From assembly GCF_000815225.1 (NCBI RefSeq), contig NZ_CP010427.1, positions 930,001-994,000 of the forward strand: DNA of 64,000 nt, written 5' to 3'. The notes below the pieces were generated by a model. It ran no database searches and had not been told where the DNA came from. It worked only from the letters and a program-made list of their open reading frames with translations. The DNA comes from Allofrancisella guangzhouensis. Lineage in GTDB: Bacteria > Pseudomonadota > Gammaproteobacteria > Francisellales > Francisellaceae. Shown here piece after piece: positions 1 to 64,000 of this stretch. Position 1 is the stretch's first letter. Every line of letters begins with the position of its first letter. The translations under genes and the position numbers were made by a program.

Positions 1-1
1 T

Positions 2-877
2 TGGCTAAAACAAACAGATTTAGAGTGTTACCGGTTATATGATGCTGATATACCGACATTTTCAGTAGCTGTTGATATTTACGGCGATAATGTTTTTTTA
101 CAAGAATATAAAGCAGATGTAACTATAGACCCTAGTATAGCTAAGCAAAGATTTTATCAAGCTATATATCAGATACATAAAATTTTGAATGTTCCGTATA
201 AGAATATTTATACAAGAATTCGTCAGCGCCAAAAAGGTAAAGATCAGTACCAGAAATCAGATAGCAAAAATAAATTTCATATAATAAAAGAATTTAATGC
301 AAAATTTCATGTTAATTTTGATGATTATTTAGATACGGGTATTTTCTTAGATCACCGTAAAATTAGACAATTAGTTGCAAAATCAGCTGAAAATAAAAGT
401 CTATTAAACCTTTTTAGCTACACTTGTACAGCCAGTGTTCATGCAGCTCTATTAGGTTCTAAAACTACGAGCATTGATATGTCAAATACTTATCTAGAAT
501 GGGGTAAACAAAATTTTAAGCTGAATGATCTTGATGTTTCGAAACATAATTTTATTCAGTCAGATTGTATTAGTTGGTTAAAGTCAAATACACAAAAATT
601 TGACGTAATATTTTTAGATCCACCAACTTTTTCTAATTCTAAGCGTATGGATGATGTGCTTGATGTTCAAAAAGATCATGAGTTGCTTATAAATTTAGCT
701 ATGGATTCTTTGAAAAAAGATGGTATTTTATATTTTTCTAATAACTATAGGCGTTTTAAAATTTCTGAAGCCATTTTAAATAAATATAGTTGTGAGAATA
801 TTGATAAACAATGTTTATCTAGAGATTTTTTATCTAATAAAAATATCCATAATTGTTGGCAGATTAAATATAAATAA
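2..877 (+). CDS. rlmL: 23S rRNA methyltransferase RlmL (RlmKL), C-terminal part, cut by the window edge
   Basis: The frame is open from base 2, so the gene begins outside the window; about 291 C-terminal residues are visible. This is the RlmK half of the bifunctional enzyme that methylates 23S rRNA at m7G2069 (RlmK) and m2G2445 (RlmL). Support: a start [10 protein letters not shown] as in RlmK, the SAM-binding region [17 protein letters not shown] followed by the acidic [10 protein letters not shown], and the catalytic-type motif [11 protein letters not shown]. An internal TTG at 185 could be mistaken for a start, but the RlmK homology continues upstream of it. No strong terminator follows. 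Confidence 0.9.
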
Positions 878-983
878 TAATTCTAGTTAAGCTAGCTTGG
901 TTACGTTTTTCTTGAAAAACTCCTACTTAGCGTAAGTAACATATGTTAGAATCTAATAAAATTTTATTAAGTAGTTTTTAGAT

Positions 984-1382
984 ATGAGTAGACTTAGCCA
1001 AAATATTATGTATGCAGTTATAATAATAGCAGTATTTGCTATATGTGTTTATTTTTTCGCTTCTAATAAAAATTATGAAACCAAAGGCATTTTTTTATCA
1101 AAGTACAGTGTTGAGCTACCTAAAGTTGATCCGGATAATGTAAGAATCTATAATTTACGTTACCAGGATGATGCAAAAGGTTCCGTTGGCCTAATTAGAG
1201 TAGCTACTCATACAACTAATAAAGATGATTTTACAGAATTATGTGATAGAAATTTAAAAAAAGCTGTAGAATTAGCTGCCAAAAATGGTACAGATGAGAT
1301 TAAATATATATGTTTATATCCAGAAGGTCCTTTAGATGAATTAAGTAACGTTTCTTTACAGGCTTATGCTTTTAGGGGTTAA
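984..1382 (+). CDS. small membrane-anchored protein of unknown function
   Basis: 132 residues. I do not recognise a family. Residues about 9-27 form one hydrophobic segment (YAVIIIAVFAICVYFFAS) without a clear signal-peptidase site, so it is probably a single-pass inner-membrane protein with a soluble C-terminal domain of about 100 residues outside the cytoplasm. The soluble part is mixed alpha/beta in composition and has two cysteines (CDRNL and KYICLYP). It ends 3 bases before fmt and is probably cotranscribed with it, but the context gives no function. Confidence 0.7.
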   Translation: MSRLSQNIMYAVIIIAVFAICVYFFASNKNYETKGIFLSKYSVELPKVDPDNVRIYNLRYQDDAKGSVGLIRVATHTTNKDDFTELCDRNLKKAVELAAKNGTDEIKYICLYPEGPLDELSNVSLQAYAFRG

Positions 1383-1385
1383 TAA

Positions 1386-2324
1386 ATGAGAAAGCTAGAT
1401 ATTGTTCTTGCAGGAACTCCGGAAATTTCAGCTTACGTTTTAAAAGATTTATATGCAAGTGGCCATAATATCAAAGCAGTATTAACCCAGCCAGACAGAG
1501 CAAAAGGTCGAGGTAAAAAAGTTCAATATTCTGCTGTCAAAGAAGTTGCTTTAGAAAATAATATTCCTGTATTTCAACCACAATCTTTTAAAAAAAACTC
1601 AGAAGTTTTAGAGCAACTAAAAGAACTAAAGCCTGATGTTATTGTAGTTATAGCTTATGGCATAATAGTGCCAAAAGAATTCTTAGACATTCCTAAGTAT
1701 GGCTGCTTAAATATTCATGTGTCTTTATTACCTAAATGGAGAGGCGCTGCGCCAATCCAAAGAGCTATTCAAGCTGGTGATAAAAAAACAGGTATCTGTA
1801 TAATGCAAATGGATGAAGGGCTAGATACTGGTGATATCCTTAATATTTTAGAAATAGATATAAAAGACACAGATACGTCAGCAAGCCTACATGATAGGTT
1901 TGCTAAGTTAGCAATTAAACCTCTCCTAGAAACTTTAGAAACTATTGAGAATACAAAAGCAAAGCCTCAAGTTGGTACACCCAGTTATGCTCATAAAATA
2001 AATAAACAAGAGGGCTTGATAGACTTTAATAAAACAGCAAAACAAATTAGCTGCCACATTAGAGCCTTTACTCCTTGGCCATCAGCTTTTTTTATACTTG
2101 AAAACCAAACTATAAAAGTAGGGGAATTTGAAATTTTAGAACAAAATCATCAACAAGAGTGTGCAACTATATTAGCTATTTCAAAAACAGGTATTGATGT
2201 TGCTACTTTAGATAAAGTTATTAGGTTTAAACAACTCCAATTTCCAAATAAAAAAATGCTTAAAATAGCAGATATTTTAAATGGTTATGATCTAACTAAG
2301 TATATTGGTTATAAAGTAGGATAA
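1386..2324 (+). CDS. fmt: methionyl-tRNA formyltransferase
   Basis: 312 residues, the usual length. It transfers the formyl group of 10-formyl-tetrahydrofolate to Met-tRNAfMet for translation initiation in the cytoplasm. The catalytic N-terminal domain carries the motif NIHVSLLPKWRGAAPIQRAI (Asn109, His111) and the downstream QMDEGLDTGDIL with the catalytic aspartate; the C-terminal OB-like domain follows from about residue 205 (INKQEGLIDF, RAFTPWP). Start ATG 3 bases after the previous gene. gshB follows 5 bases downstream, so it sits in a run of closely packed plus-strand genes (fmt-gshB-hemL). Confidence 0.97.
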   Translation: MRKLDIVLAGTPEISAYVLKDLYASGHNIKAVLTQPDRAKGRGKKVQYSAVKEVALENNIPVFQPQSFKKNSEVLEQLKELKPDVIVVIAYGIIVPKEFLDIPKYGCLNIHVSLLPKWRGAAPIQRAIQAGDKKTGICIMQMDEGLDTGDILNILEIDIKDTDTSASLHDRFAKLAIKPLLETLETIENTKAKPQVGTPSYAHKINKQEGLIDFNKTAKQISCHIRAFTPWPSAFFILENQTIKVGEFEILEQNHQQECATILAISKTGIDVATLDKVIRFKQLQFPNKKMLKIADILNGYDLTKYIGYKVG

Positions 2325-2329
2325 AAACA

Positions 2330-3295
2330 ATGAAAATAGGTTTTATAATAGATGATTTAAATTCTTTTAACATTTCTAAAGATAGTACTTTTATGATGTT
2401 GTTAGCAGCTCAAGATAAAGGCTGGGGAGTTTATACATTTTACTTAAATGACTTGTATATAGACAATGGTAAACCAAAAGGAGATGCCCTTGAGATAAAA
2501 ATACATAAAGATAAAAGTCTTTGGTATGAGATTATTTCACAGCATAGAGATCTTTCATTATTGGACTTAGATTGCATTTTTATGCGTAAAGATCCGCCAT
2601 TTAATATGGAATATATTTATGTAACTTATATGTTAGACTTAGCTAAAAAGGCAAATGTTTTAATAGTTAATAATCCTCAAGCCTTAAGAGACTTTAATGA
2701 AAAAGTAGCAATTTCAAATTACCCTAAATATTCTCCCAATACGCTTATCACTAGAAATTATGAGCAAATAAATAGATTCTATGAACAGTATAAAGACATT
2801 ATAGTTAAGCCTCTAGATGGTATGGGAGGCAGTTCTATATTTAGGATAAAAGAGGGTGATAAAAATAAAAATGTAATTTTAGAAACATTAACGTATCATC
2901 AAACTAAATATATAATGGTTCAAGATTACCAAGAAGCTATATCTAAAGGTGATAAAAGGATACTTATAGTTAATGGGGAACCTATCAAATATTTGCTCGC
3001 ACGTATACCTAGTGATAAAGACAATCGTGGTAATCTAGCGGCAGGAGCTACAGCAGAGATTCGTCTATTAGAAGATAGTGACTATAAAATAGCAAAGAAA
3101 GTTGCTAAGAAGCTTAAAAAGTATGGGGTAATGTTTGCAGGTATAGATGTAATAGGTGATAAATTAACAGAAATAAATATTACTAGCCCTACGGGTATTC
3201 AAGAAATTTATAAAGCTACTAAAATTAATGCTGCTAGCCTGCTAATGCAAGCAGTAGAGCAAAAAATACATAAGATTAGACACAGGAGTAGTTAG
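2330..3295 (+). CDS. gshB: glutathione synthetase
   Basis: 321 residues, an ATP-grasp ligase joining gamma-glutamylcysteine and glycine. The proteobacterial GshB pattern is clear: N-terminal MKIGFIIDDLNSFNISKDST, MRKDPPFNMEYI near residue 85, the ATP-grasp lysine and glycine loop KPLDGMGGSSIFR near residue 163, ARIPSDKDNRGNLAAGA near 223, and the metal-binding end ITSPTGIQEI, where GshB proteins have an Asn-X-Thr-Ser-Pro-Thr-Gly sequence. Directly abuts hemL (no spacer). In Francisella glutathione is also a cysteine source and matters for intracellular growth, but nothing here addresses that. Confidence 0.97.
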   Translation: MKIGFIIDDLNSFNISKDSTFMMLLAAQDKGWGVYTFYLNDLYIDNGKPKGDALEIKIHKDKSLWYEIISQHRDLSLLDLDCIFMRKDPPFNMEYIYVTYMLDLAKKANVLIVNNPQALRDFNEKVAISNYPKYSPNTLITRNYEQINRFYEQYKDIIVKPLDGMGGSSIFRIKEGDKNKNVILETLTYHQTKYIMVQDYQEAISKGDKRILIVNGEPIKYLLARIPSDKDNRGNLAAGATAEIRLLEDSDYKIAKKVAKKLKKYGVMFAGIDVIGDKLTEINITSPTGIQEIYKATKINAASLLMQAVEQKIHKIRHRSS

Positions 3296-4591
3296 ATGGA
3301 TAATATTTTAGGCTCATTTAATCTTTTTGAAGAGGCAAAGCAATATATACCTGGTGGAGTAAACTCACCAGTTAGGGCTTTTAAAAGTGTTAAACAAGAT
3401 TTTCCAAGGTTTATAAAATCTGCTAAAGGAGCTTATATCTATGACGTTGATTGGAATAAATATATAGATTATATAGGCTCTTGGGGACCAATGATTTTAG
3501 GTCATGGTGATGATGATGTTTTAGAGGCTATCAAATACCAACTAGATAATGGTTTAAGCTATGGTGCTCCTTGTAAGCTAGAAGTTGAGTTAGCTAAGAA
3601 AATTACCCAATTAATGCCAAATATTGAGCAAGTTAGGTTTGTAAACTCTGGTACAGAAGCTACTATGAGTGCTGTTAGATTAGCTAGAGCATACACTGGT
3701 AAGAATAAGATTATTAAATTTGAAGGTTGCTATCATGGACATGCTGATGAATTTTTAGTAGCAGCGGGCTCTGGTGCTTTATCATTAGGTCAACCGAATT
3801 CTCCTGGCGTACCAGAGGATGTTGTTAAGGATACTTTAATAGCTGATTTTAATGATGCTGAATCGGTGAAATCTTTATTTGAAAAATACAAAGACGAAAT
3901 AGCATGTATCATAGTAGAGCCAGTAGCTGGTAATATGAATATGATCTTACCACAAAATGATTTTTTACATAGTTTAAGAATATTGTGTGACGAAAATCAA
4001 AGTTTACTAATTTTTGATGAAGTAATGACTGGGTTTAGAGTAGCACTAGGTGGAGCACAACAAGTATTTAACGTTAAGCCGGATCTGACAACTTTAGGTA
4101 AAGTAATTGGTGGTGGTATGCCAGTAGGTGCTTTTGGCGGCGCTAAAGATATTATGCAAATGGTATCTCCAGCTGGTCCGGTTTACCAGGCAGGTACGCT
4201 CTCTGGTAATCCTATAGCTATGACAGCAGGTTTAACAACCCTTGAGAAAATCAGCAAAGAGGGTTTTTATGAAGAGTTAAGTGCAAAAACCACTAAGTTG
4301 GTAGACGGCTTAAATGCTACAGCAGAAAATTATGATTTTGCTTTTCACGCAAAGAGTTTGGGTGGTATGTTTGGTTTATTTTTCTGTTATGAAAAAGTGC
4401 AAATTCAAACATTTAAAGACTTAGGTAAAACAAATCTAAATATGTTTAACAAGTTTTTCGCACATATGTTAGAAAACAGTGTTTATTTAGCTCCATCTGC
4501 TTATGAAGCTGGTTTTGTGTCTATAGCTCACACTGATCAAGACATAGAAAAAACAATAGCTTTAGCGAAAACTTTTTTTCAAGAAAACTAG
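3296..4591 (+). CDS. hemL: glutamate-1-semialdehyde 2,1-aminomutase
   Basis: 431 residues, a PLP enzyme making 5-aminolevulinate from glutamate-1-semialdehyde in the C5 haem pathway. Class III aminotransferase features: [16 protein letters not shown] (phosphate-binding), the substrate channel region EGCYHGHAD, the aspartate in [10 protein letters not shown], and the PLP lysine Lys269 in [16 protein letters not shown]. It starts at the base after the gshB stop codon (TAG-ATG), so translation is likely coupled. Full length, no oddities. It ends 32 bases from the convergent esterase gene. Confidence 0.97.
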
Positions 4592-4622
4592 ACTATTCAT
4601 CTAAAAATTTATCATAGCAGTT

Positions 4623-5540
4623 TTACCTAGTTTGAATGAACTTTATTGCCTTGTCTAAAGCGGTATTAGCGTTATTTAATGGGCTAATGCCAACAGTACT
4701 GATAAAACCATGAAACATTTCCTCATCATAATGAGTTTCAACTAAAACACCTTGGGTTTTAAGTTTTGCTTCATAGGCATATATACTATCTATAAGTATA
4801 TCGTGAGTCGCGGCTATTATCAAAGTATCAGGTTGGTTAGTGTTTTTATAGAATATAGGTGAAAGTTGTGGCTCTTTTAATTTATGAAAATTTCTACTAA
4901 TATCATCAACATAAGCTTTTAGAAACATTTCGCACCATTGGCTGGTTAGGTGATATTTGTGAGCATCAAACTTTTTAATGCTTTTATATTTAGTATACAT
5001 ATCTACCGCGGGATAAGCTAAAATTTGAGCTTTGGGCATATTATCCTGGCGCTCATGACAAATAATGGTCGAAAGGTTACCACCAGCACTATCTCCCATT
5101 ACAAAAATATTTTTAGGTTCTATACTAAATTGTGCAGCATTTTCATATAACCAATCATATGCGTATAAGGAATGTTCAACAGCTGTAGGATATTTTTCTT
5201 CTGGAGCTAATCCATACTCTAAAGAAAATACATGAAAATCACCATTATCACATAAATACCTACAAACATTATCATATGTATCAATAGAACCTAAACACCA
5301 GCCGCCACCATGTATGAATAATATAGCTTTATCACTCTCTATTTTAGGTTGGTAATGTCTTAAAGTAGTTTGGTTGTCTAATTTAATATCTTTTTCAATT
5401 ATATTTGGTTTAGGAATTTGATTAATAAGTTGGATTACATTTTCACTAAAAACCTTACGTTGGATACGTAAATCTTGTTTTTTTAACTCTCTAATTTCTG
5501 GAGTATCCAATATACTCTCTAAAAGAGGATGGTATGGCAT
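4623..5540 (-). CDS. bioJ: alpha/beta hydrolase, probable BioJ-type pimeloyl-ACP methyl ester esterase
   Basis: 305 residues of the hormone-sensitive-lipase branch: oxyanion motif HGGGW (77-81) and nucleophile motif GDSAGG with Ser151; Asp247 (ATHDIL) and His277 (MFHGF) complete the triad. From memory, the Francisella enzyme BioJ, which frees pimeloyl-ACP from its methyl ester for biotin synthesis, has the triad Ser151-Asp248-His278, almost exactly this spacing. No bioH is in the window, while bioC is at 53 kb and needs such a partner. It lies 14 bases downstream of folKP and probably shares its transcript. No signal peptide is seen. The hydrolase family is certain; the BioJ identity is inferred from triad spacing and pathway need. 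Confidence 0.62.
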   Translation of the reverse strand: MPYHPLLESILDTPEIRELKKQDLRIQRKVFSENVIQLINQIPKPNIIEKDIKLDNQTTLRHYQPKIESDKAILFIHGGGWCLGSIDTYDNVCRYLCDNGDFHVFSLEYGLAPEEKYPTAVEHSLYAYDWLYENAAQFSIEPKNIFVMGDSAGGNLSTIICHERQDNMPKAQILAYPAVDMYTKYKSIKKFDAHKYHLTSQWCEMFLKAYVDDISRNFHKLKEPQLSPIFYKNTNQPDTLIIAATHDILIDSIYAYEAKLKTQGVLVETHYDEEMFHGFISTVGISPLNNANTALDKAIKFIQTR

Positions 5541-5554
5541 CTTACATTTTCCTT

Positions 5555-6820
5555 TTAAATTTTATGTATCCTAATAATTTCAATATCCTGTAACTGTAGT
5601 TTTTGGGATAACTTTTTAGTTGCTATATCTAGCTCATTAATGCTAGTGTTTTTATCTAGATCCAAGACTGATGGTTTACGTGAATGTCCGACTAAAGCTT
5701 TGAGATTTAATTTATTTTTTATGACATTTATATTACCAAGTAGGTATTTAGCAGTATCAGCACTTTTACCAAAACCAAAACCAACATCAAAATATATATT
5801 GTCCTTGTTTAAGCCTTCACTTACTAAAATATTCTTTTTTTCTTGTATATAATTATAAATTTTTTCAATAGAGTCTTCTTTTTCTAGATATTGATTTCTA
5901 CCTATAATACCTAAATTGTGAGTTATAACGTATTTTTTACCATACTTAGCAAGTAGTTTAGCTTTTTGTTGGATATTATTACATTCAACATCGTTTATCA
6001 TCCAGATAATATCATTATGTTTTGCCAAAATTCCTTGCATAACTTCTAGTTTACGAGTGTCTATACTAATTAAAGGACGATATTTTAAAGTGTACAGCTG
6101 TGATTTTAGGTAATCTAAAAAACTATCTAATTTATTTATTTCTTCACTTACAGATATAGGTTTAGCGTTGGGTTTTGTTGATTCAGCCCCAATATCTATA
6201 ATTTCAGCACCATCTTCTATAAGTTGTTGTAAGTTACTATTACGCTGATCGCTAGTTAGAAACCCATCGGAAAACGATTGTTCTGATAAGTTAACTATAC
6301 CCATACGCATAGTCTTAGATAATCTTTGGTTTAATATATCAATATTTTCTAATTCTTTTAGCCGAATGTTTAAGTCAATATCTATATGTTTAGGATGATG
6401 CCAGTTTTTATTGAGTTCTAATAATGGCGCTAAAGCGAAATTTCTATTTAAAAGTTCTTTGTGTGGTATTGTGAGCTGTTCAGTATTTAGGATTAGGTCT
6501 TCTGCTGCAAGGATGTCCAAATCGATAATTCTAGGCGACCATACTGGAGCATCTAAATCTCGTCCAATATTTTTTTCGATATCTTTAAGGTTTTTTAACA
6601 ACTCTAAAGGTTTTAAAGAACTTTCTATTTTTATAGCAGTATTTAAATATACGATATCCCAGTCTTTAGGAGCATTTTCTTTTAATAAAGCTTTGCTACT
6701 GTAGAGACTTGCTTTTACTAGTAATTTTACATTCTCAGTAGAAGCTATAGCTTGTATAGCTTTATTAATGTTTTCCAATGTAAAACCAACGTTAGCACCT
6801 ATACCAATGATATATTGCAT
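5555..6820 (-). CDS. folKP: bifunctional HPPK-DHPS: hydroxymethyldihydropterin pyrophosphokinase / dihydropteroate synthase
   Basis: 421 residues joining two consecutive folate enzymes. Residues 1-160 are FolK: IGIGANVG start, PRIIDLDIL with the metal aspartates Asp100 and Asp102. Residues about 172-421 are FolP: MGIVNLSEQSFSDG, DIGAESTKP, ISIDTRKLEV, INDVE, FDVGFGFGK and VGHSRKPS. The first DHPS loop reads N-L-S-E-Q where most enzymes have N-x-T-P-D, and DVGFGFGK replaces DPGFGFGK. The fused protein is known in Francisella, so the fusion is expected. folB ends 3 bases upstream and the esterase gene follows, giving a folB-folKP-bioJ transcription unit. Confidence 0.93.
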   Translation of the reverse strand: MQYIIGIGANVGFTLENINKAIQAIASTENVKLLVKASLYSSKALLKENAPKDWDIVYLNTAIKIESSLKPLELLKNLKDIEKNIGRDLDAPVWSPRIIDLDILAAEDLILNTEQLTIPHKELLNRNFALAPLLELNKNWHHPKHIDIDLNIRLKELENIDILNQRLSKTMRMGIVNLSEQSFSDGFLTSDQRNSNLQQLIEDGAEIIDIGAESTKPNAKPISVSEEINKLDSFLDYLKSQLYTLKYRPLISIDTRKLEVMQGILAKHNDIIWMINDVECNNIQQKAKLLAKYGKKYVITHNLGIIGRNQYLEKEDSIEKIYNYIQEKKNILVSEGLNKDNIYFDVGFGFGKSADTAKYLLGNINVIKNKLNLKALVGHSRKPSVLDLDKNTSINELDIATKKLSQKLQLQDIEIIRIHKI

Positions 6821-6822
6821 TT

Positions 6823-7176
6823 TTAATTCCTAATTACAAAAGCAGCCGATTCTATTTGGGAGACAGGAGGAGCTTTTGTAAGTTTGAGGTATTTAATTTT
6901 GATAGTAGGGTGCTTATCACAGATAAATTGATAAATCTGTTTTGCTAAATATTCTATAAGATTACAGCTAATATCATCACAGAATTTTTGGATATCATTT
7001 CTTAAGGTATAGTAGCAAATAGTTTGTTCTAAATCATCAGTATTACTTGCATTAAAGTTTTCATCAAATACTAACTCTAAATCTAGTTTAATCATTTGTT
7101 TTTGGTCTTTTTCTTCTTTTGAGCAGCCAAGGCTAACATAAATTTCGATACCTTTTAAAAATAAAGATTGTTGCAT
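6823..7176 (-). CDS. folB: dihydroneopterin aldolase
   Basis: 117 residues, the usual FolB size. It cleaves dihydroneopterin to 6-hydroxymethyl-dihydropterin, the substrate of the FolK domain encoded next. Family features: GIEIYVSLGCSKEEKDQKQ at the start, DDLEQTICYYTLRNDIQKF in the middle, NLIEYLAKQI, and the C-terminal LTKAPPVSQIESAAFVIRN. First gene of the minus-strand folate unit; its promoter must lie in the 77-base gap to the divergent AMP-binding gene. Confidence 0.93.
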   Translation of the reverse strand: MQQSLFLKGIEIYVSLGCSKEEKDQKQMIKLDLELVFDENFNASNTDDLEQTICYYTLRNDIQKFCDDISCNLIEYLAKQIYQFICDKHPTIKIKYLKLTKAPPVSQIESAAFVIRN

Positions 7177-7253
7177 ATTTATAAATGTAAGTTTTGGTAA
7201 CTTAATATATCATATTTAGAAATTAGATAATATATTGAAATACTAAGTAGAAA

Positions 7254-8648
7254 ATGTCGTTAGTTGAGAACTTTTTACAAAGGATAAGTAGCTACTCATC
7301 ACAACGTAAAGTTTGTTTTGAAGGTCTAGAGTATAGTTATAATTTGATTGTTGCTAAAAGCTATGACTTAGCTAGGCTAATTGAGTCTTATAAATATAAA
7401 AAAGTTTTCTTCAATCTTAAAAACTCACCTTTAATAATTTGTTTATATCTGGCTAGTTGGATCACAGAGCTTGAACTAGTTGTGCCTATTAATCCTAGGC
7501 TTGTAGATAAGGAACTTGAAGAGATTTTAGAACCTGGTTCCTTATTTTTAACAGACAAAAAGAGTTATGAGTTGGCAGAATTTTGCCTAAAAAATAATAT
7601 TAAAGTTATTATGATAGATAATGAAATCAAGTTTTTGGAGGATATTCCTAAAACTGCAGATTTTAGGGTATTTAGTAAAACTATTATAGCTCATATAAGT
7701 TCTGGCACTACAGGGTCCTATAAGAAGCATATGCATACCATAGATCAAATTATAAAGTATGCTAACAATAGAGCTAATGATTTAGGTTTAGTAATAGGCG
7801 ATCACCTGCTAATAGCTTTATCTATGAACCATGCGTTTGCTTTTTCATATCAATTATTACCAGCTTTAGCGGTAGGGTTGGATATTACAATCATTAGAGA
7901 ATTTAATCCTGAAAAGATAGCTCAGATAATATCTAGATGTAAAATAACAACTTTAGCTTTGTTGCCAACTATGTATTATTTTTTAATAAAAGAAAATATC
8001 ACTAAGCATACGCTAAGGTATTTAAGTGTAGCAGGAGATTTAGCTTCTGAAAAACTACATAAAGCTGTAAAAGAGAAATTAGGATTACCTTTACTAAATG
8101 GTATAGGAATGACAGAGGTTTTTGGTTATGGGCAGAATATTTGTGAGAATGTTAATACAAATGTGGTTAAAATTTTTGAGGATACAGAGGTTAAAATAGA
8201 AAAATTTGCAGGGTTTAATTATGGTAAAATTTTTATCAAAAGTTTTATGTTACCAATTAATAATAAAAAAGAATGGTTTAAAACTGGAGACATAGGTAGT
8301 TTTGATGAACAAACTAAAGAACTTACATTCTATGGTAGATATAAAGATATCATCATAAAAGGTGGTTCAAACATTTCTCCAGTAGAGCTAGAAAATATTA
8401 TTTTAAAGTTAGCTAGTATAAAATCTTGTGTAGTTGTTGGCAAAAAAGATAAAATTTGGGGAGAGCTTGTTTGTGCTATTATCGTTAGCGAAAGTAAGAT
8501 ATCTTTAGAAGAGTTAAACAAACACTTATTAAAATATTTAGCTGAATATAAAAAAGTGGATATATTATTAAACTTTGATCAGATACCTTTTACAAGTACC
8601 GATAAAGTAGATAGAAAAAAGATAAGGCAGATTATAGAAAATGGATAA
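7254..8648 (+). CDS. AMP-binding (adenylate-forming) enzyme, substrate unknown
   Basis: 464 residues, short for an acyl-CoA synthetase. ANL-superfamily core motifs are present: P-loop SSGTTGSYKKH (near 150), GMTEVFGYG (near 286), FKTGDIGSFD (near 343), the hinge GRYKDIIIKGGSNISPVELE (near 365) and a C-terminal lysine in DKVDRKKIRQI. The enzyme should adenylate a carboxylate, but the acceptor cannot be read from sequence. It overlaps pabBC by 8 bases and is divergent from folB, so it is cotranscribed with p-aminobenzoate synthesis. A role with an aromatic acid is possible but unsupported. No carrier-protein gene is beside it. Confidence 0.82.
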   Translation: MSLVENFLQRISSYSSQRKVCFEGLEYSYNLIVAKSYDLARLIESYKYKKVFFNLKNSPLIICLYLASWITELELVVPINPRLVDKELEEILEPGSLFLTDKKSYELAEFCLKNNIKVIMIDNEIKFLEDIPKTADFRVFSKTIIAHISSGTTGSYKKHMHTIDQIIKYANNRANDLGLVIGDHLLIALSMNHAFAFSYQLLPALAVGLDITIIREFNPEKIAQIISRCKITTLALLPTMYYFLIKENITKHTLRYLSVAGDLASEKLHKAVKEKLGLPLLNGIGMTEVFGYGQNICENVNTNVVKIFEDTEVKIEKFAGFNYGKIFIKSFMLPINNKKEWFKTGDIGSFDEQTKELTFYGRYKDIIIKGGSNISPVELENIILKLASIKSCVVVGKKDKIWGELVCAIIVSESKISLEELNKHLLKYLAEYKKVDILLNFDQIPFTSTDKVDRKKIRQIIENG

Positions 8649-10401
8649 AGTTTTACCAGAATATGCTTTGTTTGAGGATTCTTTAACAAAAGAGTTAAGT
8701 TATTGTTTTACCGAACCAGTAAAAGAGCTTATTGCAACTAATGAAACATCTCTATTAGAAGCTTTTAAAGAGATGTTAGAGTTACAAAAACAAGGTTTAT
8801 ATTTAACAGGTTTTGTTAGCTATGAAGCAAGCTATTATTTAAATAGAACTTTAGCACATCTAAGGTCAGATAACGAGGGCATACTCCTTCATTTTGTAGC
8901 ATTTAAAAAGCTTGACAATAATATCCCTACAAAAGAAAGTAACAAAAGTATCGACTTACTTATAGATAATCTTAGTTTTGATGACTATCAAAAAGGTTTC
9001 GTGAAAGTACAGGACGCTTTACAAAATGGCGAAAGTTATCAAATTAATTATACAAAAAGGATTAGGGGAACTACTTCATTAACTGGTTTAGAGCTATATA
9101 CTTTATTAAAGAAGCAACAGCCAGTTAGGTATGGCACGTATTTACCATTTCGGGGTATTGAAATAATATCAATATCTCCAGAGCTATTTTTTAAAAAACA
9201 AGCTACAAAACTAATTGTAAGACCTATGAAAGGCACAGCAAAACTTACTGGAAATATTAACGAGGATGAAAAAGCTTATAATCAGTTGCGTCGTTGTCCT
9301 AAAAATAGAGCTGAAAATCTTATAATTGTAGACTTATTAAGAAATGATTTGTCAGGTATAGCCAAAACTCATACAGTAAAAGTTGATGAAGCATTTACTA
9401 TAGAAAAATATAATAAACTTTTACAACTGACTTCTGAAATTTCAGCACAAGTTAGCCAAGAGATATCTTTAAAAGAAATTCTAGATAGTCTTTTTCCATG
9501 TGGGTCGATAACGGGAGCACCAAAAAAACGTACCATAGAACTTATAAAAAATATTGAGAAAGGTAATAGAGGTGTTTACACGGGAGCTATTGGTTACATA
9601 CTGCCAAATAATGATATGTGTTTTAACGTTGCTATTAGAACTATCCAAAAAAAGGGTCAAAACTTACAAATAGGAGTAGGTGGAGGAGTTACAATATATT
9701 CCGAATGTTTTTCAGAATGGCAAGAAATGGCTACCAAAATAAATTTCATAAAACAAATCTATAAGCCTGATTTTTCATTGGTAGAAAGCATGTATTTTTA
9801 TAATGGATTTAGGAATCTAGAATTACACTTACAACGTTTGCAAAATACTGCTGAAAGGTTATTTTTTAATTTTTGTATTGACAATGTCGCTAAAAGTTTA
9901 AATGAATATTCTAAAAAATTAGAGACTGGTAAGGAATATAAAGTTCGTTTAGAATATTTTTATGATCAAAATTTTAGTATTGAGCATACTGAAATCAATA
10001 ATTCTAATATCATACCAATAAAACTTAAGATTTGTCCTGAAAAGATAGATTCTAAAAATAAACTATTTAATTATAAAACTACCCATTTATCTACGAGAGG
10101 CTTTTATACAGCTATGTATGAAAAATACGTTGGCAACTACTCAAATACAGAGATTGTATTTTTAAATGAGTTTAACAACATTACAGAAACAAGGTTTCAT
10201 AATATAATTATAGAGATTAATAGTAAAAAATATACCCCTAAACTTAGTGATGGTGTATTAGCAGGTATAGCTAGAAAAACACTAATAAGTAAAAAAGAAA
10301 TTGAAGTTAAGAGTATTAGCTTAGAAGAGATTAAACTCGTTGATAAAATATACCTTATCAATAGTGTCAGAGGCTTAATACCAGCATATTTAGAGATTTG
10401 A
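8641..10401 (+). CDS. pabBC: aminodeoxychorismate synthase PabB fused to aminodeoxychorismate lyase PabC
   Basis: 586 residues. Residues 1-380 are the chorismate-binding PabB subunit (GESYQINYTKRI, VRPMKGTAK, SITGAPKKRTIELI), which converts chorismate plus ammonia to 4-amino-4-deoxychorismate. The rest is a class IV PLP aminotransferase-fold lyase (FNYKTTHLSTR with the likely PLP lysine; TEIVFLNEFNNITETRFHNI; LSDGVLAGIARKTL), which releases p-aminobenzoate and pyruvate. It overlaps the AMP-binding gene upstream and pabA follows at once, giving a complete pABA module. PabB-PabC fusions occur in several bacteria. Confidence 0.92.
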   Translation: MDKVLPEYALFEDSLTKELSYCFTEPVKELIATNETSLLEAFKEMLELQKQGLYLTGFVSYEASYYLNRTLAHLRSDNEGILLHFVAFKKLDNNIPTKESNKSIDLLIDNLSFDDYQKGFVKVQDALQNGESYQINYTKRIRGTTSLTGLELYTLLKKQQPVRYGTYLPFRGIEIISISPELFFKKQATKLIVRPMKGTAKLTGNINEDEKAYNQLRRCPKNRAENLIIVDLLRNDLSGIAKTHTVKVDEAFTIEKYNKLLQLTSEISAQVSQEISLKEILDSLFPCGSITGAPKKRTIELIKNIEKGNRGVYTGAIGYILPNNDMCFNVAIRTIQKKGQNLQIGVGGGVTIYSECFSEWQEMATKINFIKQIYKPDFSLVESMYFYNGFRNLELHLQRLQNTAERLFFNFCIDNVAKSLNEYSKKLETGKEYKVRLEYFYDQNFSIEHTEINNSNIIPIKLKICPEKIDSKNKLFNYKTTHLSTRGFYTAMYEKYVGNYSNTEIVFLNEFNNITETRFHNIIIEINSKKYTPKLSDGVLAGIARKTLISKKEIEVKSISLEEIKLVDKIYLINSVRGLIPAYLEI

Positions 10402-10403
10402 TT

Positions 10404-10958
10404 ATGGTGCTTTTTATTGATCATTATGATTCTTTTACTAATACTATAGTTGATTATATTACTTATCTTGGTCATAAGGTTTTAATAGTTAAAACAGATG
10501 ATAATACACCAAAATTAAATAACTTTAGCCATATTGTGATAGGACCGGGTCCAGGGCATCCAGACGAATTAACAAAACAATACCAAGTTATTAAATACTG
10601 CGAGCAAAATAATATTCCTTTATTAGGTATATGTTTAGGCCATCAGTTAATAGCTCAATATTATGGTTCTAAAATCATAAAAGCTAAACAAGTTTATCAT
10701 GGTAAGAATTCAGTAATTAGACAAATAAATCATTCTCCAATTTATTTTAATCACCCAGAAAGTTTTGAGGTTACACGTTATCATTCTTTAATAGTAGATG
10801 AGGTTAAAAAGCCTCTTATTACTACAGCTATAACTAGAGATGACGAGATTATGGCTTTTCAACATAAAAGTTTAAAAATCTTTGGAGTTCAATATCATCC
10901 AGAGGCTTATTTAACAGAGTATGGATTAAATACCCTAGGTAATTTTTTAAAGTTATAA
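10404..10958 (+). CDS. pabA: aminodeoxychorismate synthase glutamine amidotransferase subunit
   Basis: 184 residues from the ATG at 10404, chosen over a TTG two codons upstream at 10398 because the protein then starts in the normal class I amidotransferase way (MVLFIDHYDSFT). Catalytic residues: Cys77 in GICLGH, and His165 and Glu167 in GVQYHPEA; the GPGPGHPDE turn is at 48-55. It supplies ammonia from glutamine to PabB. PabA and TrpG look alike; the neighbour pabBC favours PabA, though one protein can serve both. The ATG lies 2 bases after the pabBC stop. Confidence 0.9.
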   Translation: MVLFIDHYDSFTNTIVDYITYLGHKVLIVKTDDNTPKLNNFSHIVIGPGPGHPDELTKQYQVIKYCEQNNIPLLGICLGHQLIAQYYGSKIIKAKQVYHGKNSVIRQINHSPIYFNHPESFEVTRYHSLIVDEVKKPLITTAITRDDEIMAFQHKSLKIFGVQYHPEAYLTEYGLNTLGNFLKL

Positions 10959-10966
10959 TTAATTAT

Positions 10967-12013
10967 TTATTTCCGATAAGGTTCTTTTTTTTCTTCTTCA
11001 AACTTACTTCGATAGAGGCTAAAGCTATTACTTTTGTGGCTATTATTATTTTTATAATTTGTGAAAACCATTAGTAACCTATTTTTTAATTTAAGCCCAC
11101 TATTAAAGTAATCATCAAAGCTTTTTATTTGTTCAGTTACAGATAGAATAGTTTCATAAAATTCTATAACTAGTTCCTTAGTATAATTTGTTATGAAGTG
11201 AGAAAATCCTATTTCATGAATCAAAGTAATTGATCTTCCCATAGAGTAAAAGAAAAATAAAGGTGAATTAATATTTTGATAATCAAAAATATAGTTTATT
11301 ATAGTTTCATTATTATCTATCTTTTTAAGTATAGCTATTAAGCTCTTTAGGAAAGGAAGAAGTACGTAATCCTTCAAGTCATCAAAAGTACCTCGATTCT
11401 CAGGAGATGTGTAGCTATAGTAGGTAATAGGTACAATTTGATCATCATAGCATCTCGTTAGATCTAATTTTATATCTTTAATATTACAAAGTGAAGGTAA
11501 CTCACTTGTAGTCTCAGTAAATGATTTTAGTTTGCTGAGGTGTTTCCTACGGTTATCAAAAAAAGTATCATCACTATTATAAGCGGTAGAACCATCTGTG
11601 TTTATAGCTGAGTGAGTTTTGTCTCTTTTAATAGTTCTTCTAATAGGTGAAGGCACATCTTCAACATAATTTAATACTTTTTTAAGGTTTGTTAATAGTT
11701 TATAAAAACTTCCGCTTTTTTTCCTGTATTTTTGAGGTTGTGGTAGAATAGGTTGTTGAAATTGATCTGGTTTATTAAGTAATATAAAAGTTTCTTGATT
11801 TGCTGTATATTCTGTAATCGCCTCAGATCCATCATAGGCGTTTATAAAAGAATCTAAAACAATAGTTGCTTGACCCTTAGTATTGCAGGCATTTATTTCT
11901 TTTAGCAACTTGTTTGCCTCATTTACATGATGACGGTTTTTAAACAAATTACGAGGTTTTATGTAGTTATTTACTTCTTGTTTAACATTTTGCTTAAATT
12001 TTTCTAATATCAT
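10967..12013 (-). CDS. uncharacterised protein, no recognised domain
   Basis: 348 residues, no recognised family, signal peptide or convincing membrane span. The N-terminal 150 residues are polar and Lys/Asn/Ser/Thr-rich with a proline patch (QQPILPQPQKYRKKSG); the C-terminal half (about 190-330) is helical-looking with aromatic clusters (FFFYSMGRSITLIHEIGFSH). It has its own AT-rich upstream region, with no gene for 241 bases, and converges on pabA with an 8-base gap. This lone, low-complexity-starting composition resembles accessory or effector-like genes, but that is impression only. Confidence 0.6.
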   Translation of the reverse strand: MILEKFKQNVKQEVNNYIKPRNLFKNRHHVNEANKLLKEINACNTKGQATIVLDSFINAYDGSEAITEYTANQETFILLNKPDQFQQPILPQPQKYRKKSGSFYKLLTNLKKVLNYVEDVPSPIRRTIKRDKTHSAINTDGSTAYNSDDTFFDNRRKHLSKLKSFTETTSELPSLCNIKDIKLDLTRCYDDQIVPITYYSYTSPENRGTFDDLKDYVLLPFLKSLIAILKKIDNNETIINYIFDYQNINSPLFFFYSMGRSITLIHEIGFSHFITNYTKELVIEFYETILSVTEQIKSFDDYFNSGLKLKNRLLMVFTNYKNNNSHKSNSFSLYRSKFEEEKKEPYRK

Positions 12014-12254
12014 GATTAAAATAATAATTTTTTTTTTATTTTTTAATATACAAAATTTCGTTATTTTTTTAAATTAAAATTTGAATTTTATTTTTTATTA
12101 CAAGGTGGTTCTATTAATGAGAGCGTGAAATTTTTGCGATCATAAAGCTATAAGTCTTTTATACCTAACTTACAGATGATAGATAGGTTTTGAAATCAAT
12201 ATAAACAGTTGAGGGTGCGAATATAGAATATAAATTTTAGTGGTCTTTTAAAAA
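12014..12254. other. AT-rich intergenic region between two minus-strand genes
   Basis: 241 bases without a gene. The part next to the orphan protein gene (12014-12105) is dominated by T and A runs and would hold its promoter; the rest contains no convincing frame, RNA or repeat. No strong terminator for the aldo/keto reductase gene was found. Confidence 0.5.
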
Positions 12255-13319
12255 TCAAAAAGGCACAGGATATTTTCTCCTAACTTTTTCAATATCGATT
12301 AATACTTCTGCTGATAAGCTTAAATTTATAGCTTCAATATTATTTCTAAGCTGCTCCATAGAAGTTGCTCCGATGATACTACAACTCATATACGGTTTTC
12401 TTATGGTAAAAGCTATAGCCATCTGGCAAATATCAAGATTATGTTTTTTTGCTACATCTATGTATGCAGCTACCGCTTCATCATTTGTCGCTAGTCTAAA
12501 AGCATAACGATCTTCTTGACCGTCTAAAATCTCAGCTGACATTCTAGCACCCTTAGGTCTAGCTCCATTAAGATATTTACCTGTTATTATTCCTTGCTCA
12601 AGAGGTGACCATGCAAGATAAGAAATATCCTCAAGAGCACAAGTTTCCATAACGTCAGTTTCATCTCTTCTTCTATTAAGATTGTACTCGTGTTGAATAC
12701 TTTGAATGCGTGGTAAATTATGTTTTTCAGCTAACTTAATAAATTGGTTAATTCCCCAAGCAGAATCATTAGACAATCCAAGATATCTTATTTTTCCTGC
12801 CTTTATTAGTTCATCACATGTTTGTAGAATTTCTAAAATATTATCAATAATTTGATTTTTATTTTCATTCCCAACTGAAGGCTCAAAATCCCACCAATTG
12901 CCAAAATGATAATATGCTCTATTAGTAGGCCAATGGAATTGGTAAAGATCAATATAATCAGTCGATAAACGCTTTAGACTATCATCAACAGCTGTGATTA
13001 TGTTTTGTTTGTCAGTTTTGGGATTTTTTTCATTTCTTGCCCACTGCATGGGTGAAAATTTAGTTGCTAAGATTACTTCTTGACGCTTTTTTATAGCTTT
13101 AAACCAATTTCCTATAATAGTTTCTGTATCACCATATCTTTTAGCTGTAGGAGGAATGGGATACATTTCTGCTGTGTCCCAAAGATTAACTCCTTGGGAG
13201 AGAGCATAATCCATTTGTTCAAAACCTTCAGCTTGAGTATTTTGTCTACCCCATGTCATTGTTCCAAGGCAAATTCTACTGATATCTATATTTGTTGATC
13301 CTAATTTTGTATATTTCAT
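12255..13319 (-). CDS. tas: aldo/keto reductase, Tas family
   Basis: 354 residues. NADPH-dependent oxidoreductase of the AKR superfamily. The N-terminus follows E. coli Tas closely (CLGTMTWGRQNTQAEGF, then LWDTAEMYPIPP). The AKR tetrad is visible: Asp and Tyr in DTAEMY, Lys in LATKFSP, His in LYQFHWP. NADPH-binding end IIGATSMEQLRNNIEAI. The physiological substrate is unknown; E. coli tas was named for suppressing a tyrosine requirement. It stands alone with intergenic space on both sides. Confidence 0.88.
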   Translation of the reverse strand: MKYTKLGSTNIDISRICLGTMTWGRQNTQAEGFEQMDYALSQGVNLWDTAEMYPIPPTAKRYGDTETIIGNWFKAIKKRQEVILATKFSPMQWARNEKNPKTDKQNIITAVDDSLKRLSTDYIDLYQFHWPTNRAYYHFGNWWDFEPSVGNENKNQIIDNILEILQTCDELIKAGKIRYLGLSNDSAWGINQFIKLAEKHNLPRIQSIQHEYNLNRRRDETDVMETCALEDISYLAWSPLEQGIITGKYLNGARPKGARMSAEILDGQEDRYAFRLATNDEAVAAYIDVAKKHNLDICQMAIAFTIRKPYMSCSIIGATSMEQLRNNIEAINLSLSAEVLIDIEKVRRKYPVPF

Positions 13320-13498
13320 TTTTAAATTGAGAAGTTATTTTTGAAAATTATAACAGGTCTATGATCTTATGACCATAATGTGGAGTAAGAGCTTATAAGT
13401 TAGGTTTAATAATAGGGTTTTTCTTGAACATAAATTTATATTTTATAGTTATCTATTGCTATAATCTTATCATAAGTTATATTTTTTATATTTGTTAA

Positions 13499-14185
13499 AT
13501 GTATAGACAAATTTTTATAGATACGGAAACTACAGGTTTTGACTTTAAAATTGGTAATAGAATTATCGAGTTCGGAGCTGTAGAGGTTATTGATAGGAAG
13601 ATAACAGGAAATACTTTACATTTTTATTGTAATCCAAATTTTGAAGTTGAAGCAGGGGCGTTAGCTATACACGGTTTAACAAATGAGTTTTTGGCAGATA
13701 AACCAAATTTTGAGGAAAAAGTTGACGATATGATAAAGTTCCTTAAAGGTGCGGAGGTTATTATTCATAATGCTGCTTTTGATGTGCCATTTATTAACTG
13801 GGAATTGGGTTTACTTAGAGACAATAAATATGGAAAGCTAGAGGATCATGTTGCTAATATTATTGATAGTTTAGAAATAGCTAGAAAAAAACATCCATTA
13901 CAAAAAAATAATTTAGATTCTTTATGTAAGCGTTATGCTATTAGAAATGATCATAGAACATTTCATGGAGCTTTACTAGATAGTGAGCTTTTAGCGGATG
14001 TTTACCTTGCTATGACTGGCGGGCAAACTAAGCTGTCACTACAAGCATACAAGTCTGCAACTAAAGATAGTGCAGATATAGATTTTGAAAAACTAAACCT
14101 ACGTCAAGCAAGTGTTTTTAACCTTGAAGAGCATAATAAATATCTCAAAGAAGTACTAAAACTAGAAGAAGAAATTAGATGGTAA
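13499..14185 (+). CDS. dnaQ: DNA polymerase III epsilon subunit (3'-5' proofreading exonuclease)
   Basis: 228 residues, close to the usual DnaQ size. DEDDh exonuclease motifs: IDTETTGFD (ExoI), the NAAFDVPFINWEL region (ExoII), and HRTFHGALLDSELLADVYL (ExoIII with His and Asp), then MTGGQTKL typical of the DnaQ family. The C-terminal tail (about 185-228) would bind the alpha polymerase subunit. The next gene overlaps by 7 bases, so the carboxypeptidase and lipoprotein genes downstream are probably cotranscribed. A TATAAT-like box lies about 45 bases upstream (near 13460). Confidence 0.93.
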   Translation: MYRQIFIDTETTGFDFKIGNRIIEFGAVEVIDRKITGNTLHFYCNPNFEVEAGALAIHGLTNEFLADKPNFEEKVDDMIKFLKGAEVIIHNAAFDVPFINWELGLLRDNKYGKLEDHVANIIDSLEIARKKHPLQKNNLDSLCKRYAIRNDHRTFHGALLDSELLADVYLAMTGGQTKLSLQAYKSATKDSADIDFEKLNLRQASVFNLEEHNKYLKEVLKLEEEIRW

Positions 14186-14655
14186 AAAGGCCTATATTTA
14201 TAGAAGCTGATAAAGATGATCTTGTATTAGTTGGAAAAGATTTCTTCCAAAGAGATGTATATCTAGAAAAAAATACCTATAAAGCGTGGATAGCCTTACA
14301 TGCGGCTGCTAAGTCTGATGGTATCGAGCTTTTTATTGTATCTGGGTTTAGAAGTTATGATTATCAACAAAAAATTATTGATAGAAAATTAGCTAATGGT
14401 CAAACATTAGAGCAAATTAGCAAAGTAAATGCTTTAGTGGGAGAGAGTGAGCATCATACTGGTAGAGCTATGGATTTAACAACCTTGAATGAAAAAGAGG
14501 TTTTAACTGAAGAGTTTGAAAAAACAGCTGCTTTTATGTGGCTTAAAAAAAATGCTTTAACATATGGTTTTATAATGAGTTTTCCTCGAGATAATAAATA
14601 CGGCTTTATTTATGAGCCATGGCACTGGTATTATAAAGATGAAGAAATTAAATAA
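14179..14655 (+). CDS. M15-family D,D-/L,D-carboxypeptidase (VanY/LdcB-like)
   Basis: 158 residues. Zinc peptidase with all M15B motifs: VSGFRSYDYQQKI, SEHHTGRAMDL (His and Asp zinc ligands) and EPWHWYY (catalytic Glu, third ligand His). Such enzymes trim the terminal D-alanine of peptidoglycan stem peptides. There is no signal peptide or transmembrane segment, which suggests a cytoplasmic recycling role or an unusual export route. It overlaps dnaQ by 7 bases and the following lipoprotein gene by 17 bases. Confidence 0.87.
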   Translation: MVKRPIFIEADKDDLVLVGKDFFQRDVYLEKNTYKAWIALHAAAKSDGIELFIVSGFRSYDYQQKIIDRKLANGQTLEQISKVNALVGESEHHTGRAMDLTTLNEKEVLTEEFEKTAAFMWLKKNALTYGFIMSFPRDNKYGFIYEPWHWYYKDEEIK

Positions 14656-16060
14656 ACTAACTTTGATTTGTTGGCTATTTTTCTTATTAAGTAGCTGCAG
14701 TAGTACTTATAAAGATACCAAAGATGATCTTACTAAGATAGAGTTTGATTCTGGTAATTACCCTAAAATGTTTTTTTCTGTCCGTGAGGAGTTAGCGCAG
14801 GCAAATTTAAAGCCAGCAATTAAAAGCAATAAACATATAGGGAATATAAAACAGCTAAAAAATTTAAATAATTTAGAATCTGGAAGGTTGCTGCAATTAG
14901 ATGATCAGTACAAAACTTCTATAGATGAATATAATAAAGCATTAACCACTATCGCTACAACAAAAGATGAGGCTATAAAGCAAGCAAGAGCAATATTGTT
15001 AAACAAAGACACTTATGATTATTATGGTACGGATAATACATACGTAATTCCTGATTATGCTATAAATTTCTTGTACATATATCAAGCTTTAAACTATTTA
15101 AAACAAGATAACCCAAACTTTGCACTTAAGTTGTTAAAGCAGCTAGATGATGCTAAATTCTGGACCCTTCAGCAAGATGGTATAGCCAAAGCAATGGCTA
15201 AATTAGCACAAAAAGAACTTAATACAAATGTTGTCAATATAGATGATTTAGGAGTTAAAAATTTCAAAAATCTGAATGATATGATTAGTTTTTCCAGTAG
15301 AATTCCGAACTCATATGGTAACCCTATGGGTTATTATTTAACTGCTATTTTAGACGGTTCTATTTCTAAAGACTATAATGCTGGTCTAACAAGCTTGATC
15401 AAAGCCCAAGAATATACAGTTGGAAATCATTATATTGATCAAACAGTACAAGAATTTTACTCTGCAATAGAAAGCCAAACCTCACCGCTTTCGATGGGAA
15501 TGGGTAGGATAGTAGTTTTTTATGAACAAGGATTAATTAATACCAGAAAATCTATAAAAGTGCCTTTAGATGTTGGTAATATTGGAGTTAGGAAATTCCA
15601 ATTGCCTATTTACAATACACAATACCAGTTTTTTGAGCCTAAAAAAGTTATCATCTCAGATGATAATAGAGAATTAGTAAATACTTATACAGAAACATTA
15701 TTAGATGGTACTTTATTTGCTACAAAATCTTTAGTGGCTGAATATCATAAGATAATTATGCAAAATACAGTTATTGAAATGTTTAAACATAATTATGATA
15801 AAAAGTTTGCTTTAGGTGGATTGCTAGGCAGTAAGTTGAAATTTGATTTATCAAAAACAGAACCAAAACAAGCTGATCTAAGAAGTTGGCTACTACTGCC
15901 AAATAGTATAGATTTATTTGAGCAACAGATAGATAGTGGAACTTATACTATTCAAATAAACAGTATCCGCCAAAAAATACTAGTCCAACAAGGTAAAACA
16001 ACTTTACTATGGGTTGTTGACGTTGGTAGCTTTAAAAAAGTTTTTTATTTTATTGTTTGA
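14639..16060 (+). CDS. predicted outer-membrane-type lipoprotein, COG3014-like
   Basis: 473 residues from the ATG at 14639, chosen over 14612 because it places a standard lipoprotein signal at the N-terminus: charged MKKLNK, a hydrophobic stretch, then lipobox LSSC with Cys20. The mature part begins with helical, probably TPR-like segments (DEYNKALTTIATTKDEAIKQ) and ends in a beta-rich domain. The block SMGMGRIVVFYEQGL followed by KVPLDVGN and QLPIYN resembles the uncharacterised COG3014 group; that assignment is from memory. Overlaps the carboxypeptidase gene by 17 bases; a cell-envelope role is plausible. Confidence 0.75.
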   Translation: MKKLNKLTLICWLFFLLSSCSSTYKDTKDDLTKIEFDSGNYPKMFFSVREELAQANLKPAIKSNKHIGNIKQLKNLNNLESGRLLQLDDQYKTSIDEYNKALTTIATTKDEAIKQARAILLNKDTYDYYGTDNTYVIPDYAINFLYIYQALNYLKQDNPNFALKLLKQLDDAKFWTLQQDGIAKAMAKLAQKELNTNVVNIDDLGVKNFKNLNDMISFSSRIPNSYGNPMGYYLTAILDGSISKDYNAGLTSLIKAQEYTVGNHYIDQTVQEFYSAIESQTSPLSMGMGRIVVFYEQGLINTRKSIKVPLDVGNIGVRKFQLPIYNTQYQFFEPKKVIISDDNRELVNTYTETLLDGTLFATKSLVAEYHKIIMQNTVIEMFKHNYDKKFALGGLLGSKLKFDLSKTEPKQADLRSWLLLPNSIDLFEQQIDSGTYTIQINSIRQKILVQQGKTTLLWVVDVGSFKKVFYFIV

Positions 16061-16292
16061 TATGAGAATTAATGATTTTTTTACTAAACCTTATCATATG
16101 GATGTTTCATCAAAACTATTACGTCAGCAACGTGGTTGATAACGTTATCGAATTTTATATTTTTAGCCATACTTGTAACATAAATAATACAGTGACTATA
16201 CAAAATTTCTAGCTGTAATAATATTTACTCTCTACAGGCTAAATGATATAACTTAATTAGAATATTCATAATAATACGTAAGGAAGCGTTGT

Positions 16293-17405
16293 ATGAAAAA
16301 AGTCTTGATCTTAGGTGCTGGGCGTGTAGGTTCTTTAGTGTCATGTTTGCTTGTAGATAGTGGTCAATACATTGTCCATTTGGTTGATAAAGCTGCATCT
16401 GAAGATAAACCAACTTTAGAGAAAAATAGTTCAAATCTTGAATATATCGAATTAGATGTAACTAATACAGAAAAATTAGAAAGGTATGCTAAAGATAATA
16501 ACTTTGATGCAGTAGTTTCTTGTTTGCCTTTTTATTTCAATAAAGGCATAGCAAGCTTAGCTGCTAAGTTAAACCTTAATTACTTTGACTTAACTGAAGA
16601 TATTGAAACAACAAAATATATTAAAGATCTGGCATTTACAACGAATAATCTTTTTGCTCCTCAATGTGGCTTAGCACCAGGGTTTATTAGTATTGTAACT
16701 AATAATCTTTTGAGTGAATTTGAGCAGGTTGACACAGTACGTATGCGGGTGGGAGCTTTACCTCTTAATGTTTCAAATACGCTTCAATATGGTTTAACAT
16801 GGTCTACTGAAGGTTTAATAAATGAGTACGCTAAGCCTTGTGAAGCTGTAGTAGGTGGGCAAAAAAGGATTCTAGCACCATTAGCTGATATTGAAGAGAT
16901 TAAGATAGATGGGTTGACTTATGAAGCTTTTAATACTTCAGGCGGTGTTGGTTCTATGATTGAGACTTATAAAGATAAGGTCAAAAATATGAATTATAAA
17001 AGTATCCGTCATCCAGGACATTGTGAAAAAATGAAGTTTCTAATGCAAGACATGAAGCTTAGCGATGATTTAGGTTTAATGGTCAAAATTATGGATAATG
17101 CTCTTCCACGTATTAATCAAGATATAGTACTGATCTATGTTTCAGTAGATGGAATTCGTAAAGGCCTTAAGTCAGAACGACATTTTGCCCAAAAATACCC
17201 TTCTAAAATTATATTTGAAAAGCGTTTTTCAGCTTTACAACTAACTACAGCAACAAGCCTCTGTGTAACTATAGATATCATGTTAAATAAACAGCAAAAA
17301 GCTTCTGGGTTTATCAACCAAGAATCTATTTGTTTAAAAGAGTTTTATAGTAATAGATTTGGAGGTTACTACAAAAATTCAGGTCTTTTGATACAAGCTG
17401 AATAG
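16293..17405 (+). CDS. saccharopine dehydrogenase family protein (saccharopine or lysine 6-dehydrogenase)
   Basis: 370 residues. N-terminal Rossmann fold with GAGRVGSLVSCLL (8-20), then the saccharopine-dehydrogenase catalytic domain (QCGLAPGFISIV; SIRHPGHCEKMKFLMQDM). It would yield 2-aminoadipate 6-semialdehyde, either from saccharopine (LYS9 type) or directly from lysine (lysine 6-dehydrogenase type). No lysine-ketoglutarate reductase is in the window, which leaves the second reading attractive. A good ribosome site (AAGGAAG) precedes the ATG. The ALDH7 gene follows 9 bases later and a DUF1338 gene after that, which defines the pathway. A distant paralogue lies at 48.2 kb. Confidence 0.85.
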   Translation: MKKVLILGAGRVGSLVSCLLVDSGQYIVHLVDKAASEDKPTLEKNSSNLEYIELDVTNTEKLERYAKDNNFDAVVSCLPFYFNKGIASLAAKLNLNYFDLTEDIETTKYIKDLAFTTNNLFAPQCGLAPGFISIVTNNLLSEFEQVDTVRMRVGALPLNVSNTLQYGLTWSTEGLINEYAKPCEAVVGGQKRILAPLADIEEIKIDGLTYEAFNTSGGVGSMIETYKDKVKNMNYKSIRHPGHCEKMKFLMQDMKLSDDLGLMVKIMDNALPRINQDIVLIYVSVDGIRKGLKSERHFAQKYPSKIIFEKRFSALQLTTATSLCVTIDIMLNKQQKASGFINQESICLKEFYSNRFGGYYKNSGLLIQAE

Positions 17406-17414
17406 GAGATAATT

Positions 17415-18911
17415 ATGGGTATTTTAGAAAAACTTAATTTAGGTCTAGAAAATTATACGGTAAATGATAGTAGAAACACTATTGAGACCCTCAATCCATC
17501 TAATGGTCAAATTATTGCTAGAGTTGCAAATCATAGTGTTAAAGATATACAAGATGCTATTACAAAAGCTAAAGAAGCTTTTTTACAGTGGCGTCAAATA
17601 CCGGCTCCAAAAAGAGGGGAGTTAGTTAGGCTAATAGCTCAAGAGCTACGTAAAAATAAAGATTCTTTAGGTAGTTTAGTATCATTAGAAATGGGTAAAT
17701 CTAAACAAGAAGGTGACGGTGAAGTTCAGGAAATGATTGACATGGCAGATTTTGCTGTTGGTCAATCACGTATGCTCTATGGTGCAACTATGCATTCTGA
17801 AAGAGCTGAGCATAGAATGTATGAGCAATGGCACCCTTTAGGCGTAGTAGGGGTTATTTCAGCTTTTAATTTCCCTGTTGCTGTATGGTCGTGGAATGCG
17901 TTTTTAGCGGTGATATGTGGTAATACCGTAGTTTGGAAGCCTTCTGAAAAAACTCCTTTATGTTCTATTGCTGTACAAAATATTTGTCAAAAAGTTATTA
18001 AAGAAAATAACTACCCAGAAATTTTCTACACTGTTATTTCAAAGGATATAGAAGTTTCAAAGGCTTTAGTTAATGATGAAAGGGTAAGCTTAGTTTCATT
18101 TACGGGTTCAACAAAAGTAGGGCAAGATGTTGGACAGCAAGTGGCAAAGCGTTTTGGTAAATGTATCTTAGAGTTAGGTGGTAATAATGCAACAATAATA
18201 GATGAAACTGCTAATTTAAAGCTTGCTATACCTGGAGCTGTATTTGGAGCTGTTGGTACAGCTGGGCAACGTTGTACAAGCTTGCGTCGTCTTATAGTAC
18301 ACAAGTCTATTTATGGACTAGTCAAAGAAAAAGTACTTAATGCTTATAAGCAAATTAAAGTTGGTGATCCTTTGGATCAAAAAAATCTAATGGGTCCACT
18401 TATAGATCAAACTGCTGTTGACAATTTTATCAATACAGTTTCAAAAGCAAAAGAGCAAGGTGGTAAACTTATAATCGGTGGTAGACAAATTGAAAAGGAA
18501 GGTTTTTTTGTGGAGCCAACTATTATAGAAGCTAACAAAGATATGCCTATAGTAGCAGAAGAAAATTTTTGTCCAATTTTATATATTATGTCTTTTGAAA
18601 ATATAGACGAAGCTATTGAATTAAATAATTCAGGCAATTATGGACTATCAAGCTCTATTTTTACTAATAATTTACAAAATGCTGAAAAATTTCTCTCAGG
18701 TCAAGGTAGTGATTGTGGTATCGCTAACGTAAATATTGGTACTTCAGGGGCAGAAATTGGCGGAGCTTTTGGCGGAGAAAAGTATACAGGTGGTGGTCGT
18801 GAGGCTGGTTCAGATGCTTGGAAAGCTTATATGCGTCGGCAAACAAATACCATAAACTATGGTAAAGAGTTACCGTTAGCACAAGGTATTAAATTTAACC
18901 TGGAGGTTTAA
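17415..18911 (+). CDS. amaB: 2-aminoadipate 6-semialdehyde dehydrogenase (ALDH7 family)
   Basis: 498 residues, full-length NAD-dependent aldehyde dehydrogenase. ALDH7-type sequence: [40 protein letters not shown], general-base glutamate in LELGGNNA, catalytic cysteine in GQRCTSLRR, and NFCPILY. ALDH7 enzymes oxidise 2-aminoadipate semialdehyde to 2-aminoadipate. This fits the dehydrogenase gene before it (9-base gap) and the DUF1338 gene after it (4-base gap). The symbol follows the Pseudomonas name and is by function, not proven orthology. Confidence 0.86.
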
Positions 18912-18915
18912 GGTT

Positions 18916-19716
18916 ATGAATATAGATATTTTAAATAAATTATGGGAACAATATGTTGCTTTTAATCCTCATGTTACACAGATTTATGATTTGTTTGTCA
19001 AAGAAGGAGAAAACCCTATTAATGATCATATTGCATTAAGAACATTAGACGACCCAAGTATAGACATAAACATTTTAGCTGGAGTTTTTATAAGTAATGG
19101 ATATAGTATATGTGGAAATTATGAATTTGATGTTAAAAAACTAAAAGCAATACATCTTGAGCATACAGATGAAAATCAGCCAAAAGTTTTTATAAGTCAG
19201 TTATTGACAAAAGAGTTTAGCTCTTTTGTTCAGGAAACTATGAAAAAATGTGTCAAAGCTATCCCGCAAAAGCTGTTAGATAATAAAGAACAACTTTTGG
19301 TTTCAGGTACTAGTTGGGGTGATTTAAGTTATCAAACCTATACTAAGCTTTTAGAAGAATCTGAGTATGCAGCTTGGTTTTATGCATTTGGTTTTAGGGT
19401 AAATCATTTCACAGTGCTTATAAATGCTCTAAAAAACTTTGATGAAGTAGCACAAGTAAATGAATTCTTGAAACGAAATGGCATAAAGCTTAACTCTTCA
19501 GGTGGAGAAATAAAAGGCTCTCCAGCTGATTTGTTAGAACAATCAAGCACTATGTCTGGTTTGATAGAAGTAGATTTTATTGAAGGTAAGAAGACTATAC
19601 CATGCTGTTACTATGAATTTGCTAAGAGATACCTAGATAAAAATGGTAAGTTATATCAAGGTTTTGTAGCTAAATCAGCTGATAAGATCTTTGAGAGTAC
19701 TAATTTTAAGAGTTAG
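18916..19716 (+). CDS. DUF1338 protein, 2-oxoadipate dioxygenase/decarboxylase (HglS-like)
   Basis: 266 residues, shorter than Pseudomonas HglS. DUF1338 members of the vicinal-oxygen-chelate fold convert 2-oxoadipate to D-2-hydroxyglutarate with Fe(II) and O2. Likely metal ligands are His38 (in DHIALRT), His164 (RVNHFTVL) and Glu234 (CCYYEFAKR), with Arg42 four residues after the first His; Pseudomonas HglS uses His70/Arg74/His226/Glu294, the same order and a similar His-Glu spacing. Third gene of the lysine operon. The aminotransferase from 2-aminoadipate to 2-oxoadipate is not in the window. Confidence 0.82.
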   Translation: MNIDILNKLWEQYVAFNPHVTQIYDLFVKEGENPINDHIALRTLDDPSIDINILAGVFISNGYSICGNYEFDVKKLKAIHLEHTDENQPKVFISQLLTKEFSSFVQETMKKCVKAIPQKLLDNKEQLLVSGTSWGDLSYQTYTKLLEESEYAAWFYAFGFRVNHFTVLINALKNFDEVAQVNEFLKRNGIKLNSSGGEIKGSPADLLEQSSTMSGLIEVDFIEGKKTIPCCYYEFAKRYLDKNGKLYQGFVAKSADKIFESTNFKS

Positions 19717-19732
19717 TAATTTTATTAAAAAT

Positions 19733-19760
19733 TTGCATTTAATTGAATATATGCTAAAAT
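19733..19760 (+). promoter_or_regulatory. probable sigma-70 promoter of the rpsU-yqeY-dnaG-rpoD operon
   Basis: TTGCAT, 16 bases, then TAAAAT preceded by TG (extended -10). The leader that follows contains a small hairpin (GGGTAT at 19780-19785 paired with ATACCC at 19793-19798), about 55 bases before the rpsU start. Confidence 0.6.
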
Positions 19761-19851
19761 CTTGATTTGATATTTGGTAGGGTATTATACCTATACCCAA
19801 AACTTTTATGAACTTAATTAACTGGCATTTTTAAGTGAGGTGAGAGAAAAT

Positions 19852-20046
19852 ATGCCGAGCGTTAGAATTAAGGAAAAAGAGCCTTTTGACGTTGCTCTTA
19901 GAAGATTTAAAAGATCTTGTGAGAAAGCAGGGATAGTATCTGAGTTACGCGGTAGAGAATACTATGAAAAGCCAACTTGGGTACGCAAAAGAAAAAAAGC
20001 TGCTGCTGTAAAAAGGGCCTTCAAAAGCAATATAGTAGTAGAATAA
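19852..20046 (+). CDS. rpsU: 30S ribosomal protein S21
   Basis: 64 residues from the ATG at 19852. A GTG at 19840 in the same frame would add four residues (MREN) before the conserved [20 protein letters not shown], and the bases around it (GAGGTGAGAG) look like the ribosome-binding site instead, so the ATG is chosen. Sequence is typical S21: Arg/Lys-rich, [10 protein letters not shown] and a basic tail. First gene of the macromolecular synthesis operon. Confidence 0.97.
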
Positions 20047-20059
20047 TTTGATTCACCTT

Positions 20060-20090
20060 GAGAGTATTTAGTTACTCTCATCTATTTTAT
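20060..20090 (+). terminator. hairpin with T-rich tail between rpsU and yqeY (attenuator-like)
   Basis: GAGAGTA (20060-20066), loop TTTAGT, TACTCTC (20073-20079), then ATCTATTTTAT. The 7-bp stem is modest and the U-run interrupted, which suits partial termination. In E. coli a terminator at the same place after rpsU makes S21 more abundant than DnaG and RpoD. Confidence 0.6.
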
Positions 20091-20110
20091 TAGGAAATCT
20101 TGTTTATATA

Positions 20111-20557
20111 ATGTCACAAATTTTTAATCAATTGACTCAAGACATGAAAGAGTCAATGAAAAATAAAGATAAAAATAGGCTAACTACTATACGTATGGCT
20201 ATGGCTGCTATCAAGCAAAAGCAGATAGATGAAAAAATTACTATAACTGATGATATAGTGATTACTGTTATTGGTAAAATGATTAAACAAAGACAAGACT
20301 CTTATAACCAATACATACAAGCTAATAGAGTCGAGTTAGCAGAGGGGGAAAAAAGAGAAATAGAAATCCTTACAAGCTACATGCCAAAGCAACTAAGTGA
20401 TGAAGAAGTAGTCGCAATAGTACAAAAAGCTATAGAGTCTGTAGGTGCTACTTCTATGAAAGAAATGGGGAAAATTATGGCATATGTTAAAGAAGAGTTA
20501 GCTGGTAAAACAGATATGAGTAAAGTCAGTGCTATAGTAAAATCAAATTTAGGATAG
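20111..20557 (+). CDS. yqeY: GatB/YqeY domain protein
   Basis: 148 residues of the YqeY family, related to the C-terminal tRNA-interacting domain of the amidotransferase subunit GatB. Characteristic parts: MKNKDKNRLTTIRMAMAAIK near the start, MIKQRQDSYNQY, EILTSYMPKQLSDEE and MGKIMAYVKEEL. The cellular role is not firmly known; a tRNA-linked function is assumed from GatB. The gene sits between rpsU and dnaG, as in many gammaproteobacteria. Confidence 0.93.
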   Translation: MSQIFNQLTQDMKESMKNKDKNRLTTIRMAMAAIKQKQIDEKITITDDIVITVIGKMIKQRQDSYNQYIQANRVELAEGEKREIEILTSYMPKQLSDEEVVAIVQKAIESVGATSMKEMGKIMAYVKEELAGKTDMSKVSAIVKSNLG

Positions 20558-20575
20558 TTTTAGCTATTTTAAAAT

Positions 20576-22381
20576 ATGTCAAAAAGAGTTTCTAATAGTT
20601 TTATTAAGGATCTAATATCTAGCGCTGATATTGTTGATGTTATTTCACGCTTTGTTAAACTTAAAAAATCTGGTAAAAACTATAAAGGTTGTTGTCCTTT
20701 TCATAACGAGAAAACACCGTCTTTTTTTGTAACGCCAGATAAAAATTTTTTTCATTGTTTCGGTTGTCAAGAGTCAGGGGATACTATTACCTTCATAGAA
20801 AAAATTAATAACTTAGATTTTGTTGATGCTGTTAAAACTTTAGCAGAGATGGTAGGCAAGCCTATTGAATATGAAAACAATTCTCAAGAAGATGCACAAA
20901 AAGAGCAGCTATACAATAAGTGTATAAGTTTTTTAGGGATAGCACAAAAATATTACCGTTGGAATTTAGGTAATTCTAATTCTAAGGATAAAGCAGTAAC
21001 TTACTTAAAAAAACGTAGTGTGAATAGTAATTTAGCAAAACTTTTTGGTATAGGGTATGCCTGTGAAGGGTGGAATAATATCCTTCAATTAGCATCTGGA
21101 GCAAAACTTACTGAAGATACACTAATTGAAACAGGTTTAGTAGTAAAAAACGATAACGGCAATATTTATGACCGTTTTCGTAATAGAATAATGTTTCCTA
21201 TACGTAACATACATGGGGATGTGATAGCTTATGGTGGTAGAGTGTTGGATGATGGAGAAGGAGCAAAATATATTAACTCACCGGAAACCTTAGTTTTCCA
21301 AAAAAATAATATCCTTTATGGCTTATATGAGTATAGACAATTCAGAAAGCAACAGAAAAATGTAAGTGAAAGTTTGATCGTGGTAGAGGGGTATATGGAT
21401 GTCATAGCACTAGCACAACATGGTTTTTATGGAGCAGTTGCTACTTTAGGGACAGCATTTTCCCAAAATCATGCAAAAATCTTATTTAGAGAAACTAGCT
21501 CAGTTGTATTATGTTTTGATGGAGACCAAGCTGGACAAAATGCTGCTATTAGAACTATCAAAATAGTATTGCCAATTTTAAACGTTAACAAAAAACTTAA
21601 GATATTAACTTTAGAAAATAATAAAGATCCTGATGATTATATAAATGAACATGGTTTAGAAGCTTTTCAGAATGCTCTAGATAATGCATTGCCAATAACG
21701 GAATTTTTAATTAGAAATTTTATAGGTGATCGAGATCTTAATAAAGCTGAAGCAAAAGCAGAAGTATTAGAAAATTTAAAAAACTTTTTAACGGAAGTAG
21801 AAGAAAACATCTATTCAGAAAGCATAATAGCTACGATATCTGACAAAGTAAATATAAAGGTAGAACAAATAAAAAAACTTTTAAAATTACGCAGCATGCC
21901 GAATCAAAAATTAGCTGTAAAACCTTATAATAAGAAGCTAAAGCTTTCTAAAAACTTGCTTTTAGAACAAATATTATTAGCAGAAATTTTTGTTAATATA
22001 CAGGATTTTAAAGAATTACAAAAAAATACTACTTTTGAAATATTTTCTGCTTCACAAAATCTAGATATTTTGGTAAAGAGCTTGAAAATTCTTAAAGAGG
22101 ACTCATTTAATGAAATTGAGGTTATTATGCTTATACAACTATTAGTAGAAGATTACCCAGAGCATCGAGAGTACTTTTTTGAAATTTTGAGTTATGGCAT
22201 TGAAAATACAATTAAAAAACATGCCAAAGAAGCTGAATATCAAAAGCAAATAGTGGATATGTTAAAAAGACTTGAGAATCTAAGCGTAAGGCAGCGACTT
22301 AAATACTTAGCATCATTGCCACTTAGGACAGAGATCCAAGAAATGGAACGTAAATATTTGGTAGCAAGATTAGGTGTTTAG
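20576..22381 (+). CDS. dnaG: DNA primase
   Basis: 601 residues. Synthesises RNA primers at the replication fork. Domains in order: CHC2 zinc finger (CCPFHNEKTPSF, then HCFGCQ) at about 40-64; RNA polymerase core with Toprim motifs VVEGYMDVIALAQHG (near 265) and CFDGDQAGQNA (near 310); a C-terminal DnaB-interaction domain from about 440. The gene starts 18 bases after yqeY and belongs to the rpsU-dnaG-rpoD operon. Confidence 0.97.
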   Translation: MSKRVSNSFIKDLISSADIVDVISRFVKLKKSGKNYKGCCPFHNEKTPSFFVTPDKNFFHCFGCQESGDTITFIEKINNLDFVDAVKTLAEMVGKPIEYENNSQEDAQKEQLYNKCISFLGIAQKYYRWNLGNSNSKDKAVTYLKKRSVNSNLAKLFGIGYACEGWNNILQLASGAKLTEDTLIETGLVVKNDNGNIYDRFRNRIMFPIRNIHGDVIAYGGRVLDDGEGAKYINSPETLVFQKNNILYGLYEYRQFRKQQKNVSESLIVVEGYMDVIALAQHGFYGAVATLGTAFSQNHAKILFRETSSVVLCFDGDQAGQNAAIRTIKIVLPILNVNKKLKILTLENNKDPDDYINEHGLEAFQNALDNALPITEFLIRNFIGDRDLNKAEAKAEVLENLKNFLTEVEENIYSESIIATISDKVNIKVEQIKKLLKLRSMPNQKLAVKPYNKKLKLSKNLLLEQILLAEIFVNIQDFKELQKNTTFEIFSASQNLDILVKSLKILKEDSFNEIEVIMLIQLLVEDYPEHREYFFEILSYGIENTIKKHAKEAEYQKQIVDMLKRLENLSVRQRLKYLASLPLRTEIQEMERKYLVARLGV

Positions 22382-22427
22382 TTTAATAAATATAAATAAA
22401 AAAATAGAAATTTTATTGGAGTGTTAG

Positions 22428-24161
22428 ATGACAAAAGAAGATTTGCTCTCAGATCTAAAAGATTTAATCATCGATGGTAAGGAAAGAGGCTACTTAACTA
22501 GAGCTGATATTTTGGATGCCTTACCCGGCGATGTTTCAGATGATCCTAAAAAATATGAGGAAATAGAAGCGATACTGGTAGATGCTGGGATTGATGTTTA
22601 TGATAGGACTCCAGAATTAGAAGAAGAAGATGAGCGTAAAGTAAGTGAAGCAAACCTTGATGATTTAAAAGGAAAAACTTCTGATCCTATACGTATGTAT
22701 ATGCGAGAAATGGGCATAGTAGACCTTTTAGATAAAAAAGGTGAGACAGAAATTGCAATAAGAATTGAAGAAGGTACAACAGAGGTTTTTAGTACTATTT
22801 TGAGTTACCCGATAGTTATTAAGACATATATAGAAAGATTTCGTGAATTAGAAGAGAAGGCTATCGAATATATGGCTTCTCAGGAAATAGAAGAAGAACC
22901 TGTAGCTAAGTATATCAGGTTTAATGAAATAATGGCTGGATTTAGTGATGAGCAGGAAGTCGAGGAAAAGCTAGCTGAAAGTGATCATGACGAAAAAATA
23001 GATACTCAAAGAGCATATGAGTTTTTTACAAATCTTGAAAAAATGTATGAACAATATCAGGAAAATCAAAACAAAAAGCTCTATACAAAAATAGTCCAAG
23101 AATTCGATAATCTAAGGTTATCAACATCACACTTACAAAAACTAGTAGACTATATCAGGTTACCATTTGCACGCGTTAGAGAATTAGAAAGAAAAATTCT
23201 AAGGTTAAGTGTAGAAAGAGCTAAAATTCCTCGCCAAGAATTTTTAAAAATATATAAAATAGGTAAAATAGATTGGCTTGAGCCTCTTACTAAGAAATAT
23301 AGATTTACAGAGAATGTTATCCGTGAGATAGAAACACTTACTAAGCAGATAAATCAATTTCAAAGTTTAATGATGATGGATATTGAAGAGCTTAAAAAAG
23401 TAAATTTAGATATTTCAAAAAGTGAAGCTAAAATTACTCAAGCTAAAAAAGAAATGATAGAAGCCAACTTAAGGCTAGTTGTTTCTGAAGCTAAAAAATA
23501 TACTAATAGAGGCTTACATTTCTTAGATATTATTCAAGAAGGCAATATTGGTTTGATGAAGGCTGTGGATAAATTTGATTACCGTAAAGGTTTTAAGTTT
23601 TCGACTTACGCTACATGGTGGATTCGTCAAGCTATCACACGCTCTATTGCTGACCAAGCTAGAACTATTCGCGTGCCAGTGCATATGATAGAAACTATTA
23701 ATAAGGTAAATAGAGTTAAGCGCCAGATTATGCAAGAAAAAGGACGTGAAGCTACAGAAGAGGAGATTATCGAACATACACCAAATATGACCAAGGAAAA
23801 GCTTAAGAAGATCCTTAATATTTCACATACTCCTATTTCTATGGAAAGTCCAATTGGTGATGATGAAGATTCTACAGTAGGTGATTTTATTGAAGATAAA
23901 AATAACTATTCTCCTATAGAATCGGCAAACCTAGAGAATCTAAGAGAAGCAATCAAAGAACTTATAGAAACAGGGCTAACTGAAAGAGAGGCTAAAGTTT
24001 TGATGATGCGTTTTGGTATAGGTATGAATACAGACCATACCTTAGAAGAAGTTGGTAAACAATTTAATGTAACCAGAGAGCGTATTAGACAAATTGAGGC
24101 AAAAGCTCTTAGAAAACTTAAACACCCATCTAGATCATCATTCTTAAAGACTTTTTTGTAG
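22428..24161 (+). CDS. rpoD: RNA polymerase sigma-70 factor RpoD
   Basis: 577 residues, the primary sigma factor. Region 1.1 at the N-terminus ([20 protein letters not shown]); region 1.2 [11 protein letters not shown]; region 2 with [19 protein letters not shown] for -10 recognition; region 3 [14 protein letters not shown]; region 4 helix-turn-helix [21 protein letters not shown] for -35 recognition. Last gene of the operon; a TTGGAGTG ribosome site precedes the ATG. No strong terminator follows; the region downstream holds an IS fragment in the opposite orientation. Confidence 0.98.
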
Positions 24162-24406
24162 TAGGGTCTAATATTTCTTTTAATTCTGACTCTTTCATAT
24201 CTGTTTCAGCTATAGCAATTTCTAGTATAGATTTATCTAGCTTTATATCTGGCCTTGACTTACTTATTTTAGGTCTTATTTCTTTACTCCATAGATATTA
24301 CGGTATTTTTACCTATGCCAAACCTATCTGCTGTAGCTTGAAAAGTTAAATCTTGAGACTCTTTTATGGATAATACTTTTTGGCGAAAATCTAAGGAATA
24401 AGTCAT
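24162..24406 (-). pseudogene. remnant of an IS630-type transposase gene (N-terminal helix-turn-helix part)
   Basis: Reading leftwards from the ATG at 24406 gives MTYSLDFRQKVLSIKESQ, then ATADRFGIGKNTV, the usual start of the first reading frame of IS630-type elements. It hits a stop after 39 codons (ISME stop). Shifting one base continues as WSKEIRPKISKSRPDIK and then [13 protein letters not shown], so a single-base insertion lies near 24290. The fragment runs into the 3' end of rpoD with no catalytic (DDE) part and no terminal repeat that I can see: a decayed scrap of an element. Confidence 0.7.
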
Positions 24407-24567
24407 AAATACAAATGAAATATATTATAAATAAAATATAATAATTTTACTACGTTTTATTACAAACGTGATTATTATTTTGTGGTTTGATGTAGGATCT
24501 ATACTATAGTTAAATTAGAATTTCATAATTTGAATTTCATGACCAAGCTGTTGTAGGATTATAATAT
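24407..24567. other. gene-free AT-rich stretch between the IS630 remnant and glyA
   Basis: No reading frame or RNA recognised. A 6-bp hairpin ACGTTT (24452-24457) with AAACGT (24464-24469) followed by an A/T-rich tail is the only structure seen; it is too weak to call a terminator for certain. Confidence 0.4.
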
Positions 24568-25821
24568 TTACTTATAAACAGGAAATTTATCACAAAGCTC
24601 TAAAATTTGCTTAGCGACGTTTTTTTCTATTTGCTCATTGCCGCAGTTAAAAACTATGTCAGCTAGTAAGTTTGCAACAAGTTCGCTTTCAGCTTCTCTA
24701 AATCCACGAGTTGTAATAGCAGGGCTACCAATTCTTAAACCACTAGTTATAAATGGTGAACGAGGATCGTTTGGAATAGAGTTTTTATTTACAGTGATAT
24801 TTGCTCTACCTAGTGCAGCTTCAGCTTCTTTACCAGAGAAACCTGTGTTTGTAATATCTAAAAGTAATAGATGATTATAAGTTCCACCAGATATTATATT
24901 AATATTACGTTGTTTAAGTACTTTTTCCATAGCTTTGGCATTTTTTAGTACTTGTTTTTGGTATTCTACAAAGCTTGGTTCTAAAGCTTCTTTAAAAGCA
25001 ACTGCTTTAGCTGCTATTACATGCATTAAAGGACCACCTTGGATACCTGGGAAAATAGCTGATTGGAATTTCTTAGCTAGCTCTGGATTATTGTTGCAAA
25101 GGATTAAACCGCCACGAGGTCCTCTAAGGGTTTTATGTGTAGTAGTAGTTGCAACATCTACATATGGAAATGGGCTAGGATATAGGCCTGTTGCTACTAA
25201 ACCAGCCACATGAGCGATATCTGCCATGAGTACAGCATCTATAGAGTCGGCAATTTCTCTAAATTTTTTCCAATCTATAATTCCTGAGAAAGCAGAAAAA
25301 CCAGCAATTATCATTTTTGGTTTATGCTCTTTTGCTAGCGCTGCTACCTGATCATAATCAATATCGCCAGCCTCATTGAGACCATATTGTATAGAGTTGT
25401 AAGTCTTTCCTGAGAAATTAACTTTACTTCCATGAGTTAGGTGTCCACCAGCACTTAGATCCATACCAAGTACAATATCACCTGGCTTTAGTACAGCACT
25501 ATAAACAGCTGCATTTGCTTGAGAACCAGAGTGCGGTTGCACGTTAGCGTAGTCAACATTAAAAAGTTTTTGAGCTCTTTCAATAGCTAATTTCTCAGCT
25601 ATATCGACATATTCACAACCACCATAGTATCTTTTGCCGTGGTAACCTTCAGCATACTTATTTGTTAGCTGTGATCCTTGTGCTTCCATTACAGCAGGGC
25701 TAGCATAGTTTTCTGATGCGATAAGCTCTACATGTTCATGTTGCCTTTTAATTTCGAGTTCTATAGCATCAAATATTTCTTTATCAGTATTTTTTAGGCT
25801 ATTTTTATCTCGGCTAAACAT
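24568..25821 (-). CDS. glyA: serine hydroxymethyltransferase
   Basis: 417 residues, the usual size. PLP enzyme interconverting serine plus tetrahydrofolate with glycine plus 5,10-methylene-THF, the main source of one-carbon units. Signatures: [50 protein letters not shown], the PLP lysine in [16 protein letters not shown], and [15 protein letters not shown]. Monocistronic, flanked by intergenic regions. Confidence 0.98.
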
Positions 25822-25925
25822 ATATCGGTTGTCTCCTGATATTTTAAAATGAATAAAATAAGTTGAATATTCTAGATTATATCTTATATCCTTATATATA
25901 GTAAATAAATAACAGATAGTAAATT

Positions 25926-26489
25926 ATGGGTAAAGTTATAGATTTAGATGAGGTTGAACGCCTTGAGCGAGAAGAGGAAAACGCTCATTACCGACTGTCA
26001 AGGAGTAAAACTAGCGTAAAAAAAGATATGCTTGAAATTACAGATTTTGGTAAAGCTTTGGTTGATCTTAGTAATCAGCAGTTAGCGAAGCTTCCTATTT
26101 CTGATAACCTTCGAGAGAATATTGTAGCTGCTAAATCTATGCAGAAGATAGCTTTAAAAAGACAAACCCAATTTATAGGTAAATTATTGCGGAAGTTAGA
26201 TAATATTGATGAAATTCAAAAAGCTTACGATCTAATTATAAATAAAGATAAGCAAATCAATCTTTTATTTCATCGTTTAGAAAATATCCGTGATAATCTT
26301 TTATCTTCTGATAAAGATAAGAGTAATCAAGCTTTAGATAGTTTAATCAATGAATTTCCAGATATAGATATTCAAAAATTAAGACAGTTAATTAGATCTC
26401 ATCATAAAGAAGCAGAAAAAAATAAACCCAAAAAGTCATATAGAGAGATATTCCAGGTAATTAAAGAATTACATACATCAAATAACTAA
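25926..26489 (+). CDS. darP: ribosome biogenesis factor DarP (YjgA, DUF615)
   Basis: 187 residues of the YjgA/DUF615 family, which binds the late 50S ribosomal subunit precursor and promotes its maturation. Characteristic features: DMLEITDFGKALVDLSNQQL, LAKLPISDNLRENIVAA, AKSMQKIALKRQTQFIGKLL, and a C-terminal DIDIQKLRQLIRSHHKEAEK. Highly charged and helical. Own transcription unit, divergent from glyA. Confidence 0.9.
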   Translation: MGKVIDLDEVERLEREEENAHYRLSRSKTSVKKDMLEITDFGKALVDLSNQQLAKLPISDNLRENIVAAKSMQKIALKRQTQFIGKLLRKLDNIDEIQKAYDLIINKDKQINLLFHRLENIRDNLLSSDKDKSNQALDSLINEFPDIDIQKLRQLIRSHHKEAEKNKPKKSYREIFQVIKELHTSNN

Positions 26490-26533
26490 TACTAGTGATT
26501 TACCATTAAGCCTACTAGTTAACCTATATTTTT

Positions 26534-26563
26534 TTGAAATATTTATAATCAATCAGCTATAAT
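26534..26563 (+). promoter_or_regulatory. probable sigma-70 promoter of ispB
   Basis: TTGAAA, an 18-base spacer and a perfect TATAAT, ending 46 bases before the ispB start codon at 26610. Confidence 0.6.
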
Positions 26564-26609
26564 AGACCTAAGGATGGCTATAGTATTTTAAAATAGGTTA
26601 ATTATAATT

Positions 26610-27587
26610 ATGCAGCAACTAAAAGATATTCAGTCTCTTATAGAAAAAGATATTCAAGACAATAACCAATTTATAAAAGATTCATTATCTTCAGATGTGG
26701 TACTTATTAACCAAATTAGCCATTATATCATAAATAGCGGTGGTAAAAGATTACGTCCTCTTTTAGTGATGCTATTTGCTAAAGCTTTAGGTTATCAAGG
26801 GCAAAAGCATTTATCGTGTGCTGCTATTATTGAATTTATCCATACAGCCACATTATTACATGATGATGTGGTGGATAATTCACAATTACGTAGAGGTAAG
26901 CAAACAGCTAATAACGTTTTTGGTAATGCTGCTAGCGTTTTGACAGGTGATTTTCTCTATTCTAGAGCTTTTCAGATGATGGTTGATCTGGATAATATGC
27001 AGGTTATGCAAATACTTGCTGATGCTACAAATAAGATTTCAGAAGGTGAAGTTTTACAGCTTTTAAACGCGCGAAATTCTGAACTTACAGAAAAATGTTA
27101 CATTAATGTGATCTATTGCAAAACAGCTAAGCTTTTTGAGGCAGCATGCGAGTTGGCTGGAGTTATTAGCTTAGATAAAACTCATTACGAAAAACATAGT
27201 CAAGGTATTAAAAATTTTGGTGTTTATCTTGGTAATGCCTTTCAAATAGCTGATGACGTTTTGGATTATATTTCTAATGCTGAAAGTTTAGGTAAAAATA
27301 TCGGTGATGATTTAGATGAAGGTAAAATGACTTTACCTACTATTTATGCATTAACAAATATTTCTGTTGAAAAGCAAACTATTTTAAAAACAGCAATAGA
27401 GCAAGGGAAATACCACATAAATGAAATAATAAATATAGTTAAAACTAGTGGGGCAATAGAGTATTCCTATAGTGTAGCATGTAAATATGCTGAGCTTGCT
27501 AAACAGGCAATACAGTTTTTGCCAAATAGTGATTATAAAAAAGCTATGTGTTTATTGTGTGATTTAGTGGTTAAAAGAGAAAAATAA
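26610..27587 (+). CDS. ispB: octaprenyl diphosphate synthase
   Basis: 325 residues, trans-type polyprenyl diphosphate synthase making the ubiquinone side chain. First Asp-rich motif in LLHDDVVDNSQLRRGK (DDxxD) near residue 85, second in QIADDVLDYISN near 210, and GGKRLRPLLVML near the N-terminus. Small residues upstream of the first Asp motif fit a long-chain product, but exact length cannot be read from sequence. Preceded by a good promoter; the next gene is 127 bases away and of accessory character. Confidence 0.94.
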   Translation: MQQLKDIQSLIEKDIQDNNQFIKDSLSSDVVLINQISHYIINSGGKRLRPLLVMLFAKALGYQGQKHLSCAAIIEFIHTATLLHDDVVDNSQLRRGKQTANNVFGNAASVLTGDFLYSRAFQMMVDLDNMQVMQILADATNKISEGEVLQLLNARNSELTEKCYINVIYCKTAKLFEAACELAGVISLDKTHYEKHSQGIKNFGVYLGNAFQIADDVLDYISNAESLGKNIGDDLDEGKMTLPTIYALTNISVEKQTILKTAIEQGKYHINEIINIVKTSGAIEYSYSVACKYAELAKQAIQFLPNSDYKKAMCLLCDLVVKREK

Positions 27588-27714
27588 AAAATCAGTCAAA
27601 TGAGTTTAGGTACGAAGATAAATAATAACTTTCAATTATAGTAAATTTATTTTTTAATTTTTATTTTTGTGTTAAAGTATATTACTTCAAAGTAAAAATT
27701 AAAATAAATTTATT

Positions 27715-28533
27715 GTGATTGATAGTGATGAATTATTAATTATAGGTGCTGCTTTAGTACAAACTGTTCGGCACTATATACCATACTCAATGAATATGTG
27801 TGAGAGAGGTCAACTGTTCTATGAATATACAAATACAGCCTTATATGTAAAGCTTAGAAAAGACATTACTGATTCAAGGACAGTTACCCAGAAGCCTATT
27901 GGTTATATTAAAAAAGCACAAGCTGCTTTATCCCTTGGTACCGCAAATTGCGGTCGTCTAGTAGATGCTGCAATGTATATTTGTAATTTAATTGAAACTG
28001 CCTATCATGAACAAATTTATGCAACGGAGATAATGGTTGGACAGAAAAATAATAATCATGTAGTGGTTATATTACATCAGTCAGAAAAATTGTTTAAATT
28101 TAGGAATGGTCATAAATTTACAAGTAATAATTTAAGGAATTTTTATATAGAAGATAAAGATAGCCTAAGAAATGCTGTAGTAGTTGATCCATGGATCTAC
28201 CGGGCGGTAAAACTTTCTGAGTCTGACAAGCTTTTAGAAAGTGCAAAAAATCATAATGTAGAAGACTTCTATATAGGGATAATTAGTATAACCAATAAGA
28301 CAAGAGTATCTGTCTTGTCACAAGATACAAACCATACAGTAGAATATTCATATTTGATAGATAAATTTTGGGATTTTTATAATGAACAAAAACAAAAATT
28401 AGATGATAGCCGAGAGTCTTTTGCTAGAGGTCGTAGATTTAGTAGTATCAAGAGAAGCTTAGAACGAGATATTCAGCAGTTCCAAAAAAAGCAAGAGCAA
28501 CTGATCAGTTTAAGAGATTTTTTATTAGGTTGA
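27715..28533 (+). CDS. uncharacterised protein with a papain-like Cys-His-Asp triad pattern
   Basis: 272 residues from a GTG at 27715. I know no named family. The sequence holds the order expected of papain/transglutaminase-like peptidases or deamidases: Cys79 in GTANCGRLVDAAMYI (cysteine at the start of a helix), His115 in NNNHVVVIL (histidine at the start of a strand) and Asp158 in VVVDPWIY. A basic, probably coiled-coil tail follows (about 225-272). No signal peptide. The following gene starts within the stop codon. The protein at 29061 shows the same three motifs, so the two are probably distant paralogues. Catalysis is inferred, not shown. Confidence 0.65.
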   Translation: MIDSDELLIIGAALVQTVRHYIPYSMNMCERGQLFYEYTNTALYVKLRKDITDSRTVTQKPIGYIKKAQAALSLGTANCGRLVDAAMYICNLIETAYHEQIYATEIMVGQKNNNHVVVILHQSEKLFKFRNGHKFTSNNLRNFYIEDKDSLRNAVVVDPWIYRAVKLSESDKLLESAKNHNVEDFYIGIISITNKTRVSVLSQDTNHTVEYSYLIDKFWDFYNEQKQKLDDSRESFARGRRFSSIKRSLERDIQQFQKKQEQLISLRDFLLG

Positions 28534-28997
28534 AAAATAAATCATCAGGTTGGTACACTGGATGGAATCATAGTGATCGGAAAGGTCAAGCTATAAATTC
28601 TGTGGTTAATTACTTACAAACTTGTATAGATAATTATAAGTTCCCTAGTCAATGTGACTTAGAGTGTATTTTTAGGAGTACATTAATTATTTGTGCTGTA
28701 GTTAGAGGAAAAGATTTACCTAATCCATTATCCAAGGATAATATCAAGATGACTAAAACCGCTAAGGGTATTTTCTCTTTTGATGTAGTACCAAATAATA
28801 AATTGGCATTTGAGGCTGGTGAATTAAGTTTAGACTGGGTAAGAGAAGCAAGAAGAAACTATGGTGATAGGGATAGGTATAAAATTTTTTTAGGTAAACT
28901 AGAAGGTTGGAATCCTGGATTTAATGTTAGTAAACTATACACAAATAAAGATAATTATTATAAATTAGTTGAAGAAGCTATAGTTTATAGATTCTAG
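28530..28997 (+). CDS. uncharacterised small protein, translationally coupled to the gene before
   Basis: 155 residues from a TTG that overlaps the preceding stop (TTGA); there is no ATG in frame for more than 70 codons, so the TTG start by coupling is the best choice. No family recognised. It has a Trp-rich start (SGWYTGWNHSDRKGQA), three cysteines in the first third and a basic C-terminal region (VREARRNYGDRDRYK). Overlapping it with the Cys-His-Asp protein suggests they work together, for instance as effector and partner, but there is no direct evidence. Confidence 0.55.
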   Translation: MKNKSSGWYTGWNHSDRKGQAINSVVNYLQTCIDNYKFPSQCDLECIFRSTLIICAVVRGKDLPNPLSKDNIKMTKTAKGIFSFDVVPNNKLAFEAGELSLDWVREARRNYGDRDRYKIFLGKLEGWNPGFNVSKLYTNKDNYYKLVEEAIVYRF

Positions 28998-29060
28998 TTG
29001 GTAAGCCTTGTTGCAATAAATAATTACTATTCTACTTAAGTAAATTAAAGTTATACCACA

Positions 29061-30350
29061 ATGAAATTTAGGTTAGTGATTGTTTGGTGCAGTGAAAACG
29101 CCAATTTATTATTTTTTATTACAAAATTTATTGCTTTTAAACAAAGTAATGATAAGCTTTTTTTTAAAAAAAGAACTAAAAACTTGATAGATAAAAAAAT
29201 AAAAGATATTTTCAAAAAAATAATGTCAGAGTTTTATGTGAGTAGAACTTGTGATAGAGATATAAGAGATGACTACACTCATCTTTATTCTAAAAGAGAA
29301 ACTCCTTACTTACATGATAAACAAATACTTGGAATTCAAGAAAAAAATACAGTTCTTACTGATAAATTTTATTTCCATAACGACGAATATGCGGCAAAAG
29401 TATACGAGTGGGAAAGAGATGATATTGGTAAAGCTTATGAATCCTTAAAAAAAGCAGGGTATTCTAACTGTAGGCTTCAAGCGTTGTTTTTATCACTTAA
29501 TCTTAGGAAACATTATGAACATGTTTTTGTTACTGACTCTAGGGATCCTGTACATAGTTTTGTTGTTGTCAAACAAAAAATAGGTTGGGTGTTACTAGAC
29601 CCATGGATAGGTTTTATTAGCAAGCTTTCTAACGATCTTGATAATATAAGTCCTGATATAATTGCAGACTCTACTGAAATCATATTCTCAGATAAATTTC
29701 TTACTAGAGAAAATGGGATAAAAGAAATATCTCCAGAAGGAAAAAAAATTGTTTACTTTGTAAAGGAGCTTTGTATTGAGAATCCTTTGTTTAGAGATGA
29801 TCTTAAAAGAGTCTTTAAAGATATCAAACAAGAAATGTTTATTAATGAAATTGACAATATAACATTATTAGCTACTAAAATTACACTTGCACATTTTGAT
29901 GTAGAAAAAAAAGGATTTGAACGTACTTCTCCAGTTGACCAATTAACAAAAAATAAAAGATCTTATGATTTTCTTTTTTATAAAAAAATCTGTATTAGAA
30001 ATAGGTTAGCATATGCTCTTTTAAATTATATTAAAGAACGAGAACAAAAGGGTAACTATACATCATTGTTTAATACGGGTTTTTGTAAGGATGATAAAAT
30101 AAGAGCAGCTAAAAAGCTTCTATGTATGTTATTTAATTCTAATAAGTTTTTATCAGAAGGAGAGTCTCCACCATTTATTTTATCTCCACAAGAGAAAGCG
30201 GCATTGCTTCAGGGAGATTTGGGAAAAAAGATAAAAAGTATAGTACTTAATAGTGAAATGGATGCCATCTCCTTATTAGAAATAATTTTTTATGATAGAA
30301 GTTTAGATGAATTAATAAAACAAAAGTTTCAACAAGATATAAATGGATAA
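29061..30350 (+). CDS. uncharacterised protein with a papain-like Cys-His-Asp triad pattern (second copy)
   Basis: 429 residues from the ATG at 29061; an alternative start at 29223 (MSEFYVSRTC) would remove a Lys-rich 54-residue leader, and neither has a clear ribosome site. The central part has Cys137 in GYSNCRLQALFLSL, His165 in VHSFVVV and Asp180 in WVLLDPWIGF. The His-to-Asp distance of 15 equals, as I recall, that of Pasteurella toxin C3 and SseI-type deamidases. The C-terminal 240 residues are helical and unassigned. No signal peptide. Same motif trio as the protein at 27715. A role as an effector or toxin is inference. Confidence 0.65.
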   Translation: MKFRLVIVWCSENANLLFFITKFIAFKQSNDKLFFKKRTKNLIDKKIKDIFKKIMSEFYVSRTCDRDIRDDYTHLYSKRETPYLHDKQILGIQEKNTVLTDKFYFHNDEYAAKVYEWERDDIGKAYESLKKAGYSNCRLQALFLSLNLRKHYEHVFVTDSRDPVHSFVVVKQKIGWVLLDPWIGFISKLSNDLDNISPDIIADSTEIIFSDKFLTRENGIKEISPEGKKIVYFVKELCIENPLFRDDLKRVFKDIKQEMFINEIDNITLLATKITLAHFDVEKKGFERTSPVDQLTKNKRSYDFLFYKKICIRNRLAYALLNYIKEREQKGNYTSLFNTGFCKDDKIRAAKKLLCMLFNSNKFLSEGESPPFILSPQEKAALLQGDLGKKIKSIVLNSEMDAISLLEIIFYDRSLDELIKQKFQQDING

Positions 30351-30452
30351 GGCTTATTTCACAATTAGTTGGAAAGTGCCTTAAGAAATAGAAACCTCAA
30401 TATTTTTGCCTAAAGCAGATAACCCCGACAGTGCTACAGAACATTCAAACAT

Positions 30453-30479
30453 AAAAAAGCCCTTATTTCTAAGGGCTTT
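30453..30479 (-). terminator. Rho-independent terminator of the tRNA-Ser gene
   Basis: Read on the minus strand: AAA-GCCCTTA, loop GAAA, TAAGGGC-TTTTTT. A 7-bp GC-containing stem extended by A:T pairs and ending in six T residues, placed 6 bases past the tRNA 3' end. Confidence 0.88.
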
Positions 30480-30484
30480 CAATA

Positions 30485-30572
30485 TGGCGGAGAAAGAGGG
30501 ATTCGAACCCCCGGACCTGTTACAGTCAACGGTTTTCAAGACCGCCGCTTTCGACCACTCAGCCATTTCTCC
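30485..30572 (-). tRNA. tRNA-Ser (anticodon UGA), CCA encoded
   Basis: 88 bases on the minus strand, from GGAGAAATGGCTGAG to CTTTCTCCGCCA. The acceptor stem GGAGAAA pairs with TTTCTCC with discriminator G; the anticodon loop TCTTGAAAA within GGTCTTGAAAACC gives UGA; the T arm is GGGGGTTCGAATCCC. A long variable arm (about 17 bases, GTTGACTGTAACAGGTC) marks a class II tRNA such as serine. Its own promoter and terminator flank it. Confidence 0.95.
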
Positions 30573-30587
30573 GAATTAATGTAGTCT

Positions 30588-30615
30588 ATTATACAAATAT
30601 TTGTAAGCTTTGCAA
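30588..30615 (-). promoter_or_regulatory. promoter of the tRNA-Ser gene
   Basis: On the minus strand: TTGCAA (30615-30610), 16 bases, TATAAT (30593-30588), 15 bases before the mature tRNA 5' end. The remaining bases up to 30734 hold nothing else recognised. Confidence 0.65.
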
Positions 30616-30734
30616 TACTATTTGTTAAAAATAAAGACTATTCCCCATAAAAATGTTATAACACTTCAGTTGCTGCTCAATATTTGCGGTAGAGGTCACA
30701 ATAAAGTTGTCAGTGAACTAATATAGACTTATTA

Positions 30735-31838
30735 TTACACATCCGTGTAGTAATTATACCTATCTTTTTTAAATTCAGTTTGTAAGAATTGTGCTTTTTT
30801 AATTTCTTGGTAATGTAAGTCTGCTTTTTCTGAAAAATTATTCTTAAATTTTATTAACGTTTGGTATAACTCTTTAGATGGCGCTATATTCTCTAAATTT
30901 AAATGATATTGTGTTTTAGGTGTTATGTTAATACTTATATAATACCTTTTTCTAGAATCATTTAATTCGGCATATTCTATCGTATCCATCAATTTAGAGC
31001 ACAAAACATCAATAGTTTTTACTGTTATTCTGCCTCCTTGGGAGTTTATTGCTTCATTATACATATACAATAAAAATGGTAGTTTTGAGGTATAAGCATT
31101 TATTATTTTATTTAGTTCTTTTTTAAAGCTTTGTCTATAAGTTATTCTTCCCTCATATTCATTAGAATAAAAAGTAGAAAACTTTTGTACATTTTCATCA
31201 TGTCTTGTATTTAAAGCATTACACATATTAATTTTGTTGTCATATCCAACAACGGAAAAAGGAAATGGGAATGATAACTTTATCATTTCTTCATATAGAA
31301 ATTTAGGTGTACCAACTTTATTGGCACCACACGCGACTAAACATATTTTTAGATAGGAGATATTTTCATAACATCCATTTGTTAAAAATGCTAGTATATC
31401 AACAATTTCTTTTATCGTTACATAACCTGAATTTAACTTATCATTTCCTGTTCCTAAAGAGTTTATAGATTGTCCGTGCCCAGAAATAAGTATTTTAACA
31501 AATTTATTAAAATGTGTTTTTAGCTCAGTTTTTACACTGTTCAAATATTTTGTAGTAAATTTCTTGGAGTTTAAAGGGTTAAAGCTTAAATTTATAATTG
31601 GGATGCTGTTAGACTTATCTAGTTTATGATTGCTTAATATATTACTAGGCTTTGCAATACCACTTGAAATGTCGATATGAGAAATATAAGGATTAACTCC
31701 GTATAGGCTGTTATATTTATATTCAAATAAGTGAACATCTTCTTCATCTGTATCAAGACTAATACCTTTATACATTACGTTCCAGTCATCAAAATAACCA
31801 AAATTTAATCCAAATATAAAATCATACACTTTACTCAT
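30735..31838 (-). CDS. predicted caspase-fold (clan CD) cysteine peptidase-like protein
   Basis: 367 residues, no named family recognised. Two motifs in the right order match the clan CD peptidases (caspases, gingipain, clostripain, C80): a hydrophobic strand ending in His-Gly (VKILISGHGQS, His121) and a second hydrophobic strand ending in Ala-Cys-Gly (LKICLVACGANK, Cys170), 49 residues apart. The 110 residues before (with INLSFNPLN) may complete the fold; the C-terminal 170 residues are unassigned. No signal peptide. It stands alone beyond tRNA-Ser, converging with the two Cys-His-Asp protein genes. The fold is inferred from motifs only. Confidence 0.62.
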   Translation of the reverse strand: MSKVYDFIFGLNFGYFDDWNVMYKGISLDTDEEDVHLFEYKYNSLYGVNPYISHIDISSGIAKPSNILSNHKLDKSNSIPIINLSFNPLNSKKFTTKYLNSVKTELKTHFNKFVKILISGHGQSINSLGTGNDKLNSGYVTIKEIVDILAFLTNGCYENISYLKICLVACGANKVGTPKFLYEEMIKLSFPFPFSVVGYDNKINMCNALNTRHDENVQKFSTFYSNEYEGRITYRQSFKKELNKIINAYTSKLPFLLYMYNEAINSQGGRITVKTIDVLCSKLMDTIEYAELNDSRKRYYISINITPKTQYHLNLENIAPSKELYQTLIKFKNNFSEKADLHYQEIKKAQFLQTEFKKDRYNYYTDV

Positions 31839-32332
31839 TTTAAGGTATCCTCCACGTTAATTTATCTGGTTAGTTCTATTGTTAACTATTTTTATTGTTG
31901 TACTTTCTTATCATATTAAAAGTAAGCGGAAATGCCACCACCTCATTCCATCATTAGAATTTTAATGATCTGTTTTCATAGGTTCTTCTGCTAATTTTAA
32001 AAGCTATAAATTTTATATGCAATATATTTACTATTTTAGACTACGTAAATTTTTACTTATTACAGTTATAAAAAAATCTTATGTCTTATCAAAAAAAGAC
32101 AGTTTAATAGAAATTCAAGGTAAACGAATTAAATAATTTTGCCTGTGTTATGGTTAGCCATAATAGCTGTTGTATATAGATTATTGTAAGTTTGTTATAA
32201 CTAGGGATCAAACCTCTAAAGAAATACTGCCCTAGAATAAAAGGCTATATTCTAATAGACATTAGCTTTATTAGAAGTTATTATTTGCTTTAAATAAACT
32301 CTTTCATCATAAACTAAAAGAAGGTTATAGAA
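31839..32332. other. 494-base AT-rich intergenic region with two small inverted repeats
   Basis: No gene recognised. It must hold divergent promoters for the caspase-like gene (left) and the CDF transporter (right). Two perfect inverted repeats are visible: TTATGG-TTAG-CCATAA (32148-32163), and TTCTAATA (32250-32257) with TATTAGAA (32269-32276) across an 11-base gap, 57 bases before the transporter start. Either could be an operator. On the minus strand, 31911-31949 reads GMRWWHFRLLLI then stop, perhaps a scrap of an older gene. Confidence 0.45.
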
Positions 32333-33463
32333 ATGTCGCATAATAGATATCAGATTACCAAAAAAGTTACTATTGTCGGTATGTTTATAAATGCACTACT
32401 GGCAGTTGTTAAAGTTTTGGTTGGTGTGGTGGGTCGCTCTCCTGCGTTATTTGCAGATGGCATACATTCTTTTTCTGATTTATTAAGCGACGTGATGGTT
32501 TTATTCGCTGCAAAATATGCAAACAAAGAAGAAGATCATAATCACCCCTATGGTCATGAAAGGATAGAGACCTTAGCTACTTTGGTTTTGTCAGGGTTAT
32601 TAATAGCGATTGGTTTTATGATTGTTTATCATTCAGTGGGTAGTTTAATAAATAGTAATTACAGCCAACCTGATAGTTATACAGCCTTTGCTGCTATTTT
32701 TTCAATTGTGGGTAATGAATTCATTTACCAATATACTATGAGATCAGCAAATAAAATTAATTCTGACTTACTTAGAGCTAATGCATGGCATAGCCGTTCA
32801 GATATGTGGTCATCAGTAGTGGTATTGGTTGGCTTAATTGGAGCATTTGCCGGTTTTGTATGGATGGATGCTTTAGCAGCCTTTGTAGTTTGCTGTATGA
32901 TTGTTAAGATGGGTATTAAATGGGGGTATTCAGCTGTTGCAGAACTAATAGATGAAGGTGTTGATGAACAAACACGTGAAGCTATTAAAGAAATAATATC
33001 TAAGATAGAAGGAGTTAGAGATTTTCATTATCTTAGGACTAGAAAAATGGCTGGTAAGATCATTTTAGATGTGCACGTTTTAGTTGATAAATACTGTACA
33101 GCATCAGAAGGTCATTATATTGCTGAGGTTGTTAAGAGTAATATTTATCATAAAATAGATGATATTAAAGATATAACAGTTCACGTTGATGTTTCAGACC
33201 ATGAAATTGGTGTGGTTAATTTAGAAAATTTTGAGCCTTCACGTCATCAAATACATGAATTAATTTTAGGTTTTTTTGCTGCTAATGGTCTTGGAGAGGA
33301 CTTAATTTTAGATAAGCAAATGTCTATTTATTATTTTGACAAAAAGATAATAGTGGATTTATATGTTAAACGATCAAATGACCTTAGAAAGTATATAGAG
33401 CAACTAAAAAAATTAACTTATAAAAGTTATACAATCTATGTTAATGTATACTGTCAGTTATAG
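32333..33463 (+). CDS. cation diffusion facilitator (CDF) family metal transporter
   Basis: 376 residues, inner membrane, exporting divalent metal ions in exchange for protons. Six hydrophobic segments occupy the first 210 residues. Metal-site motifs: HSFSDLLSD in the second helix (ADGIHSFSDLLSDV; His-x3-Asp) and HSRSDMWSS in the fifth (AWHSRSDMWSSV; His-x3-Asp), plus HPYGHERIETLATL. The cytoplasmic C-terminal domain (GVRDFHYLRTRKMAGKIILDVHV) is typical; the HD-HD site suggests Zn/Fe/Cd rather than Mn. The tail beyond residue 290 is longer than in FieF. Preceded by GAAGG; an inverted repeat upstream could be a regulator site. Confidence 0.9.
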   Translation: MSHNRYQITKKVTIVGMFINALLAVVKVLVGVVGRSPALFADGIHSFSDLLSDVMVLFAAKYANKEEDHNHPYGHERIETLATLVLSGLLIAIGFMIVYHSVGSLINSNYSQPDSYTAFAAIFSIVGNEFIYQYTMRSANKINSDLLRANAWHSRSDMWSSVVVLVGLIGAFAGFVWMDALAAFVVCCMIVKMGIKWGYSAVAELIDEGVDEQTREAIKEIISKIEGVRDFHYLRTRKMAGKIILDVHVLVDKYCTASEGHYIAEVVKSNIYHKIDDIKDITVHVDVSDHEIGVVNLENFEPSRHQIHELILGFFAANGLGEDLILDKQMSIYYFDKKIIVDLYVKRSNDLRKYIEQLKKLTYKSYTIYVNVYCQL

Positions 33464-33512
33464 AGTATATTCACTATGATAAAAGTTAAGAATATAAGGC
33501 GTAGTTAAAAAT

Positions 33513-34376
33513 ATGAAAATTAGAAAAGCAGTTTTTCCTGTTGCTGGTTGGGGTACTAGGTTTCTGCCAGCGACTAAATCTTGTCCTAAAGAAATGTTAA
33601 CGGTGGTTGATAAGCCATTAATTCAGTATGCTGTAGAAGAAGCAATAGAAGCTGGTTGTAAAGAACTAATATTTGTGACAAGCTCAAATAAGAAATCATT
33701 AGAAGACCATTTTGATAGAAATTTTGAACTTGAGTATTCTTTGGAAAAAAAGAAAAAATATGATTTACTGGAAACTGTAAAAAATATCATCCCTAGGGAT
33801 ATTAGTTTTTTCTTTGTGCGTCAACCAGAAGCTTTAGGGTTAGGTCATGCGATATTGTGTGCAAAACCTTTAGTGGGTATAGAAGATTTTGCTGTAATCT
33901 TACCTGATGATCTTATTTATAATCATGATTGCAGAACAGGGGCACTTAAGCAGATGGTAAAAACTGTCGAGGGTACTGATTTTAGAGGTTGTGTAGCAAC
34001 TCAACAAGTTTCAAAAGATAAAACACAATCTTATGGGATAATAGCCAAAGATGATGAAAACCTTATAAAAGCAATTGTTGAAAAACCAACCCCTGATAAA
34101 GCTCCATCAACAAACGCTGTAGTTGGTAGATATTTGTTACCCAATAAAATTTTTAGATGTTTAGAAATGACTTCTGAGGGAGCTGGTGGAGAGATCCAAC
34201 TTACAGATGCTATAGCAAAACTAATTGACAAGGAAGAGAAATTATTGGCTTATGAGTTTAAAGGAACTCGTTATGATTGCGGAAGTAAGTTAGGGTTTTT
34301 AATAGCTAATTATGAAATTGCTTTACAACATCCAGAACTTGGTGAAAAATTTAAAAACTATCTATCTAATAGGTAA
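33513..34376 (+). CDS. galU: UTP-glucose-1-phosphate uridylyltransferase
   Basis: 287 residues, normal length. Makes UDP-glucose for envelope sugars. Nucleotidyltransferase motifs: FPVAGWGTRFLPATKSCPKE near the N-terminus, DKPLIQYAVEEA, ILPDDLI, IVEKPTPDKAPS and GGEIQLTDAI. Stands between the CDF transporter and acs, separately spaced on both sides. Confidence 0.96.
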   Translation: MKIRKAVFPVAGWGTRFLPATKSCPKEMLTVVDKPLIQYAVEEAIEAGCKELIFVTSSNKKSLEDHFDRNFELEYSLEKKKKYDLLETVKNIIPRDISFFFVRQPEALGLGHAILCAKPLVGIEDFAVILPDDLIYNHDCRTGALKQMVKTVEGTDFRGCVATQQVSKDKTQSYGIIAKDDENLIKAIVEKPTPDKAPSTNAVVGRYLLPNKIFRCLEMTSEGAGGEIQLTDAIAKLIDKEEKLLAYEFKGTRYDCGSKLGFLIANYEIALQHPELGEKFKNYLSNR

Positions 34377-34443
34377 AAAATAAGAGCATTAGTTTTTTAT
34401 ATGATAATATAAGAATTAACTATTAACTCATTGATTATTATTT

Positions 34444-36381
34444 ATGTCGTATTCAAAGTTTCAAGTTTCACAGGAGTTTATTGAAAAATCTCATGTTAAT
34501 TCAGCTATTTATGAGCAACAATATGAAGAATCTCTAAATAGTTCAGAAGAGTTTTGGTCTAAGCAAGCTAAACGTCTTTATTGGCATAAACCATTTGATA
34601 AGGCTTACAATAGTACCTTTGATCCAGTAGATATAAAATGGTTTGAAAGAGGTAAATTAAATGTTTGTTATAATTGTGTCGATAGGCATTTAAAAGATAA
34701 GGCTGATAAAATAGCTTTTATATGGCAGGCTGACAATCCAGATAAATCTAAAAAAATTACATATAATGAGTTGTACCATAATGTATGTGAGATGGCAAAT
34801 GTCTTAGAGGCAAATGGAGTTAAAAGGGGTGAGATTGTTACGATCTATATGCCTTTAATACCAGAGTCGATATACGCAATGCTAGCTTGTGCTCGTATAG
34901 GAGCTATTCATTCGGTAGTATTCGGTGGCTTTTCATCAGAGGCGTTAAGGCAACGCATAATTAATGCTAAAAGTAACTTTATTATAACAGCTGATGAAAG
35001 TGTTAGGTCAGGTAAGAGAATTCCAATGAAAGCTAGTGTTGATAAAGCTATTGCTGATTTAGATTTTGTAAAAAACGTTTTAGTTATACGTAATACTAAT
35101 ACAGCAAATATTACTTGGAACGACAAAATAGATTTATGTTATAGTGATGAATGTAAAAAAGTATCAAAAGAGCATAAAATAGAAGCTTTTGACTCAGAAT
35201 CGCCTCTGTTTATGCTTTATACCTCAGGGTCTACAGGTGCTCCTAAAGGTTTGATTCATACTTCTGGTGGTTATTTGGTATATGCAAGCTTTACACATAA
35301 GGTAGTATTTGACTATAAAGAAGATGATATATATTGGTGTACAGCAGATATCGGGTGGATAACAGGGCATACTTATGTAGTATATGGACCTCTTGCAAAT
35401 GGTGCTACTTCTGTTATCTTTGAGGGTGTTCCAACATATCCAGATGCTTCAAGATTGTGGCAAGAGGTAGATCAACATAAAGTTAGTATATTATATACAG
35501 CACCAACCTTAATTAGATCTTTGATTAAAGTGGGTGATGACTATCTGAAAGGGACTTCTAGAGAATCTTTGAGAGTTCTTGGCTCAGTTGGTGAACCAAT
35601 TAATCCAGAAGCATGGGAATGGTTTGTTGAGAAAGGAGGCAATAATCAAGCCCCTTTGGTTGATACTTGGTGGCAGACAGAAACAGGAGGTATTATGATC
35701 ACTCCTCTACCAGGTACACATAAATTAAAAGCAGGCTCTGCAACAAAACCTTTTTTTGGTGTCGAGGTGGCCTTGCTAGACCCTAATGGTAAAGAAATAG
35801 TAGGTGAAGGTAAGGGAGCTTTGTGTATTAAAAGAGCAACTCCTGGTATGGCAAGAACTATTTATAATGATCACGATAGGTATATACAGTCATATTTTAG
35901 TAGTTTTAGAGGATATTATTTTTCAGGAGATGCTGCTAGACGTGATAAAGATGGTTACATTTGGATAGAAGGGCGCATGGATGATGTTATTAATGTTTCA
36001 GGTCATAGGATGGCAACAGCAGAAATTGAAGCAGCTTTAAATACGCATAAAGATGTTGCAGAAAGTGCAGTTGTAGGTATGCCTCATGAGATCAAAGGTG
36101 AAGCTATATATGTTTACTGTATTTTAAAAGATAATATAGTGTACAATGAGCAAACTTTAACTGATATAAGAAAATCTTTAGTTGCATATGTAAGGCAGCA
36201 AATAGGTCCAATAGCTACTCCCGAAGTTATACAGTTTACTCCAGAGCTACCAAAAACCAGATCAGGGAAGATTATGCGTAGAATTTTAAGAAAAATAGCA
36301 GCTCGAAATTATGATAATTTAGGTGATACATCTACCTTAGTAAACCCAAGTATAGTAGAATATTTAATTAAAAATAAGTAG
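34444..36381 (+). CDS. acs: acetyl-CoA synthetase
   Basis: 645 residues, typical Acs length. Activates acetate to acetyl-CoA through acetyl-AMP. Motifs: GKLNVCYNCVDRH at the N-terminus, P-loop YTSGSTGAPKGLIHT (near 260), TWWQTETGGIMITPLPG (near 405), GRMDDVINVSGHRM (near 515) and PKTRSGKIMRRILRKIA with the lysine that is acetylated in regulated Acs proteins. PrpE is the nearest alternative, but the Acs-type N-terminus and length fit better. An EamA permease gene follows 9 bases later. Confidence 0.94.
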   Translation: MSYSKFQVSQEFIEKSHVNSAIYEQQYEESLNSSEEFWSKQAKRLYWHKPFDKAYNSTFDPVDIKWFERGKLNVCYNCVDRHLKDKADKIAFIWQADNPDKSKKITYNELYHNVCEMANVLEANGVKRGEIVTIYMPLIPESIYAMLACARIGAIHSVVFGGFSSEALRQRIINAKSNFIITADESVRSGKRIPMKASVDKAIADLDFVKNVLVIRNTNTANITWNDKIDLCYSDECKKVSKEHKIEAFDSESPLFMLYTSGSTGAPKGLIHTSGGYLVYASFTHKVVFDYKEDDIYWCTADIGWITGHTYVVYGPLANGATSVIFEGVPTYPDASRLWQEVDQHKVSILYTAPTLIRSLIKVGDDYLKGTSRESLRVLGSVGEPINPEAWEWFVEKGGNNQAPLVDTWWQTETGGIMITPLPGTHKLKAGSATKPFFGVEVALLDPNGKEIVGEGKGALCIKRATPGMARTIYNDHDRYIQSYFSSFRGYYFSGDAARRDKDGYIWIEGRMDDVINVSGHRMATAEIEAALNTHKDVAESAVVGMPHEIKGEAIYVYCILKDNIVYNEQTLTDIRKSLVAYVRQQIGPIATPEVIQFTPELPKTRSGKIMRRILRKIAARNYDNLGDTSTLVNPSIVEYLIKNK

Positions 36382-36390
36382 TTTGCTATT

Positions 36391-37311
36391 ATGAATATAT
36401 CTACTAAAAGTTATATCAAAATATTATTAGTGGTTACGTTCTGGGCTAGTTTATATCATATAGCGCCATTGCCATTAAGATATATAGATATATATTTAGT
36501 GGGATTTATTCGTTATCTATTTGCCTCACTAATACTTCTACTAGTTCATTATTATTATACTAAGACATTTTTACCAAATTTGAGTATAAAGCAATGGCTT
36601 TATATCATTGCTATAGGCTTTTTTGGGGTATTTTTATATAATATTGCATTTTTATGGGCTGAAAAACTAATATCGGGAAATATAGTAGCTATTATATACG
36701 CATTTTCACCTTGCTTCATAACGCTTTTATCTAGCTATATTTTTAAAATGAAAGTAAATTTACAAGCTAAACTGGGGATTTTAGTAGCGCTATTGGGGAC
36801 AGTAGGAGTTGTATCATTTTCAGGTTATGGAACAGAAGTAGAATGTTCGGTTGGTTTATCAATTAATTTAGGTGAGATACTAAGTATTTTAGCAGTTCTA
36901 TGTTTTAGCGCTTATGCTATCTTAGGCAAAAGTTGCGTTAGACAAGGTATAAACATGATAACAATAAATACTTATGGTGCTATTGTTGGTATGATTATGT
37001 TTGCTACTATTAGTTTATTTAAATCTGATTTTAGTAAGCTTGCAGATACAGATTTTCCTTTTTGGATAAGTATGATATATATATCAGTTTTTGCTACAGT
37101 AGTATCTTATTTATGGTATTTACAGTCATTAGAAGAAATAGGGGTATACAAAACTGCAGTATTTCAAAACGTTATGCCTTTTTTGGTTATAGTTATAGGA
37201 TTTATATTTTATGGTGAAACCTTATCCTCATTATCTTTAATCTTCGGTGGAGTAATATTTTTAGGTGTTTATATGACAAACGTAGCGATTAATAAAAAAG
37301 GTTGTTGTTAA
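36391..37311 (+). CDS. DMT-superfamily permease (EamA domain)
   Basis: 306 residues with about ten hydrophobic segments arranged as two EamA repeats (1-140 and 155-300). Repeat landmarks: FLYNIAFLWAEKLISGNIVA in the first half, YLWYLQSLEEIGVYKTAVF and PFLVIVIGFIFYGE in the second. Such permeases move amino acids, nucleosides or other metabolites; the substrate cannot be told. Very close to acs (9 bases), so probably cotranscribed. Confidence 0.88.
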   Translation: MNISTKSYIKILLVVTFWASLYHIAPLPLRYIDIYLVGFIRYLFASLILLLVHYYYTKTFLPNLSIKQWLYIIAIGFFGVFLYNIAFLWAEKLISGNIVAIIYAFSPCFITLLSSYIFKMKVNLQAKLGILVALLGTVGVVSFSGYGTEVECSVGLSINLGEILSILAVLCFSAYAILGKSCVRQGINMITINTYGAIVGMIMFATISLFKSDFSKLADTDFPFWISMIYISVFATVVSYLWYLQSLEEIGVYKTAVFQNVMPFLVIVIGFIFYGETLSSLSLIFGGVIFLGVYMTNVAINKKGCC

Positions 37312-37412
37312 CTCTATAGAGGCTATGTTAGTCATTAAAGTCAATGTGTGTATTTCGGTTCTGTAGAGTGACTTTATGTATATTGGTTTTTTAGTTAATC
37401 AAGTTGGTTGCT

Positions 37413-37454
37413 TTTTAAACTATATTTTATTGAAATAAAAAATATAGTTTAAAA
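37413..37454. repeat. perfect 16-bp AT-rich inverted repeat
   Basis: Arms TTTTAAACTATATTTT (37413-37428) and AAAATATAGTTTAAAA (37439-37454) with a 10-base gap, 102 bases past the permease stop and 61 before the PP-loop protein start. It could act as a two-way terminator hairpin or an operator. GC content is too low for an ordinary terminator, but the pairing is long and without mismatch. Confidence 0.7.
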
Positions 37455-37515
37455 TATCAATATGCTAAAATTGTTACAAATGATTCAAGTTTTAAAATAC
37501 CTATTTTAACTATTA

Positions 37516-38562
37516 ATGATGAAAAAACAAATAAAAGCTGTTTCGTTAATATCTGGTGGTCTTGACTCTATGTTAGCTACAAAGTTGATACAAGAGCAGG
37601 GTATTCACGTCGAAGGGATTAATTTTTTCACAGGGTTTTGTGTTGAAGGTCACACCCACGCTATCCGTAAGCGTGATAAAGAAAAACAAAAGAAAAACAA
37701 CGCTCTATGGGTTGCTGAGCAGCTGGGTATAAAACTGCATATTATTGATGTTATAGAGGAATATAAAGATGTTCTTTTGAACCCAAAATATGGTTATGGT
37801 GCTAATATGAATCCGTGCTTAGATTGTAAGATATTTATGGTAAGAAAGGCAAAGCAATGGGCTATTGAAAATGGTTTTGATTTTATAATAACAGGAGAGG
37901 TTATTGGTCAAAGGCCAATGTCGCAAAGAAAAGATACAATGCCAGTAGTACAGAAACAATCTGGTATAGATGACCTTTTATTGCGACCACTTAGTGCTAA
38001 AAATCTTCCAGAAACTAAACCTGAAAAAGAAGGTTGGGTTGATAGATCTAAATTGCTTGGTATTACAGGTAGAGGTAGAAAGGATCAGATACGGTTAGCA
38101 AAAGAATATGCTATAGAGAATTATGCCTCTCCAGCAGGTGGATGTTGTTTTCTTACAGATAAACAGTATTCTGATAAGCTCGTGGATTTATGGCAAGCTA
38201 GAAATACACGAGAGTATGAGTTTGATGATATTATGCTATTAAAATTAGGTAGACACATTCGTTTTAAGCCTGAATTTAAACTTATAGTTGGCCGAGAAGA
38301 GGGTGAAAATAACTATTTAAACGGTTATAAAAATCAGTTTATAAGTGTTTATTGTTCATCCCATACAGGTCCTTTGACTTTGATAGATGGTAAGTTTAAT
38401 AAGTCTGATGAAAAATTTACAGCGGAGATTTTAGGGAGATTTACGCAAGGTAAAACTGAGGATTCTGTAATAATGGTATTTAATTACTTAGACGGTACTA
38501 GCAAAGAGATTAAAGTTAAGCCTATCTCTGCTGATGAAATTAGAAAAGAATGGTATATATAA
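37516..38562 (+). CDS. PP-loop tRNA-thiouridylase-like protein with C-terminal NFACT-R/DUF814-like domain
   Basis: 348 residues. The N-terminus has the ATP-pyrophosphatase loop SLISGGLDSMLATKL and the MnmA-like cysteine region MNPCLDCKIFM, GEVIGQRPMSQ, then PAGGCCFL; the C-terminal third resembles the DUF814/NFACT-R RNA-binding domain (LKLGRHIRF and VIMVFNYL). It should adenylate a nucleoside, probably in tRNA, for sulfur insertion. A TusA-type sulfur carrier gene follows 9 bases later, consistent with sulfur delivery. It is not the housekeeping MnmA, whose layout differs; the exact nucleoside is unknown. Confidence 0.85.
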   Translation: MMKKQIKAVSLISGGLDSMLATKLIQEQGIHVEGINFFTGFCVEGHTHAIRKRDKEKQKKNNALWVAEQLGIKLHIIDVIEEYKDVLLNPKYGYGANMNPCLDCKIFMVRKAKQWAIENGFDFIITGEVIGQRPMSQRKDTMPVVQKQSGIDDLLLRPLSAKNLPETKPEKEGWVDRSKLLGITGRGRKDQIRLAKEYAIENYASPAGGCCFLTDKQYSDKLVDLWQARNTREYEFDDIMLLKLGRHIRFKPEFKLIVGREEGENNYLNGYKNQFISVYCSSHTGPLTLIDGKFNKSDEKFTAEILGRFTQGKTEDSVIMVFNYLDGTSKEIKVKPISADEIRKEWYI

Positions 38563-38571
38563 GGTACATAT

Positions 38572-38790
38572 ATGAAAGAATTAAATTTAGAAAGATTGCT
38601 GTGTCCAATGCCAGTTATTAAAACTCAGAATATGCTTAAAACTATGAGCTCAGGAGAGTTACTAAAGGTTATTTGTACTGATCCTGGTACAATGTATGAT
38701 ATACCAGCTTGGTGTAAGGTTAATGATTATAAACTTGTAGAATCTAAAGAAATAGATACTAAATTTGAATTTACAATAGGGGTGAAATAA
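38572..38790 (+). CDS. TusA-family sulfur carrier
   Basis: 72 residues. TusA/SirA fold with the persulfide cysteine in LLCPMPVIKTQNML (CPxP motif, Cys12), and DPGTMYDIPAWC in the second half. Passes sulfur to a thiolation enzyme, here most likely the PP-loop protein encoded just upstream. The next gene begins at the base after its stop. Confidence 0.9.
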   Translation: MKELNLERLLCPMPVIKTQNMLKTMSSGELLKVICTDPGTMYDIPAWCKVNDYKLVESKEIDTKFEFTIGVK

Positions 38791-38979
38791 ATGGATCAAT
38801 CTGTCTTAAGCGTACTAGTTTGTCCAGTTTGTAAGTCTAACTTGCACTATGATAAACAAAAGCAAATTTTAGTGTGTAAAGCAGATAAGCTAGCATATCC
38901 TATACGTGATAACATACCAGTTATGCTTGTTGAAGAAGCTACTAAGCTAAATATTGAAGAGATAAAAAAATATGGCTAA
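38791..38979 (+). CDS. Trm112 family protein (YcaR)
   Basis: 62 residues. Trm112/UPF0434 fold: [36 protein letters not shown]. Only part of the zinc cysteine set is present (CPVC, then one later Cys). In many gammaproteobacteria this gene lies before kdsB, as here, with an 8-base overlap. Eukaryotic and archaeal Trm112 activates methyltransferases; the bacterial role is not settled. Confidence 0.9.
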
Positions 38980-39724
38980 AATTCATATTATTATTCCAGC
39001 TAGGTTAAACTCTACACGTCTACCAAATAAAATGCTTGCTGATATAGCAGGTAAACCAATGATTCAAAGAGTATTTGAGCAAGTCTCTAAATCTAAATTT
39101 GAAAGTATAGTTATAGCTACAGATTCCCAAAAAATAAAAGATATAGCACAAAACTTTGGTGCAAATGTGATTTTGACTAAGCCTGAACATGCATCTGGTA
39201 CAGACCGGATAGCTGAAGCAGTCTTACAACTTGCTTATAATGATGAAGATATAGTTATTAATGTACAAGGTGATGAACCATTAATACCTATTGAAAACAT
39301 TGAGCAAGTGGCAGAGTTGTTAGTAAATAAATCTGAAGCTGTAGTATCAACTCTGTGTGAAAAAATAACTTCTTTAGAGGATATATATAATCCAAATAAT
39401 GTAAAAGTAGTGTTTGATAAAAATAGCCAAGCTCTTTATTTTAGTAGGGCTTCAATCCCTTTTGAAAGAGGCTTTTCAGAGAATAAACAAGTTCAACAAG
39501 CTGAATATTTTAGGCATATTGGGATATACGCTTATAGAGTATGTTTTATAAAACAATATACAAAGTTAAGTAAGGCCCCTATTGAAAGATACGAATCTTT
39601 AGAGCAACTTCGAGTTTTATATAACGGTTATAAGATAGCAGTTGCCGAAGCTATAATAAGTACACCAACAGGGGTTGATACTATAGAAGATCTAGAAAAA
39701 ATTAGGGAACATTTTAATGTTTAA
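38972..39724 (+). CDS. kdsB: 3-deoxy-manno-octulosonate cytidylyltransferase
   Basis: 250 residues. Makes CMP-Kdo for the inner core of lipopolysaccharide. Motifs: [20 protein letters not shown] (CTP loop), [51 protein letters not shown] and [13 protein letters not shown]. Overlaps the Trm112 gene by 8 bases and the HIT gene by 8 bases, so the run 37516-40115 is one transcription unit. Confidence 0.97.
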
Positions 39725-40115
39725 ATTGGATGAACGATTAGAAAAAGATACCTTTGAAGTTTGTCAAACTTTAGATTGTAAAATATTAGTGATGAATAAT
39801 ATTACATCACCATGGTTTATCGTTGTGCCATTTACAGATAAAATAGAATGGTATGAACTAGATGATTCTGTTCAGTATAATATAAATGCTCTTATAAATA
39901 AGTTATCAGTGTTTTTAAAAGACGAATATAAAGTTGATAAGTTAAATATAGCTACTTTAGGTAACGTTGTAAAGCAAATGCATATTCATGTTATTGGAAG
40001 GTTTACTACAGATCCTGCTTGGCCTAATCCGGTATGGGGCAATATTCAGGTACAAGCTTATTCTGAAGAGCAGAAGGCAAGTTTAAAAGAGAGAATAAAA
40101 AAACATTTTTCCTAA
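39717..40115 (+). CDS. HIT domain protein
   Basis: 132 residues. Nucleotide-binding histidine-triad fold: [16 protein letters not shown] strand region and the triad region [15 protein letters not shown] near residue 90. The first His of the H-x-H-x-H signature is Gln, which is common in this proteobacterial subgroup; the catalytic middle pair (HIH) is intact. Ends with [12 protein letters not shown], also typical. Substrate unknown. Overlaps kdsB by 8 bases. Confidence 0.9.
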
Positions 40116-40228
40116 AATGCCAGATGTTAAGTAGTAAAATTTATAAAAGTTGTATATTTTGAGTAAATAATGTATCCTTTGGAATGTAATTTGCAATAGT
40201 AAATAATAATGAATTAAGGAACTTACTT

Positions 40229-40507
40229 ATGAAAGCTTCAGCAAGACATTTGCTAGTACAGTCAGAATCTGAATGTGAACAAATAAAAAAAGATATTAAT
40301 GAAGGTAAAATAACTTTTGAAGAAGCTGCAAAAAAACATTCTCTGTGTCCATCTGGAGCTAGAGGTGGTGATCTAGGTACTTTTTCCCAAGGTCAAATGG
40401 TTCCTGAATTTGATAAAGTAGTCTTTAATGACGAGTTAAACACTGTTCATGGACCAGTGAAAACGCAATTTGGCTACCATCTACTAGAAATTACATCACG
40501 TGGATAA
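40229..40507 (+). CDS. parvulin-type peptidyl-prolyl cis-trans isomerase, single domain
   Basis: 92 residues, like E. coli PpiC, with only the rotamase domain: ASARHLLVQSESECEQIKKD, EEAAKKHSLCPSGARGGDLG, FSQGQMVPEFDKVVF and TQFGYHLLEI. No signal peptide, so cytoplasmic. Speeds cis-trans isomerisation of Xaa-Pro bonds. Own transcription unit ahead of the DEAD-box gene. Confidence 0.94.
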   Translation: MKASARHLLVQSESECEQIKKDINEGKITFEEAAKKHSLCPSGARGGDLGTFSQGQMVPEFDKVVFNDELNTVHGPVKTQFGYHLLEITSRG

Positions 40508-40568
40508 TTTTAAATTTTCATAATTTTCAAATTATTATTTCTCAAAATATTTAATTTACGGTTACAAA

Positions 40569-42266
40569 ATGAATTCAGAAACAAAAAAAGATTTTAGCTC
40601 TTTAGGCTTAGATCAAAATATTGTAGATACTGTTATAAATTTAGGGTATGAGAACCCAACGCCAATTCAACAGTATGCTATTCCATATATATTATCGGGT
40701 AGAGATGTGCTAGGTCAAGCACAAACAGGTACGGGTAAAACAGCAGCTTTTGCATTACCATTAATTAATAATTTAGATCTGAATGATAAAAGCAGATCTC
40801 CACAGATCTTAGTATTGGCGCCAACTCGAGAATTAGCTATACAAGTAGCGGAACAATTTGAAGCTTTTGCAAAAAGTGTCACAAGTTTATCTGTTGCTTG
40901 TATCTATGGTGGACAAGAATATGGTTCACAAATAAGAGCACTTAAAAATGGTGTCCAAGTAGTAGTAGGTACTACTGGTAGAGTTATGGACCATATTGAA
41001 AAAGGAACACTAAAGCTAGATAATCTAAGAGCGTTAGTATTAGATGAAGCAGATGAAATGCTTAGAATGGGTTTTATTGACGATGTTAGATGGGTTTTAA
41101 GTCACATATCTGATGATTGCCAGAGACTACTTTTTTCAGCAACTATACCGGAAGATATAGCTGATATTATAAAAGAGTATTTAAGAAATCCATGTAAAAT
41201 ACAGGTTAAAGCAAAAACCAAAACAGCTAATACAATTACACAAAAATTTATAGTAGTTAAAGGTTTTAGAAAAATAGATGCTTTAGACAGACTATTAGAA
41301 ATAGAAGAAACTGATGGTGTAGTAATATTTGTTAAAACTAAGACAAGTACAATAGAAGTAGCAGATAATTTAAAAGCTCTTGGTTATAAAGTAGCTGCTA
41401 TAAATGGTGATATGCAGCAATCTCAAAGAGAATATATTGTTGAGCAATTTAAAAGTGCTAGATCTAACATTTTAGTTGCTACTGATGTTGTAGCTAGAGG
41501 TATAGACCTTGAGCGTATTAGTCATGTGATTAACTATGATATGCCAAATGATGAAGACACTTATGTTCACAGAATTGGCCGTACTGGTAGAGCAGGGCGT
41601 GAAGGAGTTTCTATTTCTCTAGTAACATTAAAAGAAATGAGATTTTTACGTTCGCTTGAGCGATTTACTAATTCAAAACTAGAAGAAGTATTTATGCCAA
41701 GTGCTAAAGAACTTGCTGATAGTAGGATTAATGACTTTAAAAATAGAATAACCTCTGCTCTAGAAAAAAATAAATCTCTAGACAAGTATAAAGAAATAAT
41801 AATTGAAATACGTGATCAGTTAGAGCTGGATTCAGAAGATTTATTAGCAGTACTTACACTTTTAGCACAAGATAAGAAAGGCTTTTTTCCAAGGGAAATT
41901 CAGGCTAAAGAAGAAAAGAGAGCTCCTGTTAAAAGAGATGAAAGGACATCCAGACCTAGTGATAGATTTAATGATAGAGACAGAAATAATAATTCTAGGT
42001 TTGACAAAAAACGACCAAAGAGAGTAGATATAGATCTAACTACCTATAGAATAGATGTGGGTCGTGAAAATGATGTACAACCAAGAAATATAGTTGGTGC
42101 TATAGCAAATGAAGGTGGCATAGATAGTAAACATATCTGTAATATATCTATAGAAAAAGACTATACTCTAGTTGATTTACCAGCTAATTTGAGTGCAAAA
42201 GTTATAAATCATCTTAAAAAAGTTTGGGTAGCAGGTAAAAAATTAAATCTTACTGAGCATAGGTAA
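40569..42266 (+). CDS. deaD: DEAD-box RNA helicase DeaD/CsdA
   Basis: 565 residues. ATP-dependent RNA helicase for ribosome assembly and mRNA turnover, often cold-linked. Motifs in order: Q motif (GYENPTPIQQYAIP), AQTGTGKTAA, PTRELAIQVA, TTGRVMDHI, DEADEML, FSATIP, VATDVVARGIDLE and HRIGRTGRAG. The linker after residue 440 is Arg/Asp/Asn-rich and is followed by a DbpA-type RNA-binding domain (YRIDVGRENDVQPRNIVGAI). The accessory cluster begins 321 bases further on. Confidence 0.95.
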   Translation: MNSETKKDFSSLGLDQNIVDTVINLGYENPTPIQQYAIPYILSGRDVLGQAQTGTGKTAAFALPLINNLDLNDKSRSPQILVLAPTRELAIQVAEQFEAFAKSVTSLSVACIYGGQEYGSQIRALKNGVQVVVGTTGRVMDHIEKGTLKLDNLRALVLDEADEMLRMGFIDDVRWVLSHISDDCQRLLFSATIPEDIADIIKEYLRNPCKIQVKAKTKTANTITQKFIVVKGFRKIDALDRLLEIEETDGVVIFVKTKTSTIEVADNLKALGYKVAAINGDMQQSQREYIVEQFKSARSNILVATDVVARGIDLERISHVINYDMPNDEDTYVHRIGRTGRAGREGVSISLVTLKEMRFLRSLERFTNSKLEEVFMPSAKELADSRINDFKNRITSALEKNKSLDKYKEIIIEIRDQLELDSEDLLAVLTLLAQDKKGFFPREIQAKEEKRAPVKRDERTSRPSDRFNDRDRNNNSRFDKKRPKRVDIDLTTYRIDVGRENDVQPRNIVGAIANEGGIDSKHICNISIEKDYTLVDLPANLSAKVINHLKKVWVAGKKLNLTEHR

Positions 42267-42587
42267 GTTAGTAAGAAATAATAAATTTCTATGAGTTCAA
42301 ATAATATTCCCTTAAAAAACCTAGCTAAGTGGTACATGAACAAAAAGTTATCTTAGCCAAATATATGTACTTGCTAGAGAAATAAATCCTAAAAAGTTGA
42401 GCAAGTTTTAACCAATCTTAATAAAATTATTCTAAAATTCTTTTTTTTATATACAACATTTTACTAAGTTTTTTAACATATTTAATTTTTAAATGTTATT
42501 GCAAATTTAATATATATTTTTTATTCAATTTGTGTTTAAATAAAAATACCTTTTATATAAAACAGTTAATTTTACCTAAGATTTTGA
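42267..42587. other. AT-rich intergenic region leading into the hydrazine-type cluster
   Basis: 321 bases without a gene. A candidate promoter for the cluster is TTGTGT (42530-42535), 18 bases, TATATA (42554-42559), which would put the start of transcription about 20 bases before the monooxygenase ATG. No clear Fur box, riboswitch or repeat was found. The upstream 200 bases hold no recognised frame. Confidence 0.4.
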
Positions 42588-42634
42588 ATGAGTAATAAAG
42601 TTTATGATTATATATTACTTGGGCTTGGCCCAAG

Positions 42635-42641
42635 TAATTTA
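42635..42641. repeat. 7-bp target-site duplication, left copy
   Basis: TAATTTA immediately outside the left terminal repeat; an identical copy lies at 43836-43842 directly after the right terminal repeat. Both copies are exact, so the insertion is probably recent. Confidence 0.85.
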
Positions 42642-42660
42642 CTGGAGTTACGGACTTTTG
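42642..42660. repeat. IS left terminal inverted repeat (19 bp)
   Basis: CTGGAGTTACGGACTTTTG; it matches the complement of 43817-43835 without mismatch. The pairing ends there: the next bases inward differ. Confidence 0.92.
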
Positions 42661-42662
42661 TT

Positions 42663-43745
42663 TTAAGCAGTCATTTTGAATATCTTTTTCATTTTTATAA
42701 TTTCCCTATGGCTAGCTTGATTGGCGGCGATTAACATTTTTCTTTTTAAAGCATAGTGGTTTTTATTTGATACAAGTTTTAATTTTTCAAGCTCACAATA
42801 AGCCCCTATAGAAAGCCCTATGTGGTTAAGTTGCGTGACAGCTATAGATGTAGGTGATTTAGCAAGACTAGCATTTTGTTTTATACTTCGATGATAAACT
42901 TCTATATTCCATCTTTTTTGATAGATATCTTTTATGTGGTTACTCTCTAGGTTCAGATCATTAGTAATTAAATAAATCTCACCTGTTGAATTGTCTCCGT
43001 TTTTGAAGACTTGGCGAGTAACCACAAGACTATATTTTATATCTTTTAAATAAATTTTTATAGTCTCATTTTCTAGCAATCCTAATTCATCTAACCTACA
43101 GTAGTTACCAGCAAGAGCATTAGCTTTACTCTTAGCAACTAAACGATTATTCGCTATACCTATTACATACGAGAGTTTATGTTTGTTAAAAAATCTTAAA
43201 TTATCTTTAGAAGCAAAATACCTATCAGCTACTACATAATCAAAACTAGAGAAATTTTTAATAATTTTCAATACCAGTTTTCTTGCCAGTTCATTAATTG
43301 TATAGCGTGCTTTACGCTTTAGACGTTCTCTACCTGCTTTATCTTTTTCTACTACAAAGTTTTCCTTAGTTTGTACTTCAAAGCCTACAGGAATATTAGC
43401 ATCTCCAACATGGATTAAAGCACTAATAAGATTTATGCCTTTAACTGCTCTGCCTACAGAATGGTCATAAAACCAGTTTACTACCTCATTGACCTTACTA
43501 TCAGATTTAGGACTTATTGTATTGTCTATAGATAATATCTTTGGCTTATCTTTGTAAGTTTTTAAAATGCCTTTACCTTTTAACCAGACATATTTACTCT
43601 CGTAGCTACCAACTTTTAACATCCTGGAAAAACTATCATGTTTTACTAGTTCATCTAACATACTTGAACACTCTGTCGCACTTGCTTGGGAATTTTGGCA
43701 TAACAAATATTCAGTATATAAATTCGCTAATTCACGTTGTTTCAT
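42663..43745 (-). CDS. IS4-family transposase
   Basis: 360 residues, full length. DDE transposase: first Asp in ILSIDNTISPKSDSK (near residue 75), second Asp in VVADRYFASKDN, and the IS4 signature Y-(2)-R-(3)-E-(6)-K in YQKRWNIEVYHRSIKQN. N-terminal helical domain (LANLYTEYLLCQNSQ). It fills nearly the whole element, and no frameshift or stop was found, so it may still be active. Confidence 0.93.
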   Translation of the reverse strand: MKQRELANLYTEYLLCQNSQASATECSSMLDELVKHDSFSRMLKVGSYESKYVWLKGKGILKTYKDKPKILSIDNTISPKSDSKVNEVVNWFYDHSVGRAVKGINLISALIHVGDANIPVGFEVQTKENFVVEKDKAGRERLKRKARYTINELARKLVLKIIKNFSSFDYVVADRYFASKDNLRFFNKHKLSYVIGIANNRLVAKSKANALAGNYCRLDELGLLENETIKIYLKDIKYSLVVTRQVFKNGDNSTGEIYLITNDLNLESNHIKDIYQKRWNIEVYHRSIKQNASLAKSPTSIAVTQLNHIGLSIGAYCELEKLKLVSNKNHYALKRKMLIAANQASHREIIKMKKIFKMTA

Positions 43746-43816
43746 TTTTAGAACATAACTTCGTTGATGTAACTATAAATTAACACATAGAAAACTTTTT
43801 CGCTTTAACTATAGGG

Positions 43817-43835
43817 CAAAAGTCCGTAACTCCAG
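43817..43835. repeat. IS right terminal inverted repeat (19 bp)
   Basis: CAAAAGTCCGTAACTCCAG, the exact complement of the left repeat, followed at once by the target copy TAATTTA (43836-43842) and the resumed monooxygenase frame. Confidence 0.92.
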
Positions 43836-45039
43836 TAATTTAGGGCTAGCAGCTTTACTCTATAAGACTAGTATAGATTTTTTAGTTATAGATAAAAAAG
43901 AAAGATTTTGTTGGCATGGTGAATCCCTTTTATATCATGCAAGATCGCAAACAAGTTTTCTAAAAGATCTAGTAACACCTATTGATCCAACACATCCATT
44001 ATCTTTTTTATCATATCTTCACAATCATGGACTTTTATATGTTTTTTTATCAAGAAATATTACTAACGTTTATAGAAAAGAAATGGAAAATTATTATGTC
44101 TGGTGTTGTAATAAGATTAGAGAAGAGAAAGATAATATACGTTTTTCTACAGAAGTAATTGGTCTTCATGATTGTGGAAAATATTTTAGGGTTGATACAA
44201 GTAAAGAAGTTTTTAAAGCTAAAAATTTAGTGGTTGGTTTAGGAATAGAACCAATTGTTATAGAAGAATTACACTCTAATAAAAATGTAATACATAGTTC
44301 CCAATATTTAGATTACAAAAATAGAGGTTTATTAAACGATAAAAAAATTTCTATCGTTGGTGGAAGCCAAAGTGGGGCGGAAATCCTTAACGATATTATT
44401 GATAGTAATATTAGCAAAGACGTTTCTTTATATTCAAGAAGAATTAATATGAAGGCATTACAAGAGACTAGCTTTGATAACGAACTTTATAATCCTTCTT
44501 TTGTTAGGTATTTCACAGATTTACCAGACGCAAGAAAAGATGATTTATTAAAAAACGAAATATATACTTCAGATGGGATAACACAAAACTTATTAGATGA
44601 GTTATATAATAAAATATATAGCTTAAAGTTTGTTGACAACATTGATATAGATGTAAATATTTATTGTAGCCATAATTTGAGAAGTATAACTGAAAAAGGT
44701 GGAAGTTTAGAATTATTTTTTGAAGACATAAACCTTGGTGTTGATACTTATGTTTATAGTGATATAGCAATATTATGTATAGGTTACAGAAATAAAGCTT
44801 TCGATTTTCTAGAAAATATACAGTATACGAGAAAACACAGAAAAGTTTTCCTAGATGTAAGTAATAATAAGAAAATATACATCCAAAATGGTTTTAGGAG
44901 GACTTTTGGATTAGGTGATAGTAATTTAAGTTTATCTGCTTATAGAAACTCTATGATTATAAACGATATATTAGGATACGATAAGTACAAAGTGCATCAC
45001 GAAAAAATTCTTTCATATTCTTACTAGAGAGGGCACAAG

Positions 45040-46245
45040 ATGAAACAAAAACACATAATTATAATATGTGATGGATATTCTAGTGGACACTTTATTCCTA
45101 AGCTTTTCAATGGGTTAGGATATAGTTGTTTGCACGTTACTAGTAGTGATAGCTATAATCATAAAGTTTCACAAAGCACTTTTTGCAAAATGGATTATAT
45201 AGAGAGTTTTATAATAAATGATGATAAGTCTTATGTAGGTTTTTTGGATGCTATAAAGAATAGAAGAGTGTTATGTGCTATGGCTGGGTCAGAGTTTGGT
45301 ATATTAATGGCAGATAAAATAAACAAAGACCTTAAAATAGTTTGGCATGACTTTTCAAAAGGTGTTGTAAAAAGAAATAAGTATTTAATGCATGAGCAAT
45401 TGAAGTATGACAATTTAGCATACGCAGGTCAGGTTCTAACTTCTAATTTGGATGAAATTTTTTGTTTTTATGAAAAAAATCAAAAAAAAAGAATAGTTTT
45501 GAAACCTGTATCTAGCGCATTATCAGATAGTGTTTTTTATTGTGACACTGAAACGCAAATTAGAGAAGCTTTTAATTATATTAAACTAAAAAAGGATGTG
45601 TTTGGAAAAGATAACAAATCTGTTCTTGTTCAGCAATATTTACAAGGTCAGCAATATATTGTTAATACGATTTCATCAAAACGAAACCATTATGTAACAG
45701 ATATATGGGGAGAGGTGGCTGAGAATGATGATATGCCTTCAAATGATATATATAGTGAATTAATTCACTATAATGACTTTCCATATAAAATATTAGAAAA
45801 GTATTCTTTTGATGTTCTTGATTCCCTTGGGATTTGGAATGGTCCAGCACACCTGGAAATAAGGCTTACTGAAAACGGACCCATTTTGGTGGAGTGTGGT
45901 GCTAGGCTAGGAGGAAGTGTAGATTTTTCGTTAACGCAGAGCATATATGGTTTATCTCAGCTATCTCTACTTCCGTTTGCTACTTTTAACACAGATTTAT
46001 TTCTGACTTTGACTAGAGATCGTAGTAATGGAAAGCTTAAGTATGCTAGATACGTATATTTATCTTCTCACGTTAAGGGGAAAATAATAAAAGATATTAA
46101 TTTTAGTGTTTTCAATGATATTGAATCTCTATTTAGTATGAAAATGAGTATTAAAAAAGGTGATTTATTACAACCTATAAATAGAGCTTTGGGAATAGGG
46201 CGACCAGGTTATATATATCTTGTTAATAATGATAAAAAAAATTAG
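45040..46245 (+). CDS. ATP-grasp ligase, amino-acid ligase type
   Basis: 401 residues. ATP-grasp superfamily of the carboxylate-amine ligase kind. The C-terminal half has the family hallmarks: nucleotide lysine and loop in RIVLKPVSSALSDSVFY (near 150), VQQYLQGQQYIVNT, and the metal region GPAHLEIRLTENGPILVECG followed by ARLGGSVD. These enzymes phosphorylate a carboxylate and join it to an amine. Placed between the N-monooxygenase (12-base gap) and the cupin/MetRS gene, it could couple an amino acid to the hydrazine product. Substrates are unknown. Confidence 0.85.
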   Translation: MKQKHIIIICDGYSSGHFIPKLFNGLGYSCLHVTSSDSYNHKVSQSTFCKMDYIESFIINDDKSYVGFLDAIKNRRVLCAMAGSEFGILMADKINKDLKIVWHDFSKGVVKRNKYLMHEQLKYDNLAYAGQVLTSNLDEIFCFYEKNQKKRIVLKPVSSALSDSVFYCDTETQIREAFNYIKLKKDVFGKDNKSVLVQQYLQGQQYIVNTISSKRNHYVTDIWGEVAENDDMPSNDIYSELIHYNDFPYKILEKYSFDVLDSLGIWNGPAHLEIRLTENGPILVECGARLGGSVDFSLTQSIYGLSQLSLLPFATFNTDLFLTLTRDRSNGKLKYARYVYLSSHVKGKIIKDINFSVFNDIESLFSMKMSIKKGDLLQPINRALGIGRPGYIYLVNNDKKN

Positions 46246-46300
46246 AAAGAGACTATGTTAAAACGCTCGAAACAACCAAAGTATTTTTTGAGGACTTATT

Positions 46301-48170
46301 ATGTTAGTTAATAATGAGGTTAGAATACCTACGAATGCTAATGAAGGTTCAATCTTATTAAAACCAAATGAGTATACTCGCATACAAAATCATCACGACA
46401 CAGAAATATGGATGATTGAAAAAGGAAAAGGGTTACTGTATTCACAAGGCCAATATACAAACGTTTTCAAAGGAAAGGTGATCAAATTTGAGCCTTTTGA
46501 AGATCATATTTTAATCAATACAGAAACAAACGATCTTGCTCTAAAATCTTTTTGGTATGTTAATCAAAAAGATATCAATAAAGCTATTGAAAATAAGAAA
46601 GGAAAACCCCAAAAATATATCGTTGGGTGCGCTTATCCTACACCAAATGGACCTCTACACCTTGGACATATTTTTGGGCCTTATATTATTTCAGATGTGA
46701 TTAATAGGTTCTTTAAAAAAAATGGGGTGACTTCGTTTTTTGCAACAGGAACATACGGTTACACAAACCATATAGAAAAAACTTCAAAGCTACTTTATAA
46801 AGAGACCGTTGAAAAATTTGAAGAAAGTATTTCCTCCAGTTTTAGAAAGCTTAGTCTAAGTTTTGATTATTTTCTAAAACAATTTCCAGAAAATAAAACT
46901 TTTTTAAATAGCTTAAATGTTTTTAAGGATTTTATTCTAAGAAAAGATTTAGTAAAAGAAAAAGAAGTTTTAAACCAGTTTAATGAAAAGACAGAAACTT
47001 TTATTGATGAGAGTTTTGTTGAGGGCCTTTGCCCTAATTGTCGCCAGTTAACTATAGCTATTGAATGTGAAAACTGTGGTATGATGCAAGATGCTGCTAA
47101 AATTATTAATCCCATACATTCTGTAACTAAAGAAAAATTATTAAAAAGAAAAGTAAAAAAACTGTACTTAAATTTCGACGCAGACTATATAAACAAAATA
47201 AAATTATATCTTTTTAGTGAAAAAAATGTAGTTTTCTCATATTTAATAAAACAAATAGATCAATATATTGAAAATAAGCAATTAGAGGATATTCCTATAT
47301 CAGTTTTTAAGACTAATGGAACAACAATATACGAAGGGCAAAAGCTATCAATTGCTGCTGAGAGGGCTTTAAGGTTTTTTGATGTTATTAAAACAAACGA
47401 AGATTACGACAAGTATTTATTTTTCTGTGGAATAGATAATACATTTATAAGTGCTATAGCAAGCCCTTATATTCTTAAAAAAATGGGGATTGATTATACA
47501 AAACTACCTATTTGTGTAATAAATAGTTATACCCTGTTAAATGGGCAAAAATTTTCTACTAGTAGGAATAATGCTATTTGGCTAGAAGATATTAAAGATT
47601 ATAATATTAACTTACTCAGGCTATATTATGCCAAAACTAAAAATTTGGGGAATGTTTCATTTAACCTTGGATTGTTCAAAAAATTTTGTACTAATACGTT
47701 GAATCTTTGGGTTAGTGTATTCTCTTCGCTCAAAAAAATTGTTGATAGTATCAATATGGATAAGCTTGAGGCAGGAAACTGGGACTCTCAAGATATAAAT
47801 TTCTTCAGCTATGTAAATAATCTTAAAGAAATTACTGATAGAGAATATGAAAGCTTTAATTTAGAGAAAGTTTTTTTATATTATGAATTTTTTTTGTAAC
47901 CTTTTAACGTGTTATATAAACGATGTACACATGCTTGAACACTATGATAAAGATTCATATAGAACTAAAGCTTATCTATCAATTTATGGAATTAAAGAAT
48001 TATTCAGACTTATATATCCAATAACTCCAGATCTGTCCACAAAAATATTAGATTCTTTAGGATTGAGTATTTTTAAGGAAAGTAACAATATTTTAGGAGT
48101 AATCTTTATATCAGAAATCAAATTAGATTTATTAGCTTTATATATAAAGGAAATAAAAAATGAGCAATAA
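46301..48170 (+). pseudogene. cupin + methionyl-tRNA-synthetase-like didomain protein (hydrazine synthetase family), frameshifted near the C-terminus
   Basis: Two parts. Residues 1-85 are a cupin (HHDTEIWMIEKGKG with His31, His32, Glu35; FEPFEDH with His69). Residues 105-530 are MetRS-like: YPTPNGPLHLGHIFGPY (HIGH box 120-123), zinc knuckle Cys244, Cys247, Cys256, Cys259 and a KMSKS-like KFSTSR (417-422). This architecture is that of hydrazine synthetases such as Spb40, which join N6-hydroxylysine to an amino acid with ATP. The frame stops at 47899 after an 8-T run (47888-47895); with seven T the sequence continues through FFCNLLTCYIND to 48170, about 622 residues, completing the helical C-terminal domain. 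A GAGG ribosome site precedes the ATG. Not the housekeeping MetG: the cupin and cluster argue against it. Confidence 0.88.
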
Positions 48171-49311
48171 ATTACTCCTAGTTGGATTGGGACAAAGCTT
48201 TAGCGGAATCGTTTACTATCTTGATCTTTTAGGAATTGAGAGTCTTACAATATCAGATATTGACAAGAAGAAAGAGCAAGCAACATTAAAGTATGTAAAT
48301 AAAAAATATCCCAATATAAAAGTAGATAATAATATTAGGCCCTATTCTTACTCTTTGGTTTTATTAGCTATAGATGGTAAATCCACACAGGCATTTCTTT
48401 ATAACAATGACAATTTCTCACTATTTAGGAGGAAAAGAATATTTGTTAGCTTAGGTAGACCTAACTATGATAGTGAAGAAGACTTTAACAAATTAAATAT
48501 TTACGTTAAATTACATAGCGCAGTCTTATTTTTTGGTTTTGGTTTAGAGCCTGGAATAACTGAAACTATGATTTACAATGAAATGAATAATAATATAAAC
48601 TCTAGTAAAATAGAGTGCTTTTGTGGTTGCATACCAAAAAAACCTACACCACCTTTGAATTACAATATTTTATTTGGTGATAAATTACCATATCATGATA
48701 GGCCTGCTATTTTTAAAAAGAACGGTCAAGTGTTATCAACTACGAGATATGCTTCTAAGGAAAATATATATGTAGAATCTATAGGAATTTTAGAGAGCTT
48801 TCATGATGGTTTATCTCCATATATGCTTAAAAGTAACCTAGCTGTTAGATTTTTAGACATAAAACAAAAAACAGTTAGATATCCTGGTTTTTATGATAAT
48901 ATTAAGCCCCTTTTAGATATGGGCATGTTTAGTGATACAAAAATTGATGAAATTGACTTAAGTTGCAATGACCTACTACATAAAATTTTATTTAAAAATA
49001 AAGTTTTATCTAAAGATCCAGATGATATAAGTTTTATATTTTTAGTATCTGGTAGAGAAAATAATAAAAAGTACACTTTGTTAAAGTCAGAATATGATAA
49101 CGCTTCTAAAATATCAGGAGCAATGAAGCTAACAACCTTCTTTTTTATTTATACCACATATCTACTACTTAATGGAATTCTAAATGAAGATTATAGTGGA
49201 GTTGTACTTTCATTTGAAGTTTATAAGAGTCAAAAAATATATGACTTTTTTATATCAGAATTAACAAACTTAAATGTAGGAAGTTACTATAAAGGAGACA
49301 TTGTAGAATGA
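48160..49311 (+). CDS. saccharopine-dehydrogenase-like NAD(P)-binding protein
   Basis: 383 residues. Rossmann start (LLLVGLGQSFSGIVYYL), then FGFGLEPGITETMI and TVRYPGFYDNIKPLLDMG, which match the positions of GLAPGFISIV and SIRHPGHCEKMKFLMQDM in the family member at 16293, so the two are distant homologues. In the hydrazine setting its likely job is to oxidise the lysine C6 of the N-N-linked intermediate, releasing a hydrazino acid and 2-aminoadipate semialdehyde, as saccharopine dehydrogenase does with a C-N bond. That is inference. Overlaps the previous frame by 11 bases and the GNAT gene by 4. Confidence 0.78.
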   Translation: MSNKLLLVGLGQSFSGIVYYLDLLGIESLTISDIDKKKEQATLKYVNKKYPNIKVDNNIRPYSYSLVLLAIDGKSTQAFLYNNDNFSLFRRKRIFVSLGRPNYDSEEDFNKLNIYVKLHSAVLFFGFGLEPGITETMIYNEMNNNINSSKIECFCGCIPKKPTPPLNYNILFGDKLPYHDRPAIFKKNGQVLSTTRYASKENIYVESIGILESFHDGLSPYMLKSNLAVRFLDIKQKTVRYPGFYDNIKPLLDMGMFSDTKIDEIDLSCNDLLHKILFKNKVLSKDPDDISFIFLVSGRENNKKYTLLKSEYDNASKISGAMKLTTFFFIYTTYLLLNGILNEDYSGVVLSFEVYKSQKIYDFFISELTNLNVGSYYKGDIVE

Positions 49312-49700
49312 GAATAACTCATAATGAAATGCCGACAATTGAAGCGATCATTAGTTTATATAAAGATTCTGGGATAATTCGTCCTATAGATGATTTTGAT
49401 AGAATAAAAATGATGTACAACAATTCTAATTTAGTGGTTTGTGCATATGAAGGTGATGAGCTTATTGGTATAGGTAGATCATTAACAGATTTTTCATATT
49501 GTTGCTATCTATCAGACTTAGCTGTTTCTAGAAAATATCAAGGCAAAGGAATAGGAAAGAAGATAATAGATTATATTAAAAATGTTATCACCTCAAAATG
49601 TACTCTTTTATTGCTGTCATCGCCATCTGCTATGGGTTTTTATGAAAAAATTAATTTAGACAAATCTGAAAATTGCTTTATGAAAAGAAGAGAGTTTTAA
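49308..49700 (+). CDS. GNAT N-acetyltransferase
   Basis: 130 residues, single GNAT domain. Acetyl-CoA site motif A is YQGKGIGKKIIDYIKN (near 80-95), preceded by the strand SDLAVSRK and followed by SSPSAMGFYEKINL. ATGA overlap with the gene before it. In the cluster it may acetylate a hydrazine or amine, as tailoring or as self-protection. Small, complete, no oddities. Confidence 0.87.
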   Translation: MRITHNEMPTIEAIISLYKDSGIIRPIDDFDRIKMMYNNSNLVVCAYEGDELIGIGRSLTDFSYCCYLSDLAVSRKYQGKGIGKKIIDYIKNVITSKCTLLLLSSPSAMGFYEKINLDKSENCFMKRREF

Positions 49701-49704
49701 AAAA

Positions 49705-50895
49705 ATGTCTATTTCTTTTAAAAAAGCTGAGATTTTCATTGTAATAGTTGCCAGTATTGTTTTATTTACAGGGTTGTTAGGAACAGATATTATCCTTCCT
49801 GCTCTTCCAATAATATCAAAAGATTTACTAATTAATAATAAATATTCAGAATATATAATAACTCTTTATATATTAGGAGCAGGGATTAGTATTTTATTTT
49901 ATGGTCCTTTATCTGATAAATATGGAAGAAAACCAGTTATTCTAGTAGGGTTAACTATAGCTTTACTATCTAATCTATTTCTTTTCTTTTTTTCTTATAA
50001 TATTAACTTTATTTTATTTTTCAGGTTTATCTCCGGATTTGGCTCAGGCGTTTGTTTAGGTTTAATGAGGGTACTGATGTCTGATATTTTTGAAGGAAAA
50101 AAGTTTGTCATAGCAGCATCATATGCCACTACGTTTACTGGTTTATCTATAGTAGTGGGACCATTGATAGGTTCGTATGTAATGTCTTTAACCAGCTGGC
50201 GGGGCTGTTTTATTGTATTAATGTTTTTAATGTCCTTAAATATAATAATTGTGTCAAGAGTGCCAGAAACTAATCTTTATAAAAACACTACTTTAGCTAG
50301 TAAAAGTTTTTTTAAAGTATATACGGAGGTTGTTCTAAATAAACAATTTTTGAATTATATATGTTTATCAAGTATAGGATTTTCTACTATAAATATTTAT
50401 ACGATATCGTCGTCTTTTATAATACAAGAAACTTTTAGAATAGATACTCTTACATATGGGAAGTTGGTTGCAGCTAATGGATTCATGCTAATAATAGCGA
50501 GATTATTATTGCCAAAAAGTATCAAAAGGACAGGGATATCAAATTCAATTAGAATAGGAATAATCTCTCTCTTGATGACTGGAAGTTTATTAATATTGTT
50601 CTATAGTTTAAATATTTTGAATATAATTTGGTTTCTATTATTCACTGTAGGTATATTTATCTCATACACCTTTATAGTACTTCCTTCATCAGCTGGAGTC
50701 ATGAGTTCTGTTAAAGTAAACAAAGGAATTTTAGGTTCGTTATACGGAGCAAGTCAAATGATTTTAAGTTTTTTAATCTTATATATTTTTTCCAGTATAA
50801 ATGCTAGTAATTTAATTCTAATAACCTCGATGGTATATATTTTATTTGCTTTACTCTCATTTTGTGTGCTCTATTTGATAGAACATCAATTTTAA
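49705..50895 (+). CDS. MFS transporter, Bcr/CflA-type drug exporter
   Basis: 396 residues with about 12 membrane segments. MFS loop motif between helices 2 and 3: YGPLSDKYGRKPVILVG; LGTDIILPALPIISKDLL in the first periplasmic region is typical of Bcr/CflA drug/H+ antiporters. A second-helix-bundle motif (GPLIGSYVMSLTSWRGCF) fits too. Last gene of the cluster, 4 bases after the GNAT gene, and the obvious candidate for export of or resistance to the product. Confidence 0.9.
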   Translation: MSISFKKAEIFIVIVASIVLFTGLLGTDIILPALPIISKDLLINNKYSEYIITLYILGAGISILFYGPLSDKYGRKPVILVGLTIALLSNLFLFFFSYNINFILFFRFISGFGSGVCLGLMRVLMSDIFEGKKFVIAASYATTFTGLSIVVGPLIGSYVMSLTSWRGCFIVLMFLMSLNIIIVSRVPETNLYKNTTLASKSFFKVYTEVVLNKQFLNYICLSSIGFSTINIYTISSSFIIQETFRIDTLTYGKLVAANGFMLIIARLLLPKSIKRTGISNSIRIGIISLLMTGSLLILFYSLNILNIIWFLLFTVGIFISYTFIVLPSSAGVMSSVKVNKGILGSLYGASQMILSFLILYIFSSINASNLILITSMVYILFALLSFCVLYLIEHQF

Positions 50896-50896
50896 T

Positions 50897-50922
50897 AAGT
50901 ACTCTAATATAAAGTAGTACTT
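50897..50922 (+). terminator. possible weak terminator at the end of the cluster
   Basis: AAGTACT (50897-50903) and AGTACTT (50916-50922) form a 7-bp stem with a 12-base loop 2 bases after the MFS stop; the T-tail is poor (CTATAAAT), so this is tentative. Confidence 0.3.
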
Positions 50923-51031
50923 CTATAAATAAAGTCATTTTAAAGAGCTTAGTTTATTTGGATACCCTGTTCTATTTACAGTTTGAAAATTGTATAATCT
51001 TGTGAATTAATATTTATTTTAGTTAATTACT

Positions 51032-51604
51032 ATGCGTAATTATATCTTTATAGTTTCAGCTCCCTCAGGTGCTGGCAAAAGTTCTCTTTTAAAAGCTTTT
51101 TTGGGAACTCAAATCGGTAAAAGTAGTTTTTCAGTAGCAGTATCACACACAACTAGATTACCTAGAGTTGGTGAGACTAATGGTAAAGAGTATTATTTTG
51201 TAGATACATTGGAGTTTGAAAATATAATAAAAAAAGATGGCTTCTTAGAATATGCTAGAGTATTTAAAAACTATTATGGAACATCAAAAGCTGAACTAGA
51301 CAGATTATTAAAAGCAGGTAAAAATATAATCTTAGAAATTGACTGGCAGGGAGCACAACAGACAAGAATAATCTATAAAGATAAAGTCAAAAGTTTGTTT
51401 ATATTACCACCTTCTTTAAATGAGCTTAGAAATAGGTTAGAAGCTAGAAATACAGATACTAAAGAAACTATAGATTACCGTATGAAACAAGCTGAAAGCG
51501 AAATTGCTCATGCTAATGAATATGATTACCAGCTTGTGAATGATGATTTTGATAAGGCTTTAGTAGACTTATGTAAATATTTTAAAGAGAATACTAAAAG
51601 TTAA
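51032..51604 (+). CDS. gmk: guanylate kinase
   Basis: 190 residues. Phosphorylates GMP to GDP. P-loop SAPSGAGKSSLLKAF (near 9-23), the GMP-binding VSHTTRLPRVGETNGKEYYF, EWARVFKNYYGTS-like region (EYARVFKNYYGTS) and DWQGAQQTR. A TATAAT box lies 34 bases upstream (50993-50998). birA follows 2 bases after the stop. Confidence 0.97.
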   Translation: MRNYIFIVSAPSGAGKSSLLKAFLGTQIGKSSFSVAVSHTTRLPRVGETNGKEYYFVDTLEFENIIKKDGFLEYARVFKNYYGTSKAELDRLLKAGKNIILEIDWQGAQQTRIIYKDKVKSLFILPPSLNELRNRLEARNTDTKETIDYRMKQAESEIAHANEYDYQLVNDDFDKALVDLCKYFKENTKS

Positions 51605-51606
51605 AT

Positions 51607-52566
51607 ATGAACAAAACTCAACAGCAAATCTTTAATTACTTAAGTGACAAAGAATATGTAAGTGGGGAAGAGATAGGAAATAAGCTTGGAATTACAAGAG
51701 CAGCTGTATCTAAGAATATAAAAAAACTAAAAGACAAATATAAAATAAATATTTTTTCTAATCCCAAAATAGGATATTTATTAGAAGAAAAATTAGATTT
51801 AATTGATGTAAATAAAATAGAAAAAGTTTTTGATAAAGTTATATATTTTTATTCGATAGATTCAACATCTAAATATGCTATAGAAAACCAAGGTAATTTT
51901 AGCAAAAATACTATCTTTATAGCAGAGCATCAGAGTAATGGTTTTGGTAGGTTTAATAGAAGTTGGAGTTCTCCTTTTGGTAAAAACATATATTGCACTT
52001 TGCTTGAGTTTGTTGAATTAGACGTGTCAAAATTGACAGGTCTATCTTTAGTTATATCGATAAGCATTGCTAAAACGTTAGCCAGATTTGGGCTAGAAAC
52101 TAAATTAAAGTGGCCTAATGATATTTTTATTAACAATAAAAAAGTTAGTGGAATTATTATAAATATTTTTGCTGAAATTAATAACAAAGCAAAACTATTT
52201 ATTGGTTTTGGCTTAAATGTAAACATGCAGAAAAATGAAGATATAGCAAACCAATGGACTTCTTTAAAGTTAGAATCAAAGAAACATATTGATAGAACAG
52301 AACTGCTAATTACACTTATTACAGAAATTCGTAAAGATCTAGACACCTTTGTTAAACAGGGATTCACTTATTTTAAAGTAGATTATGAAAAGATGAATTA
52401 CTTAAAAGATAAAACTTTTTTACTGAAAATAGGAGATAAGCTTTTTTCAAATTGTAGCTATAAAGATTTATCTGATATTGGTGAAATACATATTGAATCT
52501 AATGGTAATACTTATACTTTTTCATCTGGAGAGATTAGTATTTTAGATAATTCGATAAAATCTTGA
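51607..52566 (+). CDS. birA: biotin-protein ligase and biotin operon repressor
   Basis: 319 residues. Bifunctional BirA: winged-helix domain ([20 protein letters not shown], 18-40), ligase core with [17 protein letters not shown], and a C-terminal SH3-like domain. It biotinylates acetyl-CoA carboxylase and, as biotinyl-AMP complex, represses bio genes. The biotinyl-AMP loop reads GFGRFNR (112-118) where E. coli has GRGRRGR; the Arg matching E. coli Arg118 is kept (Arg115). It lies 2 bases after gmk, and its 3' end overlaps the 3' end of bioD on the opposite strand by 55 bases. Its target operator is at 56046-56078. Confidence 0.93.
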
Positions 52567-53189
52567 TAATTGCTATTTTTAGCTATTTTTGCTAAACATT
52601 CTTGGCCAGATAGCTGTTCTATTGTTTGTATTTGTTCATCAATATAGGATATTTTTTCACTATTACAATTAGCTACCCAACCTTTTAATTTAATATTATG
52701 GCGTTTTAACTCGTTAATTGTCAGTAATGTATGGTTTATACAGCCAACTTTTATACTAGAAACTAATAAAACTGGTATTTGTAAAGATTTTATTAGATCT
52801 AGTTGTGTAAGATTATTAGAATAAGGTGTAAGTAATCCTCCAGCACCTTCTATAAGTAAAATATCATAGTTGTGTTTATATTTATCTGTAATAAACTGAT
52901 AGAGTTCCATTAGATTAATATTTTTGTTTAAATTCATGGCAGCTATATGTGGTGCTATAGCCTGATCAAATGAAATTAAGTTTATTTGCTCAGCAGTGAA
53001 TTTATAATTATAAGCGTTTAGGATACTTTCAACATCCTCTGCTAAATCAGAAGTTTCACTTTTCCCTGAAGCTACAGGTTTTAAACAGAGTGAGTTTATA
53101 CCCTGTGATTCGTAAGCTTTTATTAGATTTGTGGTAGTATATGTTTTACCTACTTCTGTATCTATCCCTATTATAAAAAATTTTTTCAT
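52512..53189 (-). CDS. bioD: dethiobiotin synthetase
   Basis: 225 residues. ATP-dependent carboxylation of 7,8-diaminopelargonic acid. P-loop [41 protein letters not shown] and the NTPase core [19 protein letters not shown]. Last gene of the bioB-bioF-bioC-bioD unit (3 bases after bioC). The C-terminal 18 codons are antisense to the end of birA. Confidence 0.95.
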
Positions 53190-53192
53190 TAA

Positions 53193-53930
53193 TTACTCCT
53201 TATGGCATATAAATAAACCAATATGATAAGTTAATTTACAGTCATTAGATTGTTTGTAGAGATTTTTTATGGTACTAAAACTTACCTTATTTAATGAGCC
53301 TGTATATGTATTTACTCCTGTATTTCTAAGGTGTGCAGTTAATTGTTTAAAATTATCAAATCTAAGAGTTAAATAGTATGATCTGTTATATAAGCATGTT
53401 AATTTATTATCTTTAATTGTTTTAAGAATAGTATTTTTTGGAAGCATTTTGTTTGTTCTTAAGGTGTTTGTAATTTCATAAAAATTACCCGAAAGTAAAG
53501 TGCTAAAAGCTAGCAAAGATTTACTATTTAGCTTTCTTTTTAAATTAGATATTAAATTATTTAGGTTATTACTCCATTGGAAAGACATATTAGAAAAAAT
53601 AAGATCATAGCTTTTAGTTAATAAATGTAAATCTTGATCAAAATTTAGTTCAAAAAAGCTTATATTTTTAACATTATATATTTGTGAATTAGATAAATTT
53701 GGCAAAGCTAAATCAACAATATCAAGTGTGTTTGGTTGAAACGTATTATTTAGTTCTAAGAGTTCTGAAGTATTTCTCACACCAAGACATAAGAGATTAT
53801 TTACAGGTGTATTTACAAATTCTAAACTTATATTTAGAAGCTGTTTTCTTACTAGAGTTTGTACAGTTGCATTATTCGAGTATTCATTAGCATAAAAGAA
53901 ATTTTGCTTAATCTTATTGTATTTATTCAT
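53193..53930 (-). CDS. bioC: malonyl-ACP O-methyltransferase BioC
   Basis: 245 residues. SAM-dependent methyltransferase that disguises malonyl-ACP as its methyl ester to start pimelate synthesis. Weakly conserved, as usual in BioC: N-terminal FFYANEYSNNATVQTLVRKQ, a loop LCLGVRNTSELLEL in place of the usual GCGTG motif, DIVDLALPNL, and the BioC/Trm-like SNMSFQWSNNLNNLISNL. The SAM loop is unusually degenerate. Overlaps bioF by 4 bases and precedes bioD, so the operon supports the call. The ester formed would be removed by the BioJ-like esterase at 4.6 kb. Confidence 0.87.
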   Translation of the reverse strand: MNKYNKIKQNFFYANEYSNNATVQTLVRKQLLNISLEFVNTPVNNLLCLGVRNTSELLELNNTFQPNTLDIVDLALPNLSNSQIYNVKNISFFELNFDQDLHLLTKSYDLIFSNMSFQWSNNLNNLISNLKRKLNSKSLLAFSTLLSGNFYEITNTLRTNKMLPKNTILKTIKDNKLTCLYNRSYYLTLRFDNFKQLTAHLRNTGVNTYTGSLNKVSFSTIKNLYKQSNDCKLTYHIGLFICHKE

Positions 53931-55039
53931 TGATAGATACCTTTAGATAAAATAGTTAGAGCTTTTTGTATCTCTTCAAATGTATTATTTGCATGTATTG
54001 AGAACCTAAGTAATGATTGGTTTTTTGGTACCGTTGGATATCTAAAGCATGATACAGCTATATTATTTTTGTCTAAATCATCTTTTAGTTTTATAGCTAA
54101 GCTAGAATCTCCTATTAAAATGCTTCTAATAGGAGAGACGTCATCAGATACTAGTTTTAAGTTTTTTTCTTGACACAAGCTATTAAAAAAATAAATGTTA
54201 TTTTTTAAATCCTCTCTTTGAATATTTGCATTTTTTAGGTTTTCTAATTGAGTTATCGATGCTTCTAAAATTAAAGCAGGTAATGCGGTAGTATAGATAT
54301 AATGTCTAGCAAATTGTATTAGATAATTTGCTATTTTGTCGGTAGTGCATACAACAGCACCAACTCCACCAAAAGCTTTGCCTAGAGGAAAAACGGCTAT
54401 TGGACATTCTTTATGACTTAAATTATGATGGTTAATAGAGCCAGAACCTTGATTACCAATAACTCCAAAACTATGTGCTTCATCTACAATAAGTTTATTA
54501 TTATCTATAAACTTAGATATTTTATTTAAATCAGTAACACTGCCAGTAGTACTAAATACTCCTTCTGTGATTACAAAACTTTTATGGTCGTAAATAGTTT
54601 CTAAATGTTCTATACTTTGATGTTTATATCTTTTGAGTTTTGCCTCTGAAAGTTTAATACCATCAATGATGGAGGCATGAATATTTTTATCTGCAAAAAG
54701 GGTATCTTGTTTACTAAATAAAGTCGAATAGATAGCTAAATTAGCCATAAAACCCGAATTAAAGAATATCGCTTGAGGATAACCTACAAAATTAGAAAAT
54801 ACTTGTTCAAATTCTCTAATGCTATCATTATATCCACAGACTATAGCTGAACCTTTACTTCCAAAACCATATTTTCTGAATCCTTGGGTAAAGGCTTTTT
54901 CAAGGTTTTGTGAGTTAGATAGATTTAAGTAATCACTAGTAGTAAAGTCTATAATATCGTTACTATTATTATAAGTTTTTAGCTCCCTTAGCAAATTAGC
55001 TTGCTGATATTCAAAATATTTTTTTTCTAGATGTTCCAT
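53927..55039 (-). CDS. bioF: 8-amino-7-oxononanoate synthase
   Basis: 370 residues. PLP alpha-oxoamine synthase that joins pimeloyl-ACP and alanine. TTSDYLNLSNSQNLEKAF, GSKGSAIVCGYNDSIREFE, LIVDEAHSFGVIGNQGSG (Asp and His for PLP) and the PLP lysine in FPLGKAFGGVGAVVCT. C-terminal LLRFSIHANNTFEEI. Overlaps bioC by 4 bases; bioB is 13 bases upstream. Confidence 0.96.
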   Translation of the reverse strand: MEHLEKKYFEYQQANLLRELKTYNNSNDIIDFTTSDYLNLSNSQNLEKAFTQGFRKYGFGSKGSAIVCGYNDSIREFEQVFSNFVGYPQAIFFNSGFMANLAIYSTLFSKQDTLFADKNIHASIIDGIKLSEAKLKRYKHQSIEHLETIYDHKSFVITEGVFSTTGSVTDLNKISKFIDNNKLIVDEAHSFGVIGNQGSGSINHHNLSHKECPIAVFPLGKAFGGVGAVVCTTDKIANYLIQFARHYIYTTALPALILEASITQLENLKNANIQREDLKNNIYFFNSLCQEKNLKLVSDDVSPIRSILIGDSSLAIKLKDDLDKNNIAVSCFRYPTVPKNQSLLRFSIHANNTFEEIQKALTILSKGIYQ

Positions 55040-55052
55040 AATTACCTATAAA

Positions 55053-55991
55053 TTAAGCAACGGAATTAGGGTGTAAGCCAAGTTTTGATATTAGATATTT
55101 ATCAGAATTTATAGAAGCATTATTTTCAGTAAGTAATTTATCACCATAAAATATAGAATTTATTCCAGCCAAGAAGCAAAGTGTTTGAGTTTCAATAGAC
55201 ATATTTTCCCTACCTGCTGAAAGCCTTAATCTAGCTTGTGGAAATAAAATTCTTGTAGTTGCTATAAATCTAACCAAATCAAGATTATCAACTTGGGCTT
55301 GTGAATATTTATCACCTAAAGGAGTTCCTTTAACAGGTATTAATGTATTAATAGGTATACTTTTAGGAACTGCTGGTAAATTTAAAAGCTCTAGCAATAG
55401 GTTTAGCCTATCATCCAAAGACTCCCCCATACCTAGAATACCGCCACAACAAACATTGATATTAGCATTAGCTACATTTCTAATAGTTTCTATTCTCTCC
55501 TCAAATTTACGCGTTGATATTATGTTTGGGTAAAACTCTTTTGACGTATCTAAGTTGTGGTTATAGTAATCAAGCCCAGCTTCTTTTAATAAATTTGCTT
55601 CATCACTACTTATGCTTCCTAACGTGACACACGTTTCTAAACCTAAGCCTTTAACTTCAGTTATGATTTCAGCTACTTTATCTAAGTCTTTTTTAGGTAT
55701 GCTCTTCCAAGCAGCACCCATACAAAATCTTTTTGAACCATTAGATTTTGCTTTTTGAGCTTCTTTTAAGATCTCATCTTTATCTAAAAGCTTATGTTTT
55801 TCTATATTGGTATTATAATGTCCGCTTTGTGGACAATATTTACAGTCTTCTGGACAAGCTCCAGTTTTGATACTCTTTAGCGAACATAATTCAATATCAT
55901 TATCAAAATGCTTTTTATGAGTTTCTAAAGCAAGGAAAATTAACCCTGTCAGAGGTTTATTATAAATTTCTTTTATTTGATCTAAAGTCAT
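55053..55991 (-). CDS. bioB: biotin synthase
   Basis: 312 residues. Radical-SAM enzyme inserting sulfur into dethiobiotin. The 4Fe-4S motif [15 protein letters not shown] (CxxxCxxC) near residue 33, [14 protein letters not shown] region ([17 protein letters not shown]), [11 protein letters not shown], and the 2Fe-2S ligand region [10 protein letters not shown] with Arg. First gene of the bioBFCD unit, divergent from bioA; the shared 87-base gap holds the BirA operator. Confidence 0.97.
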
Positions 55992-56013
55992 ATTTTTTTA
56001 GTGTAATTTGTAA

Positions 56014-56043
56014 TTGTGAATAATTCTATCTTGCGTGTATAAT
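56014..56043 (+). promoter_or_regulatory. bioA promoter
   Basis: TTGTGA (56014-56019), 18-base spacer, TATAAT (56038-56043); the expected start of transcription near 56050 falls inside the BirA operator. The mRNA leader would be about 28 bases and has no clear Shine-Dalgarno sequence before the ATG at 56079. Confidence 0.6.
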
Positions 56044-56052
56044 ATTTGTCAA
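56023..56052 (-). promoter_or_regulatory. bioBFCD promoter
   Basis: On the minus strand TTGACA (56052-56047), 18-base spacer, TAGAAT (56028-56023). The -35 hexamer lies inside the left half of the BirA operator, so bound BirA would block RNA polymerase. Confidence 0.7.
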
Positions 56053-56078
56053 CCTTAATATAACATAATGGTTTACAA
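56046..56078. promoter_or_regulatory. BirA operator between bioB and bioA
   Basis: TTGTCAACC (56046-56054), 15 bases, GGTTTACAA (56070-56078). This is the known BirA-box pattern TTGTAAACC-N14-16-GGTTTACAA with one mismatch in the left arm. It ends right before the bioA start codon, overlaps the -35 of the bioBFCD promoter and covers the predicted bioA start site, so one site can control both directions. Confidence 0.88.
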
Positions 56079-57371
56079 ATGGCTTATAGTACAAATATAT
56101 GGCATCCATGCACCCAAATGAAAGATTTTGAAAGAAATCCACCTTTAGAAGTCATAAAAACACAAGGTAGATATATCTATACAAAAGATAATAGAAAACT
56201 TTTTGATGCTACTTCTAGTTGGTGGTGTAAATCATTAGGCCATAAACATCCAAGTATAATTAGTAAGTTAAAAGATCAGCTAGATAAGTATGAGCATACT
56301 ATATTTGCAAATACTACAAATGATGAAATAAATACTTTTAGTCAAAAAATATGTAAGCTAACTAATATGGATAAAACCCTGTATGCCAGTGATGGTTCTT
56401 GTGCAGTTGAAATAGCTTTAAAAATGACCACGCATATTAGAAAATTTAATAACCAAAGTAATAAGTTTAAGTTCTTATGTTTAGAAAATTCATACCACGG
56501 TGAAACATTAGCTACAATGAGTGTTAGTGATTGTAGTTTATATTCAGAACCTTATAAAGCATTATTATTTGAAAGCTTTATTTTAAAGGGTATCCCTTAT
56601 GTAACAGGAAAAAATGATCCATTATGGAATAATGCAGAAGCTCACTGGTTAGAATCAAAAAAATATCTAGAGCAGCATAAGGATAATATCAATGCTTTAA
56701 TAGTTGAGCCAATATGCCAAGGTGCTGGGGGAATGTTGATATATAGTAAAGATTACTTAAACAAGCTATGTAAATGGTGCAAAGAAAATGATATTTTTAT
56801 AATTTTTGATGAAATTATGACTGGAATAGGACGTCTTGGTAAGATGTTTGCCTTTGAGTATTTAGACATTCAGCCTGATTTCTTATGTTTATCAAAAGGA
56901 ATAACTTCAGGAAATTTCCCATTTAGTGTTGTTTTAACAAAGAATGAATATTATCAGATGTTTTATGGTGATGATTTAACTAAAGCATTTTTGCATTCAC
57001 ATACGCATAGTGGTAATGTTTTAGGAGCTGTTTGTGCAAATGCTGTGTTAGAAATTTTTGAACAAGAGAAGGTTTTAGAAAATGTATTAAAACTTGAAGA
57101 GTTATTTTTAGAATCATTTTTAGAAATACAGAAAGAGATACCTATTTTAAAAAATATTAGAAATATTGGTGCAGTAATAGCAGCAGATTTAGATGTAAGC
57201 AAACCTAGATTCGGCTTAAATGTTTATCGTGAGGCTATAAAAATTGGTGCATTACTTAGACCATTGGGAAATACTATATATTGGCTACCACCTTTAAATT
57301 CTACAAAAGAGGAAATACAGCAGCTAAAGGTAATAACAAAAGATGCTATATTAAAATCTCTAAAAACTTAA
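56079..57371 (+). CDS. bioA: adenosylmethionine-8-amino-7-oxononanoate aminotransferase
   Basis: 430 residues. PLP class III aminotransferase using SAM as amino donor to make 7,8-diaminopelargonic acid. Motifs: IWHPCTQMKDFERNPPLEVI at the start, SSWWCKSLGHKHP, YASDGSCAVEIALKM, FDEIMTGIGRLGKMFAFE and the PLP lysine in LCLSKGITSGNFP. Its start ATG directly follows the BirA operator, and no ribosome site is evident. Converges with tilS 28 bases downstream. Confidence 0.97.
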   Translation: MAYSTNIWHPCTQMKDFERNPPLEVIKTQGRYIYTKDNRKLFDATSSWWCKSLGHKHPSIISKLKDQLDKYEHTIFANTTNDEINTFSQKICKLTNMDKTLYASDGSCAVEIALKMTTHIRKFNNQSNKFKFLCLENSYHGETLATMSVSDCSLYSEPYKALLFESFILKGIPYVTGKNDPLWNNAEAHWLESKKYLEQHKDNINALIVEPICQGAGGMLIYSKDYLNKLCKWCKENDIFIIFDEIMTGIGRLGKMFAFEYLDIQPDFLCLSKGITSGNFPFSVVLTKNEYYQMFYGDDLTKAFLHSHTHSGNVLGAVCANAVLEIFEQEKVLENVLKLEELFLESFLEIQKEIPILKNIRNIGAVIAADLDVSKPRFGLNVYREAIKIGALLRPLGNTIYWLPPLNSTKEEIQQLKVITKDAILKSLKT

Positions 57372-57399
57372 TATGATAAATGAATTATTACAGCATAAT

Positions 57400-58617
57400 T
57401 TAGGTTTTATAACCACAAATAAAAAAAGGGTAGACTGCGATTATCTTATCGTCTAGTATAATGACTTTTGCTTTATGCCTATCATTGGCAGGTATTTTAA
57501 GCTCTTGGAAAAGAATTTTTAAACCATTATGTTTCTGCCTACCTGGATACTTACACTTATCTGAACTTTTTCTGTCTCTAATCACTACTTTAGAGAAATC
57601 TTTCTTCTCAGCAAAATGTTGCTCTAACCAGTTTATGATAGTTTGTTTGTCTATAGAAAGCTCTTCTAGAGCGTTTTGTTTTATTTTTAATAAACCATAT
57701 TCTACAACTAGCGTGTAGTCATAATTTATATCAAGTTGCCATCCAGTAGTTACTTGGTTACTATTGAGGCTCAAAATAATAGTATCAAGTTGATTAGCTT
57801 TTAGACTTAAATGGGTATTGTTTTTAAACCATAAATGCAATAAATTAGTTTGAATATCTCTATCAAGTTTTATTAGTAAGTCTAAGTTGATATGTTTATT
57901 ATCTGATATTTTTGTTAGTTTTTCTGCAAGTAATTTATGTAAAAGGTTATTGCTCTGTGCACAAATATTTGCACTGCGAGAAAGAGTCTTACTTATACTT
58001 GGGTTAAACTCTTTTAATATAGGGATAATCTGGTTACGTATCAGATTACGACGATATTTGTTATCTTGATTACTGTCGTCATATATATGAATAATATTAT
58101 TATCTGTAGCAAATTTCTCTATTTCAGCTTTAGGGTAGTTAAGTAGGGGTCTTAGGAGTGCTCCATTTTTTAATTTTTTATAATGTGGCATACCCGAAAG
58201 TCCAGCAAGACCAGCACCTCTAATAGCTTGTAATAAAAAAGTTTCTGCTTGGTCGTCTAGGTGATGTCCTAATAGTAGCAGAGGGTTAGGGTAGTTAGAC
58301 ATTATCTTTTGAAAAAATATCATCCTTTGCTTACTAGCCCATGCTTCAAAACTTTCTGACTTAGGAGCTTTACCAAGAGTATGGGTTATAAATTCAACTT
58401 TATATAACTGGCATATTTGTTGACAATGAGTTTGCCAATTATCAGCTTGTGGATGAATGCTATGATTAATATAAATCGCTACTATGGGGATGTTTATTTC
58501 TGTAGATATGTTCAAAAGTACACTAGAGTCAACTCCGCCACTGTATCCTATAATAATATGTGAAGGTCTTAAAGAAGTTATTTCTTTTATAATTTTAGCT
58601 TTATTGATAGCTGTCAT
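57400..58617 (-). CDS. tilS: tRNA(Ile)-lysidine synthetase
   Basis: 405 residues. Adds lysine to C34 of tRNA-Ile2 so it reads AUA. ATP loop [13 protein letters not shown] near residue 24, [20 protein letters not shown] near 117, [14 protein letters not shown], and a C-terminal TilS domain ([18 protein letters not shown]). Begins next to the end of serA with no gap, and is probably cotranscribed from the serA side. Confidence 0.95.
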
Positions 58618-59853
58618 CTATATCAAATAACGTGCACGTATAGTTGCTTTTACTTTTTTAAATTTTTCGACAAGGTCTTTTGCTTGATTATCCGTTGAAC
58701 GAATATCCATAACAACATAACCTATACTTTCTAGCGTTCTAAGATATTGTCCTTCAACATTTATATTTTTCTCAGCTAGAATTTTGTTTAGCTCATTTAT
58801 TATACCAGGAATATTTTGATGTATATGCAAAATTCTATGGCTGTTAGTATGGACTGGTAGGGATAATTCTGGAAAATTTACAGCATTTATGGTAGAACCA
58901 TTATCAGAATATTTGATAAGTTTAGCACTAACTTCATTTGCTATGTTTTCTTGAGCTTCTATAGTACTTCCACCAATGTGTGGAGTTAAAAACACATTAT
59001 CAAAGTTTTTTAAAGGACTATCAAAAGCCTCGTCTTTAGAGGAAGGCTCTTTAGGAAAAACATCTATAGCAGCTCCCTTAAGCTTTTTAGTTTCTAAAGC
59101 TTTAACTAAGGCATTAATGTCTATGACATTACCACGTGAAGCATTTATAATCACGGAATTATCTTTCATTAAGCTAAATTCATCATACGAAATCATATTT
59201 TTAGTAGTAGATAATTGGGGTACGTGCAAAGATACAATATCTGATCGTTTTAATAAGCTCTCTAAACTAGAAACTTGAGTGGCATTACCTAGTGGAAGCT
59301 TTTCTTCAACATCATAAAAAATAACATTTAGACCAATACTTTCAGCAAGTATTCCAAGCTGCATACCAATATGTCCATATCCAATAATTCCTAAAGTTTT
59401 ACCTCTAATTTCATTTGCATTTTCTGCTGATTTTAACCATTGACCACGGTGAGCTTTAGCATTTTTATCTATGACATTTCTTATTAGTAAGATAGCTTCA
59501 GCTAAAACTAATTCAGCAACACTTCGTGTGTTTGAAAAAGGAGCATTAAAAACAGGTATGCCTAACTGTTGAGCAGCTTTTAAATCTACTTGATTAGTTC
59601 CAATACAAAAACAGCCTATAGCTGTAATATGCTTGGAATTTTCTAAAACATCTTTAGTTAGCTGAGTTTGTGAGCGTAAACCTAGTATTTTAAAGTCTTT
59701 TAGCTTTTCTATTAGCTGTTGTTCTTCTAAAGCAGTATTTAAAAGTTCAATATTTTCGTAACCAGCAGCTTTAAAAGACTCTATAGCATTGTTATGTATT
59801 CCTTCTAGTAATAATATAGGAATTTTCTTTTTACTAAGTGAAAGTTGGCTCAT
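58618..59853 (-). CDS. serA: D-3-phosphoglycerate dehydrogenase
   Basis: 411 residues. First enzyme of serine synthesis. GCFCIGTNQVDLKAA, the NAD site GIIGYGHIGMQLGILAE, VINASRGNVIDINAL, LTPHIGGSTIEAQENIA with the catalytic His, and a C-terminal ACT domain (INVEGQYLRTLESIGYVVMD), the serine-feedback site in the E. coli-type enzyme. Length equals the short E. coli form. Upstream of tilS, 15 bases after thyA's stop. Confidence 0.95.
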   Translation of the reverse strand: MSQLSLSKKKIPILLLEGIHNNAIESFKAAGYENIELLNTALEEQQLIEKLKDFKILGLRSQTQLTKDVLENSKHITAIGCFCIGTNQVDLKAAQQLGIPVFNAPFSNTRSVAELVLAEAILLIRNVIDKNAKAHRGQWLKSAENANEIRGKTLGIIGYGHIGMQLGILAESIGLNVIFYDVEEKLPLGNATQVSSLESLLKRSDIVSLHVPQLSTTKNMISYDEFSLMKDNSVIINASRGNVIDINALVKALETKKLKGAAIDVFPKEPSSKDEAFDSPLKNFDNVFLTPHIGGSTIEAQENIANEVSAKLIKYSDNGSTINAVNFPELSLPVHTNSHRILHIHQNIPGIINELNKILAEKNINVEGQYLRTLESIGYVVMDIRSTDNQAKDLVEKFKKVKATIRARYLI

Positions 59854-59868
59854 TGGGAAATGGCTCCT

Positions 59869-60693
59869 TTATATAGATATTTTTGCTTTAATAGCAGGAT
59901 GGTAATTATAATTTACAAACTCAAAATCATCATACTTATAATCAAAAATGGAGTCTGGTCTTCTCAAAATCTTTAGTGTTGGTAGTTCTAGAGGTGTACG
60001 ATTAAGTTGTTCATTAACTTGATCTATATGGTTATTATAGATGTGACAATCTCCACCAGACCATATAAACTCACCAATATCTAGATCACATTGTTGTGCT
60101 ACCATATGTGTAAGTAACGAATAGCTAGCAATATTAAAAGGTACACCTAAAAACGCATCTGCACTACGTTGAGTAAGCATACAAGATAGTTTATTATCAG
60201 CTACATAAAACTGAAACATAGCATGGCATGGTGGTAGGGCAGAGTTACCGATTTTTACATTCTCTTGAGGAGAAAGTTTCTCAGTGGGTACTACACATGG
60301 GTTCCAAGCTGATACTAATATTCTACGCGAATTAGGATTGGTTTTTAAAAGCTCTATAACTTCAGCAATTTGGTCAACCCCTTGACCATTAAAGTCACGC
60401 CATTGTTTACCATATATTGGACCTAGCTCACCATTTTCGGTTGCCCATTCGTTCCATATTCTTACTTTGTTTTCATTAAGGTATTTAACGTTTGTATCAC
60501 CACTTATAAACCATAATAATTCATGAATAACACTTGGTAGATGAATCTTTTTAGTAGTTACAAGGGGAAAACCTTTTTGTAAATCAAAGCGCATCTGAAA
60601 CCCGAAAATGCTTTTTGTACCAGTGCCAGTTCTATCTCCCTTATCTGTACCATTTTCTTTGATATGCTTAAGGAAATTTAGATATTCACGCAT
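59869..60693 (-). CDS. thyA: thymidylate synthase
   Basis: 274 residues from the ATG at 60693 ([15 protein letters not shown]), preferred over an in-frame start at 60717 that would add MLNLKVKN and lie within lgt. Makes dTMP from dUMP with methylene-THF. Motifs: [32 protein letters not shown], the nucleophile cysteine in [13 protein letters not shown], and [17 protein letters not shown]. Overlaps the lgt 3' end by 8 bases. Confidence 0.96.
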
Positions 60694-61486
60694 GTTTTTT
60701 ACCTTTAGATTTAACAAACACAGCGATTAAGATTATTGCTCCTAATAAAACCATAGGTGCAGATAATATTTGCCCCATAGTTACCCAATTAAAGAAAATA
60801 TAACCATACTGTGGGTCCGGTTGTCTGAAAAATTCACAAATAAACCTGGCAGATCCATATAAAAACATAAATAAACCTAGCACTAGATATCTAGGGCGTT
60901 TTTTTATAGTTACAATCCAAAGGATACTAAAAAGAACCACACCTTCCAACAAAAACTCAAAAAGTTGAGAAGGGTATCTAGGTAGAGGACCCCCGGTTGG
61001 GAAAATCATGCCTATAGAAGAATCAGTAACTCTTCCCCAAAGCTCACCATTGATAAAATTGCCTATTCTACCGGCACCTAGACCTATTGGTATAACTGGA
61101 GCAACAAATTCACCAAGGTCAAAAAAATTGATGTTATATTTTTTTGCATATATACCAAAAACAATTAATACACCAATAAAACCACCATGGAATGACATAC
61201 CACCATCCCATAAAGAAAACATATTTAGAGGATTATGTATATAAAATAAGAGGTTATAGAAAATTATATAACCTATTCTACCACCTAAAATTACACCAAG
61301 AGCTATATAGAATGTTAGGTCTCCAACTTGTTCTGGTTTAACCGGAGACCATGACTTTTTTTTAGCTCTATACTTTAGTAGAAACCAGCCAGCAATAATA
61401 CCAACCAAATACATTAACCCATACCAATGGATTTTAATTGGTCCTAACTGTAGGGCAACAGGGTCTATATGTGGGTATTCTAACAT
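60686..61486 (-). CDS. lgt: prolipoprotein diacylglyceryl transferase
   Basis: 266 residues, polytopic inner-membrane enzyme (about seven hydrophobic segments) that attaches diacylglycerol to the lipobox cysteine. Motifs: [20 protein letters not shown] at the start, [25 protein letters not shown] (with the key His), [17 protein letters not shown] and [11 protein letters not shown]. Follows rne by 11 bases and overlaps thyA. Confidence 0.96.
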
Positions 61487-61497
61487 TATTTTAAACC

Positions 61498-64000
61498 TTA
61501 TATTAGTTTTTGAGATTCAAAGTCTACAGCAGCAGAGTAACTTATATATTCATTAATGGACTCTTGTTTTACTTTTTTATCTTCGACTTTTTCTTTAGCA
61601 GGTTTTGTTGTTTTTTTAGCAGCATCTGCTTTTGGCTTTGTAGATTTCTTAGAATCTTTTTCCTCCAAATCTATATCTACTTTTTCTTCAGTAACTGTAG
61701 TTACTTGAGTGGCTTTTTTAGTTTCAGTTTTCTTGGTGGGTTGCTTAGGTTTTTCAGTAGTTTCAGTAGGAGTTAACTCTTGTTGGTCTATTTTAAGTTC
61801 TATTTTAGCTTCTTTTTTATCTGTAGTTTCAAAAGTATTAGCTAACTCAGCATCAACAGAAACAGTATCAAATTTTAGATATTTTTGGGTTTTTACTTTT
61901 TCTTCAGTTGTTATTTTTTTAGCATTATCACTTTTTAGGCTATCATAGTTATCTAAAATATCTTTAACCATAACGGAGATAAATTCATCTGGGTTTCTTG
62001 ATATAATTTTTTTAACATTATCAATTGGGTTTTCAGTAATCTGAGATTTATACTTCTCTTTGGTGATATCAACTACTTCTTCAGCATCGTTAATGTTTAT
62101 ATTGCTAGACCTGCTATTATTTTTGTTGCTTGAGCGTCTATCAGTATCGTCGTTTTTCTTATTTTTAGTATTACGCTCATTATTATAGTTGTTTTTATTA
62201 TTACGTTGGTTGTTATCACGATCATGACGATTTTTATTATTACTATTAGTGCTATCGTCTTTATTTGTATTATTTAGAGGTTTATTACCTCCAATCTTCT
62301 CTTTTTCATTATTCTCTTTATTTTTGTTATTAGGCTTACTATTTTTTTGTGAATTGTTTTCATTTAAATCTTTCTTATTTGGTTGAGTTTGAGGTGTTTC
62401 TGATTTATCTTTAGTACCAAAGATAGCATTTGCTAACTTAGCAAATAAACTTTTTTTCTCAATTTTTGTTTCAAGTATTTCGGATTGTTGATCTTGTTGC
62501 TGCTCTTCTTTCTTTTCAGAAACTTTAGTTTCAACAGTTTTAGTTAAATCAACAGCCGCAATTTTTTTCTTACCAGCTTTTGGTATTTCAAGATTATATA
62601 CATCCTCGATGAGTTCTGGACTTGTACGGTTAGATTTGTAGCTTGCTCCCCAAATTCTTTGCATTTGGAATTTAGGAGATTCCATATTAAAGTTAGGGAT
62701 GATAATAACCTTAACATTTGAGATTCTTTCAATATCAACTATATTTTCTCTTTTTTCATTTAGTATGTACGCAGCCATATCTACAGGGACTTGTACACGG
62801 ATCTCATTAGTATCATCTTTCATTGCCTCAGCTCTGACTTTACGCAATATTGTAAGAGCTGTAGCTTGAGTAGTTTTTATAAAACCATGACCTTCACAAC
62901 GAGGACATTTTTGCATTACACTTTCATTTATAGACGAACTTAGACGCTGTCTTGAGATTTCAACAAGTCCAAGTTTAGAAATACGAGACATTTGAATACG
63001 AGCCTTATCTTGCTGTAAAGCCTCCATCAGTTTTTCTTCAACTTGCTTTCTATTTGGATAGAAAGACATGTCAATAAAATCAACAATTACAAGTCCCCCA
63101 AGGTCTCTGATTCTAAGCTGTCTAGCAACTTCTTCAGCAGCTTCTAAATTTGTTTTAAATGCTGTAGTTTCAACATCTTCAGCTTTATTGGATCTTGAAG
63201 AATTTACATCTATAGCTACTAGAGCCTCAGTTGTATCTATCACTATAGAGCCACCTGAAGGTAGACGTATTTCTCTTTTGTACGCGTTTTCTATTTGTTG
63301 GTCGATGCCATGTTGAGTGAACAGAGGTAGTTCTTCATTGTATAATTTAACTTTGTTTATATCAAAGCTTTGTCTTAGTAAGCTAAGCTGTCTTTTGACA
63401 TCATCAAAGCATTCTTTGCTATCTACTATAATTTCTTTTACATCTTCTTTTAGATGATCTCTAACAGTTCTAACGATAATATCGCTTTCTTTGTGTAGTA
63501 ATGCAGGTTTTTTTATCTTATGGTAAGCTTGTGTGATAGATTGCCATAACTCTACTAGCGTATCAAAATCATGCTTTAATTCTCCAAAAGAACATTCCAC
63601 ACACGCTGTTCTAGCTATTACACTCATGTTTTTAGGGATATTTAAATCTTTTAGATATTTTTTTAATTTTTCTCTATCTTCTCCTTCAACGCGACGTGAA
63701 ATGCCACCACCTTCAGGGTTGTTTGGTAAAAGTACCATGTATGAGCCCGCTAGAGTGATGAAAGTAGTTAAGGCAGCACCTTTATCGCCACGCTCTTCTT
63801 TATCTATTTGTACTATTAGTTCTTGACCTTCAGATAAAAGATGAGCAATATTCTCTCCAGTAGGGGTATCTTTTAGATAGTATTCAGATACTTCTTTGAA
63901 TGGTAAGAAACCATTTTTCTCTTCACCATAATTTACAAAAATAGCATTTAAACTTGGCTCAATTCTTGATATATAACCTTTGTAAATATTAGCTTTTTTT
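61498..64000 (-). CDS. rne: ribonuclease E, N-terminus cut by the window edge
   Basis: About 834 residues are visible; the frame is open to the edge, so an apparent ATG at 63738 is internal. Core of the endoribonuclease of the RNA degradosome: S1 domain ([20 protein letters not shown]), 5'-sensor/RNase H parts, catalytic aspartates in VAIDVNSSR and [14 protein letters not shown], and the zinc link [11 protein letters not shown]. The C-terminal 350 residues are disordered-looking: an Asn/Lys/Arg-rich tract (around [20 protein letters not shown]) and Lys/Glu/Thr-rich stretches, the usual scaffold type. It differs from E. coli in sequence, so degradosome partners cannot be inferred. Confidence 0.95.

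What the first reader, a model, noticed from the sequence alone, without database searches (positions are those of the whole stretch)
42588..50895. Candidate hydrazine-forming (N-N bond) natural-product cluster
Seen: six co-directional genes with tiny gaps or overlaps: an IucD/PvdA-type N-monooxygenase (split), an ATP-grasp ligase, a cupin fused to a MetRS-like domain, a saccharopine-dehydrogenase-like protein, a GNAT and a Bcr/CflA exporter. Known: lysine N6-hydroxylases paired with cupin/MetRS-like fusions (Spb38/Spb40 of the s56-p1 pathway; homologues in triacsin, formycin and pyrazofurin clusters) make N-N bonds between N6-hydroxylysine and an amino acid. Inference: the cluster makes a hydrazino acid, possibly coupled by the ATP-grasp ligase, acetylated and exported. 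I know of no such cluster described in this bacterial family, and the ATP-grasp/GNAT/MFS set looks unlike the actinomycete ones.
Basis: partly seen in the sequence, partly recalled or inferred. Interest (0 to 1): 0.93.

Follow-up and report, generated by a model that had tools for sequence, protein, structure and literature searches.

The report
Broken hydrazine-making gene cluster
Six neighbouring genes in the water bacterium Allofrancisella guangzhouensis are predicted to have made a rare nitrogen-nitrogen (hydrazine) compound, probably from lysine and glutamate, but three of the six are now interrupted, so this strain likely no longer makes it.

Summary

Corrections: (1) the operon is broken: a 1,196-bp IS lies in the N-hydroxylase, and the ATP-grasp and cupin/MetRS genes change frame at A8 and T8 runs. 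(2) A Rhodococcus plasmid carries the same kinds of genes, ATP-grasp, GNAT and MFS included. (3) None of 29 other Francisellaceae genomes has the dehydrogenase; A. frigidaquae keeps the promoter, hydroxylase start, dehydrogenase tail and an intact GNAT around different genes at the same deaD-gmk site; A. inopinata keeps a smaller relic elsewhere.

N-N chemistry, substrates and product are inferred. A decaying member of a known kind, on an island whose core differs in a congener.

The parts
42425..42587 (+). Leader/promoter region of the operon, shared with A. frigidaquae
   Evidence: 90.4% identity over 42425-42641 to L118
42588..42640 (+). N-hydroxylase gene, 5' piece (begins MSNKVYDYILLGLGPSN, FAD-binding motif)
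   Evidence: contiguous with the following piece in A. frigidaquae L118 and A. inopinata L128, which lack the IS there
42641..43836 (-). IS701-type insertion sequence inside the N-hydroxylase; transposase 42663-43745; target duplication AATTT at 42636-42640 and 43837-43841
   Evidence: transpos_IS701_2 258 bits, above cut-off 250; repeats; three full-length copies, 100% as rounded, in the genome
43837..45027 (+). N-hydroxylase gene, 3' piece (Lys/Orn N-monooxygenase); open frame to 45027; the listed ORF starts inside at 44083
   Evidence: PF13434 136 bits
45040..46245 (+). ATP-grasp L-amino-acid-ligase-like protein, 401 aa, lacking its C-terminal tail (tail in another frame up to the next gene start)
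   Evidence: tail; A8 run 46234-46241
46301..47899 (+). Cupin + MetRS-like hydrazine synthetase, N-terminal 532 aa
47883..48170 (+). C-terminal part of the same gene in another frame
   Evidence: (23.8 bits to the family profile)
48160..49311 (+). Saccharopine-dehydrogenase-like enzyme, 383 aa, frame intact; nucleotide-binding motif GCGNLG of most relatives reads GLGQSF here
49308..49700 (+). GNAT acetyltransferase, intact; intact copy also kept in A. frigidaquae
49705..50895 (+). Bcr/CflA-type MFS transporter, intact
40569..42266 (+). Left flank: DEAD-box helicase gene (deaD-like)
51032..51604 (+). Right flank: guanylate kinase gene (gmk-like); its 5' end is duplicated at the island edge in A. 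frigidaquae

Best explanation
This is a broken operon that most likely made a glutamate-derived hydrazine: a flavin N-hydroxylase would make N6-hydroxylysine, the cupin/MetRS protein would activate glutamate and join it to the hydroxylamine nitrogen, and the saccharopine-dehydrogenase-like enzyme would cut the adduct, an aza-analogue of saccharopine, to 2-hydrazinoglutarate and 2-aminoadipate semialdehyde. The ATP-grasp ligase would then couple the hydrazino acid to an amino acid, the GNAT would acetylate it or protect the producer, and the MFS protein would export it. Shown here: gene content and order, the family placement of each protein, the residues shared with glutamate-using enzymes, the three interruptions, the location at a variable deaD-gmk site, and partial copies in two sister species. 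Inferred: all substrates, the N-N product, the roles of ATP-grasp, GNAT and MFS, and that the strain no longer makes the compound.
Against: N-hydroxylase substrate is not settled: its 3' piece is about as close to the genome's own siderophore-type N-hydroxylase (152 bits, 32%) as to the Rhodococcus one (147 bits, 29%), its best solved relative is 6xbb, named only 'Monooxigenase', and the tree leaves it unresolved. The cupin has Gln29 where PyrN has metal ligand H50 (PyrN H50A kept about 82% activity). The dehydrogenase's nucleotide-binding motif is altered. Three genes are interrupted. The closest ATP-grasp relatives share no contig length with the cupin/MetRS relatives, and the window's GNAT finds no match in the Rhodococcus or Mesorhizobium loci, so these genes' link to the pathway rests mainly on position.
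Confidence: 0.72

Rival explanations
1. An N-N pathway of the same enzyme type but with another amino acid (glycine, alanine, serine, tyrosine or aspartate) or another N-hydroxy amine instead of glutamate and lysine.
For: Hydrazine synthetases taking Gly, Ala, Ser, Tyr, and N-hydroxy substrates other than hydroxylysine, are listed in a review (PMC11705231, passages); the N-hydroxylase substrate is unresolved here.
Against: The arginine and the missing aspartate are shared with the two glutamate-type enzymes in the tree, PyrN and Rhodococcus; no enzyme of proven Gly/Ala/Ser/Tyr use was in my set, so the contrast is indirect.
Confidence: 0.17
2. A hydroxamate siderophore operon: N-hydroxylase and GNAT make a hydroxamate, ATP-grasp joins the units, MFS exports.
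For: N-hydroxylase plus GNAT plus MFS is a common siderophore set (recalled); the MFS has a below-cut-off match to FslD (108 of 500 bits).
Against: No NIS synthetase or NRPS among the six genes; no Fur-box-like site in the window at up to 3 mismatches; the genome already has a separate siderophore-type cluster with SbnF/IucA-like proteins, an N-hydroxylase and diaminobutyrate enzymes at G000:C1:406.8-416.6 kb; cupin/MetRS and saccharopine dehydrogenase have no place in such a pathway.
Confidence: 0.05
3. A dead relic: the island arrived already partly broken and never worked in this lineage; only the GNAT has a present use.
For: Three interruptions; at its deaD-gmk site A. frigidaquae keeps only the hydroxylase start, dehydrogenase tail and an intact GNAT (118 of 130 residues identical; dN/dS 0.18).
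Against: The IS is at 100% (rounded) in all three full-length copies and the two other breaks sit at A8/T8 runs, which reads as recent loss; dehydrogenase, GNAT and MFS frames are intact.
Confidence: 0.3
4. A second MetRS (tRNA-charging or editing) with unrelated neighbours.
For: Pfam names the domain tRNA-synt_1g.
Against: Cupin fusion, placement with PyrN, and a separate MetRS gene elsewhere in the genome (G000:C1:1618109).
Confidence: 0.01

Closest known systems
PyrN, with PyrM and PyrL (pyrazomycin, Streptomyces candidus)
   Same: Cupin + MetRS-like fusion, N-hydroxylase, saccharopine-dehydrogenase partner; same clade, same arginine and loss of the aspartate
   Different: 24% identity in the structural alignment; none of the six genes here looks like a C-nucleoside gene; genes interrupted
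Rhodococcus jostii RHA1 / DK17 plasmid cluster with cupin RHS1 (PDB 5UQP)
   Same: N-hydroxylase, MetRS-like, saccharopine dehydrogenase, ATP-grasp, GNAT, MFS and cupin together; the RHA1 MetRS-like protein uses glutamate (PMC8664883, passages)
   Different: Cupin and MetRS are separate genes there, with further genes (lysine 2,3-aminomutase, luciferase-like monooxygenase, AMP-binding, carrier protein, second ATP-grasp); different order; GNAT over three times as long and not matched by the window's. Its product beyond the adduct is not given in what I read
Mesorhizobium amorphae pM0123d four-gene set
   Same: MFS, saccharopine dehydrogenase, N-hydroxylase, cupin/MetRS in a row
   Different: No ATP-grasp or GNAT beside it; known here from annotation only
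Paraburkholderia azotifigens, Pseudomonas sp. IT-347P, Photobacterium sp. Hal280 cupin/MetRS proteins (P0002, P0004, P0005)
   Same: Closest full-length named relatives, 36-37% identity
   Different: Full length; their gene surroundings could not be fetched
Spb38/Spb39/Spb40 (s56-p1), Tri27/Tri28 (triacsin)
   Same: Same chemistry class (PMC11705231, passages)
   Different: Glycine branch, with a flavin-dependent oxidase doing the cleavage instead of a saccharopine-dehydrogenase-like enzyme
DdaF, dapdiamide A synthase / L-amino acid ligases
   Same: ATP-grasp family (225 bits; 30vh 366 bits)
   Different: Below the DdaF cut-off of 840 bits; substrates unknown

Membership tests
Cupin/MetRS hydrazine synthetases (PyrN/Spb40) | N-terminal cupin joined to a MetRS-like domain | tested here: met
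   the Cupin_2 match itself is below the Pfam cut-off, but the cupin columns align across A1
Cupin/MetRS hydrazine synthetases (PyrN/Spb40) | Cupin residues needed in PyrN (H52, E56, H90) kept | tested here: met
   H31, E35, H69 by motif and equal spacing
Cupin/MetRS hydrazine synthetases (PyrN/Spb40) | Fourth metal ligand H50 (not essential: H50A kept about 82%) | tested here: not met
   Gln29 in the window; His in 23 of the 24 other cupin-bearing rows, the last (StrGKU) being poorly aligned there
Cupin/MetRS hydrazine synthetases (PyrN/Spb40) | Groups with characterised members, apart from true MetRS | tested here: met
Cupin/MetRS hydrazine synthetases (PyrN/Spb40) | Forms an N-N bond | not testable with these tools
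   no activity data
Cupin/MetRS hydrazine synthetases (PyrN/Spb40) | One uninterrupted reading frame in this strain | tested here: not met
   frames 46301-47899 and 47883-48170; bears on present function, not on descent
Glutamate / saccharopine-dehydrogenase type clusters (pyrazomycin, RHA1) | N-hydroxylase + cupin/MetRS + saccharopine-dehydrogenase-like gene together | tested here: met
Glutamate / saccharopine-dehydrogenase type clusters (pyrazomycin, RHA1) | Glutamate is the activated amino acid | tested here: inconclusive
   residue pattern only; no assay
NIS hydroxamate siderophore operon | IucA/IucC-type synthetase in the operon | tested here: not met
   none among the six genes

The most novel reading that the evidence does not exclude
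Allofrancisella carries a mobile natural-product island with fixed ends and an exchangeable core: a common promoter and N-hydroxylase start on one side and a GNAT on the other enclose a glutamate-hydrazine pathway in A. guangzhouensis and a different enzyme set in A. frigidaquae, the GNAT surviving as self-protection. The hydrazine version would end in a new acetylated, exported hydrazinoglutaryl dipeptide, the first N-N natural product of the Francisellaceae.
Probability: 0.25. Interest if true: 0.62.

Novelty: new member of a known kind. Interest (0 to 1): 0.45.

Why it matters
It puts the glutamate branch of hydrazine synthetases, with its saccharopine-dehydrogenase partner, into a small-genome family of aquatic and host-associated bacteria where my searches listed no such pathway in print. 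It gives a residue rule (arginine present, MetRS aspartate absent, dehydrogenase next door) that can be tested on named, intact relatives. The sister-species comparison shows such a pathway being lost and its core differing while the GNAT stays, a natural hint to which gene may protect the producer.

Tried and rejected
A class-wide draw of 369 genomes with the dehydrogenase profile gave G000 and one weak match; 398 genomes of the family of G190, chosen by a Pseudomonas-like 16S pattern (1 of 274 genomes), gave none at E 1e-30; a Vibrio-like 16S pattern found no genome to centre on in 274. The viral collection gave none, the phage collection one weak match. So the intact gammaproteobacterial clusters were not read.

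A first tally of dehydrogenase neighbours used 10 hand-picked loci outside the clade; I replaced it by the recount over all 82 loci, which also covers L007, L009, L010 and L028, left out of the tree. Four loci (L030, L058, L073, L082) have weak dehydrogenase matches (31-41 bits) beside MetRS genes without a cupin; counted as 'not above 100 bits'. L004, L005 and other short loci end near the gene, so a dehydrogenase beyond the edge cannot be excluded. L001, L090 and L091 are the window itself and were not counted.

Sequencing error as the cause of the two frame changes was considered: of 14 A/T runs of 8 or more in the window, 12 lie in genes and 10 of these leave the frame open (compared by eye), and Illumina data were used (PMC4395051). 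Not excluded, but less likely. Slippage at the runs, which could give some full-length product, is not excluded either.

Fur regulation and a siderophore role were looked for and not supported. The N-hydroxylase tree does not tell lysine from other amines. The search for the hydrazine-synthetase query in plasmids listed 20 of 314 records.
Full report
What is there. The window is G000:C1:930001-994000 of a 1,661,527-base genome in two contigs; contig 1 is 1,658,482 bases, equal to the chromosome of Allofrancisella (Francisella) guangzhouensis 08HL01032T, which also has a 3,045-bp plasmid (PMC4395051, whole text). Between a DEAD-box helicase gene (40569-42266) and a guanylate kinase gene (51032-51604) lie six + strand genes: N-hydroxylase, ATP-grasp, cupin/MetRS, saccharopine-dehydrogenase-like, GNAT, MFS.

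What is broken. An IS701-type element of 1,196 bp with 20-bp inverted repeats lies in the N-hydroxylase after its first codons, with AATTT on both sides. The genome holds three full-length copies, 100% identical as rounded. A. frigidaquae and A. inopinata have the gene start without the IS. The cupin/MetRS gene changes frame where the 46301-47899 and 47883-48170 frames overlap, at a T8 run; the ATP-grasp gene changes frame after an A8 run, and its last ~21 residues lie in another frame. Dehydrogenase, GNAT and MFS frames are open.

The other genes. The ATP-grasp profile best fits an L-amino acid ligase (30vh, 366 bits) and the NCBIfam models PRK07206 (240 bits) and DdaF (225 bits), both below cut-off. 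Its five closest relatives (39-45%) share no contig length with the cupin/MetRS relatives. The N-hydroxylase 3' piece falls in a supported 8-row group with the Rhodococcus and two rhizobial N-hydroxylases and with four Francisellaceae ones of siderophore type, unresolved; lysine as substrate is inferred from the neighbours.

The resemblance is of kinds: the window's ATP-grasp profile scores 78 and 51 bits there, its MFS 31 bits, its GNAT nothing at E 1e-4.

Distribution and history. Of 30 Francisellaceae genomes, 1 (G000) has the dehydrogenase; 29 have some cupin/MetRS match, but beyond G000's own gene these score 18-81 bits and lie in frames of true-MetRS or larger synthetase length; 2 have the GNAT at E <= 1e-20. 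For the N-hydroxylase 3' piece 16 match, 15 of them through a gene about 30% identical, which in G000 lies in a siderophore-type cluster; remnants of this very gene were found only in G014 (68% over 119 residues, one stop) and G017 (96% over 23 residues). In the 16 other same-genus genomes the helicase and kinase matches are under 0.2 kb apart in 9, 0.4-1.1 kb in 3, and 3.4-12.6 kb in 4 (G014, G015, G017, G024): a variable site. In A. frigidaquae (L118) it holds, from the helicase side, two large genes, a second copy of the kinase start (258 bp, 97% identical to the intact gene's), the shared leader and hydroxylase start, then other genes (haem-oxygenase-like, PLP enzyme, FAD-NAD(P) protein, cupin, ZapE-like, TauE), then the dehydrogenase tail and an intact GNAT; no MFS match is there. 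In A. inopinata the deaD-gmk site holds other genes, while a relic with the hydroxylase start, an FAD-NAD(P) fragment and TauE lies elsewhere, between folate-synthesis and AMP-ligase genes (named by eye). So the island is older than the split of these species or has passed between them, sits at more than one place, and its core differs. GNAT dN/dS between A. guangzhouensis and A. frigidaquae is 0.18, against 0.16 for the kinase and 0.07 for the helicase; 0.27 for the 66-codon hydroxylase piece: consistent with selection to keep the GNAT working.

In print. The searches listed no paper on an N-N cluster in this family, in listings that showed 10 of 10, 20 of 43, 20 of 139 and 12 of 71 papers; PMC7431613 includes A. 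guangzhouensis and has no hit for biosynthetic gene cluster, siderophore or secondary metabolite (passages). Of PMC11705231, PMC13061610, PMC13274452 and PMC8724604 I read passages; of PMC8664883 passages, abstract and outline.

Verdict. A decayed operon that by family and residues is of the glutamate hydrazine type: known chemistry in a new family, with an interesting island of differing core around it.

Noticed in passing
L118:1346-7317 (A. frigidaquae, same deaD-gmk site): A different biosynthetic-looking set in the same island: haem-oxygenase-like protein (weak Pfam match), PLP enzyme (closest NCBIfam models aminotransferase A and GntC, both far below cut-off), FAD-NAD(P)-binding protein, cupin, ZapE-like ATPase, TauE permease.
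   Followed up: partly
L118:8158-10596 and L117:943-3027: Proteins with several C2H2 zinc fingers at the C-terminus, eukaryote-like in look, in A. frigidaquae (Pfam run, with a weak OTU protease match) and A. inopinata (by eye) at the same site.
   Followed up: no
L129:4843-14642 (G000:C1:406.8-416.6 kb): Siderophore-type cluster: two IucA/IucC-like proteins (one matching SbnF, one by eye), N-hydroxylase, diaminobutyrate decarboxylase and transaminase, MFS, with a Fur-like gene nearby (by eye); a similar N-hydroxylase occurs in 12 of 17 same-genus genomes.
   Followed up: partly
16293-19716: Lysine-breakdown-like genes: saccharopine/lysine-dehydrogenase-like, aldehyde dehydrogenase and a DUF1338-like protein (names by eye); could reuse the 2-aminoadipate semialdehyde that the island's dehydrogenase would release.
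   Followed up: no
L118:7792-8049 against L118:544-801: 258-bp duplicate (97.3%) of the kinase gene start at the island's far edge in A. frigidaquae, a likely trace of how the island integrated.
   Followed up: partly
plasmid collection: 187 Escherichia plasmid records have a MetRS-like match to the hydrazine-synthetase query; not examined.
   Followed up: no
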